Below, piece by piece: positions 1-64,000 of a DNA stretch of 64,000 nucleotides. Source of the DNA: Prosthecodimorpha staleyi (GTDB lineage Bacteria > Pseudomonadota > Alphaproteobacteria > Rhizobiales > Ancalomicrobiaceae); assembly GCF_018729455.1 (NCBI RefSeq), contig NZ_JAHHZF010000008.1, forward strand, positions 124,001 through 188,000. Direction: 5' to 3'. The translations under genes and the position numbers were made by a program. Position 1 is the stretch's first letter, and each line of letters begins with the position of its first letter. A model generated the notes under the pieces. The model was not told the DNA's origin. It searched no databases and was given only the letters and a program-made list of their open reading frames with translations.

Positions 1-2701
1 CTTCCGGTCCGCCGTCGCTCTCGGAGGCCGCGAAGGTGGCCAGCGTCTCGGCGCGCTCGGCAATGGCCGCGACCTCCTCGGCCGTCGGCTCGCCGGCCGC
101 CACCGCGGCTTCGGCCGCATCGTCCGGTGCCGACGCCGCCATCGCGACGGCCTCTGCCTCTGCCGGTGCCGTCGTTTCGGACTCCGTGCCGGTCGCCGCC
201 GTTTCGGCGATGGGGGCCGCGACCGGGCGGGTCACCTTGCGGCGTTCGAGCCGGTAGCCGAGCGACTTCAGGATCGAGGCGAAATCCTCGCCCGAGCATC
301 CGACCAGGGATGTCATCGCGACCGTCACGGCGAAGCCGCCGCCGCCCGGGACAGCGCCGTCCGGCGGCTGCACGCTCGGATCGAGCGGCTTCCAGGCGAT
401 CAGCGGCCGGACCAAGTCGGCCAACCGCTCCAGGATATCGATGCGCACGGCGCGCTCGCCGCAGACGCGGTAGCCGACCACCTTGTAGAGCGCTTTCGGG
501 ATGGTCTTGTCGACCGGGATCGAGGTCCGGCCCGACATCGACAGCTGATGCAGCCCGTTGACCACCTGGGCGTCGACATTGCCGTTCTTCAGCGCCCAGA
601 GCTGCGCGATCAGACCGCTCGGCGCGGGCTTGAGCAGCAGCGGCAGGAAGATGTGGTAGGCGCCGAAGCGCACGCCGTACTTGCGCAGCGAGGCCCGCAT
701 CGGCTGGTCCAGCGCCTTGACCTCGTCGGCAATGTGCTGGCGTTCCAGCACGCCGAGCGCCTCGATCAGCTGGAAGGCGACGCCGCGCGCCATGCCCTCC
801 AGATCGGGTGCGTCGCGCAGGTCGATCAGCGGCTTCAACAGCCCCTCGACATGGGCCTTGACCCAAAGCGCCAGGCGGGTGTCGACCTTCTCGCGCGCCG
901 GTCCGGTCAGCTGGTCGTCGGCCAGCACGATGACGGCCGGCGTCAGGGCGTTCTGCCCGACGGAGAGCTTGGCGATGGCCTGGCCGAGCCAGCGGATGGT
1001 GCCGTCGGAGGCGAGGGCGAACTCGCCGTTCGGCGCCTTCGACAGTTTCTCCGCCCGCGTCTCGATCTCGCTGGCGAGCGACTTGGCCGCGGCATTGCGC
1101 ACGGCCTTGGCGTCCGTACCCTCCGCGGTCTGATCCGGCGCAAACCGGAAGCCGTCCAGGTGTCCGACACGATGGCCTTCGACGAGGACGTCCCCTTCGG
1201 CCGTGATTTCCGCTTCGAGCATGGCGTTCTCTCTCAGACGTCTCATGAGTACCGACGTCCTGCGATCCACGAAACGCTGTGTGAGGCGATCGTGCAAGGC
1301 ATCGGACAGCCGATCTTCGACGGCGCGGGTCGTTTCGCGCCAATATGTGGGATCCATGACCCAGTCGGGCCGGTTTGCAATGAAGGTCCAGGTCCGGATG
1401 TGTGCGATCCGGTTGGAAATCGTATCGATGTCGCCTTCCGTCTTGTCGGCCTCGGATACCGCGCGCGCAAACCAGTCGTCCGGAATGCGCCCGCGGCGGA
1501 CGAGATAATCATAGACGGTGGTGACCAGTTCGGCATGGTTGGCCGGCGCGATCTTGCGGTAGTCCGGCAGCGCGCAGACTTCCCAGAGCAGGCGCACCCG
1601 GTCGGGCTTGTCGGCGAGCGACGTGATCAGGTCGTCGCGGGCGGCGAAGTCGAGCGCCGTGTAGTCGTCCGCCGGTGGCGCGCGGGTCAGGCCCTCTTCG
1701 CGCGGCACCTCGTCGAGGGCGGCGCGCAGCGCGCGGATCGAGGCGAAGTCCAGGTGCGAATTGCGCCACTGGATGGTCTTCAGGGGCGCGAACTGGTGGC
1801 TTTCGAGGGCCTGGACCAGTTCGTCGTCGAAATCGTCGACGCGGCCGGTGACCCCGAAGGTGCCGTCGCGCAGATGGCGGCCGGCCCGGCCGGCGATCTG
1901 GCCGAGCTCGCCGGCGGTCAGCTGACGGTACTGGTAGCCGTCGAACTTGCGGTTGCCGGCGAAGGCGATGTGGTCGACATCGAGATTGAGGCCCATGCCG
2001 ATCGCGTCGGTGGCGATCAGGGTGTCGACATCGCCGGACTGGAACAGCTCGACCTGCGCATTGCGGGTGCGCGGCGACAGGGCGCCGAGCACGACGGCCG
2101 CGCCACCGCGCTGGCGGCGGATCAGTTCGGCGATGCCGTAGACCTCGTCGGCCGAGAAGGCGACGATGGCCGACCGCGGCGGCAGGCGGGTGATCTTCTT
2201 GGAGCCCGAATAGGTCAGCAGCGACATGCGCGGCCGGGTGACCACGTTCAGGCCGGGCAGCAGCTTCTCCAGAAGGCCGCGGATCGTTGCCGCGCCGAGC
2301 AGCAGCGTCTCGCCGCGCCCGCGCAGGTTCAGGATGCGGTCGGTGAAGACATGGCCGCGCTCCAGATCGCCGGCGAGCTGGACCTCGTCGATGGCGACGA
2401 ACTGCACATCGGTCTCGCGCGGCATCGCCTCGACGGTCGAGACCCAGTACCGCGCCTTCTCCGGAACGATCTTTTCCTCGCCGGTGACCAGCGCGACCGC
2501 ATCGGCCCCGGCGCGGGCGACCAGCTTGCCATAGACCTCGCGGGCCAGGAGGCGCAGCGGCAGGCCGATCAGCCCGCTTTCATGGGCGAGCATCCGTTCG
2601 ATGGCCAGATGGGTCTTGCCGGTATTGGTCGGGCCGAGCACGGCCGTTACGGTCTTGGCCCGGATGGTCGGCGGCAGGGGGCCGCGTACCGCATGAGTCA
2701 T
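1..2701 (-). CDS. MgpS/SUV3-like ATP-dependent RNA helicase, C-terminal end outside the window
   Basis: Reading leftward from an ATG at 2701 the frame stays open to the window edge, giving at least 900 residues. The N-terminus carries a Walker A motif, GPTNTGKTH, at about residues 23-31. It is followed by a DEVQ box (AIDEVQLAGD), as in SUV3/mitochondrial-type DExH helicases, and by the helicase C motif QIAGRAGRHLRDG. The last visible part is rich in Ala and Glu. Known homologues in Rhizobiales are annotated helicase-related protein or MgpS and run past 1000 residues, so only the tail is missing. In related genomes an S4-domain RNA-binding protein, a ferredoxin and CarD usually follow; that would lie beyond the left edge (inference). 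RNA unwinding or remodelling is the likely role. The gene is preceded by an exceptionally long non-coding region. Confidence 0.88.
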   Translation of the reverse strand, partial: MTHAVRGPLPPTIRAKTVTAVLGPTNTGKTHLAIERMLAHESGLIGLPLRLLAREVYGKLVARAGADAVALVTGEEKIVPEKARYWVSTVEAMPRETDVQFVAIDEVQLAGDLERGHVFTDRILNLRGRGETLLLGAATIRGLLEKLLPGLNVVTRPRMSLLTYSGSKKITRLPPRSAIVAFSADEVYGIAELIRRQRGGAAVVLGALSPRTRNAQVELFQSGDVDTLIATDAIGMGLNLDVDHIAFAGNRKFDGYQYRQLTAGELGQIAGRAGRHLRDGTFGVTGRVDDFDDELVQALESHQFAPLKTIQWRNSHLDFASIRALRAALDEVPREEGLTRAPPADDYTALDFAARDDLITSLADKPDRVRLLWEVCALPDYRKIAPANHAELVTTVYDYLVRRGRIPDDWFARAVSEADKTEGDIDTISNRIAHIRTWTFIANRPDWVMDPTYWRETTRAVEDRLSDALHDRLTQRFVDRRTSVLMRRLRENAMLEAEITAEGDVLVEGHRVGHLDGFRFAPDQTAEGTDAKAVRNAAAKSLASEIETRAEKLSKAPNGEFALASDGTIRWLGQAIAKLSVGQNALTPAVIVLADDQLTGPAREKVDTRLALWVKAHVEGLLKPLIDLRDAPDLEGMARGVAFQLIEALGVLERQHIADEVKALDQPMRASLRKYGVRFGAYHIFLPLLLKPAPSGLIAQLWALKNGNVDAQVVNGLHQLSMSGRTSIPVDKTIPKALYKVVGYRVCGERAVRIDILERLADLVRPLIAWKPLDPSVQPPDGAVPGGGGFAVTVAMTSLVGCSGEDFASILKSLGYRLERRKVTRPVAAPIAETAATGTESETTAPAEAEAVAMAASAPDDAAEAAVAAGEPTAEEVAAIAERAETLATFAASESDGGPE

Positions 2702-4365
2702 CGGCCGGCTCCGCGAAGGTTCGGACCGGTCGGCCTGCAGGCGGGTCGACCGGTCCGGGCGGAGATCGCCCCCGGCGGAACCGGCGAAGCTGCGGCGAAG
2801 GGCACTTCCAATCGACTCATACCATCCGTGTCGCGGCAGCCGCGGCGAACCGCGAAGCCGTCGGGCAAGGTGAGGCCGCAACGCCTCGACCGCGTCTTCC
2901 ACCGTCCCCGATCGGCCGGCGGTCGGGCGGTCAACGCCCTATCCTCGTTGTCGCGGCCGGGCATTCCCGATCGCGTCCGGCGTCCCCGGCTTCGCCTGGA
3001 AGCCCGGACCTGCCCCGGTCGGCCAAAGCCGCGCCGTCGCACCGGTCGGACGCTGATTTAGCACAGCGGCTCGCGGTGCGCCCGCCTTTTCGTCAGGCGC
3101 CGGTCCGCGCATGGGCGGCCATCGTTCAGGAGATCCGGCAACCGGAACGAGTCTGGAACGAAGAGTGTCCGAATCGCTGATTCAAAACGATTCAGGATTC
3201 GTTCACGCCCACATCTGGTTGACGGCTTCGCCCAGGATACGAAATCCTGATTCAGGCCAACGGGTTGGACGGGAGGCCCGGCGACCCGTCAAGACCTCGG
3301 TGCCGGATTGGAGCGCAGCCCTGCAGATGCTCAGTCATGCAATTGATGATTGTAAAGGCCGGCTGTCTTCAGAATTGCCCGAAACCTGAACATGCAGGGC
3401 ACGAATCGCTATTCGGCTGAAATTCCGTCTTCGTTCACAACCCGATATGGGGAAAGACCGGCGCCGGACCACAAAATCCGGCGAGGCCCGAGCCGATCAG
3501 GCGCTGCCATCGCGGCGGCGCATTAACACCTGCGTTCCGGAACGGGATCGCCGACCGGCTACGGGTGTGCCCGGAGGGCGGCGCAGGCCGGCGTTCACTT
3601 TCGGACCGGAGCCGGAACATGACCGGCACGAATCGGCGCTTGGGGCATTTTCGGCCTTTGTTCGCACGATATCTGGGCCCCGACAGGGGAGGCGGCCCCA
3701 TATGCGCGAGCCGGTTCGGGCGGCAGACCCGACGACCGCAGATCGCCGTTTACCGATGCGGCCCGGATCGGGACGGCATGCTTACGGGCGGTCCCCGTGT
3801 CGCCCCATGCGCCGTCGGGATCGCGGCTGCGGCAGTCGCGGCCCGGCTGTCCCTGCCGCGTTCACGATCGGATCGGAGCCGGAACAAGGTGGGCACGAAT
3901 CATCGCTTTCGACGTGTTGCTTCAACGTTCGCCCGATATTTGGGGCTCCGCTCCGACAGCGACACAAGATGGCAGGCACGGCCCGGCCCGCGGGCCGGAT
4001 GGCGGATGCCAGCCGTTTACCGATGCGGCCCGAAGCGGGACGACGGTGCGTCGTCACCCGGCAGCGCCGGTTCCGTGCGGCCAACTTCGCCGTGCCGCGT
4101 CCCGGCCCGCCCGATGGCGCCGCGCCGCGGCACCCGATCCGGCCCCGGCGTTAACGGCCCGTCGAAACCGCGAACACGCCGGGCACGAATCGGTGCCGGC
4201 CCGATCTTCGCGCTTCGTTCTCGCCAGGGCTGGGGCTGTGCAGCCGGCGGGGTACCCCATCTGGATCGGACCGGCCGTCCGGCAGCCGGCCGATACCCTT
4301 GCGGATCAACACCTTCGTGCCGGAACGGGACGCGGGTTGCCGGCAGGGCCCGTCATGCGACCAAC
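2702..4365. other. 1.66-kb intergenic region without a supportable gene
   Basis: No open frame here has a convincing start, ribosome binding site or recognisable protein. The longest frames (rightward from 3447 and 3565) are Arg/Pro/Gly-rich, typical of random frames in GC-rich DNA. The first part (2702-3100) shows nothing I can name. From about 3150 to 4331 it holds a five-unit diverged tandem repeat, described separately, and it ends at a terminator serving the gene on its right. The helicase gene's promoter must lie in here, but I cannot pinpoint it. Confidence 0.7.
3150..4331. repeat. Five-unit diverged tandem repeat with two conserved blocks at fixed spacing
   Basis: Five units begin with a block containing GAATC at 3171, 3403, 3630, 3897 and 4187. 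Four of the five have GGCACGAATC preceded by a GAACA-type sequence, and about 30 bases further on all carry a TTCGTTC-like string. A second block follows at a constant 118-119 bases: at 3289 (TCAAGACCTCGGTGCCGGA), 3522 (TTAACACCTGCGTTCCGGA), 3749 and 4016 (both TTTACCGATGCGGCCCG) and 4305 (TCAACACCTTCGTGCCGGA). Distances between units grow from 227 to 290 bases because the sequence after block 2 varies. The constant inner spacing argues that each unit is a real inherited module and not chance similarity. Function is unknown; diverged copies of a small RNA gene or a protein-binding element are possible. Confidence 0.75.
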
Positions 4366-4393
4366 AAAAAAGGGCGCCCCGAAGGACGCCCCG
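4366..4393 (-). terminator. Rho-independent terminator of the first DUF3108 gene
   Basis: On the minus strand a GC hairpin (GGGGCGTCC, loop TTC, GGGGCGCCC) is followed directly by six T residues. It lies 22 bases beyond the DUF3108 stop codon and points the same way, so it very probably ends that transcript and separates it from the repeat region. Confidence 0.85.
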
Positions 4394-4415
4394 GCAATCG
4401 ACGGGCCGGTCTCGG

Positions 4416-5249
4416 TCAGCGCGCGGCGTGGCTGCCGGCGATCACCTGGAAACGGTCGGCCTGCACGACCAGCAGGCCGCTCATGGTTTCGACCGCGATG
4501 CGCACCGGCACCATCAGGCCGCTGTCGCCGACCGGTGCGAGTGCCATTTCGAGGTTGCGGTTCTCGGCCATGAACCGGGTTCCGGCGCGATCCGGCTTGT
4601 GGCCGGAGACGGGGATCCAGCGCGCCGCGCAGACCACGGCCGGACCGCTATAGCCAGGCTTGGTGACGGTTTCCGTGCGCTTGTAGCTGAGCCGCACGTC
4701 ATAGCGGGTCCAGCCGTCATAGATCGGCAGGGTCCGCCCGCAGACCTCCGGCCCCGCCGCACCGTCGCGCCGGGCGATCGGGATCAGGATCGCGCTCAAC
4801 GGGTCGAGCACGTCGCGGCGATGGGCGGCGGTGACCGGGATCCGCTCGTCGTCGTCCTTCAGCGGCGGTTCGACATCGAGGTCGCGGACCGACCCGGCGG
4901 CAAGCCCCATCGCGACATGGTGGTCCTTCTTGTCGCCGGAGCCTTCGAGCAGATAGCTCGCCGGAACCGGACGGTCGGGGCGCAGCGTGCCGGTCGATTT
5001 GGCCTCGCCGCGGGCACCGGACATGACCTTGCCGACGCCGGCGGTGCGGTATCCGACCCGGGCCGTATAGGCATCCTTTTCGACCTTGACGGCCAGATTG
5101 CCCTTGGCGAGGGCGAAGCCGCCCAGCGTGATGTCGTAGCTTGCCGCCACCTCCCCGTCGGCCGCGAAGGCCGGTACGGACGGGATCGCGGAGGAGACGA
5201 GCACGGCGTAAAGCAGGACCGCACGGGTGGACTTGACGGACGACTGCAC
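4416..5249 (-). CDS. DUF3108 domain-containing exported protein (first paralog)
   Basis: 277 residues. The start is a GTG with GGGAG six bases upstream. A hydrophobic stretch at about residues 9-28 ending in VPAFAADGE is a Sec-type signal peptide, so the protein is expected in the periplasm or envelope. The mature part opens with YDITLGGFALAKGNL and later has PVTAAHRRDVLDPLSA and GYSGPAVVCAARW. These strings recur almost unchanged in the second DUF3108 protein at 6939-7883, so the two are paralogs on either side of rpmB. DUF3108 has no established biochemical function. A clear terminator follows the gene, and it appears to be transcribed alone. Confidence 0.85.
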   Translation of the reverse strand: MQSSVKSTRAVLLYAVLVSSAIPSVPAFAADGEVAASYDITLGGFALAKGNLAVKVEKDAYTARVGYRTAGVGKVMSGARGEAKSTGTLRPDRPVPASYLLEGSGDKKDHHVAMGLAAGSVRDLDVEPPLKDDDERIPVTAAHRRDVLDPLSAILIPIARRDGAAGPEVCGRTLPIYDGWTRYDVRLSYKRTETVTKPGYSGPAVVCAARWIPVSGHKPDRAGTRFMAENRNLEMALAPVGDSGLMVPVRIAVETMSGLLVVQADRFQVIAGSHAAR

Positions 5250-5465
5250 TGGACACTCCCGTGTGACGCTGACGCCGGGCTAGACTTCGAATGGGCCGAA
5301 TGTTTGGCCCTTATGGTCAATGCCCGGTTAACGCCCGCGGCCGGGCGGCACGGCGGCGGGCCGCTGTGGCCTTGAAGTCATGCGGTCCGGTGCCGATCGG
5401 CCGGCACGAATGCGGTTGCCGCCGACAGGCCCGCCCGCTAATCCAGAGGGGGAAACGGAGCCGCC

Positions 5466-5768
5466 ATGAACCTCGTCGTCCTCACCGTGATCGCCTTTCT
5501 GGCCGGCGGCATCGGTGCCGCCCGACTCAACGGGCTTGCCGCCTGGGCCGGCGCGGCGATCGCGGCGGCGTCCGCGGCGGGGTTCCTCATCGGCCGAAGC
5601 GCCGTGCCGGGCGACGCGACCATCCCGTTCCTGCTCGGACTGGTCGGTGCGGGCGCCATCGGCAGCCTGCTGCGGCTCGGCGCCCAGGCGACCGGCATGG
5701 TGCTGGTCGGTGCGATCATTGCCGCAGCGGTCGTCTTTCTGGCCGGGCGGCAATTCGGCCTGGGATGA
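5466..5768 (+). CDS. Small hydrophobic membrane protein, 100 residues
   Basis: The ATG is preceded by a GGGGGAAACGGAG-rich purine run, a plausible ribosome binding site. The product is almost entirely hydrophobic. Three membrane segments are evident, at about residues 2-20 joined to 25-44, then 52-72, then 75-94, separated by short charged turns. I do not recognise a family. It lies just upstream of rpmB on the same strand with about 130 bases between them, so co-transcription is possible but not shown. The consistent GC3 codon use and the ribosome binding site make a real gene more likely than not. Confidence 0.65.
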   Translation: MNLVVLTVIAFLAGGIGAARLNGLAAWAGAAIAAASAAGFLIGRSAVPGDATIPFLLGLVGAGAIGSLLRLGAQATGMVLVGAIIAAAVVFLAGRQFGLG

Positions 5769-5900
5769 GCGGCCGGCGCGTCCGCGGCGGGCTTGACGCC
5801 GTCCGGTGCCTCCCTCTATATGGCGGCCAATTCTCCCGACCCTCGTGAGACGATCAACCGGGGCCTTTCGCGGGCCCGGACGCGTAGAAGGATTATCGCC

Positions 5901-6194
5901 ATGGCTCGGCGCTGCGAACTGACGGCCAAGGGTGTCCAGGTCGGACACAATGTCAGCCACGCCAACAACAAGACGAAGCGGCGCTTCCTGCCGAACCTCG
6001 TCAACGTGTCGCTGATCTCGGAGGCCCTCGGCCGCACCGTGCATCTGCGCATCACCGCGCATGCGCTGCGCTCGGTCGAGCACCGCGGCGGCCTCGACGC
6101 GTTCCTGGCCAAGGCCGACGCGCTCGACCTGTCGCCGCGCGCCCGCCTCCTGAAGCGTGAGATCGAGGCGGCCGCGCCCGCCTCGGCGGCGTGA
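5901..6194 (+). CDS. rpmB: 50S ribosomal protein L28
   Basis: 97 residues starting [20 protein letters not shown]. The N-terminal pattern (C-E-L-T-x-K at residues 5-10, [15 protein letters not shown] at about 15-29) and the length are those of alphaproteobacterial L28, a structural protein of the large ribosomal subunit. An upstream in-frame ATG at 5793 is ignored because homologues start at MARRCE. The stop codon overlaps the GTG start of the next gene (GTGA), so the transporter downstream is probably translationally coupled. Confidence 0.97.
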
Positions 6195-6829
6195 CGGCGA
6201 AAGCCCCCGGACGCGCCATTCTGACGGCCGTTGGCGCCATGACCCTGGTGGTCGTGGCGTCGAACGTGCTTGTGCAGTATCCGGTCGCGTTCAGGGTCGG
6301 ACCGCTCGATCTCGCCGAAATCCTGACCTGGGGCGCCTTCACCTATCCGGTGGCGTTTCTGGTCACCGATCTGACCAATCGCTGGTTCGGCGTCGCCACG
6401 GCGCGCAACGTCGTGCTGGCCGGCTTTGCCGTTGCGATCGTGCTGTCGGCCTTCCTGTCGACGCCGCGCATCGCGCTGGCCTCCGCCAGCGCCTATCTGG
6501 TCGGTCAGATGGCCGACGTGCTCCTGTTCGACCGGTTGCGCCGCGTGCGCGCCTGGTGGGAGGCGCCGCTGGTCGCCTCCGCATCGGGCTCCGTGCTGGA
6601 TACGCTGGTCTTCTTCACGCTCGCCTTCGCGCCCGCTCTGTCCGGTCTGCTCGGCGCCGGCGATGCCTTCGCGGCCGAATCGGCGCCGGCCTTCGGGCTG
6701 CTCGCCGTCGAGGTGCCGCGCTGGATGTCCTGGGCGGCCGCCGACTTCTGCGTGAAGATGCTGTTTGCGGCGCTCTTGCTGGCGCCCTATCGCGGGCTGA
6801 TGAACCGCATGGTGCCCTATCCGGCCTGA
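6191..6829 (+). CDS. Queuosine-precursor transporter, YhhQ/VUT family
   Basis: 212 residues beginning at a GTG that overlaps the rpmB stop by four bases. Hydrophobic segments are spaced as in the VUT/YhhQ family, and the hallmark [17 protein letters not shown] lies at about residues 53-69, followed by [20 protein letters not shown] at about 96-116. Family members move 7-cyano/7-aminomethyl-deazaguanine precursors of queuosine across the inner membrane. The substrate is assigned by family only. It faces the second DUF3108 gene, with a hairpin terminator between them. Confidence 0.85.
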
Positions 6830-6869
6830 CCGGGCCGTGGGGTCGTTCCGATCCTTCTCAGCACCGTCG

Positions 6870-6907
6870 AAGGGCCCGGCCGCATGGTGATGCGTCGCCG
6901 GGCCTTT
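6870..6907. terminator. Hairpin terminator between convergent genes
   Basis: GGCCCGGC at 6873-6880 pairs with GCCGGGCC at 6897-6904. The stem has AA on its left flank and TTT on its right, giving a short U tract for rightward transcripts. It sits between the convergent YhhQ-type transporter and the second DUF3108 gene and could serve both. Confidence 0.6.
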
Positions 6908-6938
6908 CCGTTTGGCGTGGCACGGCGCGCGGAGCGGC

Positions 6939-7883
6939 TCAGCGGTTGTCGTTGTTGCGCAGCAGAGGCGCTCCGGAGGCGACGGCTTCCGGCGCGGCGG
7001 CGGCAGTCTCGCCCTGGCTGCCGGTGCTCCCCAGCCGCGTGCCCTTGACCTCGAAACGCGAGGCACTGACCACCAGCAGGCCGGCCGGCGTGCCGATGTT
7101 GACCCGGTAGGGCAGCATCACGCCGGTCGTTCCGACCGGCACGAAGGTGATCGAAAACTCGATATTGCGCTCGTATTTTTCCTGCTCGGGCGTCAGCGGG
7201 CGGAAGCCGGCGATCGGGCGATAGTTCACCGCGCAGATGATCGCCGGACCCGAATAGGATCCCGGCTGGCCCTGGATATCCGTCTTGGCACCATAGACGA
7301 GCCTGAGATCGTACCGCACGCGGCCGTCGAAGACCCGGAGGGTGCGGTTGCAGACCTTCGGCGTCAGCACGTCCTTGGGGTTGCCCATGGTGACCACGAA
7401 GGCCGCCAGCGGATCGATCACGCCCTGCTTGTGGGCCGCCGTCACAGGCATCCGCGCGTCGGGATTGGACGAACGCAATTCCGTCGCCCGGACCGACGCC
7501 ACCGAGCCGCCCGAGAAGGTCATGTTGACCTCGTTGGCGATCGGCCCGCCGTTGATGGCCATCGAATAGGAGCGAGACGAGGGGCTGCCGGGGATCGCGC
7601 GTCCCGAGGCGCTGGCCTCGGCCGAGCGATTGGCGATCAGCGCCGCGAAGCCGCTGACCTGGGCACCGAGCGCCGCGCGGTACTCGCCGGAATCCCCAAG
7701 CATGAAGGTGAGGTTGCCGGACGCGATCGAGAAGCCGCCGAGCGTGGCGTAGTAGGTCGCCTCGACGCTGGCTTCGCTCGCCGCTCCTGCAGGACCGGAC
7801 GCAACGGCCGCCGCAACAGCGACCAATGCCGCGCACGCCCGGCTACGGCGCGCGCTCCCATTCCGGTGCACCGCGATCTCCAT
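6939..7883 (-). CDS. DUF3108 domain-containing exported protein (second paralog)
   Basis: 314 residues from the ATG at 7883, chosen because GGAGG lies seven bases upstream and homologues begin with a short basic tail before the signal peptide. An upstream ATG at 7934 would add only an Arg-rich tail. Residues 11-34 form a signal peptide ending at PAGAASE. The mature protein starts YYATLGGFSIASGNL and carries PVTAAHKQGVIDPLAA and YSGPAIICAVNYRPIAG, matching the paralog at 4416-5249. An insert rich in Pro, Glu and Lys (PLTPEQEKYERN) is absent from the other copy. It is probably periplasmic; the function of the family is unknown. Confidence 0.85.
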   Translation of the reverse strand: MEIAVHRNGSARRSRACAALVAVAAAVASGPAGAASEASVEATYYATLGGFSIASGNLTFMLGDSGEYRAALGAQVSGFAALIANRSAEASASGRAIPGSPSSRSYSMAINGGPIANEVNMTFSGGSVASVRATELRSSNPDARMPVTAAHKQGVIDPLAAFVVTMGNPKDVLTPKVCNRTLRVFDGRVRYDLRLVYGAKTDIQGQPGSYSGPAIICAVNYRPIAGFRPLTPEQEKYERNIEFSITFVPVGTTGVMLPYRVNIGTPAGLLVVSASRFEVKGTRLGSTGSQGETAAAAPEAVASGAPLLRNNDNR

Positions 7884-8149
7884 CCTGTACCTCCGTCGAC
7901 CTCGACCGCGCCCCCGACGGTGTCGTCCAATCATGTTGCGTTGCCGGAATCAACCGCCGGCCGAACCGCTCGGACGTTATGCCAAGATGTGTTTCCTTGG
8001 AACCGCATCTGGCGCTCATCCTGCGCGGAATTGATGCTGTGGTGGGCGCTACGCCGCCTGGCGAGACGGCGCCGAGCGGGCAGACGCCGGTAAGGGCTCC
8101 GGGCGCGGCGCATCGCCCCGTCCGGACCGCCCGGCGCCAGCCTCGAGGC

Positions 8150-9262
8150 TCACTCCGGCAGGAGGCGGAAGCGCAGCAACAGCGTGCGCTGGAGGATCGA
8201 GCGGTTGTCGTCGGAGATCAGGGTCAGGATGGTGCTGCCGTCCTCTGCGGTATCGACCGCGAGGCCTTCCATGTTGTCGATCTCGTCCGAAAGGTCGGCC
8301 TGGAACAGGATGCGGCCCTCCAGTCGCGCCCCGGGCACGATCTCGGCCGCGGCGAAGCGGCGGATGCGGGCGCCGAGGCTGTCAGCGACCGTGAAGCGCC
8401 GTTCGAGCACCAGGAGGTCGCCGTCGGGCAGGAAGGCGGCATCGGTCGGCATGAAATCGTTCGACAGCGCGACCGTGAAGCGGCCCGGCTTCGGGCCACC
8501 GATGATCCAGCCGAGGCTGTCGGTCTCGTTGCGCCGCGGCCCCTCGGCGATCGCCACGATGGCGCCGGCGATCGGCGAACCGGGCGGCGCAGAGGCCAGA
8601 CTTTCAAGACCCTTGCCATAGGCGAGGGTTGCGATTTCGCCGGGAATGCCGTTGAGGCGCTCGCCGACGGCGGTGAGAGCCCCGGTCGGGAAGACCGCAA
8701 AGGGGAACCGCAGGATGCGGTGGCGGGTCTCGAAGCCGACGATGGCCTCGAAGCCGCCGGGCGCGGGGCGCACGGCAAGGCTCTCGGCATCGGCATCGCG
8801 CTTGTCCAGGAGCCGGCGGCCCTGCTCGACCACCGTCGCCATGCGGATACCGGACAGCCCCATGGGCCGCCCGGCTACATCGCTTTCGAGGCGCGCCGAC
8901 AGCCAGAAGCCGACATCGGAGATCATCAGGAGATCGCGGCCGTGGTCCGCCGTGGCAATGCCGGAGAAGCCGCCGAAATGCGGGCTCGGGCTTCGGATGA
9001 CCAGGCCGCCGAGCCATTCCAGGGCGCCGAATCGGGGTCCGGCCTTGCCGGCACGGTCGAAGCTCCGGAGACGCTCGATCTCGACGGCGGGAGCGAAGAT
9101 GCCGTCCGGCGGAGACGGATCGGCCCGCAGCGGACCCGCCAGCGCGACCAGCGCCGCAAGGCCGACGAGACCGGCCGCGATCGCATGCGGCCATGCCCCG
9201 GCGCGCCCGGGTCCGGGCGCCGCATGCTCACCGCGACTGCCGCGGCAGAACCGCGCGATCAT
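8150..9262 (-). CDS. Phytase-like esterase-domain exported protein
   Basis: 370 residues. The N-terminus has a hydrophobic segment at about residues 25-47 ending at RADPSPP, a signal peptide or anchor. The rest matches the phytase-like family (Pfam PF13449 type): [24 protein letters not shown], then [24 protein letters not shown] and, near the end, [15 protein letters not shown]. These are the repeated acidic/glycine turns of a six-bladed propeller. The start codon overlaps the cobT stop (ATGA), so it is translationally coupled to the cobaltochelatase genes. The same order is common in Rhizobiales, but a role in cobalamin synthesis is not established; an envelope esterase or phosphatase is equally possible. 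Confidence 0.8.
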
Positions 9263-11142
9263 CCGGCGCGTCGTCGCGGCGCGCCATGGCCCCGGGCGGA
9301 TGCGGACGGCTGGTCTTCGAACAGCGCGGCAAGCTGTTCGGTCATGGCGCCGGCCAATTCCTCGGCGTCGACGATGGTCACGGCGCGCCGGTAGTAGCGG
9401 GTCACGTCGTGACCGATGCCGATCGCGATCAGTTCAACCGGGCTGCGCGTCTCGATCTCCTCGATCACCTGGCGCAGGTGCCGCTCCAGATAGTTGCCGG
9501 GATTGACCGACAGGGTGCTGTCGTCGACCGGCGCGCCGTCGGAGATCATCATCAGGATCTTGCGCGCCTCGGGGCGGCCGATCAGGCGGGAATGCGCCCA
9601 GGTCAGCGCCTCGCCGTCGATATTCTCCTTCAGCAGCCCCTCGCGCATCATCAGGCCGAGATTGCGCCGGGCGCGGCGCCAGGGGGCATCGGCCGACTTG
9701 TAGACGATGTGCCGGAGATCGTTGAGCCGGCCGGGCGTCGCCGGCTTGCCCGCCTGCAGCCAGGCTTCCCGCGCCTGTCCGCCTTTCCAGGCGCGGGTGG
9801 TGAAGCCCAGGATCTCGACCTTGACGCCGCAGCGTTCCAGCGTGCGCGCCAGAATGTCGGCGCAGGTCGCCGCCACCGTGATCGGCCGGCCGCGCATCGA
9901 GCCGGAATTGTCGATCAGCAGCGTCACCACCGTGTCGCGGAAGTCGGTGTCGCTCTCCTTCTTGAAGGACAGCGGGTGCATCGGGTCGATCACCACGCGG
10001 ACGAGCCGGGAGGCGTCGAGGATGCCTTCCTCCAGGTCGAACTGCCAGGACCTGTTCTGCTGCGCTAGCAGCCGCCGCTGCAGGCGGTTGGCGAGCCGGG
10101 CGACTGCGCCCTGGAGATGGGCGAGCTGCTTGTCGAGATGCCCGCGCAGCCGTTCCAGTTCGGCGGTATCGCAGAGATCCTCGGCATGGATGATCTCGTC
10201 GAACTTGGTCGTGAAGACCTTGTACTCGAAGTCGGGCGCCCGGTTGGAATGCGGCGGTTCCGGGCGGCGCGCCTCGCCGGCCTCGTCGGCGTCGGCGGCG
10301 TCGTCCTCGGCCATGTCCTGGGCTTCGGCCTCGGAGGCCTCGCTGTCACCCTCCTCGTCCTCGCCGGCGGCCTCGGCGGCTTCCGAATCGGTCTCCTCGG
10401 TCTCGTCCTGGGCGTCGCTCTCGCCCTGGTTCTGATCCTGGTTCTCCTGGCCCTGATCGCCCTCGTTCTCGTCCTCGTCGCTCTCCGGCTCGGCGCCGAG
10501 TTCGTCGCCCATGTCGAGCGAGGCGAGCAGGTCGCGCACCGAGGAGGCGAAGCGCTTCTGGTTCTCGACCGTGCCTTCGAGCTTGTCGAGCGCGGAGCCG
10601 GCCTTGTCCTCGATCCAGGGACGCCACAGCTCGACGATCTTGGCCGCGCTCGGCGGCGGCTTCAGCCCGGTCAGCCGCTCGCGCACCATCAAGGCGACGG
10701 CATCTTCCAGCGGCGCGTCGGCGCGGTCGGTGATGTCCTCGTAATTGCCGCGGTGGTACCGGTCGTCGAGCATGGCGGCGAGATTCTGGGCGACGCCGGC
10801 CATGCGCCGCGAGCCGATCGCCTCGCAGCGCGCCTGCTCGACCGCCTCGAACACCGCGCGCGCATTGCGGCCTTCCGGCTGCATGCTGCGATGCACGCCG
10901 ACATCATGGCAGGCGAGCTTGAGCGCCATGGAGTCGCCGAGCCCGCGCAGGATTGAGGCATCGCGCAGGGTCATCTTGCGCGGCGGTTCCGGCAGGCGCG
11001 CCTTGATGCCCGCCAGCACCGGGCGATCGGAGGCGAAGGCGACCTCCATCTCCGGCGTCTTGGCGATCGCTTTCATGCAGGCGGCGATGGCCTGCTTGAA
11101 GGGCTCGGTCGGGGGCGTCTGCTTGTCCTTGGGGCCTGCCAT
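9259..11142 (-). CDS. cobT: Cobaltochelatase subunit CobT
   Basis: 627 residues, the usual length for aerobic-pathway CobT. Residues 1-210 are the conserved N-terminal domain, and residues 215-295 are a very acidic Glu/Asp/Gln/Ala tract typical of the family. A von Willebrand A-type domain follows, with the metal-binding DNSGSMRG at about residues 411-418 and [11 protein letters not shown] at about 524-534. CobT assembles with the AAA+ subunit CobS into a chaperone-like ring that drives CobN to insert cobalt into hydrogenobyrinic acid a,c-diamide. The gene starts 15 bases after the cobS stop and overlaps the phytase-like gene, so the three form one operon. CobN is not in this window. Confidence 0.96.
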
Positions 11143-11157
11143 GGTGCGCGTTCGCGA

Positions 11158-12144
11158 TCAGCTCAGGACCACGTTCAAGGCCGATTCCGGCAGGTCCTTG
11201 CCGAAGCAGCGCTGGTAGAACTCGGCCACCTTCGGCCGTTCGGTCTCGTCGCACTTGTTCAGGAAGGTGACCCGGAAGGCGAAGCCGACATCGCCGAAGA
11301 TGTCGGCATTCTCGGCCCAGGTCAGCACGGTGCGCGGGCTCATCACGGTGGACAGTTCGCCCGACATGAAGGCGTTGCGGGTCATGTCGGCGACGCGGAC
11401 CATCTTGGAGACGATGTCCTTGCCGGCGTCGGAGTGGAAGTGCTTGGCCTTGGCCAGCACGATGTCGACTTCCTTGTCGTGCGGCAGGTAGTTCAGCGTC
11501 ACGACGATCGACCAGCGGTCCATCTGGCCCTGGTTGATCTGCTGCGTGCCGTGATAGAGGCCGGACGTGTCGCCGAGGCCGATCGTGTTGGCGGTCGCGA
11601 ACAGGCGGAACCACGGGTGAGGGCGGATGACCCGGCTCTGGTCGAGCAGGGTCAGCTTGCCGGCGACCTCGAGCACGCGCTGGATCACGAACATCACGTC
11701 CGGGCGGCCGGCGTCATATTCGTCGAAGACCAGCGCGGTGTTGGTCTGCAGCGCCCAAGGCAGGATGCCGTCGCGGAACTCGGTCACCTGCTTGCCGTCG
11801 CGCAGGACGATGGCGTCCTTGCCGATCAGGTCGATGCGGCTGATGTGACTGTCCAGGTTGACGCGCACGCAGGGCCAGTTCAGCCGGGCGGCAACCTGCT
11901 CGATATGGGTCGATTTTCCGGTGCCGTGATAGCCCGAGATCATCACGCGGCGGTTCTTGGCGAAACCGGCCAGGATCGCCAGCGTCGTGTCGCGGTCGAA
12001 CAGGTAGTCGGGATCGAAATCCGGAACGTGTTCGGACGGCTCCGAATAGGCTGGCACTTCGAGATCGGTATCGATGCCGAAAACCTGCCGCACCGAGATC
12101 TTCATGTCGGGCACGAAGCTCGGGCCCTTATCCAACACAGTCAT
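11158..12144 (-). CDS. cobS: Cobaltochelatase subunit CobS (AAA+ ATPase)
   Basis: 328 residues. The ATG at 12144 is chosen because GGAGG lies five bases upstream and the protein then begins like known CobS ([12 protein letters not shown] follows shortly). The same frame stays open much further upstream, to 12540, but that stretch covers DNA hairpins with unit lengths not divisible by three. Walker A is GYHGTGKST at residues 71-79 and Walker B is LVFDEYD at about 138-144; a sensor-like [14 protein letters not shown] follows. With CobT it powers cobalt insertion in the aerobic cobalamin pathway. Three tandem stem-loops lie in its presumed 5' leader. Confidence 0.96.
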
Positions 12145-12156
12145 TTCGCCTCCGTG

Positions 12157-12264
12157 GCCGGACAAAGAATGTCCGGCACCTTCGTCCCGTGGCCGCGCAT
12201 CAGGAATACGCGGCACCTTCGTCCCGTGGCCGAATACCGGAATATTCGGCGCCTTCGTCCTGTC
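12157..12264 (-). repeat. Three tandem stem-loops in front of cobS, with compensatory stem changes
   Basis: Read in the cobS direction, three hairpins follow each other with unit lengths of 37 and 35 bases. The stems are GCCGAATA/TATTCGGC (12229-12250), GCCGCGTA/TGCGCGGC with one G-T pair (12192-12214) and GCCGGACA/TGTCCGGC (12157-12177). The loops all begin TTC. Hairpins 1-2 and 2-3 are joined by the identical 14-base spacer CACGGGACGAAGGT, and a degraded copy of the spacer precedes the first. Stem sequences differ but stay paired, which indicates selection on structure. The last hairpin ends 12 bases before the cobS ATG, so this could be a leader RNA element or a DNA-level palindromic repeat. 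Confidence 0.85.
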
Positions 12265-12339
12265 GCGGCCGGATCGGAGCGCGGCTCGCGTCCGGTTCTG
12301 CCGCACCGGCCCGTCGCGCGGCGCGCAGGCCGCGCGACC

Positions 12340-12358
12340 CACAAGGTCAGTCCTTGTG
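12340..12358. promoter_or_regulatory. Inverted repeat upstream of cobS, candidate operator
   Basis: CACAAGGTCAGTCCTTGTG is a perfect 7-base inverted repeat with a 5-base centre, about 200 bases upstream of the cobS start. Directly next to it, on the cobS strand, is CATTATGAC, a weak -10 resemblance. It could be a regulator site or a small hairpin; nothing else in the sequence decides this. Confidence 0.35.
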
Positions 12359-12451
12359 TCATAATGCCATTTCGGCCGACTGGAAATCCAAAACGGCGTC
12401 AGCGCGCGATTTCGGCCCTGCAGGGCAGGGGCCCGGTCCGACAGCCCTCGT

Positions 12452-13078
12452 TCAGCACAGCCCCGTCGTCTTGAGGTAGTTGTAGGCCTCGATGATTTCC
12501 TGCAGTCGTCCCTCGGAGGATCGATCGCCGCCATTGGCATCCGGGTGGTGGCGCTTCACCAATTCCTTGAAGCGCGCCTTGATGTCGGCCGGGCTGGCCG
12601 TCTCGGCGAGATTGAGCACGTCGAGCGAGCGGCGCTCCAGGTTCTTGAGCTTGCGGCGCGGCTCCGGCTTCGGCGGCTCCTCGGCGGCGGTCGCGGAGAA
12701 GCGCGCCCGGCGGCGGAACAGGAAGAAGCGGTCGTCGTAGCGCGGCGGCGCGTCGCCCGGCTCGCTCGGACGGCGACCGGCATGGGAATTGACCCCCATC
12801 GTCCAGGTCGGCCGGTGGCCGGTCTGGGCGTCCTTCTGGTAGTCGGCGACGGCCTCGTCCTTCATCCCCGAGAAGTAGTTGTAGGATTTATTGTACAGCC
12901 GGACGTGGTCTATGCAGAAATGGTAATATTCGCCCTCCCGGTCACGCCCCTTCGGCGCCGGGTGAGTTCCCGCCTCAGCGCACCCGCCCCATTCGCAGGG
13001 CGGATGCGCGTCGCGCTGGATCCGCACTTCGTCGGGCTTGATGCGGATGCGATCGAAAATCTTGGATTCGAACTTCAT
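12452..13078 (-). CDS. J-domain (DnaJ-like) protein upstream of cobS
   Basis: 208 residues from the ATG at 13078 ([17 protein letters not shown]); an upstream start at 13270 would add an unrelated Arg-rich tail. The first half carries a CEWGGC ... HFC cysteine/histidine arrangement at about residues 29-60 and [13 protein letters not shown]. The second half is a J domain at about residues 150-208 with the invariant HPD in [11 protein letters not shown] domains stimulate the ATPase of Hsp70. In Rhizobiales this gene regularly sits between bolA and cobS, as it does here (divergent from bolA). A specific partner is unknown. Confidence 0.88.
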
Positions 13079-13206
13079 CGCCCGATTATGGTGGCCGGAG
13101 GCCCCTCCCACAAGCGTTCGAAGGGCGTGCCGCACGGCCCACCCATGCAGACCCGGTCCGCATCGCGCGCCCTTGCGGCGGGGTGTGCGGCTGCTATCCT
13201 GAACCC

Positions 13207-13482
13207 ATGTCCGCACCGCAGACGACCTACCGCGATCGAATCGTGACGAAACTGACCGCAGCCTTTGCACCGGCTGCGCTCGATGTGATCGACGAGAGCG
13301 CGCAGCATCACGGCCACGGCGGCTGGCGGGAGGGCGGCGAGACCCATTTCCGGGTCCGGATCGCCGCCAGTGCCCTGGCCGGGCTCAGCCGGGTCGAGCA
13401 GCATCGCCGCATCAATGCGGTGCTGGCGGCCGAATTGGCGGAACGGGTTCATGCGCTCGCCATCGAGGCAACGGCGGCCTGA
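13207..13482 (+). CDS. bolA: BolA family protein
   Basis: 91 residues from the ATG at 13207, divergent from the J-domain gene with 128 bases between the starts. The BolA signature is visible: DVIDESAQHHGHGG at residues 26-39, then THFRVRIAASALAGLSRVEQHR and the terminal helix VHALAIEA. An in-frame ATG at 13183 is less likely since homologues start close to YRDRI. BolA proteins act with monothiol glutaredoxins in iron-sulfur cluster handling and in stress-related morphology. Length and motifs are normal. Confidence 0.92.
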   Translation: MSAPQTTYRDRIVTKLTAAFAPAALDVIDESAQHHGHGGWREGGETHFRVRIAASALAGLSRVEQHRRINAVLAAELAERVHALAIEATAA

Positions 13483-13701
13483 TCGGAGGCCCGCGGGATC
13501 ACCGCAGGGCCGGCGGCATCTCGCCGCCGCATCACGAAAACTTCATCCGGTGACGGCATCCTGACAGACGGGCCGGAAGGGCTCAGCTTGACCCGATCTC
13601 CGCTGGGGTGGATGGTGTCGGCGGGTGGTCGGGGGTTACCGGGCGAACCGCGCAACGCCGTTGCGGGGGACGAACGCGTTCCATTCGAGGAGATGATCCG
13701 C

Positions 13702-14853
13702 ATGACGACCAACCGGTTCAATGCCGCTGCGGCCACGGTGCTGCTGGCGGGCGCGCTGGTGACTGGCCCGGCCTTTGCCCAGACGCAGAACCGCGCGCTC
13801 ATGGAAATCCCGGCCGACAAGGCGCGGATCTCCGGTTCCATCGTGATCGACTACAATTCGCGCTCGGAGCGGTCCCAGTCCAAGGAGGACGTCTACGAGA
13901 TCGGCGAACTGGCGATCGCCGACCTGATGATCCTGCGCGGGACCATCAGCCGGGTGCCTGAGACCAATATGAACTATTCGGTCAAGTTCGACGTGGTGAA
14001 CCCGAACAATCCGGGTCAGGTTGCCCGCGAAGTGGCGATCCTGCGCGGCGACGTACCGATCGATTCCAACGGCCGCTACAATCCGGAGGCCGGCAATCTT
14101 CGCATCGATATCGTCAAGGGCAACCAGGCGACCTACAAGTATAGCGGTGCCATCCAGGGTCGCGCCGTGGTGCGCTGGTGGGATGTCGCCAAGAAGCTGA
14201 AGTCGGCCGCCAAGGAGGCCACCAAGGCCTATTCGCGCTATGTCGACGGCAAGGTGATCACCATTCAGGTCAAGAACCCGGATCCGCTGCGTTTCGATCG
14301 GCTCGGCCTGGCCTCGGGTCCGTTCTCCTTCCTGGCCGAGACCAAGGTCTCCGGCGTGCTCGACTACGATTACGAACTCGGCAACTGGCTGACTGACCAG
14401 AACGGCGTCACTTTCACCTATGCGGTCGGCGACAAGGTCATCGCAGACAAGATCACCGGATCGATTCGTTTCGTGTCCGAGCCCGGTGAGATGACCGACG
14501 CCAAGGGCAAGAAGCACAAGTACACGTCCTACTACGACTACAGCCTGCGCCTCAACGAGCAGCCGGTGAACAAGGACTCGGGCTTCTTTGGCGGGGATAC
14601 GACCCAGGCCGACACCGATGCCTTCTTCTCGAATGCCGATACGACCAAGCCGGGCATCTACGGGCGGGTCTACTATTCGGACAGCGATACCGGCTGCAAG
14701 CGCGTGGCCGACGACAAGGGCACCTTCAAGTGCGTCGGCCCGACGCGTAGCGAGGTCACCTACGACCTCAAGGGCGTCGGCGTGAACTATCAGCAGCTGG
14801 CCAACTGGGTGAAGCTCGAGCAGCTGGTCATCGGACCGTTCACCGACGAATGA
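13702..14853 (+). CDS. Unrecognised secreted protein, 383 residues
   Basis: The ATG at 13702 follows GAGGAG at nine bases. An ATG at 13693 in the same frame has no spaced ribosome binding site. Residues 9-27 are a clear signal peptide ending GPAFAQTQ, so the mature protein is exported. The rest is a mainly polar, beta-like sequence with aromatic-rich segments (VIDYNSRSERSQSKEDVY, FTYAVGDKVIADKITGSI, YTSYYDYSLRL). There are only two cysteines, close together near the C-terminus (TGCKRVADD and TFKCVGPT), which could form a disulfide in the periplasm. I cannot match it to a family. It is monocistronic and followed by a strong terminator. Confidence 0.8.
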   Translation: MTTNRFNAAAATVLLAGALVTGPAFAQTQNRALMEIPADKARISGSIVIDYNSRSERSQSKEDVYEIGELAIADLMILRGTISRVPETNMNYSVKFDVVNPNNPGQVAREVAILRGDVPIDSNGRYNPEAGNLRIDIVKGNQATYKYSGAIQGRAVVRWWDVAKKLKSAAKEATKAYSRYVDGKVITIQVKNPDPLRFDRLGLASGPFSFLAETKVSGVLDYDYELGNWLTDQNGVTFTYAVGDKVIADKITGSIRFVSEPGEMTDAKGKKHKYTSYYDYSLRLNEQPVNKDSGFFGGDTTQADTDAFFSNADTTKPGIYGRVYYSDSDTGCKRVADDKGTFKCVGPTRSEVTYDLKGVGVNYQQLANWVKLEQLVIGPFTDE

Positions 14854-14937
14854 AACCCGGCCGGGGTGACGGTCCGGGGCGGCGCGCCGACTGACGGTCG
14901 GCCGCCGTGGCCGGATTACGGTCTGCGTCGCGAAACG

Positions 14938-14977
14938 AAAAGGCCCGCGCCGTCCCGATGGGGTGGCGCGGGCCTTT
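14938..14977. terminator. Strong bidirectional-looking terminator
   Basis: AAAGGCCCGCGCC at 14939-14951 pairs with GGCGCGGGCCTTT at 14965-14977 across a 13-base loop. The stem has A residues on the left arm and T residues on the right. It lies 85 bases after the stop of the secreted protein and about 80 bases past the end of the leftward 24-residue peptide gene, so it can serve transcripts from both sides. Confidence 0.85.
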
Positions 14978-15057
14978 GTGCGTGCTGAGCCGGGATTGGG
15001 CGATCGTGGCGGACGATCCGCAGCGGACGGGGCCGCCGTGGACCGCTTCGTTCCGTG

Positions 15058-15132
15058 TCAGCGCAGGCCGAAGAAGGACAGGACGGCGAGCACGACGACG
15101 ACGAGACCGACCAGATAGATGATACCGTTCAT
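15058..15132 (-). CDS. 24-residue single-span membrane peptide
   Basis: A complete tiny reading frame: it begins MNGIIYLVGL, continues through an uninterrupted valine/leucine/isoleucine segment, and ends LSFFGLR with a TGA. A GAGGG ribosome binding site lies nine bases before the ATG. Peptides of this type (a short polar start, one hydrophobic span and a terminal GLR) occur as tiny hypothetical proteins in many Rhizobiales. The protein would insert in the inner membrane. It lies downstream of GH15 on the same strand and just before a strong terminator, which fits a real short transcript. No function is known. Confidence 0.6.
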   Translation of the reverse strand: MNGIIYLVGLVVVVLAVLSFFGLR

Positions 15133-15280
15133 GGACTTGACCCTCGCGTTTCAAGGGGGCGGCCGTCGCGGCGGGATGCCGGGGTGGCCGGGTTGATGCG
15201 GGTCAACGCGCCGCCGGCCCAACTGTTCCGCTGAAGCCGGAATCCCGGGCCGCAGCGCCCCAAGCCGTGTCGCGGCGCGG

Positions 15281-17071
15281 TCAGGCGATTTCGCTCCATG
15301 GCCGCGACAGGGCGACGGCGCACAGGATCGTGCCGACCAGCGAATAGGTCTGCGGATAGTTGCCCCACAATTCGCCCGTCGCCGGATCCAGGTCCTCGGA
15401 GAACAGGCCGGCGGCGTTCCGGCGCGACAGGAGATCGATGAAGATGGCGCGGGCATCGTCGGTGCGACCGATCGCATGCAAGGCGAGGACGTACCAGAAG
15501 GTGCAGACGATGAAGGCGGTCTCCGGCTCGCCGAAATCGTCGGGATGGTTGTAGCGGAGCAGGTACTTGCCGCGCATCAGCCCGGCACCGATCGCCTCGA
15601 CGGTCGAGACGAAGCGCGGATCGGTCGGCGGCAGGAAGCCGAGATCGGCCATCAGCAGGACGCTGGCGTCGAGGGTCTGCGAGCCTTCGCTCTCGACGAA
15701 GGCGCCGAGCTCGGCGTTCCAGGTCCGCTCTTCGATCCAGGTGCGGATGCGGTCGGCATGGCCGCTCCAATAGGCGGCCCGGTCCTCGGCGCGCAGCGTC
15801 AGCGCGATCCGGCGCAGCCGGTCGGCCGAGGCCCAGCACATCAGCGCCGAATGGGTGTGGACCCGGGCCCGGCCGCGATATTCCCAGATGCCCGCATCCG
15901 GCTCCAGCGCCACCGCGACGGCCTTCTCGCCCATCCGCTCGAGTTCCTGGAATAGGGCGCTCTTGTCGATGGCGGGCAGGCGCTGATCGTGGAACCATTG
16001 CGTGTTGGCCATGATGGCGGCCCCGAACACGTCGTTCTGCCGCTGGACATGGGCGGCATTGCCGCGCCGGACCGGCCCCATGCCCCGATAGCCGGGCAGG
16101 GCGGCGACGATCACCTCGTCGAGATCGTCGGACGGGACGAGGCCGTAGACCGGCTTCAGCCAGCCGTCCTGCGACAGCGCGAAGGCATTGCGCATATAGC
16201 CGAGAAAGCCCTCCATCGTCCGGGTGGCGCCGAGAAGGTTGAGCGCGCGCACGACGAAGAAGGCGTCGCGCAGCCAGCAGGCTCGGTAGTCCCAATTGCG
16301 CTCGGTATGGGGCGCTTCCGGGATCGACGTGGTCATGGCGGCAACGACGGCGCCGGTCTCCTCATAGGCGGAGAGCTTCAAGGTGATGGCGGAGCGCAGC
16401 ACCGCATCCTGCCACTCGAGCGGGATGGACAGGTTGCGGCACCACTGAAACCAGTAGCTACGCGTGCGCTCCTCGAAGCGGTTGGAGGTCTCTTCCAGAT
16501 CGGCGGGAAAGATCTCGTCGGCACCGAGCACGAACACGATCGGCTGGGTCACCACGAAGGCCGCCTCGCGCGCCACATAGGCGACCGGCGCATTGGTGGT
16601 GACGCGCAGCGTCTCGCTGTCGCCGACATAGCGGATGTGGTTGGAGCCCATCACCTTGCGGGGCGACGCTGCACCCCAGGAAAAGCGCGGTCGGATGCGG
16701 ACCTGCAGGCGCGGATAGCCGCAGATCGGCTCGATCCGGCGGATCAGCATCGGCGGCCGATAGGAGCGCTCGTGCTGGATGAAGCGTGGCGCGAAATCGA
16801 TCACCCGGATGCCGGAACCATCGGACGCCCAAAGCGTTGTCTCCAGTACCGCGGAGTTGGGCCGATAGCGCTGCTCCGCCCGTTGGAACCGGTCGAGCAC
16901 GATGTCCATGAACCCGTCCTCCTGCTCGTCCATGAGCAGGCGGCAAAAGACAGGGTCTCCATCGAGATAGGGATAGCACCACCAGACGATCCGAGCCTCA
17001 TGGTCGATCAGGGCTGCCGTGGCGCAGTTTCCGATCGGTGATAGATTAACGGTAGAATTTCTGTCTTTCAT
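15281..17071 (-). CDS. Glycoside hydrolase family 15 protein (glucoamylase/trehalase type)
   Basis: 596 residues from the ATG at 17071, where AGGAA lies nine bases upstream; an ATG at 17080 is adjacent to the same AGGAA and less likely. The GH15 features are the N-terminal beta domain beginning LSPIGNCATAALID with WWCYPYLDGDPVF, the catalytic (alpha/alpha)6 barrel with ERNWDYRACWLRDAFF near residue 280, and the late QTYSLVGTILCAV. Bacterial GH15 enzymes hydrolyse alpha-1,4-glucans or act as trehalases. The gene is divergent from otsA and otsB, an arrangement frequent in Rhizobiales, so trehalose or glycogen turnover is the likely context. No signal peptide is seen, so it should be cytoplasmic. 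Confidence 0.9.
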   Translation of the reverse strand: MKDRNSTVNLSPIGNCATAALIDHEARIVWWCYPYLDGDPVFCRLLMDEQEDGFMDIVLDRFQRAEQRYRPNSAVLETTLWASDGSGIRVIDFAPRFIQHERSYRPPMLIRRIEPICGYPRLQVRIRPRFSWGAASPRKVMGSNHIRYVGDSETLRVTTNAPVAYVAREAAFVVTQPIVFVLGADEIFPADLEETSNRFEERTRSYWFQWCRNLSIPLEWQDAVLRSAITLKLSAYEETGAVVAAMTTSIPEAPHTERNWDYRACWLRDAFFVVRALNLLGATRTMEGFLGYMRNAFALSQDGWLKPVYGLVPSDDLDEVIVAALPGYRGMGPVRRGNAAHVQRQNDVFGAAIMANTQWFHDQRLPAIDKSALFQELERMGEKAVAVALEPDAGIWEYRGRARVHTHSALMCWASADRLRRIALTLRAEDRAAYWSGHADRIRTWIEERTWNAELGAFVESEGSQTLDASVLLMADLGFLPPTDPRFVSTVEAIGAGLMRGKYLLRYNHPDDFGEPETAFIVCTFWYVLALHAIGRTDDARAIFIDLLSRRNAAGLFSEDLDPATGELWGNYPQTYSLVGTILCAVALSRPWSEIA

Positions 17072-17080
17072 GTCACCCAT

Positions 17081-17215
17081 TTCCTGTCATGGTTATGGTT
17101 CGATATTTTGCGTCAATTTGAAAAATATTATCAAATACCGACGTAAATGCACATCCATTGATGTATTTGGTTTCTCAGGCTTGACAAGAGTGCCTGCAAT
17201 ACAATTTTAAAAGGC
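17081..17215. promoter_or_regulatory. AT-rich divergent control region between GH15 and otsA
   Basis: This is one of the few AT-rich stretches in the window and contains the start regions of two divergent genes. On the otsA strand, TTGACA at 17181-17186 matches the -35 consensus. TACAAT at 17200-17205 resembles a -10, but the gap of 13 is too short for a standard promoter, so the true -10 may be the ATTTTA just downstream, which would leave a nearly leaderless transcript. The GH15 side shows TTGACG near 17116 without a convincing -10. Treat the location as likely and the exact elements as uncertain. Confidence 0.45.
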
Positions 17216-19462
17216 ATGTTCAGTCTCTATCGTTTCTCCATTCCGCTGGTCGTGGCCGTGCTCGGGCTGGCGCTTGTCGCCGGGATCACCGCGCAGCAAT
17301 TCCTCACCGGCTGGTTCCTGCGCGATGTCGAACTGCGCTCCGAACTGATCTTCAACTCCGTGGAGCCGGCGGTCCGCCGCCAGGCCGCCGACAGCGACGA
17401 AGCCGGCCTTGGCCGGACCTTCGACGGCATCTCGCGCGACGAACGCGTCCTCGCCATCGGGTTGTGCGATGCGGCCGGGCGGATGGTTGCGGCCTCGCGC
17501 AATTGGCCGGGCGAAACGATCTGCCGGGAAGACAAGCCGGCGGCCGGTACCGAGCGGCGCGGCGCCGTCTACGAACGCCGCCAGCTCTCGTCCGGACCGG
17601 TCCTGATCGCCGGCTTCCCGCTGGCGATCGATCCGACGCGCAACTGGCGCCTGATGGTCCTGCACGACATGGGCTTCGCCTCGTCGCGCACCACGGCGGC
17701 GCTGACCACCCTGGTCGCCTTCGTCGGTCTTCTGATTGCGCTCGGCGTGCTGATCACCGTGGCGGTGACGCGGGTCACGCTGACGACCTGGTCGCGCGCC
17801 ATCGTCCAGTCGCTCGATCCGCGCACCCGCTCGCGGCCGGAGGCCGACATCGCGCCGGAACTGCGTCCGGTCGTGCGCGAGGTCCGCCAGACCCTGCGCG
17901 ATATCGACATCGGCCGGATGCGCGGCAGTCCGATCCGCGTCGCCTGGACGCCGACCACCCTGCAGGAGGTCATCCACGACGAACTGCCGGGCTCCGAGGT
18001 GATCGTGGTCTCCAATCGCGAACCCTACATCCATGACCGCGACGGCGACCGGATCATCGTTCGCCGTCCGGCCAGCGGCCTGGTCACGGCGCTGGAGCCG
18101 ATCATCCGCGCCACCCGCGGGGTCTGGATCGCCCATGGCAGCGGCAGCGCCGACCGTGAAACGGTCAATGCGTCGGATCGCGTCGCCGTGCCGCCGGAGG
18201 ACCCGGCCTATACGCTGCGCCGCGTCTGGCTGACCGAGGAGGAGGAGAACGGATACTACTATCGCTTCTCCAACGAAGGTCTCTGGCCGCTTTGTCACAT
18301 CGCCTTCGTCCGGCCGCAGTTCAGGCGGGAGGATTGGGAGATCTACCGGGCCGTCAACCAGCGTTTCGCGGATACCATCGTGGCCGAGGCGAAATCCAAG
18401 AACCCGATCGTCTTCGTTCAGGACTATCACTTCGCCCTGCTGCCGCGCATGATCCGGCAGCGGCTGCCCGAAGCCACCGTGATCACCTTCTGGCACATCC
18501 CCTGGCCGAATGCGGAGGTCTTCTCGATCTGCCCGTGGCGCGAGGAGATCCTGGACGGTCTGCTGGGCTCGTCGATCCTGGGCTTCCACACCCGCTTCCA
18601 CGTCAACAATTTCATCGAATCTGTCGACCGTTTCATGGAGAGCCATATCGACCGGGAACTCTCGACCATCTCGACCGGCGGCGAAAACACCCTGGTCAAT
18701 GCCTATCCGATCTCGATCGAATGGCCGCCGCGGGCGCTTCTTGGATTGCCGACCGTCGGCGACTGCCGGCGCCGGCTGCGCGAGCGGCTCGGCCTCGGAC
18801 CGGACGTGAAGATCGGCGTCGGGGTCGAGCGCTTCGACTACACCAAGGGCATTCCCGACCGGCTGCGTGCCGTGGGCATCCTGCTGGAACGGCACCCGGA
18901 ATGGATCGGACGCTTCGTCTTCGTGCAGGTCGCCGCGCCGACGCGTGCCAAGCTCGAGGCCTATCGCGGGCTGCAGGACGAGGCGATCGCGGTCGCCGAG
19001 ACGATCAATGCCCGCTACGCGCGCGACGGCTGGAAGCCGATCGAACTGATCGTCCGGCATCACGAGCCCGACGAGGTGCTCGAACTGTTCCGGGCCGCCG
19101 ATTTCTGCGTCGTCACCAGTCTGCATGACGGCATGAATCTGGTCGCCAAGGAATTCGTCGCCTCCCGCGAGGACGATCGCGGCGTGCTGGTGCTGTCGAC
19201 CTTTGCGGGCGCCTCGCGGGAACTGCTGGAGGCCCTGCTGGTCAACCCCTACGACATGGACACGCTCGCCGAGACGCTGGTCCGTGCCCTGTCGATGCCC
19301 GAGGAGGAGCAGCGCGACCGCATGCGGCTGATGCGCGAACTGGTGCGCGACAACAACGTCTATGCCTGGGCCGGCAGCATGCTTCTGGAGGCCGCGCGCA
19401 TGCGCAAGCGGCGCGAGGTGCAGAGTCATTTCGGCGCGACACGATGGGGAACGGCGCCGTGA
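17216..19462 (+). CDS. otsA: Membrane-anchored trehalose-6-phosphate synthase
   Basis: 748 residues, far longer than the roughly 470 of E. coli OtsA. The first 250 residues form an extra module: a membrane span at 8-28, a periplasmic segment of about 130 residues, a second span at about 160-183, then a short HAMP-like helix. The catalytic GT20 domain fills the rest, with [49 protein letters not shown] and [16 protein letters not shown] in the expected order. It makes trehalose-6-phosphate from UDP-glucose and glucose-6-phosphate. The sensor-like N-terminus suggests synthesis is tied to the membrane or to an external signal (inference). It overlaps otsB and is divergent from GH15. Confidence 0.93.
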
Positions 19463-20244
19463 CGGCCTCCGAAACCCGGCTCCCGCCGCCGCTCTTCGTC
19501 CCCGACGACGACCTGCCGGTGATCTGGTCGCCGGAATGGGCGCCGTTCCTGGATATCGACGGCACGCTGCTCGACATTGCCGCCCGTCCCGACGACGTCT
19601 TCGTGCCCGACCGCCTGATCGAGACCCTGACGGCCATCGCCGACACCTGCGGCTGCCTGGCGCTGGTCACCGGTCGCAGCCTCCCTCAGGCCGATGCCCT
19701 GTTCGGGGCGGGCCGCTTCGACGTTGCCGCCAACCATGGCGCGGTCATGCGCATCGGCGGCGTGGTGTGCGACCAGGCCGGCGACCCGGGCGCCGCCGAA
19801 GCGATGGCGGCGGCGTTGCGGCCGGCCGTCGACCGGCATGACGGCGCCTTCGTCGAGGAGAAGGGGCACTCGGTCGCGGTCCACTACCGGGCTGCGCCGG
19901 AGGCCGAGCCGTTCCTGCTGCAGGCGGCGCATGAGGCGATCCGCGGATCGGGTGATGCCTGGCGCATCCTGATCGGCAAGGCGGTGATCGAGATCGCGCC
20001 GCAATCCGCCACCAAGGGGACCGCCATCGCCCGGTTCCTGGCCGATCCGGCCTATCGCCGGCGGCGGCCCTTCTTTGCCGGCGACGACACCACCGACGAG
20101 GATGCCTTCGTGGCCGTGGCGGCGGCCGGCGGGCTCGGCGTGCTGATCGGGCCGGAGCGCAAGACGGCGGCCCGATACCGCCTGCCGTCGCCGGGCGCCT
20201 TCCGGTCCTGGCTGGACGGCAGTGTCGCCGGCCGTTCCGGCTGA
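19459..20244 (+). CDS. otsB: Trehalose-6-phosphate phosphatase
   Basis: 261 residues from a GTG that overlaps the otsA stop (GTGA) and has GGGGAA seven bases upstream. An ATG at 19444 in the same frame is possible but has no ribosome binding site. The HAD-superfamily motifs are FLDIDGTLLDIA near the N-terminus, ALVTGRSL, EDKGHSVAVHYR-like EEKGHSVAVHYR in the middle, and GDDTTDEDAF near residue 210. It dephosphorylates trehalose-6-phosphate to trehalose, the second step after OtsA, and translational coupling should keep the two enzymes in balance. The domain is single and intact. Confidence 0.92.
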   Translation: MTASETRLPPPLFVPDDDLPVIWSPEWAPFLDIDGTLLDIAARPDDVFVPDRLIETLTAIADTCGCLALVTGRSLPQADALFGAGRFDVAANHGAVMRIGGVVCDQAGDPGAAEAMAAALRPAVDRHDGAFVEEKGHSVAVHYRAAPEAEPFLLQAAHEAIRGSGDAWRILIGKAVIEIAPQSATKGTAIARFLADPAYRRRRPFFAGDDTTDEDAFVAVAAAGGLGVLIGPERKTAARYRLPSPGAFRSWLDGSVAGRSG

Positions 20245-20288
20245 CATCGCAGCCGAATGCCGGCGGCGGGCGGCCGTCATCGGCGCCC

Positions 20289-20996
20289 TCAGCGCCGGCT
20301 GACCTCGGTCAGGAATTTCTGTCGGATCGCCCGGCCGAAATCCCGGTAGCCGTCCGCCGGCACCACGAAGGAGGCCGGGCCGCCGGCGATGTTGGCCCGG
20401 TACCAGGCCTCCAGCGTGTCCTTCTCGTCGCCTTCCAGGATCGGCAGCCCGTTGACGGTCACCTCCTGGCGCACCAGCGCGTCGCGCTCGGCGGCGGGCG
20501 GGACGGTCGGGTTGCAGTTGTCCTTGCCGTCGCCGGATACGTCGACCACGGTCCGCTCCGGCCGGGTCGGGATCGAGGGCAGCATCTTGACCTGGACGAA
20601 ATGCAGCATGGCCGCCGCGCAGGTGAACTCGCCCGGCCGGCGCGCGGCGCTGCGAATCCGCACGGCGAGGCTGCGCGCATCGGCGACCGTGCCGATCCGA
20701 GTCCAGGGCACGGTCAGCGACGGCCGGTCGCTCCATTGCACCATGGCGACCAGGATCGCGCCGTGCGGCCCGCCCAGGATCGCCCGTTGGATGGCGGCAT
20801 CCTCGAGCGCTTGGGCGATGCCCTCCATCTGCAGCCGGAAGCGGTGCTCGTCGACCGAGCCCGACACGTCGACGGCCAGCACCAGGGCGGTATCGACGCC
20901 GGTCGAGGCGGCGCCGGCCGCAGGCGCCGGACGGCCGGCCATCGCCGGAAGCGCCAGCAGGGCGCCCGCGAGGAGACGGGTCAGACGACGGCTCAC
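20289..20996 (-). CDS. DUF1194 von Willebrand A-domain exported protein
   Basis: 235 residues starting at a GTG that overlaps the stop of the pentapeptide-repeat gene (GTGA). Residues 5-27 are a signal peptide ending APAAGAAS. A VWA fold follows, with the metal-site DVSGSVDEHRF at about residues 41-51, AILVAMVQWSD, the threonine replaced by TCAAAMLHF, and VVDVSGDGKDNC. DUF1194 proteins are predicted periplasmic adhesion or scaffolding modules without known partners. The frame is open much further upstream but those residues belong to antisense of the pentapeptide gene. Tight coupling suggests it works with that protein. Confidence 0.82.
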   Translation of the reverse strand: MSRRLTRLLAGALLALPAMAGRPAPAAGAASTGVDTALVLAVDVSGSVDEHRFRLQMEGIAQALEDAAIQRAILGGPHGAILVAMVQWSDRPSLTVPWTRIGTVADARSLAVRIRSAARRPGEFTCAAAMLHFVQVKMLPSIPTRPERTVVDVSGDGKDNCNPTVPPAAERDALVRQEVTVNGLPILEGDEKDTLEAWYRANIAGGPASFVVPADGYRDFGRAIRQKFLTEVSRR

Positions 20997-21835
20997 CGGA
21001 CGATCCGATCCCGGTTGAGTGCCCTGTCGAGCCCGATGGCGCGATCGAGGCCCTTCATGTCGCGGAACACGGCCTGCGCCAGATCGGCGCCGTCGAATTT
21101 GGTGCCGGTCACGTCCGCGCCGGTGAAGTCGGCGCCGGTCAGATCGGCCCCGGTCAGGTCCGCACCCGACAGGTCGGCGCCGATGAACTTGGCCCAGGCG
21201 AAGCGGACGCCGTAGAGCTCCGCGCCGCGCAGCCGGGCGCCGGAGAGATCCGCCATCTCCAGGAAGGTGTGCGGATGCAGTTCGATCACGGTCAGCCGGT
21301 AGTTGCCGAGCCGGGCCCCGGTCAGGTCCGCGCCGCGCAGATTGGCGCCGACCATGCGGGCGAAGATGCGGGCGCCGGAGAGGTCGGCGCCGGCGAAGTT
21401 CGGCGCCTCGCCGGCCGCCTTGGGGTTGAGGTCGAGTTCGGTCGTGACCGACAGGCGGAGCAGGCTCGCGCCGCGCAGATCCGCGCCCGCGAAATTGGTC
21501 CGTTGCACGGTCGAACGGTCGAGATGGGCTCCGGCCAGCCGCGCATGAGACAGGTCCGCGCCCGCGAAATCGACTGCATGCAGGTTGGCCCGGTCGAGCC
21601 GCGCGGCCTTGAAGTCCAGGCCGGCAAGATCGAGGTAGCTGAGATCGCGGCCGGTCAGATCGATCGGCTTGGAGCGGTCGGCGGCGGCGAGCAGCCGGGC
21701 GACTTCGATGTCGGACAGTTCGGCCGCGAATCCGACGGCCGGCACGATCAGCGCGACAGCGAATGCGGCCGCCGCTGCGGCCTTGCCCATGCCATGCCGC
21801 ACCCGGCAGGACTTTCGTGTTCCGGCTCCCGGCAT
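20993..21835 (-). CDS. Pentapeptide-repeat exported protein
   Basis: 280 residues from the ATG at 21835; an alternative ATG at 21790 would trim 15 residues. Residues 16-38 form a signal peptide ending VGFAAELS. From about residue 60 to the end the chain is a run of five-residue repeats of the A(D/N)LxX type, for example GADLSGADLTGADLTG and TGADFTGADVTG. Such repeats fold as a right-handed quadrilateral beta helix. The run is interrupted by a less regular part around SVTTELDLNPKAAGEA. Unlike cytoplasmic DNA-mimic members such as Qnr, this one is exported, so gyrase protection is unlikely. It is coupled by a GTGA overlap to the DUF1194 gene. Confidence 0.82.
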   Translation of the reverse strand: MPGAGTRKSCRVRHGMGKAAAAAAFAVALIVPAVGFAAELSDIEVARLLAAADRSKPIDLTGRDLSYLDLAGLDFKAARLDRANLHAVDFAGADLSHARLAGAHLDRSTVQRTNFAGADLRGASLLRLSVTTELDLNPKAAGEAPNFAGADLSGARIFARMVGANLRGADLTGARLGNYRLTVIELHPHTFLEMADLSGARLRGAELYGVRFAWAKFIGADLSGADLTGADLTGADFTGADVTGTKFDGADLAQAVFRDMKGLDRAIGLDRALNRDRIVR

Positions 21836-21942
21836 GTCCGTCCCGCCTGCTCGGCCCCGCCTCCCGCGGGGGCGCCCGATCCGCAGTCGACACCCTACCA
21901 CGGCGGCGGGGCCGACGGGCAAGCCCGCTATCGGCCCCGGGC

Positions 21943-22030
21943 GGGCACGATGTCGCGAGCTGTGCGGAGAGCCCGTCAGGCCCGCCAAGCGGGCACGATG
22001 TCGCGAGCTGTGCGGAGAGCCCGTCAGGCC
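21943..22030. repeat. 48-base tandem duplication covering the 3' end of the YihY gene
   Basis: A 40-base sequence starting GGGCACGATGTCGCGAGC is present at 21943-21982 and again, without a mismatch, at 21991-22030. The right copy contains the YihY stop codon; the left copy is non-coding and downstream of it. Between them GCCCGC-CAA-GCGGGC (21980-21994) can form a hairpin. The identity suggests a recent duplication. Confidence 0.85.
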
Positions 22031-22941
22031 TTGCGGGCGGGCACTTCGCCCTTCAGCGCCAGCACGGCGTGATTGATCTCGGCACCGAACAGAAAGATGA
22101 TCCCGATGATGTAGAAGAACAGCATCGAGGCGATAATCCCGGCAAGACCCGCATAGGTTCGGGTATAGGTCGCGAAGTGCGAGAAATAGTAGGAGAACAC
22201 CAGGCCGGCGATGAACCACAGACCGAGCGTCACCAGCACGCCGGGCAGGACGCCCATGGTCGTCTGCCGGCGGGCCGGCAGGAACAGATGGGCGGCATAG
22301 AGGAAGCAGAACACGCCGGCGGAGAAGAAGACCAGCGGCAGCCGGTTGAAGTAGGAATAGTAGGGCGCCATGTCGGGGACGCGCGGGATCAGGAAGTCCC
22401 AGACCACCGGCAGCACGATCACCAGGAAGCCGAGCCCCAGGATGGTGATGCCGCCGACCAGCATGAAGAAGGTGCCCTCGAGGCGCCGGATCAGGAAATG
22501 GCGCGTATCATAGGCCCGGTAGGCATAGTTGAGGCCCATGCGCAGGCTTTCGACCAGTCCGGTCACGATCACCACCAGCAGAATCGCACCGACCGTCAGG
22601 ACCTGGGTCTGCGAGCCCGACAGGACCGCCGTCACTTCCGGCTTGAGGATGCGCACCACCTCCTCGGGCAGCACCGCGAAGATGCCGCCGGTGCCCTGCT
22701 CGGCCGCTGCCGCCAGTTCGGCCCCGCCCCAGTAGCCGGCGATACCGGTGATCAGGATCATGAACGGAAAGAGCGAGAACAGGATGGCGAAGGCGATGTT
22801 CGACGCATGCGCGAAGGACTCGTTGCGCAGCAGGCCCCAATAGAAGGCCTCCCAAAAGACCCAGCCCATCGCCCGAAGGCCGCGGAGAGACGCATTCGGC
22901 GATGGAGCACTCATGAGCAGGGATTCTGTGGCGTCCGACAT
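22024..22941 (-). CDS. YihY/BrkB family integral membrane protein
   Basis: 305 residues from the ATG at 22941; an ATG at 22914 is an equal alternative as neither has a clear ribosome binding site. Six or more membrane spans are visible (for example NIAFAILFSLFPFMILITGI at about residues 47-66 and FFMLVGGITILGLGFLVIVL in the middle). The family motif region ASNIAFAILFSLFPF and the C-terminal FLFGAEINHAVLALKGE are typical of YihY/BrkB (formerly wrongly called ribonuclease BN). The molecular function is unsettled. The last codons and stop lie inside a 48-base tandem duplication. Confidence 0.9.
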   Translation of the reverse strand: MSDATESLLMSAPSPNASLRGLRAMGWVFWEAFYWGLLRNESFAHASNIAFAILFSLFPFMILITGIAGYWGGAELAAAAEQGTGGIFAVLPEEVVRILKPEVTAVLSGSQTQVLTVGAILLVVIVTGLVESLRMGLNYAYRAYDTRHFLIRRLEGTFFMLVGGITILGLGFLVIVLPVVWDFLIPRVPDMAPYYSYFNRLPLVFFSAGVFCFLYAAHLFLPARRQTTMGVLPGVLVTLGLWFIAGLVFSYYFSHFATYTRTYAGLAGIIASMLFFYIIGIIFLFGAEINHAVLALKGEVPARKA

Positions 22942-23188
22942 GGGCGCGGACCATAGTCGGCGGAAACGCAACGCACAACGGGGCTGCCCGTCAGCAGTTC
23001 CGCGAAATGGGCGGAAATTCCGGCTTCTGTCCTGCGGCCGGCCGTCGCGACGGCACCGGGCGTGAGATGACGGACCGGAAGCCGATCCTGGGCGCCGGTC
23101 CGGCTCGACCCGACAGGTCTTTTGCCGCATTGTGCCGCCACCTTTGCGGCACTGCACATGCCCCTGAACGCGAATTCCGGACCTCGCC

Positions 23189-25834
23189 TTGCTTCGACAT
23201 CTGATCGCCCGTCTCTTCCGCCTCGCCCTGCTGGCAACCGTGCTGGCTCTCACTCCGCTGGCATCGGCTGTCATGCCGGTGCCGCCAGTCGTGACCGCCC
23301 GCGCGCAGGATGCGCCCGCGCCCGCGGCACCGCCGGTCGAGGAGGTCAAGCGGCCGGAAAACCCGCAGGCCCTGCTCAACGCCTGGAAGGTCGAGATCGA
23401 CCAGATCACGGCGGGCACCCAGCGCGAATCGCTGACCGACCGGCAATTGACGGATCTGCGCGGTCGGGCCGAACAGGTTCGTGCCAAGGCCGGCGAACTG
23501 ATCGACCAGCTCACGCCCGGCGTCCAGGCGGCCGAGGCCCGGCTCAAGCAGCTCGGTCCGGCGCCGCAGAAGCCGAAAGAGGGCGAACCGCCGCCTCCGG
23601 CCGAATCCGATGCGGTCAAGCAGGATCGTGCGCAGCTCGACAAGCAGTTGGCCGAACTGCAGGGCTTCACCAAGCAGGCGAGCCTGATCCAGCTCAAGGC
23701 CGACGAGGTCGTGAAGTCGATCGGGGACCGCCGCCGCGACCGGTTCAACCGCGCCGTGATGGAGCAGAGCCGCTCCATTCTCGACCCGACCCTCTGGCTC
23801 GAGGCCGCCGCCGCCCTGCCGGGCACCATCGCGGCATTCGGCTTCCTGCTGCGCGACTGGGGCGGTCTGTTCATGGCCCGCGGCAGCCTGACCGCCATCG
23901 GCGTGCTGGGACTTGCGATCGTCTTCCTCGGTCTGCTGCTGCGGCCGATCCGTCGGCGGCTCCTGCTCGCCACCGACCGCAATCCGGACGCGGTCAATCC
24001 TTCGCCCTTCGCCAAGTCGGGCGCCGCCGCCGCGATCGTGGTCGTCAACACCGCCCTGCCGCTGATCGCCTTGATGACGCTGTTGGTCGCGCTCAGGGCG
24101 CTCGATCTCAATCCCGACCGGATCGAGCAGACGCTGGTGGCCCTGATGATCGCCGCCGCCGTGGCCTCGGCCGCCTATAGCCTGGGCCTCGCCATCCTGG
24201 CGCCGACCAAGCCGCAATGGCGGCTGATCGGCATTTCCGATGCCGCCGCCCAGCAGCTGATCCGCGTCGTCGGTCTGCTCACCGCCAGCTTCGGCGTCGG
24301 CATTTTCGTGATCCGCATCCTGCCCGTGCTGGCTGCGCCGCTGTCGCTGATCATCGCCCTGTCCGGGCTCTTCGCCCTGCTCGACATCGGTCTGACCATG
24401 CTGGCGCTGCGCACCGTCGCGGCCAGCCTCGCCGCCGACGATGAGGCGAAGCGGCCGGAGGTGCCGACACCCGGCCCGGCTTCGGCGGCGCCGGCCGAGC
24501 GCGGCCATTCGATCCTGTGGCGCTGGCTGGTGCCGATCGCCTGGATCGCCGCCATTGCCGGCGCCGTGGCGGCGCTGACCGGTTTCGTCGCCCTTTCCCG
24601 TTTCATCGCCTATCAGCTGATCTGGGCCGGCCTGAACATCGCCGTGCTTTACATCCTGCTGGTCCTGGTCGACGAGGCGCTGACGGCCACCTTCCGGCGG
24701 GAGACGCGCGTCGGCCTGTCGCTCAACCGCTCGATGGGCTTCGGGATGGAGACGGTCGAACAGGTCGGAGTGGTCCTGTCCGGCCTCGGCCGGCTGGCGC
24801 TGATCGGTTTCGTGGTCGCCATGATCCTGCTGCCGCTCGGCTTTTCCTCCGAGGACCTGATCCAGGACGCCAAGGCGGCCTTCTTCGGCTTCAAGGTCGG
24901 CGGCCTGACCGTCTCGCTGTCGTCGATCCTCGGCGCCGTCATCGTGTTCATGATCGCGGTCGCGGTCACCGGGGGCGTCAAGGGCTGGCTGGAGGCCCGC
25001 TTCCTGCCGCGGACCCGGCTCGATCCGGGCCTGAAGAACTCGATCCTGACCGCCTTCGGCTATATCGGCTACATCGTCGCCGGCGCGCTCGCCTTCTCGT
25101 CGGTCGGCGTCAGTCTGGAGAACGTGGCCATCGTCGCCGGCGCCCTGTCGGTCGGTATCGGCTTCGGCCTGCAGTCGATCGTCAACAACTTCGTTTCCGG
25201 CCTGATCCTGCTCGCCGAACGCCCGATCAAAACCGGCGACATGATCGAGATCGGCGCCGAGCGCGGCTTCGTGCGCAAGATCAACGTGCGTTCGACCGAG
25301 ATCGAGACCTTCGACCGCGCCAGCCTGATCGTGCCGAATTCCTCGCTGATCACCGGCACGGTCAAGAACTGGATGCACCGGGACATGACCGGTCGCGTTC
25401 TGGTCAATGTCGGCGTCGCCTACAATGCGGATCCCGAGCAGGTGCGCGAGATCCTGCTGGCCGCCGCCAAGGCGCACCGGTTGGTGATGATCTTCCCGGC
25501 GCCGTCGGCCTTCTTCACCGATTTCGGCGAATCGGCGCTGATGTTCCGCCTGATCTGCACCGTCCCGATGGTCACCGACGCCTTCTCGGTGGAGAGCGAT
25601 CTGCGCTTCGACATCATGAAGCGTTTACGCTCTCACGGTATCGACATCCCCTATGCCCAGCGCGACCTGCATGTCCGCCAGCTCGACGACCTGCGCGACC
25701 TTCTGGCCCGCCATTTCGCTTCCGCCGCGCCCGGCCCGGCGGCAACGCGGTCGGCCGAAGGCGATGGCGGGGCGGAAGCCGGCGGGAGCGGGCGCGCGAC
25801 CCCCGATGGAGCGCCGCGGCCGGCCCGGGGCTGA
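23189..25834 (+). CDS. Large mechanosensitive ion channel, MscS superfamily with DUF3772
   Basis: 881 residues from a TTG start. Residues 7-39 are a signal peptide (ends TARAQDAPA). A periplasmic coiled-coil part of about 180 residues, rich in Gln, Glu and Lys, corresponds to DUF3772. About ten membrane spans follow between roughly 200 and 660. The C-terminal MscS core has the pore-lining helix and beta domain: GALSVGIGFGLQSIVNNFVSG, ERPIKTGDMIEIG and VPNSSLITGTVKNWMHRD. The architecture is that of MscK/YbdG-like or DUF3772 channels of Rhizobiales, which release solutes on hypo-osmotic shock. The nearby trehalose genes fit an osmotic theme, though co-regulation is not shown. Confidence 0.92.
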   Translation: MLRHLIARLFRLALLATVLALTPLASAVMPVPPVVTARAQDAPAPAAPPVEEVKRPENPQALLNAWKVEIDQITAGTQRESLTDRQLTDLRGRAEQVRAKAGELIDQLTPGVQAAEARLKQLGPAPQKPKEGEPPPPAESDAVKQDRAQLDKQLAELQGFTKQASLIQLKADEVVKSIGDRRRDRFNRAVMEQSRSILDPTLWLEAAAALPGTIAAFGFLLRDWGGLFMARGSLTAIGVLGLAIVFLGLLLRPIRRRLLLATDRNPDAVNPSPFAKSGAAAAIVVVNTALPLIALMTLLVALRALDLNPDRIEQTLVALMIAAAVASAAYSLGLAILAPTKPQWRLIGISDAAAQQLIRVVGLLTASFGVGIFVIRILPVLAAPLSLIIALSGLFALLDIGLTMLALRTVAASLAADDEAKRPEVPTPGPASAAPAERGHSILWRWLVPIAWIAAIAGAVAALTGFVALSRFIAYQLIWAGLNIAVLYILLVLVDEALTATFRRETRVGLSLNRSMGFGMETVEQVGVVLSGLGRLALIGFVVAMILLPLGFSSEDLIQDAKAAFFGFKVGGLTVSLSSILGAVIVFMIAVAVTGGVKGWLEARFLPRTRLDPGLKNSILTAFGYIGYIVAGALAFSSVGVSLENVAIVAGALSVGIGFGLQSIVNNFVSGLILLAERPIKTGDMIEIGAERGFVRKINVRSTEIETFDRASLIVPNSSLITGTVKNWMHRDMTGRVLVNVGVAYNADPEQVREILLAAAKAHRLVMIFPAPSAFFTDFGESALMFRLICTVPMVTDAFSVESDLRFDIMKRLRSHGIDIPYAQRDLHVRQLDDLRDLLARHFASAAPGPAATRSAEGDGGAEAGGSGRATPDGAPRPARG

Positions 25835-25924
25835 ACCGTCCGGCCGCACGCGCCTTCCCGCCATCCGACCTTTGCGCATCCGGCCGGCCCCACGGGGGCG
25901 CGCGGGCGCCATCGAGGCCTGCCG

Positions 25925-26452
25925 ATGAACCTCTCCTCCGCATTCCGTATCGGCCGTGCCGGCCTCGCGCCGGCGCTCGCCGCCCTGCTCGCCGGCTGTT
26001 CTGCCGCCCCCGAGGTGCCGCCCGCCCAGCCGGCCTTCTACCAGCGGCTCGACCAGTCCGGCGGGGCGGTCGATCCGGCCTCCTCGCTCGGCATGGTCAA
26101 CCACTACCGCGCCAATCTCGGTGCCCCGCCGCTCGTCTGGGATCCGGCGCTCGCCCGCATCGCCGAGACGCAGGCGCGCCGGATGGCCGCGCTCGACCGT
26201 GTACAGTCCGAGCAGGAGGCCAAGCTCGACGGCGAACTGAAGGCGGCCGGCATCGGCTTCCGCAGCTATGCCAGCAACCTGACGGCCGGCTACCGCACCT
26301 TCGCCGAGGCCTTCTCGGGCTGGCGCGAGTTGAAGCAGCACAACGCCAACATGATCGATCCGCGCAAGACCCGCATCGGTCTCGCCACCGCGCAGGCGCC
26401 GGGCTCGAAATACAAGATCTTCTGGGCGATGGTGCTGGTCGAGCCGATGTGA
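25925..26452 (+). CDS. CAP/SCP-domain lipoprotein
   Basis: 175 residues. A short basic start and hydrophobic core lead to a lipobox LLAGC at residues 20-24, so the mature protein should be lipid-anchored at Cys24. The CAP-like part starts at VNHYRANLGAPPLVWDPAL (about 58-76) and ends KIFWAMVLVEPM. Tracts such as AETQARRMAALDRV and FSGWRELKQHNANMIDP replace the canonical His and Glu positions only partly. CAP proteins of bacteria are envelope proteins of mostly unknown activity. It lies 90 bases after the channel gene on the same strand. Confidence 0.82.
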   Translation: MNLSSAFRIGRAGLAPALAALLAGCSAAPEVPPAQPAFYQRLDQSGGAVDPASSLGMVNHYRANLGAPPLVWDPALARIAETQARRMAALDRVQSEQEAKLDGELKAAGIGFRSYASNLTAGYRTFAEAFSGWRELKQHNANMIDPRKTRIGLATAQAPGSKYKIFWAMVLVEPM

Positions 26453-26521
26453 CGCGTCGGGCCGGCTTGCCGCACTGCAGCATCGGCAGTATGGTCCGCT
26501 CCCCTTGCGCGGAGCCCGCCC

Positions 26522-28180
26522 TTGCTCGAAAAGCGGTCGACCTATGAGGAGACCTATCGGGATTTCCGGTGGGCCATCCCGTCCGACTACAATATCGCCC
26601 GCGACGCCTGCGATCGCTGGGCAGAGGCCGAGCCGGGCCGGCTGGCGCTCCTGCACCGGCGGGCGGACGGATCGACCGATCGCTGGTCCTATCACCGCCT
26701 GTCGCTGGCTTCGAACCGCTTCGCCAATGTCCTGCGCCACCACGGCATCCGGCGCGGCGACCGGGTCGCGATCCTGCTGCCGCAATGCCCCGAGACGGCG
26801 ATCGCCCATCTCGGCACCTACAAGATCGCCGGCATCGCGCTGCCGCTGGCCGCATTGTTCGGCGTCGAGGCGCTGGTCTACCGGTTGCGCAATGCCGGTG
26901 CCACGGCGATCGTCACCAATGCGGCCGGGCTCGCCAAGCTCGCCGAGATCCGCGCCGATCTGCCGGATCTCCGGCTCGTGCTGGCGGTCGACGGCGGCGG
27001 CATGGGTATCGTCGACTTCCACCAGGCGCTGACCGAGGCTTCGTCGAGCTTCTCGCCCGAGCCGACCGGGCCGGACGATCCGGCCATGATGATCTACACT
27101 TCCGGCACGACCGGTCTGCCCAAGGGTGCGCTGCACGGCCACCGCGTGCTGCCGGGCCACATTCCGGGCTTCCAGTTCGCCCACGAGTTCTTCCCCGTCG
27201 AAGGCGACCTGATGTGGACGCCGGCCGACTGGGCGTGGGCGGGTGGGCTCCTCAACGCGCTGCTGCCCTCGCTCGCCCTCGGCGTGCCGGTGCTCGCCTA
27301 CCGGTTCGAGAAGTTCGACCCCGATCTCGCCTTCTGGCTGATGGCCCATTACGGCGTGCGCAACGCCTTCGTCCCGCCGACCGCGCTGAAGATGCTGCGC
27401 ACGGTCGAGAACCCGCTCGCCCGCTTCGATCTCCGCCTGCGCACGCTCGGCTCGGCCGGCGAGGCGCTCGGCTCGGAGACCTACGAATGGGCGCGCGCGG
27501 CGCTCGATCTGACCGTCAACGAATTCTACGGCCAGACCGAGTGCAACATCGTGCTCGCTTCCTGCGCCATGCTGGGGGTCAGCCGCGCCGGGGCGATCGG
27601 CAAGGCCGCGCCAGGGCACGAGGTCGCGATCATCGGCCCCGGCGGGGCGCCGGTCGCCGCCGGCACGCTCGGTCAGATCGCGGTCCGGCGGCCCGATCCG
27701 GTCATGTTCCTGGAATATTGGGACCGGCCCGACGCCACGGAAGAGAAGTTCGTCGGCGACTGGATGACCACCGGCGACCAGGGCGTGATGGACGAGGACG
27801 GCTACATCCATTTCGTCGGCCGCGACGACGACGTGATCACCTCGGCCGGCTACCGGATCGGCCCGGCCGAGATCGAGGACTGCCTCGCCGGCCACCCGGC
27901 CGTGGCTCTGGCGGCCGTGGTCGGCAAGCCCGATCCGCTCAGGACCGAGATCGTCAAGGCCTATGTCCGGCTGGTCGACGGGGTCGAAGGATCGGCCGAT
28001 CTCAAGGACGAGATCCGCGCCTATGTCCGGACCCGGCTGTCCGCGCACGAATACCCGCGCGAGATCGATTTCGTCGACGATATTCCGCTGACCACCTCCG
28101 GCAAGGTGATCCGACGCTTCTTCCGCGAGCGGGCGCAGGCCGACGCGGCCGAGGAACAGGTGCGCAAGCGCTGGGAATAG
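26522..28180 (+). CDS. AMP-forming acyl-CoA synthetase
   Basis: 552 residues from a TTG start. The adenylate-forming motifs are complete: phosphate loop YTSGTTGLPKG at residues 192-202, NEFYGQTECN at about 340-349, TGDQGVMDEDGYIHFVGRDDDVI at about 418-440, and the catalytic lysine in TTSGKVIRRF (Lys528). It activates a carboxylic acid to the acyl-AMP and then the CoA thioester. Overall sequence resembles the medium-chain/acetyl-type branch (ACSM-like) but the substrate cannot be fixed from sequence. It precedes cysQ on the same strand with about 96 bases between them, so operon membership is unclear. Confidence 0.9.
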   Translation: MLEKRSTYEETYRDFRWAIPSDYNIARDACDRWAEAEPGRLALLHRRADGSTDRWSYHRLSLASNRFANVLRHHGIRRGDRVAILLPQCPETAIAHLGTYKIAGIALPLAALFGVEALVYRLRNAGATAIVTNAAGLAKLAEIRADLPDLRLVLAVDGGGMGIVDFHQALTEASSSFSPEPTGPDDPAMMIYTSGTTGLPKGALHGHRVLPGHIPGFQFAHEFFPVEGDLMWTPADWAWAGGLLNALLPSLALGVPVLAYRFEKFDPDLAFWLMAHYGVRNAFVPPTALKMLRTVENPLARFDLRLRTLGSAGEALGSETYEWARAALDLTVNEFYGQTECNIVLASCAMLGVSRAGAIGKAAPGHEVAIIGPGGAPVAAGTLGQIAVRRPDPVMFLEYWDRPDATEEKFVGDWMTTGDQGVMDEDGYIHFVGRDDDVITSAGYRIGPAEIEDCLAGHPAVALAAVVGKPDPLRTEIVKAYVRLVDGVEGSADLKDEIRAYVRTRLSAHEYPREIDFVDDIPLTTSGKVIRRFFRERAQADAAEEQVRKRWE

Positions 28181-28276
28181 CCGCGACGGGCGCGGCGGCC
28201 GGATCGCGCGAGGTTTACCCGGACCGCCCGGCCCTGTATGGCTCGCGCCACGAACAACGACCGGGGACCGAGCACC

Positions 28277-29125
28277 ATGCAGATCGACCGCGACCTCCTG
28301 GACGGACTGGCCCGCGCCGCGCTTGCCGGCGGGCGCGAGGTGCTTGCCGTCTATGCGACCGATTTCGCGGTCGACGCCAAGGGGGACGCCAGCCCGGTCA
28401 CCGAAGCCGACCGCCGCGCCGAGGCGGTGATCCTGGAGGAACTGGCGCGGCTCCTGCCCGGCGTGCCGGTGGTCGCCGAGGAGGCGGCCTCCGAAGGCAA
28501 GCTGCCGGCCGATCTCGGCCGCGTCTTCGTGCTGGTCGATCCGCTCGACGGCACCAAGGAATTCGTCTCCCGCAACGGCGAGTTCACGGTCAATATCGGC
28601 ATCATCGAGGACGGCGTGCCGGTCGCCGGCGCGGTGCTGGTGCCGGCCCAGGGTCGGCTCTATGTCGGCGGTCGTGGCATCGGCGCCTTCATGGCCCCGG
28701 TCGAGGACGGCGTCGCCGGCGCCTGGGCGCCGATCCGGGTGCGCGCGGCCGGTGCCGACGGGCTTGCCGTCATGGCCAGCCGCTCCCATGCCGGGCCGGA
28801 GACCGAGGCCCTGCTGGCGCGCCTTGCCGTGGCGAGCCGCATCTCGGCCGGCTCGTCGCTGAAATTCTGCCGCATCGCCGAGGGTGCGGCGGATTTCTAT
28901 CCCCGGCTCGGCCGCACGATGGAATGGGATACGGCGGCCAGCGACGCGGTGCTGCGTGCGGCCGGCGGCTCGGTCGTGACGCTGGACGGCCAGCCGCTCG
29001 CCTATGGCAAGCGGCTCCAGGCCCATGACGCCGATTTCGCCAATCCGTGGTTCCTGGCCTGCGGGAGGATCGATCTTCCCGCCGTTGTCGCGGCGGCCGC
29101 GGCACCGGCGTCGACGGGCGGATGA
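28277..29125 (+). CDS. cysQ: 3'(2'),5'-bisphosphate nucleotidase CysQ
   Basis: 282 residues from the ATG at 28277 (MQIDRDLLDGLAR), with GGGGA about ten bases upstream; the frame extends to 28238 but lacks support. The inositol-monophosphatase fold motifs are present: PVTEADRRAE, the metal-binding EEAAS, DPLDGTKEFVSRNGEFTVNIG at about residues 94-114, and the second signature WDTAASDAVLRAAGG near 215-229. CysQ hydrolyses PAP, the by-product of PAPS use, to AMP. Placement directly before cysD and cysNC fits clearance of that by-product. Confidence 0.94.
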   Translation: MQIDRDLLDGLARAALAGGREVLAVYATDFAVDAKGDASPVTEADRRAEAVILEELARLLPGVPVVAEEAASEGKLPADLGRVFVLVDPLDGTKEFVSRNGEFTVNIGIIEDGVPVAGAVLVPAQGRLYVGGRGIGAFMAPVEDGVAGAWAPIRVRAAGADGLAVMASRSHAGPETEALLARLAVASRISAGSSLKFCRIAEGAADFYPRLGRTMEWDTAASDAVLRAAGGSVVTLDGQPLAYGKRLQAHDADFANPWFLACGRIDLPAVVAAAAAPASTGG

Positions 29126-29377
29126 GCATTCCAAAAGTCGGAGGTCCGGCATCGCCGGCATGCTCGCAATCGGCGCCGGCGCGCAATCGGACTCCCGTCG
29201 CCCCCCCGCGCCGACGGAACTTGCGACCAAGGGCCGAAGCATAGCATTTCAGCCGCGCTTGCCGGGCGTCCCGATTCCGCCTAAATGCGGTGGCTTCCAC
29301 GGGGGACCGCGCCGGACGGCGCGTCAGCGGCTGCAGCCGATCTCCCCGCACGCTCTGCCGACCAGAGGACTTTCGCC

Positions 29378-30286
29378 TTGTCCATCGACCGCACCACGCA
29401 TCTGAGGCGCCTCGAAGCGGAATCGATCCGCATCATCCGCGAGGTCGCCGCCGAGTTCCGCAATCCGGTCATGCTCTATTCGATCGGCAAGGACTCGTCC
29501 GTGATGCTGCATCTGGCGATGAAGGCCTTCTATCCTTCGAAGCCGCCCTTTCCGCTGATGCATATCGACACGACCTGGAAGTTCCGGGACATGATCCTGT
29601 TCCGGGACGAGACCGCCCGGCGGCTCGGCATGGACTTGATCGTGCACACCAATACGGACGGCATCGCCGAGGGCGTGACGCCGTTCAGCCACGGCTCGTC
29701 CTACTACACCCATGTGATGAAGACCGAGGCGCTCAAGGCGGCTCTGACCAAGTACGGCTTCGATGCAGCCTTCGGCGGCGCGCGCCGCGACGAGGAGAAG
29801 AGCCGCGCCAAGGAGCGCGTCTTCTCGTTCCGCACCGCGACCCATACCTGGGACCCGAAGAACCAGCGCCCGGAACTCTGGCAGCTCTATAACGGCCGCG
29901 TCGCCAAGGGCGAATCGATCCGCGCCTTCCCGCTGTCGAACTGGACCGAGCTCGACATCTGGCAATACATCATGGCCGAGAACATCCCGATCGTGCCGCT
30001 CTACTACGCGGCCGAGCGGCCGACCGTGGAGCGCGACGGCCAGATCCTGATGCTCGACGACGACCGCTTCCCGGTCGCGCCCGGCGAGACGGTCGAGACC
30101 CGTCTGATCCGGTTCCGAACGCTCGGCTGCTATCCGCTGACCAGCGCCTTCGAATCCGAAGCCACCACCTTGCCGGAAATCGTCCGCGAGATGCTGATCG
30201 CCCGCACCTCGGAGCGGTCCGGCCGTCTGATCGACCACGACGACGCGGCCTCGATGGAAAAGAAGAAGCGCGAGGGGTATTTCTGA
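29378..30286 (+). CDS. cysD: Sulfate adenylyltransferase subunit 2
   Basis: 302 residues from a TTG at 29378, the same length as E. coli CysD; AGAGGA lies about eight bases upstream. An in-frame ATG at 29285 would add 31 residues without family support. The PP-loop-like [17 protein letters not shown] occupies about residues 31-47, and [12 protein letters not shown] and [20 protein letters not shown] follow. With CysN it makes adenosine 5'-phosphosulfate from ATP and sulfate. The stop TGA shares its last base with the cysNC ATG, so the two are translationally coupled. Confidence 0.96.
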
Positions 30287-32226
30287 TGAACACGTCCGCG
30301 TCCCCCGCCGCCATGGCCGCGCCCTCGGTCGCCTCGCCGGTCGAGAGCCCGGAGGCCTTCGCCGAATATCTCGCCGCCCAGGAAAAGAAGAGCCTGCTGC
30401 GCTTCCTCACCTGCGGCTCGGTCGACGACGGCAAGTCGACCCTGATCGGCCGCCTGCTCTACGACACCAAGCTGGTCTTCGAGGACCATCTCCTGGCGCT
30501 CGAGAAGGACAGCCGCAAGCACGGCACGACCGGCGAGGAGATCGATCTCGCGCTGCTGCTCGACGGCCTGGAGGCCGAGCGCGAGCAGGGCATCACGATC
30601 GACGTCGCCTATCGCTTCTTCACCACCGAGCGGCGCAAGTTCATCGTCGCCGACACGCCCGGCCACGAGCAGTATACCCGCAACATGGCGACCGGGGCCT
30701 CGACCTCGGATGTGGCCGTGCTGCTGGTCGACGCCCGCCACGGCATCGTCACGCAGACCCGGCGGCATTCCTTCATCGTGTCGCTGCTCGGCATCCGCCA
30801 TGTCATCGTGGCGGTCAACAAGATCGACCTGGTCGGCTACGACGAGAAGATCTTCACCCAGATCCGGCAGGCCTACCAGGCCTTCGCCGGCGGCTTCGGC
30901 TTCAAGACGCTGACCGCGATCCCGATCTCGGCCCGCTACGGCGACAACGTCACGGCCCGCTCCGAGCGCATGCCCTGGTACAAGGGGCCGACGCTGCTGG
31001 AGCATCTGGAGACGGTCGATGTCGAGGAGGACCGCGCCAGCCGGCCGTTCCGCATGGCCGTGCAATGGGTCAACCGCCCGAATCTCGACTTCCGCGGCTT
31101 CTCCGGCACCATCGCGTCGGGCCGCGTCGCGCCCGGCGACACGCTCGTGGTCGCCAAGTCGGGCAAGGCCAGCAAGGTCAAGCGCATCGTCACCTATGAC
31201 GGCGACCTGGACCAGGCTGCGGCCGGCGATGCCGTCACCATCACGCTTGAGGACGAGATCGACATCAGCCGCGGCGACCTGCTCGCCGCCGCCAACGATC
31301 GTCCGGAGGTGGCCGACCAGTTCGCCGCGCATCTGATCTGGATGCATGACGAACCGCTGTTCCCCGGCCGGTCCTATCTCCTGAAATGCGGCGCCAAGAC
31401 CGTCACCGCCTCGGTCACCGATCTGAAGCACAAGATCGACGTGAACACCTTCGAGCATCTCGCCGCGAAGGAATTGCGGCTGAACGAGGTGACCTTCTGC
31501 AATCTGTCGCTGTCCGAGCCGATCGCCTTCGACAGCTACGAATCCAACCGCGAGACCGGCGCCTTCATCCTGATCGACCGCTTCACCAATGCGACGGTCG
31601 GGGCGGGCATGATCTCCTACGGCCTGCGCCGCGCCACCAATGTCCATTGGCAGGCGATCGACGTGTCCAAGGAGAGCCATGCGGCGCTGAAGGCGCAGAA
31701 GCCCGCCGTGCTGTGGTTCACCGGCCTGTCCGGCTCGGGCAAGTCGACCATCGCCAACATCGTCGAGAAGAAGCTGCACGCCATGGGGCGGCACACCTTC
31801 ATCCTCGACGGCGACAATGTCCGGCACGGCCTCAACCGCGACCTGGGCTTCACCGAGGCCGACCGCGTCGAGAACATCCGCCGCGTCGGCGAGGTGGCCA
31901 AGCTGTTCGTCGATGCCGGCCTGATCGTGCTGGTCTCGTTCATCTCGCCATTCCGCGCCGAGCGACGTATGGCGCGCGATCTGGTCGGACCTGGCGAGTT
32001 CATCGAGGTCTATGTCGATACCCCGATCGAGGATTGCGAGGCGCGCGACGTGAAGGGCCTCTACGCCAAGGCGCGGGCCGGCAAGCTGAAGAACTTCACC
32101 GGCATCGACAGCCCCTACGAGGCGCCGGACAATCCGGAAATCCGGCTCGATACCACGGCCGGCACAGCCGAGGAGATGGCCGACCGGCTGATCGAGAGCC
32201 TGCGCGAGCGCGGCCTGATCGCCTGA
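30286..32226 (+). CDS. cysNC: Bifunctional sulfate adenylyltransferase subunit 1 / APS kinase
   Basis: 646 residues, a natural fusion (NodQ-like). The N-terminal part is an EF-Tu-like GTPase: GSVDDGKST at residues 44-52, [17 protein letters not shown], and NKIDLVGYD. The C-terminal 180 residues are APS kinase with Walker [10 protein letters not shown] at about 480-488, [16 protein letters not shown] and [13 protein letters not shown]. The protein therefore makes APS with CysD and phosphorylates it to PAPS. Both active-site sets look intact. It is followed by a terminator, and cysQ-cysD-cysNC form a compact group on one strand. Confidence 0.96.
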
Positions 32227-32255
32227 CCGGCGATGGCCGACCGATGTGAATGCGG

Positions 32256-32286
32256 AAGGCCGGGTCGGTGACGATCCGGCCTTTCT
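32256..32286 (+). terminator. Terminator after cysNC
   Basis: AAGGCCGG at 32256-32263 pairs with CCGGCCTT at 32276-32283 around a 12-base loop, followed by TTCTC. It lies 30 bases past the cysNC stop. Confidence 0.7.
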
Positions 32287-32333
32287 CATGCCGGCATGCG
32301 GTCCGCGCCGGTCGGTGCAGCGGGACGACCGCG

Positions 32334-33284
32334 TCAGGCCGGATTCGGGTCCCGTCGGACGGCGCCGGCCTGCTGGTTGCGGCGGAGGCGCCTCAGGGCG
32401 TGGGCGATCCGGTTGATCCGTCCCACCAGGCCGATGCGGCCTTCGAGCAGGCGGACCGAATCCGCGAAGCGCACCGGCATGCGCGCGATCGGTCCGACGA
32501 ACTTGAGATCCTTCGGATGGCGGCGCATGTGCTCAATCTCCATGCGGAAATCCGTCTCTGCGGGGGCGCGCTCGAACAGGCCGCGATCTGACGGGAACAG
32601 CATTTTGAGATAACGGTCGCGGTCGAAGGTGAACTGGACCGAGTGCTTCTTGTCGATCGTGTTCCGGCTCATCTTGAGTGCATTCAGACGGGCATTGCGA
32701 CGGCGGGCGATCGTTTCGTCGACCGCCCGCAGATGGATCATGTAGAGGTCGTCGGTCTGATGGCGCGGCCGGTTGCATTCGTGAAAACCGACCGACCAGA
32801 CGATCGGCACGCTGGTCACCGCCGGCTTGCAATAGTGCGCCCAGAACTGGACATAGGCGCGTTGCCGGAACAGCGGTCTGCCCGGCTGAAGCGGCGCTTC
32901 GGCCGCACGGTTCTGCACGACGTTCAAGCCGACCGTGTTGAAGGTCGGCACGCCGGGATTCTTGCGCAGATAGTCCCTGAGGCCGGAATAGCGTGACGGG
33001 TCGGCGACGATCAGTTCGTCCGCGTCCGACATCACGACCCAATCGTAGCAGCTGAGCAGGAAATGCTGCAGCTGGGTCATGAAGCGGGCGCGCCGGGTCT
33101 CGTCGAACTCGTCCAGCGGCACGTTGATGACTTGGACGCGCCGGTCGAGCCAGCGCGGCCGTGGGTCCACCCCATGCGTGACCACATAGAGGTTGCGGAA
33201 GCCGACCTGGCGACCGTGATGTTCGACCCAGAAGGGCAGAAACTCCGGCTCGTTGAAAGCGTTGGTGATCGCAGCGATCCGCAT
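32334..33284 (-). CDS. Family 2-type glycosyltransferase
   Basis: 316 residues from the ATG at 33284 (MRIAAITNAFNEPEFLPFWV), with GAGG five bases upstream; a longer frame to 33467 adds a Pro-rich tail that homologues lack. The N-terminal Rossmann strand, the DXD-like MSDADELIVAD near residue 95 and the terminal Arg-rich helix match the Glyco_tranf_2_4 group. Later YMIHLRAVDETIARRRN and KMSRNTIDKKH follow. Such enzymes transfer a sugar to cell-surface glycans; donor and acceptor cannot be read. It stands alone, with no polysaccharide genes next to it. Confidence 0.85.
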   Translation of the reverse strand: MRIAAITNAFNEPEFLPFWVEHHGRQVGFRNLYVVTHGVDPRPRWLDRRVQVINVPLDEFDETRRARFMTQLQHFLLSCYDWVVMSDADELIVADPSRYSGLRDYLRKNPGVPTFNTVGLNVVQNRAAEAPLQPGRPLFRQRAYVQFWAHYCKPAVTSVPIVWSVGFHECNRPRHQTDDLYMIHLRAVDETIARRRNARLNALKMSRNTIDKKHSVQFTFDRDRYLKMLFPSDRGLFERAPAETDFRMEIEHMRRHPKDLKFVGPIARMPVRFADSVRLLEGRIGLVGRINRIAHALRRLRRNQQAGAVRRDPNPA

Positions 33285-33549
33285 GCCTCGATCTGTCCAT
33301 CCTGGCGGGAACCTGAGCGCAATCGCATACGCGGTTGCCGCCGAATCTTCCAGCCGTTCCGGCGCCGGATCGTCGGCGCCGTTGCCGTCGGTGGGGGCGA
33401 TGCCCGAGAGGAGGGGCGGGGACCCGGGAGGGAAGGCGAGGGGCCGGGTCCGGCAGGGCGGATGCATCGGCCCGGCCGGGGCGCGCGGCGGACTTCAGGT
33501 GCGCGGCTGAGTTTCGTGCCGGGTGCCGGCCCAGCGGACCGGGGCCGGC

Positions 33550-35553
33550 TCAGGCCGCCCGGATGCGGTTGGTGAAGCCGTCGACCTCGCCGCGCAGGCG
33601 CTCGGCCTGGCGGGCCAGTTCGGACGAGGCGTCGAGCACCTGGGCGGCCGCCGTGCCGGTTTCCCGGGCCGCCTTGCCGACGCCGGCGATATTGCCCGAA
33701 ACCGTCGCCGTGCCGTGCGAGGCCTGCTGCACGTTGCGGGCGATCTCGGCCGTCGCGGCGCTCTGCTCCTCGACGGAGGCCGCGATGGCGCCGGCGATGC
33801 GGTTCAGGGTCGCGATCGTCTCGCCGACCCCGCGGATCGCCTCGACCGAGGCGCCCGTCGCGGTCTGGATATCGGCAATCTGGGTCGAAATCTCCGCGGT
33901 CGCCTTGGCGGTCTGTTCGGCCAGCGCCTTGACCTCCGAGGCGACCACCGCGAAGCCGCGCCCGGCCTCGCCAGCCCGCGCCGCCTCGATGGTCGCGTTC
34001 AGGGCGAGCAGATTGGTCTGGCCGGCAATGTTGGTGATCATGCCGACGATGTCGCCGATCTTCTGGGCGGCGGCGGCGAGGCGCCGGACCTTCTCGTTAG
34101 CGCTCTCGGTGTCGCCCACGGCGCGCCGGGACATGTCGCTCGACTGCTCGACCTGGCGCGCGATCTCGCTGACGGAGGCGGCAAGTTCCTCGGCGGCGGC
34201 GGCCACCGTCTCGACATTGGTCGAGGCCTCTTCGGAAGCCGACGACACGGCGACTGACTGGCGGCTGGTCTGGTCGGCCGCGGTGGTCAGCGTCGCGGCG
34301 GTCGACTGCATCTGCGCCGCGGCGCTGGCGACCGAATTGACGATGCCGCCGACCGATTGCTGGAAGCTGTCGGCCAGTTGCGCCAGGAGGCGCCGCTTGT
34401 CCGCCTCCGCGCTGGACTTGGCCTCTTCCTGTTCGCGCTCCATGCGCTGCTTGTCGAGGGCGTTGGCCTGGAACACCGCCACGGCTTCGGCCATCCGCCC
34501 GATCTCGTCCTTGCGGCCGCGTCCGAAGATGGTGATGCCCAGACGACCCGAAGCGAGCTCGTTCATCGAGCCGGCAATCGCCAGGATCGCGCCGGAGATC
34601 GAACGGCTCATCAGAACCGCGATCAGGATCGCGAGCGCGGCGAAGGCGGCGCCGACCGCGAAGGTCCAGACCTTGGCCGCCGCCATGCCGGCTTCCGCCG
34701 CGCGGCCGATGGCGTTCTGGCGGGAGACGACATCGGCGACGACCGCCTCGTAGTCTTTCAGCACCTGGGGGCCGAGGCGGTCGAGCCGGGTCTCGCGGAT
34801 GGCGCGCATCTCGGCGACCTTCTCGGCGAAGGCATCGAGTTTCGTCGTCAGCGCGTCGATCTGATCGGCGACTTCGGGCATCAGGTCGCGGACGTCGTCC
34901 GCCTTGGCGACGATCTTCAAGTTGCTGATGACACGCGTCACCTCGTTCAGCCGGATCTGCGCTTCCTTCATGTCGGCGGCCGCTTCGGATGTGGCGAAGC
35001 GTTCGGCATGAGTGCGGGCCATCAGCAGTTCCTGCTGGCCTTTCGCCGCCAGGCCGAGCGCGAACACATCCTCGTCGCGGATGCCGGCCGCCATGACGCG
35101 GGCGAGATTCTCGCGGGCCTTGTCGCCGATCTCGTAGACTTCCTGCTGCAGGGTGCGGAAGGCGCCATGCGCTGTGCGGTAGCTTTCGAAGGCGGCGCGA
35201 TAGTCCTGGACCCGGCCGGCTGCGACTGAGAGCCGGTCGGCCATCTCGCTGCCCTTGAACAGAGCCTGCAGGTCGGCGTCCCGGGCGGCGATCGTCCGCG
35301 CGGCCTCGGCAACCTGTGTGGCGGCAGTTTCCGCCCCCGTTGCGCGATACTGCATCACGGCCAAGCCGATGCTGTTCAAGGCGTCGGACGTCTGATGGAC
35401 GGCCAGCGTCTGGTCGGCCGTGTGGCGGAAGGCGCTGAAGGAGTCGGTCGCCGCCGTCAATCCCATATGGCCGACCGTGCCGACGCCGACGAGCGCCAGC
35501 ACCGCCAGTCCGAAGCCGCCGAAGAGCTTGGCCCTTAGTGTCAATGCGACCAT
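33550..35553 (-). CDS. Transmembrane methyl-accepting chemotaxis protein
   Basis: 667 residues from the ATG at 35553, with a GGGGTG seven bases upstream; a GTG at 35562 is also in frame. A first membrane span lies at residues 8-30, followed by a long helical periplasmic ligand domain (about 31-295) and a second span at 297-316. A HAMP domain follows at about 317-370, then the cytoplasmic coiled-coil signalling part. The hairpin tip [20 protein letters not shown] is at about 519-538. The periplasmic part looks like the helical-bundle (HBM-like) sensors. The ligand is unknown. It is monocistronic, downstream of aroB after a G9 tract. Confidence 0.92.
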   Translation of the reverse strand: MVALTLRAKLFGGFGLAVLALVGVGTVGHMGLTAATDSFSAFRHTADQTLAVHQTSDALNSIGLAVMQYRATGAETAATQVAEAARTIAARDADLQALFKGSEMADRLSVAAGRVQDYRAAFESYRTAHGAFRTLQQEVYEIGDKARENLARVMAAGIRDEDVFALGLAAKGQQELLMARTHAERFATSEAAADMKEAQIRLNEVTRVISNLKIVAKADDVRDLMPEVADQIDALTTKLDAFAEKVAEMRAIRETRLDRLGPQVLKDYEAVVADVVSRQNAIGRAAEAGMAAAKVWTFAVGAAFAALAILIAVLMSRSISGAILAIAGSMNELASGRLGITIFGRGRKDEIGRMAEAVAVFQANALDKQRMEREQEEAKSSAEADKRRLLAQLADSFQQSVGGIVNSVASAAAQMQSTAATLTTAADQTSRQSVAVSSASEEASTNVETVAAAAEELAASVSEIARQVEQSSDMSRRAVGDTESANEKVRRLAAAAQKIGDIVGMITNIAGQTNLLALNATIEAARAGEAGRGFAVVASEVKALAEQTAKATAEISTQIADIQTATGASVEAIRGVGETIATLNRIAGAIAASVEEQSAATAEIARNVQQASHGTATVSGNIAGVGKAARETGTAAAQVLDASSELARQAERLRGEVDGFTNRIRAA

Positions 35554-35692
35554 TCCGTTCACCCCGCCCCGCGACCGATGTCCGAAAAATCTCAGTCCAT
35601 ATCGATTTTGCTCAGTGTTGGCGGGTCGGGCTTAAAGTCGGATTAAGGACATGCGAAAGCCTGCCCGGCGGAGCGCGAAACGGTGTCGGATT

Positions 35693-35715
35693 GGGGGGGG
35701 GCGCCGCGCGGCGCC
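35693..35715. other. G9 homopolymer fused to a 16-base perfect palindrome
   Basis: Nine consecutive G residues (35693-35701) run into GGCGCCGCGCGGCGCC (35700-35715), a perfect palindrome. It lies between the aroB stop and the chemoreceptor start, about 140 bases upstream of the latter. Such tracts can slip during replication and the palindrome can form a very stable hairpin, so read-depth or length variation here would not be surprising. Confidence 0.8.
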
Positions 35716-35731
35716 GGCGGGCGGCGGCTGC

Positions 35732-36862
35732 TCAGATCTGCTCGGCCAGGAAGGCGCGGACCACATCGGGCGCGACATCGTCGGCGATGAAGCTCTGCCC
35801 GATGCCGCGGGTCAGGATGAAGGTCAGCCGGCCGCGCTTGACCTTCTTGTCCTGGAAGATCGCCGCCATCAGGTCGTCGGCCGTGCCGACGCCGCCGGGA
35901 ACCTGGCGCGGCGAGACCGGCAGGCCGATCGCCTCCAGATGCGCGCGCGCCCGCGCGGCATCGTCCGGCGAACACAGATTCATACGCACCGAGAAGTCGT
36001 GCGCCAGGACCATCCCGATCGAGACCGCTTCGCCATGCACCAGACGGCTGCCGTCATAGCCGGTGATGGCCTCCAGCGCATGGCCGAAGGTGTGGCCGAG
36101 ATTGAGCAGCGCGCGCGGGCCGGTCTCCTTCTCGTCGATCCTGACGACATGCGCCTTGGCCCGGCAACTCGTGGCGACGGCCTGGATTCGGGCGGCGCCG
36201 CCGGCAAAGACCTCCTGCCAGTGCGTCTCGAGCCAGGCGAAGAAGGCCGGATCGTCGATCAGGCCGTATTTGGCGACCTCCGCATAGCCGGCGCGGAAGT
36301 CGCGCGGGGCCAGCGTGTCGAGCGCACCGGTATCGGCGAGCACCAGGCTCGGCTGGTGGAAGACGCCGACCAGGTTCTTGCCGTGCCGGGTGTTGATGCC
36401 GGTCTTGCCGCCGACCGAGCTGTCGACCTGGGCGAGCAGCGTCGTCGGCACCTGCACGAAGCGCATACCGCGCCGGACCACGCCGGCAACGAAGCCGACC
36501 AGATCGCCGACCACGCCGCCGCCGAGCGCGATCAGGAGATCGCCGCGCTCCAGGCGGGCCGACAGGACGCCGTCGACCACATCGCCGAACACTTCGAAGC
36601 TCTTCGAGGCCTCGCCGGGCGTGATGACGATCGACGAATAGGCGAGGCCGGCATCGGTCAGGCTCGCCGCCAGCGGCTCCAGGTGATGGCCGGCGACGGT
36701 CTCGTCGGTGACGATGGCGTAGCGCGCGCCCGGAAACCGACGCGCCAGCTCCGGACCCGCCCCGGCGATCAGCCCCGGTCCGATCAGAATGTCGTAGCCG
36801 CGCTCGCCGAGTTCGACGGCGACGGTCTCGGCAGCGGCGAGGCGGGCGGGTTCACGAGTCAT
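35732..36862 (-). CDS. aroB: 3-dehydroquinate synthase
   Basis: 376 residues from the ATG at 36862 (MTREPARLAAAETVAVEL); the frame stays open to 36970 but that part overlaps aroK. The NAD-binding loop (VTDETVAGHHLEPLA, GEASKSFEVF), the GGGVVGDLVGFVAG glycine-rich turn, the zinc-site region FHQPSLVLADTGALDTL and HTFGHALEA are all present. The enzyme converts DAHP to 3-dehydroquinate, step two of the shikimate pathway. It overlaps aroK by about 11 bases, so the pair is an operon. Confidence 0.96.
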   Translation of the reverse strand: MTREPARLAAAETVAVELGERGYDILIGPGLIAGAGPELARRFPGARYAIVTDETVAGHHLEPLAASLTDAGLAYSSIVITPGEASKSFEVFGDVVDGVLSARLERGDLLIALGGGVVGDLVGFVAGVVRRGMRFVQVPTTLLAQVDSSVGGKTGINTRHGKNLVGVFHQPSLVLADTGALDTLAPRDFRAGYAEVAKYGLIDDPAFFAWLETHWQEVFAGGAARIQAVATSCRAKAHVVRIDEKETGPRALLNLGHTFGHALEAITGYDGSRLVHGEAVSIGMVLAHDFSVRMNLCSPDDAARARAHLEAIGLPVSPRQVPGGVGTADDLMAAIFQDKKVKRGRLTFILTRGIGQSFIADDVAPDVVRAFLAEQI

Positions 36863-37454
36863 CAGGGTCCTCTCGGGCGTCGAGGCGAGCCTCGATCGCG
36901 GCGATGATCTCTTCGGCGACGAGGTCGTGGGAAACGTCGCGGGAGTGCACGGCGATATCGGCGAGCGCATAGACCGGGTAGCGGTCGCGCATCAGGCGGC
37001 GCAGCGTCTCGTCCGGGTCGGTGGTGTCGAGCAGGGGGCGGTTGGCCTTGCGCCGGACCCGGCCGGCCAGCACCTCGAAATCGGCCTTCAGCCAGATCGA
37101 CAGACCGGCCTCGGCGACCGAGGCACGGGTGTCGGCATTCATCCAGGCGCCGCCGCCGGTGGCCAGAACCTGCGGCCCCTCGCCGAGCAGGCGGCGGATG
37201 ACGCGTCTTTCGCCGTCGCGGAAATAGGACTCGCCATGCTCCGCGAAGATCTCCGGAATGGTCTTCGCAGCGGCCCGCTCGATCTCCACGTCGGCATCGA
37301 CGAAGGGCAGGCCGAGCCGCTGGGCGAGGCGACGGCCGACGGTCGTCTTGCCGGCGCCCATCATGCCGACCAGCACGATCGAACGCCGCCCGAGCCGCCC
37401 GACGATCCGCCGGGCTCTCTCTTCGTCGCTGCTGCGCTTCGCTTCGGCCTGCAT
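36852..37454 (-). CDS. aroK: Shikimate kinase
   Basis: 200 residues from the ATG at 37454; an upstream start at 37481 is in frame but homologues begin near MQAEAKRSS. Walker A is GMMGAGKTTVGRRLA at about residues 30-44. The shikimate-binding DADVEIERAAAKTIPEIF and GESYFRDGERRVIRRLL, the GGGAW turn, and the adenine/lid region ANRPLLDTTDPDETLRRLMRDRYPVY follow in order. It phosphorylates shikimate at the 3-hydroxyl. The gene overlaps aroB, with XerD and a small membrane protein divergent on the other side. Confidence 0.95.
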   Translation of the reverse strand: MQAEAKRSSDEERARRIVGRLGRRSIVLVGMMGAGKTTVGRRLAQRLGLPFVDADVEIERAAAKTIPEIFAEHGESYFRDGERRVIRRLLGEGPQVLATGGGAWMNADTRASVAEAGLSIWLKADFEVLAGRVRRKANRPLLDTTDPDETLRRLMRDRYPVYALADIAVHSRDVSHDLVAEEIIAAIEARLDAREDPDDS

Positions 37455-37671
37455 CGCCCTCGCCGGGCCTCCCCAGCCCAAAGCCTATCCGGTCGGACGC
37501 TTTGAGACCATGGCGGCGCCCGCGTCAAGGCAGTCGAGCGTCGATGTCGGCACGGGCCGCCTTGCGCTGCGCTGCCGCATCGGACAGAAAAGAGGCTGCG
37601 ACCGATTCGATGCGGCCGTGGCCCGAAGCCCTCCGCCCGACCGCCACCCGACAGGAGGCCCGGCGCCCGTC

Positions 37672-37818
37672 ATGCCCAGCCTCATCAAGTTTCTCGTGGT
37701 GCTCCTCGTCCTCGGCATCGTGACCTTTGCCGGGATGTACTATCTCGCCAACTATGTCGAGCCGAAGCCGCGCGAAATCACCATCCGGGTCCCGTCCGAC
37801 CGCTTCCGGGAACAATAG
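37672..37818 (+). CDS. Small single-span membrane protein, 48 residues
   Basis: A complete reading frame beginning MPSLIKFLVVLLVLGIVTF with one membrane span at about residues 5-26, then a conserved-looking polar tail YVEPKPREITIRVPSDRF. AGGAGG lies 13 bases upstream, slightly far. Equivalent tiny proteins (sometimes misnamed histidine kinase) sit between aroK and xerD in many Rhizobiales. It ends five bases before the XerD GTG start, so the two are probably co-translated. No function is known. Confidence 0.7.
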   Translation: MPSLIKFLVVLLVLGIVTFAGMYYLANYVEPKPREITIRVPSDRFREQ

Positions 37819-37822
37819 TCCC

Positions 37823-38755
37823 GTGGCTGCGCGCGGCCGTCATCACGTCGAGACCTTTCTTGAAATGATGGCGGTGGAGCGCGGTGCCGCGAAGAACACG
37901 CTCGACTCCTACCGGCGCGATCTGGACGACTTTTCCGGCTTCCTCGGCGCGCGCGGTCTCGGCATCCAGGCGGCCGCCAGCGACGATATCCGCGACTATC
38001 TGGCCGATCTCGCCGGGCGCGGCTTCACGGCTTCGACCCAGCGCCGGCGTTTGTCCGCGATCCGCCAGTTCCAGAAATTCCTCTATGCCGAAGGCGTGCG
38101 CCCGACCGATCCGACCGGCCCGGTCGACGGTCCGCGGCGCGGCCGGCCGCTGCCGAAGACCCTGTCGCGGGCCGCCGTCGACGACCTGCTCGGTGCCGTG
38201 GCGGCGGATTGCGAGCGGCCCGACCTGTCGCCGGCCGCCCGGCTCCGGGCGCTCCGCCTGCAGGCCCTGATCGAGATCGCCTATGCGACCGGCCTGCGCG
38301 TCAGCGAACTGATCGGCCTGCCGGCCTCGGCGGCGCGCGGCGACCTGCCCGTCGTGGTGGTGCGCGGCAAGGGCGGCAAGGAACGCATGGTGCCGATCGG
38401 CGGCCGGGCCCGCGAGGCCATGCGCCGCTACCAGGAGGCGGTGCGCGCCGCCGGCAAGGCGGGCACGGGGCGCTGGCTGTTCCCGTCCTGGAGCGAGGAG
38501 GGCCATGTCACCCGCCAGGCCTTCGCGCGCGACCTGAAGGCCGCCGCCGCCCGCGCCGGCCTGCCGCCGTCGGCGATCTCCCCGCACGTCCTGCGCCATG
38601 CCTTCGCCAGCCACATCCTGGAGAACGGCGCCGACCTGCGCGTCCTGCAGGAACTGCTCGGCCATGCCGACATTTCGACCACGCAGATCTATACCCACGT
38701 CCTGGAAGAGCGCCTGAAGCAACTGGTCGCCACCCATCATCCGCTCGCCGGGTGA
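37823..38755 (+). CDS. xerD: Site-specific tyrosine recombinase XerD
   Basis: 310 residues from a GTG at 37823; an ATG at 37727 in the same frame overlaps the small gene out of its frame and is unlikely. The core-binding domain covers about residues 1-95 (HHVETFLEMMAVERGAAKNT). The catalytic domain has GLRVSEL (first Arg), the HVLRHAFASH box, LGHADISTTQIYTH with the nucleophile Tyr290, and the family's terminal KQLVATHHPLAG. It most probably works with XerC at dif to resolve chromosome dimers. The location in a conserved aroK neighbourhood argues against a phage integrase. Confidence 0.93.
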   Translation: MAARGRHHVETFLEMMAVERGAAKNTLDSYRRDLDDFSGFLGARGLGIQAAASDDIRDYLADLAGRGFTASTQRRRLSAIRQFQKFLYAEGVRPTDPTGPVDGPRRGRPLPKTLSRAAVDDLLGAVAADCERPDLSPAARLRALRLQALIEIAYATGLRVSELIGLPASAARGDLPVVVVRGKGGKERMVPIGGRAREAMRRYQEAVRAAGKAGTGRWLFPSWSEEGHVTRQAFARDLKAAAARAGLPPSAISPHVLRHAFASHILENGADLRVLQELLGHADISTTQIYTHVLEERLKQLVATHHPLAG

Positions 38756-38954
38756 GGCGCCCGGCACGAATGCCCGGTCCGGGAGCCGGCGGCGCGACCT
38801 GCCTTGACATCGCCGCAGACCCGTGGCCTGTCTCCGGCCGCGCGGGCGGCCTGCAGGCCGTCCCAGCCGATCGAGCCGCGTCTCTCCGAACAGCGTTCCG
38901 CCGGGCCGGGTCCCAGGCCTAAGCCCCCGAACAAGCCGACCGAGCCAACCCTTC

Positions 38955-39908
38955 ATGCGCAGCTATCTCGAATTCGAAAAGCCCGTCGCCGATCTCGAAG
39001 GGCAGATCCAGGAACTGCGTGTCCTGGCGGAGCGCGGCGAAGCGGTCGACGTGACGGAGGAGATCGGACGGCTCGAGATCAAGGCCACCCAGGCGCTGCA
39101 GGAAATCTACCAGAAGCTGACGCCCTGGCAGAAGACGCAGATTGCCCGGCATCCGGACCGCCCGCATTTCGTCGATTACGTGGAGCGCCTGATCGAAGAC
39201 TTCACGCCGCTCTCCGGCGATCGGAAATTCGCCGAGGATGCGGCGATCCTCGGCGGCTTCGGGCGGTTTCGCGGCCAGTCGGTCGCCGTCATCGGGCACG
39301 AGAAGGGATCGGACACGGCGAGCCGCATCCGCCACAATTTCGGCATGGCGCGGCCCGAGGGCTATCGGAAGGCCGTGCGGCTGATGGAACTGGCCGACCG
39401 TTTCGATGTGCCGGTGATCAGCCTGGTCGATACGGCCGGCGCCTATCCGGGCATCGGTGCGGAAGAGCGCGGCCAGGCTGAGGCGATCGCGCGCTCGACC
39501 GAGGCCTGCCTCAACATCGGCGTGCCCAACGTGGCGCTGATCATCGGCGAGGGCGGCTCGGGCGGCGCCATCGCGATCGCCACGGCCAACCGGGTGCTGA
39601 TGCTGGAACATGCCATCTACAGCGTGATCTCGCCGGAAGGGGCGGCCTCGATCCTGTGGCGCGACCCGGCGCGCGCCCAGGATGCGGCCACCAACATGAA
39701 GATCACCGCGCAGGATCTGATCCGGTTCAAGGTCGTCGATGGGGTCATCCCGGAGCCGCTCGGCGGCGCCCACCGCGCGCCGGAGGCGGTGATCGATGCC
39801 GCAGGGGCGGCGATCGCCGAGGCGTTCGGCGCCATGGCCGGTCTGTCGCGGGAGGATGTCCGCCGTCAGCGGCGCGAAAAGTTCCTGGCCATCGGCCGCG
39901 TGCTGTGA
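38955..39908 (+). CDS. accA: Acetyl-CoA carboxylase carboxyltransferase subunit alpha
   Basis: 317 residues, the typical length. From [18 protein letters not shown] through ELRVLAERG the N-terminal helix is standard. The carboxyltransferase core has [40 protein letters not shown], the active-site [20 protein letters not shown] and [11 protein letters not shown]. AccA with AccD transfers the carboxyl group from biotin to acetyl-CoA in fatty-acid synthesis. It stands 199 bases after xerD. One GGCACGAAT copy lies in that gap. Confidence 0.97.
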
Positions 39909-40136
39909 TGCCGAAGCCGCCGCAAATGGGCGGCAATCCGGTTGCAAACGGTTTTGCTGCCGTGCGAATCTTGGGCTAGTGTCGGGCGGCGACGCGCGGG
40001 TGTCCGCGACCGTTAACAAGCCGTCAACGAAACGGTCGCTAGTCTATCGATCGGTCCCGCGGCAGTGTGGGGCGAGGGTGTTTCGGTTCGGCTGACGCAG
40101 TCTCGCGGCCGGAACCGCGTTTTGGGTGGTACTCGG

Positions 40137-41504
40137 ATGGTCTTCAAGCCGGCTCTTCGCCTTCTCGCCATCTCGGCGGTCGCTTTCGGGCTGGTCGCCT
40201 GCCAGGAAGAGCATGGACTGATCGAGCAGAACGGCAAGTCGATACGGCCGCTGCGCCAGGACATGCTCGAACTGATGGCCGAGAAGGGAATGCGCAAGGA
40301 GGACCCGATCCTCGTCCGCATCTTCAAGCAGGATTCGGTGCTCGAAGTCTGGAAGCGCGACAAGACCGGCCGCTATGCCCTGCTCAAGGATTACAAGATC
40401 TGCGCCTGGGGCGGCACCATCGGGCCGAAGATCCGGCAGGGTGACAAGCAGTCGCCGGAGGGTTTCTACACGGTCACCCCCAGCCGTATGAACCCGAATT
40501 CGCAATACTACCTGTCCTATGATGTCGGCTTCCCGAACGCCTTCGACCGCGCCTATGGCCGCACCGGCGACGCGATCATGGTGCATGGCGCCTGCTCGTC
40601 GGCAGGCTGCTTCGCCATGACGGATGCGCAGGTCGAGGAGATCTATGCGCTGGCCCGCGAGGCCTTTGCCGGCGGCCAGCCCTCCTTCCAGGTGCAGTCC
40701 TTCCCGTTCCGCATGACCGCCCAGAACATGGCGCGCAACCGGAACAATCCGAACATGCCGTTCTGGCGCAACCTGAAGGAAGGTTACGACCACTTCGAGG
40801 TGACCAAGATCGAGCCCAAGGTCGATGTCTGCGAGAAGCGCTACGTCTTCAATGCGCAGCCGAAGGACCCGGCCATGTCGAGCTTCAACGCGGTCGGCGC
40901 CTGCCCGGCCTACGAGGTGCCCTCGCATATCGCGACGCTGGTGGCCGCCAAGTCCAAGGCGGACGAGGCCGAACGCTCCACCGTCATTGCCGCGCTCGAC
41001 GAGAAGGAGCGCAAGGCGACCCAGGAGGAACTCGATCGGCGCCTCGAGGAATCCAAGCCGAAGCGCGAAGGCGGTAGCCTGATGGCGTCGATCTTCCGCA
41101 GCGGTCAGGGTGAGGGGGCGCCGGCGACGACCGGTTCCGCCGGGGCGGCTCGGACCCCGATCGCCGTGCCGGTCCCGCGGGCGGCCCCGGGCCGGATTCC
41201 GTCGCAGCCGGTGGAGGTCGCCAAGGCCGACCAGGGCGTCGGATCGTGGTTCGGCTTCGCCTCGAAATCCGACGGCGAGACGACCGGAGCCGCCAGGGCC
41301 GGAGCGGTTGCGACGACCGCGGCCGTACCCGCCAGCACCGCCGTGGTGATGCCGGCAGCGCCGCCGCGGCCCGCGGTTGCGCCCGCTCCGGTCGGCAGCA
41401 AGCCGGCGGTCGTCGCGGCTCCCGCGCCCGCGCCGGTCGCCGCCGCGGCGGCCCCGAAGCCGGAGCGGTCCATCTGGCAGCGGCTCAATCCGTTCGGCGG
41501 CTGA
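40137..41504 (+). CDS. YafK-type L,D-transpeptidase, lipid-anchored
   Basis: 455 residues from the ATG at 40137. The N-terminal hydrophobic part ends in GLVACQEE, a lipobox-like LVAC, so lipidation at that Cys is plausible. The YkuD catalytic motif is HGACSSAGC with His150 and the nucleophile Cys158. A long Ala/Pro/Val-rich tail begins near residue 325 and ends in a short KPERSIWQRLNPFGG. L,D-transpeptidases make 3-3 peptidoglycan cross-links or attach or release outer-membrane proteins; YafK-type members include the DpaA amidase that cleaves the lipoprotein link, so direction of action is uncertain. The tail is probably a flexible spacer. Confidence 0.9.
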   Translation: MVFKPALRLLAISAVAFGLVACQEEHGLIEQNGKSIRPLRQDMLELMAEKGMRKEDPILVRIFKQDSVLEVWKRDKTGRYALLKDYKICAWGGTIGPKIRQGDKQSPEGFYTVTPSRMNPNSQYYLSYDVGFPNAFDRAYGRTGDAIMVHGACSSAGCFAMTDAQVEEIYALAREAFAGGQPSFQVQSFPFRMTAQNMARNRNNPNMPFWRNLKEGYDHFEVTKIEPKVDVCEKRYVFNAQPKDPAMSSFNAVGACPAYEVPSHIATLVAAKSKADEAERSTVIAALDEKERKATQEELDRRLEESKPKREGGSLMASIFRSGQGEGAPATTGSAGAARTPIAVPVPRAAPGRIPSQPVEVAKADQGVGSWFGFASKSDGETTGAARAGAVATTAAVPASTAVVMPAAPPRPAVAPAPVGSKPAVVAAPAPAPVAAAAAPKPERSIWQRLNPFGG

Positions 41505-41537
41505 TCGCCTTTCCGACATCGCCTTTCCGACATCGCC
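41504..41537. repeat. Short direct repeat, 14 bases x 2.4
   Basis: ATCGCCTTTCCGAC occurs twice without a gap, followed by six bases of a third copy, immediately after the L,D-transpeptidase stop. It is small and probably neutral. Confidence 0.8.
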
Positions 41538-41708
41538 AACGCCCGGCATGACCGTTGTCGCCAGCCCTTGGCGGGACCCGTCGGCGCGATCGCGCCGGTT
41601 CGAGACGCACTGCCGGCGAGGATGGCCGCGGGTCCGCAGAACCGCCGGCGTTCGGCCCGATCCGTCCGACCGTTCCACATGCCGCGGCGGTCTGACGGTT
41701 CAGACCGA

Positions 41709-42221
41709 TCAGTTGCGGTCGTCGGGCAGGATCGGCAGGGCGTGCACGTCGATGCCCTCTTCGATCAGCGCCTCGGCCTCCTCGGCGCTGGCCTCGCCGT
41801 AGATGCCGCGCTGCTCGCTTTCGCCGTAGTGGATGCGGCGGGCCTCCTCGGCGAAGTCGGCGCCGACATAGTCGGCATTCTCCAGCACCTTGGCGCGGAT
41901 TTCCTTGAGCGCGGCCAGAAGCGCCGCCTGGGCCGGATGGGGCGCGACGACAGCCGGCGGGGCCGCGGCGGCGGCCGGTACGGGCACCGGCGCAGCGGCG
42001 GGTGCGGGTGCGCTACCGGTGGCGGTCTCGGTCGCCGGGACGGCGGCGCGGCCGCGTGCGGGCTGGACATTCGGCGCCATCAGGGCGCGTGCGACCTGGG
42101 TCGAGCCGCAGACCGGGCAGGAAACGTGGCCGGCGGCGGCCTGGGCCTCGAAATCGGACGAGGACCGGAACCAGCCTTCGAATTCGTGCTCCGTCGGGCA
42201 GATCAGCGCGTAATGGATCAT
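41709..42221 (-). CDS. DUF1178 family protein with an N-terminal zinc-ribbon-like pair
   Basis: 170 residues starting MIHYALICPTEHEFEGWFRS. The Cys8 and CPVCGS cysteines (residues 34-38) form a CxxC-type metal-binding pattern. The middle is a Pro/Ala-rich linker and the C-terminus has an acidic run AEEARRIHYGESEQRGIYGEAS, all typical of DUF1178. Its start overlaps the stop of the nitrilase-family gene upstream (ATGA), so the two are translationally coupled. Function unknown. Confidence 0.9.
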   Translation of the reverse strand: MIHYALICPTEHEFEGWFRSSSDFEAQAAAGHVSCPVCGSTQVARALMAPNVQPARGRAAVPATETATGSAPAPAAAPVPVPAAAAAPPAVVAPHPAQAALLAALKEIRAKVLENADYVGADFAEEARRIHYGESEQRGIYGEASAEEAEALIEEGIDVHALPILPDDRN

Positions 42222-43075
42222 GGGGCGGCCTTGAGCTCGACGGGCAAAGCCGGTGCGGCCGCGAAGGGGCGGTCGTGCCGGAGGGCCGGGATGCGTCCGC
42301 GCGCCTCGGCGACGAGGCCGAGATCGATATCGGCGATCGCGATGCCGGGACCATCGGCCGCCTCGGCGACGATCCGGCCCCAGGGGTCGACGATCAGGCT
42401 GTGGCCGTAGGTCGAACGGCCGTTCTCGTGCAGGCCGCTCTGCGCGGCGGCAAACACCCAGGCTCCGTTTTCGATCGCCCGGGCGCGCAGCAGGACATGC
42501 CAGTGGGCTTCGCCGGTCTGCTGCGTGAAGGCCGCCGGAACGCTCAGAATGTCGGCGCCGGCCTCGCGGGCCAGCGCCCGGAACAGCTGCGGGAAGCGCA
42601 GATCGTAGCAGATGGCGAGACCGAGCCGCCCCCACGGCAGGTCGACCGTGACGGATTCCGCGCCCGGGCGGATGCGGTTGCTCTCGCGATAGCTCTCGCC
42701 GCCGACCAGGTCGACGTCGAAGAGATGGATCTTGTCGTAGCGCGCCGCGACCGAACCGTCCGGGGCGATCACGAAAGCGCGGTTGGCGGCCTTGGCCTCC
42801 GCGACCTTGATGGCCAGCGAGCCGACATGCAGCCAGATGCCCAATTCGGCGGCAACGGCGCGGAGCCGCGCCAGGGTCGGGTCGGCCGCCTCTTCGGTCA
42901 GTGCCGCGAACAGGCGATCGCCGTTATGCTCCATGATGTTGGTGTTTTCCGGCGTCTGCACATACTGCGCACCGGCCGCAGCGGCCTCGCGCACCAGCGC
43001 TTCGACGGCCGCGATATTGGCCTCGACCGAGCGCGAGGCCGTGGTCTGGACGAGCGCGGCGCGGAATTGGGTCAT
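42218..43075 (-). CDS. Carbon-nitrogen hydrolase, nitrilase superfamily
   Basis: 285 residues from the ATG at 43075; a GTG at 43084 is in frame and possible. The catalytic triad is present: Glu43 in TPENTN, Lys115 in YDKIHLFDVD and Cys156 in AICYDLRFP. Those surroundings and the length fit the Nit2/omega-amidase or deaminated-glutathione amidase branch. The substrate cannot be fixed. It overlaps the DUF1178 gene and lies downstream of grxC and comF on the same strand, an order common in Rhizobiales. A GGCCGG/CCGGCC inverted repeat around TTTCGAAA at 43092-43112 lies just upstream. Confidence 0.9.
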   Translation of the reverse strand: MTQFRAALVQTTASRSVEANIAAVEALVREAAAAGAQYVQTPENTNIMEHNGDRLFAALTEEAADPTLARLRAVAAELGIWLHVGSLAIKVAEAKAANRAFVIAPDGSVAARYDKIHLFDVDLVGGESYRESNRIRPGAESVTVDLPWGRLGLAICYDLRFPQLFRALAREAGADILSVPAAFTQQTGEAHWHVLLRARAIENGAWVFAAAQSGLHENGRSTYGHSLIVDPWGRIVAEAADGPGIAIADIDLGLVAEARGRIPALRHDRPFAAAPALPVELKAAP

Positions 43076-43156
43076 GGCACTCACCGGAAGGGGCCGGCTT
43101 TCGAAACCGGCCAGTCGGGTTGATGGGCCGGGTCGGCCGCGGCGGATGCGGAAAGG

Positions 43157-43426
43157 CTAGCCGTGCGCCTGGGCGGACGCCAGCAACGGATCGAGGCGGC
43201 CGGCGCGATCGAGAGCATGCAGGTCGTCGCAGCCGCCGACATGGGTCGCACCGACGAAGATCTGCGGAAAGGTGGTCCGGCCGGAACGGTCCATCATCTC
43301 CCGGCGCAGGGCGGGCGATCCGGTCGCGTCCTTCTCTTCGTAGGCGACGCCCTTGCGGTCGAGAAGCGCCTTGGCGGCACTGCAATAGCCGCAGAATTCA
43401 CGCGTGTAGATGACGACGGCTGCCAT
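43157..43426 (-). CDS. grxC: Glutaredoxin 3
   Basis: 89 residues from the ATG at 43426 (MAAVVIYTREFCGYC); a longer frame to 43495 is unsupported. The dithiol active site CGYC is at residues 12-15. TTFPQIFVGATHVGGCDDL supplies the cis-Pro and the glutathione-binding GG. It reduces protein disulfides with glutathione. Size and motifs are normal for GrxC. Confidence 0.96.
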   Translation of the reverse strand: MAAVVIYTREFCGYCSAAKALLDRKGVAYEEKDATGSPALRREMMDRSGRTTFPQIFVGATHVGGCDDLHALDRAGRLDPLLASAQAHG

Positions 43427-43466
43427 GGTGCGGATCCGGGTGGAGGGCCGGTGTGACCGATCTCCG

Positions 43467-44279
43467 TCATATATGCAAGGTTCCGGCCGCGGCAACCCGC
43501 GCGAAGGTGATCACGTCGACGGCGGCCGCACCGCCGCGTTTCAGCGCACGCGTGGCGGCCTTGACGGTGGCGCCCGTGGTCAGCACGTCGTCGACGAGGA
43601 GGATATGCGTCCCGGCGATGCGCGCCTTGGCGGCCGGCGGCACCCGGAAGGCGCCGGCGACATTTTCGGCGCGCTCGCGCGGATTGAGCCCGACCTGGCG
43701 GTCGGTCGCCTTGACGCGAGCGAGCGCGAGCGGGTCGACCGGAAGCCCGCATTGGCGCCCGAGCTCGGCGGCGATCAGCTGCGATTGGTTGAACTTGCGC
43801 GTCAGCAGCCGGCTCGGATGCAGCGGCACGGGCACGATCAGCCCCGCGCGGGGGAAGAGGTCGGTGCCGGCCCGCGCCGTCAGGCGCCCGATCAGGCGGC
43901 CGAGCTCGGTGCGGTCCTGATACTTGAGCCGGTGGACCAGTTCGGCCGCCATCCCCTCGTAGAGCACGGCCGCGCGTGCCTTGTCGAAAGGCGGCGGATC
44001 GGCGATAGCCTCGGCCGAGAGCGCGCCGGGGCCGAGGTCGTAGCCGAACGGAATGCCGAGCTGCTCGCAATAGGGGCGTTCGATCAGGCGCAGGTCGGCC
44101 CAGCAGGCGGCACAGAGGCTGTGCGGCTCGGCGACCGGGATCCGGCACTGGCTGCAGACCGGCGGCAGCACGAAATCCAGCCCGCGCCGGAAGAGCCCGG
44201 CCGCCCCGGCGACAAGCCCGTGCCCACCAGCCTCGCGGGCGCGGTCGAACAGGCGGCGGAACGGGATGTGCGGGTCCAT
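43467..44279 (-). CDS. comF: ComF family protein
   Basis: 270 residues from the ATG at 44279 (MDPHIPFRRLFDRARE). A zinc-finger-like CSQCRIP ... CAACW lies at about residues 43-60, then LKYQDRTELGRLIGRL, PVPLHPSRLLTRKFNQSQLIA and the phosphoribosyltransferase loop ILLVDDVLTTGAT near 235-247. ComF is needed for DNA uptake in competent bacteria. In alphaproteobacteria its role is less defined and it may be a PRTase of unknown substrate. It heads the leftward grxC/nitrilase/DUF1178 run and is divergent from the methyltransferase. Confidence 0.9.
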   Translation of the reverse strand: MDPHIPFRRLFDRAREAGGHGLVAGAAGLFRRGLDFVLPPVCSQCRIPVAEPHSLCAACWADLRLIERPYCEQLGIPFGYDLGPGALSAEAIADPPPFDKARAAVLYEGMAAELVHRLKYQDRTELGRLIGRLTARAGTDLFPRAGLIVPVPLHPSRLLTRKFNQSQLIAAELGRQCGLPVDPLALARVKATDRQVGLNPRERAENVAGAFRVPPAAKARIAGTHILLVDDVLTTGATVKAATRALKRGGAAAVDVITFARVAAAGTLHI

Positions 44280-44416
44280 AGTGCAACCATAACGCACTGG
44301 CACGCCCGCGCCCAGAGCGCCCGGGAGCCGGTGCGGGCCGCTGTCTGTCCGCTCGGCTTTGACCTTCGCGCGCGGCCGGCCCATATAGCCGCGGTCAGCA
44401 CGAGGCCTGAACCCGC

Positions 44417-45325
44417 ATGACCGTACCGCCGATCTTCGACCGCGCGCTGCTCGCCCGTCGGCGCGGCCGTGCGCTCCGCGAGGCCCGGCCGGGCGCCGAT
44501 TTCCTGATGGCCCGCGTGGTCGAGGATCTCGCCGACCGGCTGGCGACGGTGAGCCGGCGCTTTCCCGTCGCCGTCGCGCTCGGCGATCCGACCGGCCGGA
44601 CGGCCGCGATGCTGCGGGCCTCCGGCAAGGTCGAGCATGTCGTGGAGGTCCTGCCGCCGGCCGATCCGCCGCCGGCGGGACGCGGCGACCTGATCGCCGA
44701 CGAAGCCCTGCTGCCGTTTCGCGACGGTGCGCTGGATCTCGTCGTGGCGCCGCTTGCGTTGCACTGGCTCGACGATCTCCCGGGTGCGCTCGTTCAGATC
44801 CGGCGGGCGCTGCGGCCGGACGGGCTTCTGCTCGCGGCGCTGCCGGGCGGTGAGACGCTGTCGGAACTGCGCCGCAGCCTGATCGCCGCCGAGGCCGAGA
44901 CGACGAACGGCGCGAGCCCGCGCGTAGCACCCTTCGTCGACATCCGCGATCTCGGCGGCCTTCTGCAGCGGGCCGGCTTCGCGCTGCCGGTCACGGATGT
45001 CGACCGGATGACCGTGCGCTATGACGACATGTTCGCGCTGATGCTCGACCTGCGTGCCATGGGGGCGACCAGCATCCTGGCCGAACGCAGCCGCAAGCCG
45101 GCCGGCCGCGGCCTGTTCCTGCGCGCCGCCGCACTTTATGCCGAGCGCCATGCCGATCCGGACGGGCGCATCCGGGCGACCTTCGAGATCGTGTCGGCAT
45201 CGGGCTGGGCGCCGCACGAAAGCCAGCAGAAGCCGGCCCGGCGCGGTTCGGCGACCGTCAGGCTCGCCGATGCGCTCGGAACGGTCGAGCGGTCCGGCGG
45301 CGAGACTGCGGACGGGATCGAGTGA
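44417..45325 (+). CDS. NDUFAF5/BioC-like class I SAM-dependent methyltransferase
   Basis: 302 residues. The start [19 protein letters not shown] is typical of the mitochondrial NDUFAF5 and alphaproteobacterial orthologues. Motif I is VALGDPTGR, weaker than usual, then ADEALLPFRDGALDLVVAPLALHWLDDLPGALVQIRRALRPDG covers motifs II-III in that family. NDUFAF5 hydroxylates an arginine of complex I; the bacterial members are often annotated as methyltransferase. The orthologue group fits, but the reaction is inferred. Confidence 0.88.
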   Translation: MTVPPIFDRALLARRRGRALREARPGADFLMARVVEDLADRLATVSRRFPVAVALGDPTGRTAAMLRASGKVEHVVEVLPPADPPPAGRGDLIADEALLPFRDGALDLVVAPLALHWLDDLPGALVQIRRALRPDGLLLAALPGGETLSELRRSLIAAEAETTNGASPRVAPFVDIRDLGGLLQRAGFALPVTDVDRMTVRYDDMFALMLDLRAMGATSILAERSRKPAGRGLFLRAAALYAERHADPDGRIRATFEIVSASGWAPHESQQKPARRGSATVRLADALGTVERSGGETADGIE

Positions 45326-45373
45326 ACGGGGCTTGGCGACGGCTGGTGCGCCTCTGTTCCGGCACGCGGCGAT

Positions 45374-45586
45374 TCAGCTCGATTTCACATTCGAGCGGAT
45401 CAGGCCGCTGACCCAGTCCCACTGCGCGGCAAGCTGCTCGCCGAATCCGGTGATGCCGGCGATGATCACGATCACCACCAGGCTGGCGATCAGCCCGTAC
45501 TCGATCGACGTCGCGCCGAACTCGTCGGTGCGGAGAGCCGAGAGGCGGCTGCGCACGAATGAGGCGACGGTCGAGGCAACGGTCAT
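45374..45586 (-). CDS. Flp-family type IVb pilin, orphan
   Basis: 70 residues. The class IVb leader precedes the processing site: EFG followed by ATSIEYGLIASLVVIVIIAG, where cleavage after Gly and the +5 Glu (in IEYG) are the hallmarks of Flp pilins. A hydrophobic span follows and a short polar C-terminus. No tad/cpa assembly genes are in the window, so it is an orphan or is used by an assembly system elsewhere. It starts 12 bases after mutT on the same strand, so it may share the mutT-argJ transcript. Confidence 0.9.
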   Translation of the reverse strand: MTVASTVASFVRSRLSALRTDEFGATSIEYGLIASLVVIVIIAGITGFGEQLAAQWDWVSGLIRSNVKSS

Positions 45587-45597
45587 CGCGGTTTCCG

Positions 45598-45999
45598 TCA
45601 GATCAGATCGACGAGATGCGGGATCAGCGGTTCATCGGCCGGCGGCATGGGATAGTCCCGGAGATCGCGAGGCCGAACCCATTTCAGGGCCTGTCCCTCG
45701 CGCGCCACGACCATGCCGGTCCAGCGCCGACAGACCCATAGTGGCATCAGCAAGTGAAAATTGGGATAAACATGGCTGGCAAAGGTCAGGGGGGCGAGAC
45801 ACTCGCTCTTAACCGTGATGCCCAGTTCCTCGTCGAGTTCGCGGATCAGCGCCGCCTCGGGGCTTTCCCCCGGCTCGACCTTGCCGCCGGGGAATTCCCA
45901 CAATCCTTCCATGGACTTGCCGGGCGGCCGCTGAGCCAGGAGGATCCGGCCGTCGGGATCGATCAAGGCCACCGCTGCCACGAGCACGAGCTTCGTCAT
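45598..45999 (-). CDS. mutT: MutT-type Nudix hydrolase
   Basis: 133 residues. The Nudix box GGKVEPGESPEAALIRELDEELGI is at about residues 37-60 with all catalytic glutamates. LLAQRPPGKSMEGLWEFPGGK and the terminal WVRPRDLRDYPMPPADEPLI fit the 8-oxo-dGTP diphosphatase (MutT) group. It removes oxidised nucleotides. It lies downstream of argJ, a conserved order in Rhizobiales. Confidence 0.93.
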   Translation of the reverse strand: MTKLVLVAAVALIDPDGRILLAQRPPGKSMEGLWEFPGGKVEPGESPEAALIRELDEELGITVKSECLAPLTFASHVYPNFHLLMPLWVCRRWTGMVVAREGQALKWVRPRDLRDYPMPPADEPLIPHLVDLI

Positions 46000-46067
46000 G
46001 ATTCAGCGCATCCTTTACGCGCAAGGTTGCTTAACGGGATGGATACGCTGTTTCGAAACAATTCGTA

Positions 46068-47300
46068 TCAACTGCGATAGTCGCCGTTGATGGCGACATA
46101 CTCCTTGGTCAGGTCGCAGGTGTAGGTCGTGTCGCGTCCCTCGCCGAGGCCGAGCGCGATGCGGATGCGGATATGGTCGCCCTGCATGTGGGCGCTGGCG
46201 GCGGCCTCCGAATAGTCCGGGTCGCGCGCGCCGTCGACGGCGACACGGGTTTCGCCGAACCAGATCGCGAGCCGGTCGCGGTCGGCCGGCTCGCCGGCCT
46301 TGCCGACCGCCATGACGATGCGGCCCCAATTGGCGTCCTCGCCGGCGACCGCGGTCTTGACCAGCGGCGAATTGGCAACCGACATGGCGATGCGCCGCGC
46401 CGAGGCCTTGGAGACGGCGCCTTCCACCGTCACTTCGACGAACTTGCGCGCGCCCTCGCCGTCGCGGGCGACCTGCCGGGCGAGATCGAGCGTGACCGCG
46501 TCGAGCGCGGCACGGAATGCGCCGAGACGCGGGTCGGCCGGATCGTCGATGCGCGGGGCGCCGGACTTGCCCGTCGCGAACAGGAGCAGCGTGTCGGAAG
46601 TCGAGGTGTCGCCGTCGACCGTGACCGCATTGAAGCTGTCGACCACGGCGGCCGACAGCAGGTCCTGCAGGACCGGCGCGGCGATGGCCGCATCGGTGAA
46701 GACGAAGGACAGCATGGTGGCCATGTCGGGGGCGATCATGCCGGCGCCCTTGGCGATGCCGCAGAGGACCACGTCGGTATCGCCGATCTGCGCCCGCGCG
46801 GTCGCCACCTTCGGGAAGGTGTCGGTGGTCATGATCGCCTTGGCGGCCTCGATCCAGGGACCGTCGGCGAGACGGGCGGCGGCATCGGGCAGCACGGCCA
46901 GGATCTTGCCCGCGTCGAGCGGCTCGCCGATCACGCCCGTGGAGGCGAGGAAGATCTCTGCCGGATCGCAGCCGACGAAGGCCCCGGCGCCGGCGGCGGT
47001 CGCCTCGACGGTGGCGACGCCCTTGGCGCCCGTGAAGGCATTGGCGTTGCCGGAATTGACCAGCACGGCGCGCGCACGGCCCTGCGCGAGGCTGCGCCGG
47101 CACCAGTCGACCGGGGCGGAGGGGCATTTCGAGGTGGTGAAGACGCCCGCCACCTCGGTGCCCTCGTCGAGCGCGACCAGCAGCACGTCGGTGCGCCCCT
47201 TGTACTTGATGCCCGCCGCGGCGGTCGCAAAACGAACCCCCGGCACGGCGGGCATCTCCGGCACGGTCTTCGGGGCGAGCGGCGAAACGGCATGGGCCAT
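46068..47300 (-). CDS. argJ: Bifunctional glutamate N-acetyltransferase / N-acetylornithine acetyltransferase
   Basis: 410 residues. ArgJ is made as a precursor that cleaves itself between Ala and Thr in the conserved [20 protein letters not shown]-type segment, here [10 protein letters not shown] near residue 190-200, exposing the nucleophile Thr. The N-terminal start [23 protein letters not shown] and the end [28 protein letters not shown] are typical. It recycles the acetyl group in arginine synthesis. Terminal [10 protein letters not shown] is the normal end. Confidence 0.96.
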
Positions 47301-47492
47301 GGCAGGATCCTCGATGGTCGGCGCCCCGGTTTAGCGGCCGATCGGGGCGGGCTCAAGCGACAGTTCCGTGGCGCCCGGGATGACGGCCGTCTGCCGCCGG
47401 CGGCGGATCGTGATCACAAGCGCGGAACCACTTCCGATCCGCCGGGTTACCTCAAGCGACGCCGCAAGCGGCACCTCACGAGGGAGAGACCC

Positions 47493-47651
47493 ATGACACT
47501 CGGCACCATTCTGATCGTCATCCTGATCCTGATGCTGATCGGCGCCATCCCGAGTTGGCCCCACAGCCGCGGTTGGGGCTACGGGCCATCGGGCGTGCTC
47601 GGCACGGTCCTGATCGTCATTCTGATCCTGGTGCTGATCGGGCGCATATAA
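47493..47651 (+). CDS. DUF3309 small membrane protein
   Basis: 52 residues with two hydrophobic spans of the same type, GTILIVILILMLIGA and GTVLIVILILVLIG, separated by a WPHSRGWGYGPSG turn. That is the DUF3309 layout found in many alphaproteobacteria. AGGGAGAG precedes the ATG by seven bases. Function unknown; it sits alone, divergent from argJ and convergent with the ABC permease. Confidence 0.92.
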   Translation: MTLGTILIVILILMLIGAIPSWPHSRGWGYGPSGVLGTVLIVILILVLIGRI

Positions 47652-47679
47652 GTCCTGCCAGGCGGCCGCTCGGCGGCGC

Positions 47680-49212
47680 TCAGCCTTCGCGCGAGGGGCT
47701 TGCCAGCCAGGCGGCCCCGACCACCGCCAGGGCGAGACCCGCAGGGATCGCGGCGAGCCAGGTGCCCGCCGCCGCCAGGGCCGCACCGCCGGCCCAGGCG
47801 ATCGACGAGAAGGCCTCGGCGAAGGTGGAGAAGCGGGACGCCGTCTGCCGGCGTCGGAACTGGCTGCGCCGCGCGCGCGTCCGGAACAGAAGCTGGATGG
47901 CGATCGCCGACAGGGCGGCGGCGGCAGCGAATGTCGCCATCATCGTCGCCTCGAAGGGCGACGAGACCGCCATGGCGCCCGAGAAGGGCAGGATCACCAC
48001 CGAGATGGCGGCGATCACCGCGCCGGCCTTGGCGCGGGTCGCGGTTGCGGCCGGCACCGGGGCGGTCGCGACCAGGTCGGGCGCGTCTTCGCCCGAGATG
48101 GTCAGCCAGGCGAGACCGCCGGCGAGTTGGCCGGCCGCCATCACCAGCACCGGCACCAGCACCACGAGCGCGCCGGTACGGTCGCCGAAATTGCGCCAGA
48201 GCAGAAAGGCCGGCGGCAGCAGGTAGAGAAGCTGCATCAGCGTCTGCGACAGGAGCCAGGGATCGCGCGCGACCAGCCGCCATTCCTTGCGCCGAAGCGC
48301 GGCGGCGGGCGAAGACGGTCCACGAAAGGCGGTGCCGTGCGCGGATGGCGCGGCAGCATCGGCCGTCCCGGCGGTGGTCAGCGCCAGCGCGCCGAACTGC
48401 CCGGCAAAGGCGAGGATCGCGCCGATCAGGACGAGCGCGCCGAACCCGAGCGTGGCGGCGAGCGGCCCGGCTTCGCCGGCGGCGGCGCGCGCCGGCCAAT
48501 AGAGGAGGCTCGCCTCCGCCGGCATCGCCTGGGTTACGACCGGCGAGGACAGGAAGGAGGTGCGGTCGAGATGGCCGAAGGACAGGATCGAGCCGACCTG
48601 GACGCCGATCACGAAGGCTGCCCCGGTCACGGCGGCAAGCACCTGCGCGGCGAAGCGGGTCCGGCGCGGGCCGATCAGCCGGATCAGGCCGACCGTCAAC
48701 GTCACGGCGAGACCGGTGGCGACCGCGCCGCCGGCGGCCATTACCGGATAGGCGGCGAGCCAACCCGGACGGTCGAAGACGGCCAGCACATTGACGAAAG
48801 GCCCGGCCAGCAGGGCCGTCATGGCGCCGGTCGCCAGGGCCACGGAGCCGATGCGGACGGCGAACAGGCGTCCTGCGGCGGTGGGCGACGACAGGATCAG
48901 GTCGAGATCGCCGCGCGCATAAAAGGCACGGGTGACCGATTCCAGGGCCTGCGACAGCATCAGCGCGAAGGCGGCGGCACCGAGGCCGGTGGCGACGACC
49001 AGCGTGGTCCGGTCGAGGATCAGCGGAAGGCGCCCGCCGGCAACCAGGATCGCGTAGGCGATCAGGTGCAGGAAGGCGGCGAAGCCGGCCAGCGCCGCAT
49101 AGACCAGACGGCGGCGCGTCGGCCGGCCGGCGGTCATCATGCCGACGAAATCGCGCCAGGCGAGGCGCATCTCGTGATGCGCGAACCAGGTCAGGTTGCC
49201 GGGGCGCGTCAC
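47680..49212 (-). CDS. ABC exporter permease (ABC-2 type)
   Basis: 510 residues from a GTG that overlaps the stop of the ATPase gene (GTGA). About twelve hydrophobic spans are present in two halves, each preceded by a short cytoplasmic helix (HHEMRLAWRDFVGMM and ALRRKEWRLVARDPWLLSQTL). That layout is typical of large ABC-2 permeases of unknown substrate. It pairs with the ATP-binding protein upstream. Direction of transport is likely outward, but the cargo cannot be read. Confidence 0.88.
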   Translation of the reverse strand: MTRPGNLTWFAHHEMRLAWRDFVGMMTAGRPTRRRLVYAALAGFAAFLHLIAYAILVAGGRLPLILDRTTLVVATGLGAAAFALMLSQALESVTRAFYARGDLDLILSSPTAAGRLFAVRIGSVALATGAMTALLAGPFVNVLAVFDRPGWLAAYPVMAAGGAVATGLAVTLTVGLIRLIGPRRTRFAAQVLAAVTGAAFVIGVQVGSILSFGHLDRTSFLSSPVVTQAMPAEASLLYWPARAAAGEAGPLAATLGFGALVLIGAILAFAGQFGALALTTAGTADAAAPSAHGTAFRGPSSPAAALRRKEWRLVARDPWLLSQTLMQLLYLLPPAFLLWRNFGDRTGALVVLVPVLVMAAGQLAGGLAWLTISGEDAPDLVATAPVPAATATRAKAGAVIAAISVVILPFSGAMAVSSPFEATMMATFAAAAALSAIAIQLLFRTRARRSQFRRRQTASRFSTFAEAFSSIAWAGGAALAAAGTWLAAIPAGLALAVVGAAWLASPSREG

Positions 49213-49961
49213 GCGGCCAGATCCTGGCCGGCGACCAGATCGAGGAAGATCTCCTCCAGAGTGCCGTGGCGGGCGCCCGAGGCGGCGTGCAACTCGGCGA
49301 GCGTGCCTTCAGCGATCAGCCGGCCGGCAGCGATGACGCCGATACGCTCGGCCATGCGCTCGGCCACTTCGAGGATATGGGTGGTCATGATGATGGTCGC
49401 GCCCGCGCCGACCCGCTCCAGCAAGACGGACTTGACCTGTCGGGCCGAGCCGGCGTCGAGCCCGGTCAGCGGCTCGTCGAGGATGATCAGGCGCGGCTCG
49501 TGAATCAATGCCCCGGCCAGCGCCACCTTCTGGCGCATGCCCTTGGAGAAGCCCTCGCAGCGCTGATGGGCCTGGGCGGCAAGGCCGAGCCAGTCGATCA
49601 GGTCGGCCGCGCGCGCGGCGGCAACCGGGCCGGGCAAGCTCCAAAGCCCGGCGACGAATTCGAGATACTCGACCGGGGTCAGCTTGTCGTAGACCAGCGG
49701 TTCGTCCGAAACCCAGGCGGTGATGCGCTTGGCGCCGATCGGATCGCGGCGGGCGTCGATGCCGAAGATCTCGATCGAGCCGGCATCCGGCGGCAGCAGG
49801 CCCGCCACCATGCGCAGCGAGGTGGTCTTGCCGGCACCGTTGGGGCCGAGCAGGGCGTAGAACTCGCCGGCCCGCACCTCCAGGTCCAGTCCGGCCACGG
49901 CCGGGCGGCCGAAGCTCTTGGCGAGGCCGCGGACGCGGAGGGCAGGCGGGTCGGTCGGCAT
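49209..49961 (-). CDS. ABC transporter ATP-binding protein
   Basis: 250 residues. Walker A is GPNGAGKTT at residues 39-47; the signature appears as GFSKGMRQKVALAGAL near 138-153, a frequent variant of LSGGQ in exporters. Walker B is RLIILDEPLTGLD followed by the switch THILEVAERMAERIGVI. It energises the permease encoded directly downstream with a four-base overlap. A heterologous partner is not needed since ABC-2 systems use two copies of this subunit. Confidence 0.94.
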   Translation of the reverse strand: MPTDPPALRVRGLAKSFGRPAVAGLDLEVRAGEFYALLGPNGAGKTTSLRMVAGLLPPDAGSIEIFGIDARRDPIGAKRITAWVSDEPLVYDKLTPVEYLEFVAGLWSLPGPVAAARAADLIDWLGLAAQAHQRCEGFSKGMRQKVALAGALIHEPRLIILDEPLTGLDAGSARQVKSVLLERVGAGATIIMTTHILEVAERMAERIGVIAAGRLIAEGTLAELHAASGARHGTLEEIFLDLVAGQDLAA

Positions 49962-50176
49962 GGCGTCGCGCTCCGGCGGCCGGGCCGGATCGGCTCGGGT
50001 CGGGCGCGACGCTAGGCCGTTCCGGTTAGGGCGGGGTTACCCGGTAGGGTTGACGAAGCCTTGGCGCCGACGTCGAAACCCGGGGTGACTTGCCGCCCGG
50101 CCGCGGCCGGCGCCGGCCTGCCCGCGCGGGCCGGAGGTCGCCGGTCCGCTGCCGGCGGCTCGACCCCGCCTCTCTT

Positions 50177-50734
50177 TCAGATCCCGGACAGGCGCTCGCG
50201 ATAGATCGGCTCCAGCGTGGCGAAGCGGCGCCAGAAGCCGTCCGGCTCGCGGTCGTCGATGCGCGCGACCAAAAGGTCGAGATGGCTGTGCCAGCCGGCC
50301 GAGACGTTGATCATGGCGCCCGGATCGGCGAGGCGGCTATGCGTCACGGTCAGGCGCACGTTCCCGCCCGTCTCGACCAGATCGAAGCGGACATGGGATG
50401 CGGTCTCGCTGCGGCCCCAGCTATAGGCGAGGCAATGCGGCGGATCGCATTCGGTGACGATGCCTTCGAGCCGCGACTCCTCGCCGAAGCGCTCGAAGCC
50501 GGCCGGCGGCGGCGCGTCGCCGGGCGTCAGGCCGTTGTTGCGGAAGACCAGTTCGATCGCGCCACCCGGCACCAGGTCGAAGGCGCCGGCGGCCAGCCAT
50601 TGGCGGCGCAGGTCCGGTTCGGTCAGGTAGCGCCAGAGGCGCGCGGCCGTTCCCGGCAGGAGGCGTTCGATCACCACCGTGTCGGCCGTCACCCGGCGCC
50701 CGAAGCCGCCGATTTCAGTTTCCATCTTGCCCAT
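50177..50734 (-). CDS. SRPBCC (AHSA1-type) domain protein
   Basis: 185 residues from the ATG at 50734, with GGGAG seven bases upstream; a much longer frame to 50869 belongs to antisense sequence of the regulator. The START/SRPBCC fold is seen in VIERLLPGTAARLWRYLTEPDLRRQWLAAG, PGGAIELVFRN, CLAYSWGRSET and the terminal helix GWHSHLDLLVARIDD. Such proteins bind hydrophobic ligands and are often paired with ArsR-type repressors, as here. Overlaps the regulator by about 20 bases, so it is co-transcribed. Confidence 0.88.
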   Translation of the reverse strand: MGKMETEIGGFGRRVTADTVVIERLLPGTAARLWRYLTEPDLRRQWLAAGAFDLVPGGAIELVFRNNGLTPGDAPPPAGFERFGEESRLEGIVTECDPPHCLAYSWGRSETASHVRFDLVETGGNVRLTVTHSRLADPGAMINVSAGWHSHLDLLVARIDDREPDGFWRRFATLEPIYRERLSGI

Positions 50735-51080
50735 CGGTCTCTCCCTTGGCCGCATCCTCGGCCCGCAGCAGCGCCTCGAGGACATCGAGCCGCTCGGTCC
50801 AGAACTTTTCGAAATGCCGGATCCATTCCTGGCCGGCATGCATCGGGGTCGCATCGAGCCGGCAGACATGCTGCCGGCCGCGGATCTCGCGCCGGATCAA
50901 CCCGGCATCCTCCAGCACGCGGATATGCTTGGAGGCGGCGGCGAGCGACATCGGGTGCGGCGCCGCCAGGTCGCCGACCGACCGCGCGCCGCCGGCCAAT
51001 TGCCGCAACATCGCCCGACGGGTCGGATCGGCGAGGGCGTGGAAGACGGCGTCGAGCGGGGCGGAATGATCATCAACCAT
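50715..51080 (-). CDS. ArsR-family transcriptional regulator
   Basis: 121 residues from the ATG at 51080. The winged helix reads HALADPTRRAMLRQLAGGARSVGDLA, then SLAAASKHIRVLEDAGLIRREIRGRQHV, the typical recognition helix and wing. No cysteine pair for metal is seen, so this is likely the metal-independent subgroup that works with SRPBCC proteins. Its start codon lies inside an operator-like palindrome at 51074-51087 and a second copy is 40 bases further, suggesting autoregulation. Confidence 0.93.
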   Translation of the reverse strand: MVDDHSAPLDAVFHALADPTRRAMLRQLAGGARSVGDLAAPHPMSLAAASKHIRVLEDAGLIRREIRGRQHVCRLDATPMHAGQEWIRHFEKFWTERLDVLEALLRAEDAAKGETDGQDGN

Positions 51081-51127
51081 GTGGTTGAATATGTCGGATC
51101 GCCGACGGACTGTCAACCGAATGGTTT
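51074..51127. promoter_or_regulatory. Two related palindromes, likely operators of the ArsR repressor
   Basis: CAACCATGTGGTTG at 51074-51087 is a perfect inverted repeat that includes the arsR start codon. CAACCGAATGGTTT at 51114-51127 is nearly the same. Both share the ATAT-containing flank just to their right (GAATATG and CATATTG). The 40-base spacing equals about four helical turns, so two dimers would bind on one face. Repression of the arsR/SRPBCC unit, and perhaps of the divergent MFS gene 114 bases away, is likely. Confidence 0.7.
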
Positions 51128-51240
51128 CATATTGGGCGAGGAATGCGCGGCGCCCATGCGAAGGGCGGTCTGGCGATCCCGGGCGTCTCCTGTCAGGGTG
51201 CCGCGCCGCAACATGGCTGGTCGGATGGAGGCGGGTGCGG

Positions 51241-52428
51241 GTGACGGAACGGGTCGAAAACGGTGCGGGATGGGCGCTGGCCGGGCCGGCGGCCTGCTTC
51301 GGCGCGCTCCTGGTGGTGATCGGTTTCGCCCGCTTCGGCTATACCGCCCTGGTCCCGGCGCTGGTCCATGAGGGCTGGACCACGCCGACCGGCGCCGGCT
51401 ACCTCGCCTCGGCCAATTTCTCAGGCTATCTGCTCGGCGCGCTGACGGCGGTGCCGATCGCCCGCTGGGTGCCGGTCGCCGCCATGGTCCGGCTCGCGCT
51501 GGTCGTCACGGCGGCCTCCTTTGCGGCCTCGGCCTTCGATTTCGGCCTGATCTGGCTTGCCGTCTGGCGCTTCCTGCCCGGCTTCACGGGATCGGTCGTG
51601 ATGGTGCTGGCGCCGATGACCATTCTGGCCGCGGTGCCGCCGGCCCGGCGGGCCGGCATGGTCGGGTTGATGTTCACCGGCATCGGGCTCGGCATCGCGC
51701 TTTCGGGCACGCTGGTGCCGATGCTGGCCGGGCTCGGCGTCGCCGCCGCCTGGATGATCCTGGCCGCCGCCTCCGCGGCGGTCGCGGTTGCGACCTGGCG
51801 CATCTGGGGGCAGGTCGCCGGCGCGGTTCCGGTCGCGGCCGCGGCGGCGCCGGCCGAACCGATGCGCCGGCCGGTGGCGGTCGCGCTGCTGTTCGTCGCC
51901 TATGCGCTCGATGCGGCCGGTTTCGTGCCGCACACCGTCTACTGGGTCGACTACGTCGCGCGCGAACTCGGTCTCGGCTACGGCGTCGGCGGCACGCAGT
52001 GGATCCTGTTCGGGATCGGCGCGGCGGTCGGCCCCCTGGCGGTGGCGCGCGTGGCGGGGTGGATCGGCTTCGGTCCGGCCGTGGTCCTGTTCTTCCTCCT
52101 CAAGGCGGCGGCCGTGCTGCTGCCGGTCTTCATGACCGGCCTGCCGGCGCTCGCGGTCTCCTCCATCCTGGTCGGCGCCCTGACCCCCGGCATCGCCTCG
52201 CTGACCGCCGGCTATTCGGCCGAACTGGCCGGCCCGGGCCGCCAGCGCGCGGCCTGGGGGCTGATGACCTCGGGCTTCGCCGGCACCCAGACCGCCGCCG
52301 CCTCGCTGTTCGCAACGCTCCTCGGCCGCACCGGCGACTATCCGCTGATGTACGAGATCGGCGCCGGCCTGCTTTTCGCCGGCGCCGCCCTGGCACTCGC
52401 CACCCTGTTCGGGCGCCGGCCGGCTTGA
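51241..52428 (+). CDS. YbfB/YjiJ family MFS transporter
   Basis: 395 residues from a GTG at 51241 with GGAGG about ten bases upstream; the frame extends to 51079 but that part covers the operators. Twelve membrane spans are seen, with the central [19 protein letters not shown] that marks the YbfB/YjiJ group near residue 26-44, and [20 protein letters not shown]. The substrate is unknown. It is divergent from the ArsR/SRPBCC unit, so it could be the transporter controlled by that repressor (inference). Confidence 0.9.
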
Positions 52429-52543
52429 CCGGCCCAGAGAGAGGTCTTCTCGGCCTGAACGGCCTCTGGACAACACCGCGCCGGCCCGTCACTCCTGCCC
52501 GTCGGCGCCTGTCCGGATCCGGGGGCGCGGAGGACGATGGCGG

Positions 52544-54025
52544 ATGCCGGCGCGCGCATTGATGATCCAAGGCACCGGCTCGGATGTCGGCAAGTCGGTC
52601 CTGGTCGCGGGCCTTGCGCGCGCCTTCACGCTGCGCGGGCTCGCGGTGCTGCCGTTCAAGCCGCAGAACATGTCCAACAATGCCGCCGTCACGGCGGATG
52701 GCGGGGAGATCGGGCGTGCCCAGGCGCTGCAGGCGCGCGCCGCCCGGGTCGCGCCCGCGGTCGACATGAATCCCGTGCTCCTGAAGCCGCAGAGCGAGGT
52801 CGGCGCGCAGGTGGTGGTGCAGGGGCGGGTGATCGGCAACGCCAAGGCGCGCGAGTTCCAGGCCTGGAAGCCGCGCCTGAAGGCGGCCGTCATGGAGAGT
52901 TTCGAGCGCCTGAGGGCCCGCGCCGATCTCGTGCTGGTCGAGGGCGCCGGCAGCGCCGCGGAGGTCAATTTGCGCGCCGGCGACATCGCCAATATGGGCT
53001 TCGCACGCGCCGCCGACGTCCCGGTCGTGCTGGTCGGCGACATCGACCGCGGCGGCGTCATCGCCCAGATCGTCGGCACGCGCGCGGTCATCGATGCCGA
53101 GGATGCCGCCATGGTGGCCGGCTTCGTGGTCAACAAGTTCCGCGGCGATCCGAGCCTGTTCGAGGCCGGCATGAGCCTGATCGCCGAACGCAGCGGATGG
53201 CGCAGCTTCGGGCTGGTGCCCTGGTTCGCCGAGGCCGGCCGCCTGCCGGCCGAGGACGCCATGGCGCTGGCCGGGGCGGATCGCGGTGGGGCGGGCGGCG
53301 GAGCGGCCGCAGCCGGCACGGTGACCATCGCGGTGCCGCTGCTGCCGCATATCGCCAATTTCGACGATCTCGATCCGTTGCGCGGCGAACCCTCGGTCCG
53401 GCTGCGCATGATCCGCGCCGGCGAGGCCCTGCCGGGCGATGCCGATCTCGTTCTGCTGCCCGGCTCCAAGGCGACTATCGCCGATCTGGCCGCCCTGCGC
53501 GCCGCCGGCTGGGATATCGACATCCTGGCCCATGTCCGGCGCGGCGGCCGCGTCCTCGGCATCTGCGGCGGCTACCAGATGCTCGGCCGGTCGATCGCCG
53601 ATCCGGACGGGGTCGAGGGGCCGCCGGCCGCCGTCGCCGGCCTCGGCCTGCTCGATGTCGAGACCGTGTTGGGCGGCGCCAAGACGCTGACGGCGGTGAC
53701 CGGCCGGTTGGCGGCGGGCGGCGCGCCTTTCGCCGGCTACGAGATGCATGTCGGCGTCACCGACGGCCCCGGGCGGGCGCGGCCGCTCGTCGCCTTTGCG
53801 GACGGCCGCGTCGATGGGGCGGTCTCGCCGTCCGGCCTGGTCGCCGGCTGCTACGTGCACGGCCTCTTCGCCGACGACCAGGCCCGGGCCGGCTTCCTGG
53901 CCGGCCTCGGCGCGGCCGCGTCGGGCTATGCCTACGAGCAGGAGGTCGAGGCGGTGCTCGATCGCCTTGCCGGCCATCTGGAGACCCATATGGATCTGGA
54001 CGGCCTCCTCGCCCTGGCGCGATGA
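52544..54025 (+). CDS. cobQ: Cobyric acid synthase
   Basis: 493 residues. The ATP-grasp-free dethiobiotin-synthetase-like domain starts [19 protein letters not shown] (P-loop region at 10-20), with [22 protein letters not shown] and [21 protein letters not shown]. The class I glutamine amidotransferase domain has the nucleophile Cys341 in [10 protein letters not shown] and His439 in YVHGLFADD. It amidates four carboxyls of adenosylcobyrinic acid a,c-diamide. CobS and CobT in the same window act earlier in the same pathway, but cobQ is 40 kb away and not in that operon. Confidence 0.96.
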
Positions 54026-54057
54026 TCGGGCCGCTTCACCCCTGCCGGAGCCAAGCC

Positions 54058-54594
54058 ATGAACGACATGCGCCACGTCACGCCACCGACCGTCTCCCGCC
54101 GCACGCTGCTCGGCGGTCTCGGCGCCTCGCTTCTGGCCGGCCCGGCTCTCCTGGCCGGGCCGGCCGCAGCCGCCGGCGGCAGCTTCCGGGCCATCCGGGT
54201 CGATACCGGTCCGCTCGCCGCGCTCGGCGTCTCGCGCTATGCGGCGGTGGTGCGCACCGTGATGGAGCCGATCGCCGCCCGAGTCTTCGCCGGCCGGATC
54301 GTGCCCGGCGACCGGCGTCTGCCGACGCTGGTCCTGGTGGTTCAGGAAATCCAGATGGCCTCCTATGGCGGCGGCAGCGGCTTCGGCCGGGACGGCATGG
54401 ATCGGCCGCTCGACTGGATCACCGGCGCCGGCCTGGTCGTCGACGGGGCCGGGCGGACGATCGAGCGCGTGCCGATCACCGCGCAGCGCGACGCCGCCGA
54501 CGGCGGCCCGTGGTACCTGACCGAACAGAGCGAGCGCCGGCGGCTGGAGAACCTCTGCGAGTCGCTCGCCTCCTGGGTCGCGCGGGCGGTGTGA
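54058..54594 (+). CDS. Hypothetical exported protein with twin-arginine-like leader
   Basis: 178 residues from the ATG at 54058, 32 bases after cobQ. The leader reads VSRRTLLGGLGASLLAGPALLAG, so a twin-arginine or Sec signal is possible. The mature part has DTGPLAALGVSRYAAVVRTVMEP and a glycine-rich SYGGGSGFGRDGMDRPLDWITGAG. I recognise no family. It may be co-transcribed with cobQ, but the link is only positional. Confidence 0.75.
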   Translation: MNDMRHVTPPTVSRRTLLGGLGASLLAGPALLAGPAAAAGGSFRAIRVDTGPLAALGVSRYAAVVRTVMEPIAARVFAGRIVPGDRRLPTLVLVVQEIQMASYGGGSGFGRDGMDRPLDWITGAGLVVDGAGRTIERVPITAQRDAADGGPWYLTEQSERRRLENLCESLASWVARAV

Positions 54595-54919
54595 CCGGCA
54601 GGATCGGGCGTGTCGGTTCCGCAACGGTGCTGCCCGCCGCCGGTGTCGTTCCCCAATCCAGGCACCGGTCGAATGCACACTTTCGTGACCATCAACGATG
54701 AGTTCGGTCAGGATTTGGTCATACCTGTGACGACATCTGCCCGCCTCTTTCGCAGGGAGCCGATTGTCTGCGCAAATGTTGAACGCGTGGCTTCTGGCCC
54801 ATGGCCTCCGCCGCGGATTTCTGCTTATAGTCCCGCGACATCGGAAAAGACGGCGATTGGACGGGCCGGATCACGGCCGTGTTACTTCGCGTGATCGGTC
54901 TGCTCGCCAGGAGCAAGGT
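54595..54919. other. Intergenic region before the RND adaptor gene
   Basis: 325 bases with no gene I can support. It contains a TGCTTATAGT string near 54824, a partial extended -10, without a matching -35, and a short CACGGCCGTG palindrome near 54875. These could drive the efflux genes, but nothing is decisive. No regulator gene of the TetR type is adjacent. Confidence 0.5.
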
Positions 54920-56086
54920 ATGGTGAAAGTATTCAATTGGCTTCTGGCGCTGGCTTGCGGCGTGGCCGTGGTGATCGGCATCGGCTTCTATCGTCCGGAG
55001 TGGCTGCCGAAGCCGGTCCATGCCGAACTTCTGAAGCATAAGCTCGCGGCGCCGCTGCCCGAGATCGCCGCGACGGCCGGGACCGCATCGCGGCCGGGCG
55101 CGCCTGCGCCGGCCGGCGGTGGCGGCGCACAGCGTCCGGTCGCCGTCGAAGCCGCCAAGGTGCGGGTCGGTCCGGTCACGGCCAGTCTGACGGCGATCGG
55201 CTCGCTGCGTGCCGACGAGAGCGTGACGGTCGCCACCGAGATCGACGGGCGCATCTCCGAAGTGGTGGTCCGCGAAGGCATCAAGGTCGAAGCCGGCGAC
55301 GTGCTGTTCCGGCTGGACGATCAGATGGCCAAGGCGGAGCTGGCCCAGGCCAAGGCCGAATTCGCCCTGGCGGAGGCGAATTACGACCGCGCCGACACGC
55401 TGTTCAAGCAGAAATCCGGCACCGAGCGGACGCGCGACGAGACGCGCTATGCGCTCGACCGCACCCGCGCCAATGTCGAACTGGCCGCCTCGCGGCTCGA
55501 CAAGACCACCATCCGGGCCGCCTTCGGCGGCGTGGTCGGGCTTTCCGCCATCGGCGTCGGCGAATATGTGACCAAGGGCCGCGCGCTGATCGTCCTGTCG
55601 CGCGTCGACCCGATCAAGGTCGATTTCCGCCTGCCCGAGGTCGAACTCGGCAACGTCAAGGTCGGCTCGCGCATCCGTGTCGAGGTCGATGCGCTGCCGG
55701 GCCGCAAGTTTGACGGCGAGGTCTACGCGATCGATCCGCAGGTCGACGTGAACGGCCGCGCCCTGCAGCTGCGCGCCCGGATCGCCAATGCCGGCGGTGA
55801 GCTGAAGTCGGGCCTGTTCGCGCGCGTCGAGCTGATCACCGCCTCGCATCCCGAAGCGATCACCATCCCCGAGACGGCCCTGGTCAGCCAGGGCCGCGAG
55901 CGCTTCGTCTATATCGTTCGCGACGGCAAGGCGGTTCGCTCGAAAGTCGTCACCGGATTGCGGCTGACCGGCCGGGTCGAGGTGCTGGAGGGCGTCGGCC
56001 CGCAGGATGTCGTCGTGGTCTCCGGCCAGCAGCGCCTGCGCGACGGCGTCCCGATCGAGATCGTCGGAACCGGCCCGACCTCCTGA
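54920..56086 (+). CDS. RND efflux periplasmic adaptor subunit
   Basis: 388 residues from the ATG at 54920 with AGGAG seven bases upstream; the frame extends to 54764 but lacks a signal. A single N-terminal span (FNWLLALACGVAVVIGIGFY) anchors it in the inner membrane. The lipoyl/barrel-sandwich halves are ADESVTVATEIDGRISEVVVREGIKVEAGDVLFRLDD and the later VGLSAIGVGEYVTKG, with a coiled-coil hairpin between them (AKAEFALAEANYDRADTLF). It links the inner-membrane pump encoded next to an outer-membrane channel. No outer-membrane factor gene is in the window. Confidence 0.93.
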   Translation: MVKVFNWLLALACGVAVVIGIGFYRPEWLPKPVHAELLKHKLAAPLPEIAATAGTASRPGAPAPAGGGGAQRPVAVEAAKVRVGPVTASLTAIGSLRADESVTVATEIDGRISEVVVREGIKVEAGDVLFRLDDQMAKAELAQAKAEFALAEANYDRADTLFKQKSGTERTRDETRYALDRTRANVELAASRLDKTTIRAAFGGVVGLSAIGVGEYVTKGRALIVLSRVDPIKVDFRLPEVELGNVKVGSRIRVEVDALPGRKFDGEVYAIDPQVDVNGRALQLRARIANAGGELKSGLFARVELITASHPEAITIPETALVSQGRERFVYIVRDGKAVRSKVVTGLRLTGRVEVLEGVGPQDVVVVSGQQRLRDGVPIEIVGTGPTS

Positions 56087-56187
56087 CGGCCGGGTTCGGC
56101 ACCGACCCATCCGCCTGTCCGGACCCGCACCGTCGGGTCCGATGAAGCATCGAACGCCCCGTACCGAGACCCGAGCGAGCGTCGCCC

Positions 56188-59100
56188 ATGTCCCTTTCCG
56201 AACTCTGCGTCCGGCGTCCGGTCTTCACCACGGTCATGACCGTGATGATGGTGCTGATCGGGGCGGTCTCCTACCAGCGCCTCAGCGTTCGCGAATATCC
56301 GAACATCGACGAGCCGGTCGTCTCGATCGTGACGCGCTATGCGGGCGCCTCGCCGGAGATCATCGAAAGCCAGGTGACGCAGGTCATCGAAGGCTCGGTC
56401 GCCGGCATCGAAGGCATCGACGTGCTGACCTCGTCGAGCCGGTCGGAATCGAGCCGCATCACCGCCCGCTTCCGCGCCACCGTCAATCCGAGCGAGGCGG
56501 CCTCCGACGTGCGCGACCGCGTCGGCCGTGTCCGCGGCAAGCTGCCCGACACGATCGACGAGCCGATCATCACCAAGGTCGAAGCCGACGCGCAGCCGAT
56601 CATCTACATCTCGTTCGCCTCCAAGCGACACAGCTCGCTGCAGATCACCGACTATCTCGACCGCTACATCGTCGACCGGCTGAAGAATGTCGACGGCGTC
56701 GCCGACGTGACCATCTTCGGCGAGCGCCGCTATGCCATGCGGGTCTGGCTCGACGACCAGCGCCTTGCCGCCTATCAGCTGACGACGACCGATGTCGAGA
56801 ATGCGCTGAAGGGCCAGAACCTGGAACTGCCCTCCGGCCGCATCGAGAGCAACGACCGCGAATTCAACGTCCTTTCGCGAACCGGCCTGAACACGCCCGA
56901 GCAGTTCCGCCAGATCGTGGTCAAGCGTGCGGACGGCATGCTGGTCCGGGTCGGCGACGTCGCCCGCGTCGATCTCGGCGCCGCCGACGAGCGCCGCCAG
57001 GCGCTCTACAACGGCGACGAGGCGGTCACGCTCGGCATCGTCAAGCAGGCGGTCGCCAATCCGCTCGACGTCTCGAAGGGTGTGCGTTCCCGCATCGACG
57101 AGATGCTGACGGAGCTGCCCGACGGCATGACCGGCGAGGTCGCCTACGACACCTCCGTGTTCATCGACCGGTCGATCAAGGCGGTCTACCACACCATCCT
57201 GGAAGCCGTGATCTTCGTCGTCCTGGTGATCTTCCTGTTCCTGCGCTCGGTCCGGGCGACGCTGATCCCGATCATTACCATTCCGGTGTCGCTGATCACC
57301 ATCTTCGCGATGATGTTCGCGCTCGGATTCACGGTCAACACATTGACGCTGCTGGCCATGGTGCTGGCCATCGGCCTGGTCGTCGACGACGCCATCGTGG
57401 TTCTCGAAAACGTCCACCGGCGCATCGAACTGGGTGAGAAGCCGTTCCGGGCGGCCATCGAGGGTACCAAGGAGATCGCCTTCGCGGTCATCGCCATGAC
57501 GGTGACGCTCGCGGCCGTCTACGCGCCGCTGGCCTTCTCGACCGGCCGCACCGGCCGGCTGTTCATCGAATTCGCGCTCACGCTGGCCGGCTCGGTCATC
57601 GTGTCGGGCTTCGTCGCCCTGACGCTGTCGCCGATGATGTGCTCCAAGATCCTGAAGGAGCACGAGACCCACAATTTCCTCTACCGCGCGCTGGAATGGG
57701 TGTTCGAGACCATCACCGCCACCTACCGCGCGCTGCTCAAGGGGGCGCTGGTGATCCGGCCCTTCGTCGTGGTGGCGACGGTGCTGGTGGCCGGTGCGGC
57801 CGTGGTCCTGTGGTCGAACCTCAAGCAGGAGCTGTCGCCGATCGAAGACCGCGGCGTCATCCAGGGCTTCGGCGTCGCGCCGGAAGGCTCGACGCTCGAT
57901 TTCGTGCTGCGCTATGCGCAGAAGACCCAGGAGGTCTATGCCAAGATTCCGGAGGTCAAGTCGACCTTCGTGATCGCCGGCTTCCCGCAGATCACCAACG
58001 CCACGGCGGTGGCGCGGCTGGTCGACTGGGACGAGCGCAAGCGCACCCAGCAGCAGATCGTGCCGACGCTGTTCAGCGAGTTCGCCCGCATTCCCGGCGT
58101 CACCTTCTTTGCCAACAACCCGCCGTCGCTCGGCCAGGGCTTCTCGTCGCGGCCGATCGAATATGTCATCCAGACCTCGGGCACCTACGAGGACCTGCGC
58201 GTCCTGCAGGAGAAGATGCTGGAGAAGGTACGGGCCAATCCGGGCCTGGTCAGCGTCGACACCGACCTGAAGCTGAACCAGCCGCAGGTCGAGGTGAAGA
58301 TCAACCGCGACAAGATCCTCGAATCCGGCCTGCAGGTCGAGACGGTCGGGCGGACGCTGGAGACCATGCTGGGCGGGCGCACGGTCAACCGGTTCGAGAT
58401 GGAGGGCGAGCAGTATGACGTGATCGTCCAGCTCGCCGCCGCCAACCGGACCACCCCGCAGGCGCTGTCCTCGCTTTATGTCCGCAGCCCCGACGGCGCG
58501 ATGATCCAGCTGTCGAACCTGGTCGACATCAAGGAGGTCACGGCCGCGCGCGAGTTGAACCGCTTCAACCAGATGCGCTCCGTCACCCTGACGGCGTCGC
58601 TGGCGCCCGGATACGCCCAGGGCGAGGCGCTCGCCTTCCTGGACCGGGTCGCCGACGAGGTGCTGCCGAAGACCGCGCGCACCGACGTGGGCGGGCAGAG
58701 CCGCGAATTCCGCAATGCCGGCACCAGCTTCCTGCTGATCCTGGCCCTTGCCGCCATGTTCATCTACCTGGTGCTCGCCGCCCAGTTCGAGAGCTTCGTC
58801 GACCCCTTCATCATCATGCTGACGGTGCCGGTCGCGGCGGCCGGCGCGCTCTATGCGCTTCTGGCCACCGGCGGCACCTGGAACGTCTACAGCCAGATCG
58901 GCATCGTCACGCTGATCGGCCTGATCACCAAGCACGGCATCCTGATCGTCGAATTCGCCAATCAGCTGCAGGAGAAGGGGCATTCCAAGCGGGAGGCGAT
59001 CATCGAGGCGGCGACCTTGCGCCTGCGCCCGATCCTGATGACCACCGGCGCCATGGTGCTCGGTGCCTATCCGCTCGCCCATGCCACCGGCGCCGGCGCG

Positions 59101-59301
59101 GAAAGCCGCCAGCAGATCGGCTGGGTCATCGTCGGCGGCATGAGCTTCGGCACGCTGCTGACGCTGTTCGTGGTGCCGGTCGTCTACTACATGATCGCGC
59201 GCGAGCATAAGCGCGACCACCACGAGGATCTGGCCCCTTCGCATGGGCATGGCCAGGGCACCGGCGGCGCGCCGGCACCGCAGCTGCACGCGGCGGAGTG
59301 A
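56188..59301 (+). CDS. RND family efflux pump, inner-membrane subunit
   Basis: 1037 residues, the length of AcrB/MexB-type pumps. The start MSLSELCVRRPVFTTVMTVMM has the first membrane helix; large periplasmic loops follow TM1 and TM7. The proton-relay region in TM4 is MVLAIGLVVDDAIVVLENVHRR, with the paired Asp residues, and the late ILIVEFANQLQEKGHSKREAI is TM10-11 with the usual acidic and glutamine residues. It exports hydrophobic or amphipathic compounds by proton motive force. It is 101 bases after the adaptor gene and followed directly by CGGTCGATCGACCG, a perfect palindrome without a T tract. Confidence 0.95.
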   Translation: MSLSELCVRRPVFTTVMTVMMVLIGAVSYQRLSVREYPNIDEPVVSIVTRYAGASPEIIESQVTQVIEGSVAGIEGIDVLTSSSRSESSRITARFRATVNPSEAASDVRDRVGRVRGKLPDTIDEPIITKVEADAQPIIYISFASKRHSSLQITDYLDRYIVDRLKNVDGVADVTIFGERRYAMRVWLDDQRLAAYQLTTTDVENALKGQNLELPSGRIESNDREFNVLSRTGLNTPEQFRQIVVKRADGMLVRVGDVARVDLGAADERRQALYNGDEAVTLGIVKQAVANPLDVSKGVRSRIDEMLTELPDGMTGEVAYDTSVFIDRSIKAVYHTILEAVIFVVLVIFLFLRSVRATLIPIITIPVSLITIFAMMFALGFTVNTLTLLAMVLAIGLVVDDAIVVLENVHRRIELGEKPFRAAIEGTKEIAFAVIAMTVTLAAVYAPLAFSTGRTGRLFIEFALTLAGSVIVSGFVALTLSPMMCSKILKEHETHNFLYRALEWVFETITATYRALLKGALVIRPFVVVATVLVAGAAVVLWSNLKQELSPIEDRGVIQGFGVAPEGSTLDFVLRYAQKTQEVYAKIPEVKSTFVIAGFPQITNATAVARLVDWDERKRTQQQIVPTLFSEFARIPGVTFFANNPPSLGQGFSSRPIEYVIQTSGTYEDLRVLQEKMLEKVRANPGLVSVDTDLKLNQPQVEVKINRDKILESGLQVETVGRTLETMLGGRTVNRFEMEGEQYDVIVQLAAANRTTPQALSSLYVRSPDGAMIQLSNLVDIKEVTAARELNRFNQMRSVTLTASLAPGYAQGEALAFLDRVADEVLPKTARTDVGGQSREFRNAGTSFLLILALAAMFIYLVLAAQFESFVDPFIIMLTVPVAAAGALYALLATGGTWNVYSQIGIVTLIGLITKHGILIVEFANQLQEKGHSKREAIIEAATLRLRPILMTTGAMVLGAYPLAHATGAGAESRQQIGWVIVGGMSFGTLLTLFVVPVVYYMIAREHKRDHHEDLAPSHGHGQGTGGAPAPQLHAAE

Positions 59302-59411
59302 CGGTCGATCGACCGGTGCGCCGGCGCTGCCGCGGCGGGCATGCGCCGGCACGTGCGTTCCCCGCCGGATTGGGCTAAAGCACCGCACGGTCCTTGTCTT
59401 CCGGAGTCGTC

Positions 59412-60521
59412 ATGCCGCCCCGCATCACGCCGCTCGTCGCCGGCCTGCCGGCGACCGTTCCCTTCGTCGGTCCGGAAACCCAGGAGCGCCAGCGCGGCAC
59501 CCGGTTCCGGGCCCGGATCGGCGCCAACGAAAACGGCTTCGGCCCCTCGCCGAAGGCCGTCGCCGCGATGGCCGAGGCGGCCGGCGAGGTCTGGAAATAC
59601 TGCGATCCGGAGAACTGGGACCTGAAGCAGGCGCTGGCGCGTCATCTCGGCGTCGGTCCGGACAATGTCGTGGTCGGGGAGGGCATCGACGGCCTGCTCG
59701 GCCTGACGGTCCGGCTGGTGGTCGAGCCGGACCTGCCGGTGGTGACGTCGCTCGGCGCCTATCCGACCTTCAATTTCCACGTCGCCGGGTTCGGCGGCCG
59801 TCTGGTCACGGTGCCGTTCACGGGCGACCGCGAGGACCCGCAGGCGCTGGCGGCGACGGCCCGAGCCGAAGATGCGCGGCTCGTCTATTTCTCCAACCCA
59901 AACAATCCGATGGCCTCCTGGTGGCCGGCCGGGACCGTGGTCGGGCTGATGGATGCGGTGCCGGACGACACGATCCTGTGCATCGACGAGGCCTATGGCG
60001 AATTCGCCCCCGACGGCACCCTGCCGCCGATCGATGTGAGCCGGCCGAACGTGCTGCGCTTCCGCACCTTCTCCAAGGCCTACGGCATGGCCGGCGCGCG
60101 CATCGCCTATGCGGTCGGTGCGGCCTCGCTGATCCGGGAATTCGACAAGATCCGCAACCATTTCGGCGTCAACCGGATCGCCCAGGCGGGCGCGCTCGCG
60201 GCGCTCGGCGATCCCGCGCATCTCGCCTGGATCCGCGAGCGGATCGTCGAGGCGCGCGCCCGGATCGGCCGGATCGCCGAGGCCAACGGCTTGAAGCCGC
60301 TGCCGTCCGCCACCAATTTCGTGACCGTGGATTGCGGCCATGACGGCGCCTTCGCCCGGCGTCTGCTGGTCGCGCTCGCCCAGCGCGGCGTGTTCGTGCG
60401 CATGCCCGGTGTGGCGCCGCAGGATCGCTGCATCCGGATCGGCTGCGGCCCGGCCGCCGATCTCGACGTGCTGGAGGCCGAACTGCCGGCCGCCCTGGCG
60501 GTCGCGCGCCGCGAGGCCTGA
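59412..60521 (+). CDS. HisC-like pyridoxal-phosphate aminotransferase
   Basis: 369 residues from the ATG at 59412; a TTG at 59394 is in frame but weaker. Fold type I motifs are GANENGFGPSPKAVAAM, SNPNNPMASWW, CIDEAYGEFAPD and the PLP-binding FSKAYGMAGARIAYAVG with Lys222. Similarity is to histidinol-phosphate aminotransferases of group HisC2, but the histidine operon is not near, so broader aromatic or phosphonate substrates are possible. It stands between the efflux operon and the UxaA-type dehydratase. Confidence 0.87.
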   Translation: MPPRITPLVAGLPATVPFVGPETQERQRGTRFRARIGANENGFGPSPKAVAAMAEAAGEVWKYCDPENWDLKQALARHLGVGPDNVVVGEGIDGLLGLTVRLVVEPDLPVVTSLGAYPTFNFHVAGFGGRLVTVPFTGDREDPQALAATARAEDARLVYFSNPNNPMASWWPAGTVVGLMDAVPDDTILCIDEAYGEFAPDGTLPPIDVSRPNVLRFRTFSKAYGMAGARIAYAVGAASLIREFDKIRNHFGVNRIAQAGALAALGDPAHLAWIRERIVEARARIGRIAEANGLKPLPSATNFVTVDCGHDGAFARRLLVALAQRGVFVRMPGVAPQDRCIRIGCGPAADLDVLEAELPAALAVARREA

Positions 60522-60603
60522 CCGGGGTCGCGCCGGTCCGATGCCGCCGACGCGGGCCGGGTCCGCGCCGCGCCCGATTGCGGGGTTCAGACCCCGATGC
60601 TAC

Positions 60604-60629
60604 CACATTGCAATTGTCTGATGAATGTG
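60604..60629. promoter_or_regulatory. Interrupted palindrome upstream of the UxaA-family gene
   Basis: CACATT at 60604-60609 is the reverse complement of AATGTG at 60624-60629, with 14 bases between. It lies 35 bases before the dehydratase start and inside an AT-richer patch. It might be an operator of a sugar-acid regulator (GntR or LacI type), but no such gene is adjacent. Confidence 0.3.
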
Positions 60630-60663
60630 CCGGCATGAAACCGGCCGCCAACGAGGAACGCCC

Positions 60664-62190
60664 ATGTCGCGCGCGCTTTCGCCCCGCACCGTCCGCCTTC
60701 ATGCCGAGGACAATGTCGTCGTCGCCGTCGACACGGTCGATGTCGGCGCGTCCGCCGGCGGGGTCGTGGCCCGCCAGCGGGTGCCGCGCGGCCACAAGCT
60801 GGCCACCGTCGCCATCCCGGCCGGCGCGCCGGTCGTCAAGTTCGGCCAGATCATCGGCTTCGCGACCGTTGACATCGCGCCGGGCGATCACATCCACAGC
60901 CACAATTGCGCCTTCCAGACCTTCGACCGCGACTATGCCTATGGGGCGGACGCCCGCAATGATATGGTACTGCCGCCGGAGCTGCAGGCGACCTTCGAGG
61001 GCTATCGTCGGCCGGACGGCAAGGTCGGCACGCGCAACTACGTCGCCATCCTGTCGAGCGTGAACTGCTCGGCCTCCGTCGCGCGTTTCATGGCCGAGGC
61101 GATCAACCGCTCCGGCGTCCTCGCCGACTATCCGACCATCGACGGCGTCGTGCCCTTCGTGCACGGCACGGGCTGCGGCATGGCCGCATCGGGCGAGGGC
61201 TTCGAGGTCCTGAAGCGGACCCAGTGGGGTTATGCGACCAACCCGAACGTCGCCGCCGTGCTGCTGGTCGGCCTCGGCTGCGAGGTGTTCCAGATCGCCC
61301 GCATGAAGGACGAGTACGGCATCGTCGAGGGCGACCATTTCCAGACCATGACCATCCAGGAGACCGGCGGCACGAAGAAGACGATCGAGCAGGGCATGGA
61401 GCGCATCCGCGCCATGCTGCCGATCGCCGCCCGCGCCCGGCGCGAGACGGTGCCGGCCTCCGAACTGATGCTGGCGCTGCAATGCGGCGGCTCGGACGGC
61501 TATTCGGGCATCACGGCCAATCCGGCGCTCGGCGCGGCCGCCGACATTCTGGTCGAGCATGGCGGCACCGCGATCCTGTCGGAGACGCCGGAAATCTACG
61601 GTGCCGAGCATCTGCTGACCCGGCGTGCGGAGAGCCGCGCGGTCGGCGAGAAGCTGGTCGAGCGCATCCGCTGGTGGGAGGACTACACCGCAAAGGCTGG
61701 CGGTTCGATGGACAACAATCCGTCGCCCGGTAACAAGGCCGGCGGCCTGACCACGATCCTGGAGAAGTCGCTCGGGGCGGCGGCCAAGGGCGGCACCACG
61801 ACGCTGCGTGGCGTCTACGAATATGCCGAGCGGGTCGACCGCAAGGGCTTCGTGTTCATGGACACCCCCGGCTACGATCCGGTCGCCGCCACCGGCCAGG
61901 TCGCCGGCGGCGCCAACGTTCTGTGCTTTACGACCGGGCGGGGCTCGGCCTATGGTTGCAAGCCGACGCCGTCGATCAAGCTTGCGACGAATTCCGATAT
62001 ATTTAATCGAATGATCGACGATATGGATATCAATTGCGGTGATATCCTCGAAGGTGTCAGCATTGCTGATAAGGGACGCGAGATCTTCAATAAGATCTTG
62101 CAGGTTTCTTCGGGTGAGAAGTCGAAATCCGAGGAACTGGGCTATGGCGACAACGAGTTTGTCCCGTGGCAGATCGGTGCGACCATGTGA
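60664..62190 (+). CDS. UxaA/GarD-family altronate/galactarate dehydratase
   Basis: 508 residues from the ATG at 60664 with GAGGA eight bases upstream. The N-terminal SAF domain (residues about 12-85) has VPRGHKLATVAIPAGAPVVKFG and HIHSHNC. The large UxaA domain has GKVGTRNYVAILSSVNCSA, HGTGCGMAASGEGFEVLKRT and the iron-binding-type ALQCGGSDGYSGITANPALG. Enzymes of this family dehydrate hexonic or hexaric acids. The final 60-70 codons change to AT-richer codons (ATA, TTT, AAT, GAT), unlike the rest of the gene, but remain homologous, so the reading frame is real throughout. Confidence 0.9.
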   Translation: MSRALSPRTVRLHAEDNVVVAVDTVDVGASAGGVVARQRVPRGHKLATVAIPAGAPVVKFGQIIGFATVDIAPGDHIHSHNCAFQTFDRDYAYGADARNDMVLPPELQATFEGYRRPDGKVGTRNYVAILSSVNCSASVARFMAEAINRSGVLADYPTIDGVVPFVHGTGCGMAASGEGFEVLKRTQWGYATNPNVAAVLLVGLGCEVFQIARMKDEYGIVEGDHFQTMTIQETGGTKKTIEQGMERIRAMLPIAARARRETVPASELMLALQCGGSDGYSGITANPALGAAADILVEHGGTAILSETPEIYGAEHLLTRRAESRAVGEKLVERIRWWEDYTAKAGGSMDNNPSPGNKAGGLTTILEKSLGAAAKGGTTTLRGVYEYAERVDRKGFVFMDTPGYDPVAATGQVAGGANVLCFTTGRGSAYGCKPTPSIKLATNSDIFNRMIDDMDINCGDILEGVSIADKGREIFNKILQVSSGEKSKSEELGYGDNEFVPWQIGATM

Positions 62191-62385
62191 AGCGCAGCGT
62201 GCGCCGGATGCATTGTACCTAACCCTATGGCACCGATCGCGGATTCTTCATCGAACTCTCGGAATCCGGTGATCGGGCCAAGGTCTTTTCAGGCATTCTA
62301 CCAGCCGCAATCATAGCATTAACGCATCCTTAGGCGCGTGGCTTCACGATCGTCCATATATGCATGGGTACTGGGAGACCCAAGG

Positions 62386-63720
62386 ATGTTCGGACGCAAA
62401 ATGAAGGCCCGTCAAACGGGTGCCGAAGAGATGCGCGCGGAGGCTGCATTGATGCGGCTGGCCCAGTTGGAGGGCGAGCTGGGGCAGTCGCGGGCCGCTG
62501 CGGAAGAGCGCGACGGCCTGAAGGCGCGCCTCGTCGAATGGTTCGGCAATGCGGTCGAGCAATCCGCGAGCCTCAGCGAACTGCTGTGCCTGATGGCCTG
62601 GTCCAACGGCAACGTGCGCAAGCTGTCCGGCGAGACGGTGGCGATTTCCGGGGCCGTCGAGGAGATGGCCCGAACCATTCAGAATATCGCGGAACTGAGC
62701 GGCAGTGCGCATGGCCGCGCCAGCGACGCGCGCGGCATCGTCAACGGCGGCGTCGAGCAGGCCCGATCCGCGGGGCGCGCCATGGCCGACATCGCCGACG
62801 CCTTTTCGGGCCTCGACCGGCGCATGGGCCAACTCGGCAATGCGATCGAGACGATCGGCGGCTTCGCCAAGGAGATCGAGACCATTTCCGGCCAGACCAA
62901 GCTTCTGGCCCTGAATGCCACCATCGAGGCGGCGCGGGCGGGCGAGGCGGGGCGCGGCTTCGCGGTCGTCGCCGCCGAGGTCAAGCAGCTGTCGGAAGCC
63001 ACCAGCCGCACCACGGACCTGATCCGCGGCCAACTGGCCGGCTTGACGGGCGTGATGCACGATATGCTCGACGCCATGGTGGTCGGCGGGGCCAAGGTGC
63101 GCGACGGCAATCAGACCTTCGAGCGCGTCGTCGGCGGCATGGAGCAGATCCGCGACTGCGTCGACCGCGTCACCACCGACGTTTCGTCGATCACCCATAT
63201 GCTGTCCGATCAGCAGATGGCGACCGACTCGATCGCCAAGAACCTGACCGAGATCGCCCGGCTGGCGGCCCAGAACGAGACCGATTCGACCGCTGCGGCC
63301 GATGCCATCAAGAAGGCCGAGATCGCCGTCTCGGGCATGCTCGACCAGGGCCGTGCGGCGGCCGTCGAGCACTACGAGGTCCGCCGCCTCAGGGCCGACC
63401 ACCTGCTGTGGAAGCAGCATCTGGCCGAGTGCCTGGTCGGCATCCTGAAGCTCGATCCGACCCGCTTCGCCGCCGATGTCGCCCCGCTCGGCCCGCATTT
63501 CCGGTCCGTGGTCGATCCGGTCGTGACTGGCACACCGGCGTGGAATGCCCTGTCGGGCATGGCGCAGTCGATGGGACGCGACGCCGTCGCCATGGTGCGT
63601 GCGGTCGCCGGGGGCGACATGGGCAAGGCGATCGAGGCCTACATGGCCATGGACAAGGTGTCCGGCGAGGCCCAGGTCGAACTCGGTCGTCTGGTCGCCG
63701 GCCTGCGTCCTGTCCGTTAG
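62386..63720 (+). CDS. Soluble methyl-accepting chemotaxis protein
   Basis: 444 residues from the ATG at 62386 with GGGAGA seven bases upstream; a GTG at 62338 would add 16 residues. There is no membrane span, so it is cytoplasmic. The coiled-coil tip [20 protein letters not shown] lies at residues 177-196. A C-terminal domain follows from about 330 with [15 protein letters not shown] at 338-352, which resembles the start of CZB zinc-binding domains; the later His and Cys residues of CZB are not all evident. It may sense an intracellular signal. It lies next to the UxaA-type gene. Confidence 0.9.
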
Positions 63721-63836
63721 CGGCGGCGGCCGGGCCGACCTTCGCGTGCGCCCGGTGGCGAAACCGGGCGACGCGACGGTGGCGCCGGCGCGCGCGAGAC
63801 TGTATCGGTGACCCACCGCATCGTCCGGGGGGCCCG

Positions 63837-64000
63837 ATGATCTCGATCCGAATCCGAATGATTCTCTCCGTCCTGACCGCGGCCGGCTTGACCGTGGCCG
63901 CGGCCGGCCCGGCGCTCGCGGCCGAAGAGGCGATCAGGGGCGCCGATCTGTCCGTGCTCTGGGCTTTGCCCTTCGCCGGTGTCCTTCTGTCGATCGCGAT
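63837..64000 (+). CDS. Sodium:proton antiporter, N-terminal fragment
   Basis: Begins MISIRIRMILSVLTAAG with a hydrophobic leader ending ALAAEEA and then LSVLWALPFAGVLLSIAI before the window ends. The LWALPFAG.LLSIA start is typical of a group of alphaproteobacterial sodium:proton antiporters (NhaD/ArsB-like). Only about 54 residues are visible, so the call rests on that short match and on the leader. Confidence 0.6.
   Translation, partial: MISIRIRMILSVLTAAGLTVAAAGPALAAEEAIRGADLSVLWALPFAGVLLSIA

Follow-up and report, generated by a model that had tools for sequence, protein, structure and literature searches.

A five-unit tandem array of a conserved, putative cis-regulatory module with NrdR-like boxes upstream of a SUV3-type helicase gene in Prosthecodimorpha staleyi

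The DNA analysed here, termed the window, is a stretch of 64,000 nucleotides from the Prosthecodimorpha staleyi contig NZ_JAHHZF010000008.1. At its left end lies a leftward gene that the initial annotation had called an RNA helicase gene, and Pfam identifies the product as a SUV3-type helicase (DEXQc_Suv3, E 6.3e-25; Helicase_C, E 1.1e-8), which we take to be a bacterial protein related to SUV3, the mitochondrial RNA helicase. A tandem array of five units occupies positions 3136 to 4331, upstream of the helicase start, and is followed by a DUF3108 gene. The features of the locus are given below, with fractions of six denoting the core letters matched in the palindromic boxes c and d.

2 to 2701, minus strand: SUV3-type helicase gene; its 3′ end runs off the window, and the array lies upstream of its start.
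3136 to 3316, plus strand: unit 1, adjoining the helicase; extra GAAC-N7-GAAC 3145-3159, dyad 3156-3204, c 3209-3218 (6/6), d 3240-3249 (5/6), block 2 about 3287-3316; six GANTC in 125 bp; the upstream TTAA is absent in the P. staleyi genome.
3388 to 3548, plus strand: unit 2; dyad 3388-3436, c 3441-3450 (5/6), d 3472-3481 (5/6), block 2 about 3519-3548.
3591 to 3775, plus strand: unit 3; GTTCAC 3593-3598, dyad 3615-3663, c 3667-3676 (6/6), d 3698-3707 (4/6), block 2 about 3746-3775.
3858 to 4042, plus strand: unit 4; GTTCAC 3860-3865, dyad 3882-3930, c 3934-3943 (6/6), d 3965-3974 (4/6), block 2 about 4013-4042.
4148 to 4331, plus strand: unit 5; GTTAAC 4150-4155, dyad 4172-4220, c 4224-4233 (4/6), d 4255-4264 (5/6), block 2 about 4302-4331.
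4371 to 4392, minus strand: terminator-like hairpin with a T run, downstream of the DUF3108 gene; weak by itself.
4416 to 5249, minus strand: DUF3108 gene (Pfam PF11306, E 1e-15); its 3′ end faces the array.

The initial annotation described a five-unit tandem repeat in which two blocks are held 118-119 bases apart, and this description holds: GAATC occurs at 3171, 3403, 3630, 3897 and 4187, and block 2 follows 118-119 bases later each time. When the units are aligned without gaps over 134 columns, as had been proposed together with a comparison to random sequence, 24 columns are invariant. Random sets of five 134-mers reach at most 8 invariant columns when drawn from the whole window or 10 when drawn from 2700-4450, and 24 or more occur in none of 5000 sets either way. 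The first block had been described as centred on GAATC. Its positions are right, and the block itself is larger, consisting of a 49-bp dyad, GAAC-N10-CGAATC-N25-GTTC, followed by two palindromes 31 bp apart. Palindrome c, of the form C.A.AT.T.G, begins 52-53 bp after the dyad start, palindrome d lies 31 bp beyond c, and block 2 begins 133-134 from the dyad start. Block 2 also looks palindromic by eye (GTnCCG-N3-CGGGAC). An extra GAAC stands 11 bp upstream of the dyad in unit 1, and GTTMAC stands about 22 bp upstream of it in units 3-5 and is missing from units 1 and 2.

A standard sigma-70 promoter scan of the region found no site, and terminator-like sites number 2 compared with 1.7 expected from shuffles. 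A sigma-54 or ECF promoter reading of GGCACG...GC and GGAAC, seen by eye, was rejected on spacing, and a protein-coding reading was rejected as well, with no Pfam match in two long plus-strand frames. Elsewhere in the window, a second DUF3108 paralogue (6939-7934, minus strand) lies close to the first on the same strand, and a 37-base tandem repeat of three copies occupies 12152-12260.

Homologous units are found in relatives, as the initial annotation had suggested looking for. A DNA search of 61 genomes, own genome included, matched 27 of them at 30 loci. Unit 1 or 2 occurs at 23 places among those loci, the helicase adjoins 22 of the 23 (own included), and these 22 helicase-side places carry one to five units. 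The remaining place, L031 in genome G060, has two units and no helicase match within the 1.1 kb that separates unit 1 from the end of the contig; its dyads are at 1111 and 1335 on the reverse complement. Two genome patterns, both with forced dyad letters, extend this picture. The strict one matches 21 of 61 genomes (own included), and its only four matches in the own genome are units 2-5. The looser one matches 88 of 121 genomes of the order (own included), with one match for the reversed control in all 121, and its five matches in the own genome all lie in the array.

The position of unit 1 is also constant. A unit-1 pattern with forced unit-1 letters, in which c and d were disregarded, found at least 120 stretches in a named genome collection. 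Among the matches listed, 117 of 120 loci have unit 1 in front of the same SUV3-type helicase, 54-530 bp from the estimated start of that gene and in constant orientation. The other three listed loci (L133, L180 and L184) have just 208, 15 and 410 bases of sequence on the helicase side. Most titles of the named loci give genera that presumably belong to Hyphomicrobiales, which is presumably also the order of the window, and five give no more than Alphaproteobacteria, Proteobacteria or Rhodobacterales. In many genomes there is only one unit, since 47 of 80 named loci, among the matches listed, show one profile match. In most loci seen in the order, the module is conserved in place before this helicase.

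Beyond the order, a scan of 385 genomes of the class with a pattern of dyad plus forced c matched 15, so this strict pattern missed most genomes of other orders. Thirteen of the 14 matching genomes other than the own one were analysed (all except G287), of which 12 are from other orders, and the same helicase lies downstream of the element in 13 of 13. A Pfam Suv3 domain was confirmed in L294, from another order, and in L071, from the same order. The dyad and c therefore also stand before the helicase in some genomes of other orders. By eye, a divergent acyl-CoA dehydrogenase-like gene lies to the right, on the far side of the element, in L291, L293, L294, L295 and L296, which represent several other orders.

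Conservation is concentrated in the motifs. Between G000 and G001, motif columns agree at 219 of 230 positions (95%) and other columns at 811 of 1020 (80%). Between G010 and G013, in which three units adjoin DUF3108 away from the helicase, the values are 115 of 138 (83%) and 269 of 552 (49%). With a motif mask drawn from the already known motif, the observed agreement is reached by none of 1249 circular mask shifts for G000/G001 and none of 689 for G010/G013; the support is weaker for the c and d letters alone, where the observed value is equalled or exceeded by 63 of the 1249 shifts and by 10 of the 689. In G010 the gene to the left is cysN/cysC-like, and a search with it found nothing in the G013 stretch. 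In a profile of 79 unit-1 loci, among the matches listed, conservation extends from TTAA (at -10 relative to the search pattern), with every letter present in 61-64 of the 79, to box d plus TGAATC (+108), and it is low from +108 to +114, the last column covered. In most copies the dyad is 49 bp long (later patterns allowed 49-50) and c lies at a fixed distance, and TTAA or GTTMAC is often present upstream of the module. The suggestion in the initial annotation that each unit is a functional module, for example paired protein-binding sites, fits these results, in that agreement is higher in motif columns than around them and spacings are fixed. Judged from its sequence, the array appears to be a real, conserved cis-regulatory module that is present here in five copies.

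Copies are also found apart from the helicase or in reduced form. Box c is missing from the isolated copies L303, L304 and L309, and from helicase-side units in L308 (unit 1), L310 (both units) and L313 (unit 1). L303 (about 3925, plus strand) and L304 (about 3396, plus strand), from two species of one genus, each have an isolated dyad plus TTAAC that is without c and d, and no helicase match in the surrounding stretch. In genus g37 (L306, L307, L308 and L071), copies related to a later unit are scattered over the chromosome and are some 80-88% alike over about 93-125 bases; by eye, one of those in L306 is close to a phage-like gene. A mobile repeat was considered and rejected as the main explanation because unit 1 is fixed in place, despite the dispersed copies of genus g37. 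A search of positions 3100-4400 for phage or plasmid repeats gave no match in a phage collection or a plasmid collection. Copies 2-5 probably arose by duplication and kept their motifs even when separated from the helicase. The survival of units away from the helicase, in G010, G013 and the isolated copies, means that roles other than helicase control are also possible for them.

Boxes c and d resemble the paired sites of NrdR, a repressor that senses dNTPs. Box c matches all six core letters in 105 of 120 unit-1 loci, and c and d both match at least five at 30-33 bp in 106 of 120, in both cases among the matches listed. When the spacings after c were scanned in 73 loci, a d of at least five letters stood at 31 bp in 50 of them and at 32 bp in 16, and at any other spacing in at most five. 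Among 31 later units of relatives, c matches at least five letters in 24, and 16 of these also have such a d at 31 bp; shuffles give 2.6% for c and 0.01% for the pair. In the own array, c matches at least five letters in four of five units (4/6 in unit 5), the c-d spacing is 31 bp in all five, and d is weak (4/6) in units 3 and 4. Only two pairs in the window have both boxes at five or more, and both lie inside the array. Pairs with a sum of at least nine number 22, of which six fall within the array's 1.18 kb, namely one per unit at 31 bp and one at 3258. None of the 13 class loci, 12 of which come from other orders, has a box d of at least five letters.

Pairs of the same kind occur at the ribonucleotide reductase (RNR) loci of the order. 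Twenty pairs matching at least 11 of 12 letters at 31 or 32 bp were found in 17 of 30 RNR loci, compared to a mean of 0.35 and a maximum of 2 in shuffles. By spacing, 13 pairs are at 31 bp, 7 at 32 and 1 at 33, and seven further spacings gave no pair. The open reading frame could be placed in 20 of the 30 loci, and a pair of at least 10 of 12 is present in 16 of those 20. At the own RNR gene (L201, reverse strand), two NrdR-type pairs lie upstream at about 450-495 and 676-718, each with a spacing of 32 bp, and the upstream pair overlaps a TTGACC hexamer. An NrdR gene is present in the own genome. NrdR boxes are described as 31-32 bp apart (PMC2892513). In PMC9110341, the G-C pairs at 9/18 and 40/49 are given as conserved, and the tetramer described there would suit boxes spaced by three turns.

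The c/d pair thus shares its core and spacing with the pairs at the order's own RNR loci, and its putative assignment to NrdR is well supported by pattern within the order. The array is like an NrdR operator in its C.A.AT.T.G core, in its two boxes at 31-32 bp, in the presence of an NrdR gene and in the matching pairs at RNR loci. It is unlike one in that it stands at a helicase gene rather than an nrd gene, is coupled at a fixed distance to a 49-bp dyad, has its module repeated up to five times in tandem and often has a weak d. Because its neighbours are a SUV3-type helicase and a DUF3108 gene, the array is not classed as an RNR operator. Moreover, NrdR cannot account for the dyad, the part that varies least, since some modules are without c and the class loci are without d.

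The dyad putatively marks a second DNA-binding factor, conserved in many Alphaproteobacteria. GAAC-N7-GAAC, which we take to be the LexA (SOS) box of alphaproteobacteria, is present in unit 1 of all 22 loci scanned and also upstream of the own genome's lexA. This suggests LexA as a reader of the dyad, although GAAC-N7-GAACNAA occurs genome-wide at chance level, with three matches and three for the reversed pattern. The dyad arms of the module also step by 11 bp, like LexA half-sites, whereas the inner half-sites of the second and later units deviate (GNAC, NTTC, in profiles with GAAC, CGAATC and GTT forced) and the constant ACGAATC core is absent from the LexA motif. Another lead is methylation of GANTC by CcrM. 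GANTC sites are packed more densely in unit 1 than anywhere else in the window, and the array holds 10 of the window's 85 sites. This density means that CcrM methylation may matter, and unit 1 resembles a methylation cluster in this respect, whereas units 2-5 have one GANTC each. The biology of GANTC is treated in PMC5172544.

We consider it somewhat probable (roughly 0.58) that the array is a set of tandemly multiplied operator modules of the helicase, which would sense dNTPs through NrdR together with a second factor that binds the dyad. Under this proposal, the upstream region of the leftward SUV3-type helicase gene would contain five tandem copies of one cis-regulatory module. NrdR loaded with dATP and ATP would bind c and d, and this would lower transcription when dATP is plentiful. 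The second factor would read the dyad, with LexA-like GAAC/GTTC half-sites at 11-bp steps and GANTC methylation sites as leads to its identity. Many modules read TTYGTTC, about 17 bp, then nTTAA on the minus strand, and where TTAA is present this may form a candidate core promoter directed toward the helicase, although the promoter scan does not support it. NrdR at c-d would sit upstream of this candidate promoter. Since copies keep their motifs away from the helicase, units 2-5 may also act independently, either as extra promoters or as a reserve of NrdR sites.

The initial annotation had offered a tandem family of small RNAs as another possible identity of the units, which are indeed tandem, conserved and autonomous in some genomes. 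Each unit would then be a small-RNA gene. The window has no Rfam match at gathering thresholds, with weak sub-threshold ones near the array, and RNAalifold gives near-zero energies for 22 unit-1 sequences and 31 later units on the plus strand (-2.2 and -0.04 kcal/mol) and on the minus strand (-4.4 and -1.0 kcal/mol), so that no conserved fold is seen on either. Among 165 distinct dyads, 8 of 10 arm position pairs are at, near or below shuffle level, with pairs 6/42 and 13/35 above all 500 shuffles. Conservation also falls off after box d in the 79 unit-1 loci, among the matches listed, over columns to +114. The small-RNA reading was rejected on RNAalifold and the position-pair test, the two exceeding pairs being noted, and is regarded as very unlikely. 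DNA sites fit better because spacing is fixed and there is no conserved fold, no consistent arm covariation and no Rfam match; a fixed dyad length and a fixed distance to c are what is expected of protein sites on DNA. The initial annotation is therefore partly supported overall, its protein-binding sites being retained. Such sites need not involve NrdR. The dyad could be the functional core of regulatory or architectural sites, with c and d read by another protein that prefers C.A.AT.T.G. Several loci keep dyads that have no c, most of these dyads with TTAAC-like letters upstream, d is missing in the 13 class loci, and order-wide searches find the dyad. The equality of the c core and 31-bp spacing with the pairs at RNR loci, and the frequency of complete c boxes in unit 1 (the 105 of 120 listed matches), make this possible but rather unlikely.

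The extra units could instead titrate NrdR as a reserve, freeing RNR genes upon replication of the locus or a drop in dATP. Up to five pairs per locus and their conservation away from the helicase would suit such a role, but many genomes have a single unit (the 47 of 80 listed loci), and we regard it as highly doubtful. A chromosomal replication origin is exceedingly improbable. It would account for the GANTC cluster, the TTAA and the DnaA-box-like letters beside unit 2 in Mesorhizobium, where TTATCCAC, GAATCCACAGG or similar was seen by eye after unit 2's box c (L100, L140 and L159). However, where an exact parS match shares the contig with the element (seven genomes), it lies about 46, 111, 411, 439, 463 and 686 kb and 1.14 Mb away, and GC skew shows no switch at the element in G007 and is too weak to read in G001. 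The origin was rejected on parS distance and GC skew, the latter readable in G007 only. An exact parS match was missing in 5 of 14 genomes searched.

Literature searches found no paper on this element. One account of NrdR across Proteobacteria gives deoxyribonucleotide biosynthesis as its function (PMC5343134). A table row there reads as 186 regulons with 591 target genes, or 3.2 each, and the main text never uses the term helicase. The presence of the module at the helicase hints at an undescribed link from dNTP supply to a SUV3-type helicase. A broader proposal, which we hold as doubtful, is that the module is older than the split of some orders of the class and ties the SUV3 relative to NrdR dNTP sensing, with DNA damage and CcrM methylation as possible further links, while in some lineages an NrdR-binding array would buffer RNR control by titration. 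If the operator reading is true, a conserved operator of the NrdR type in front of an RNA-helicase gene would tie the supply of dNTPs to RNA metabolism or to the removal of R-loops.
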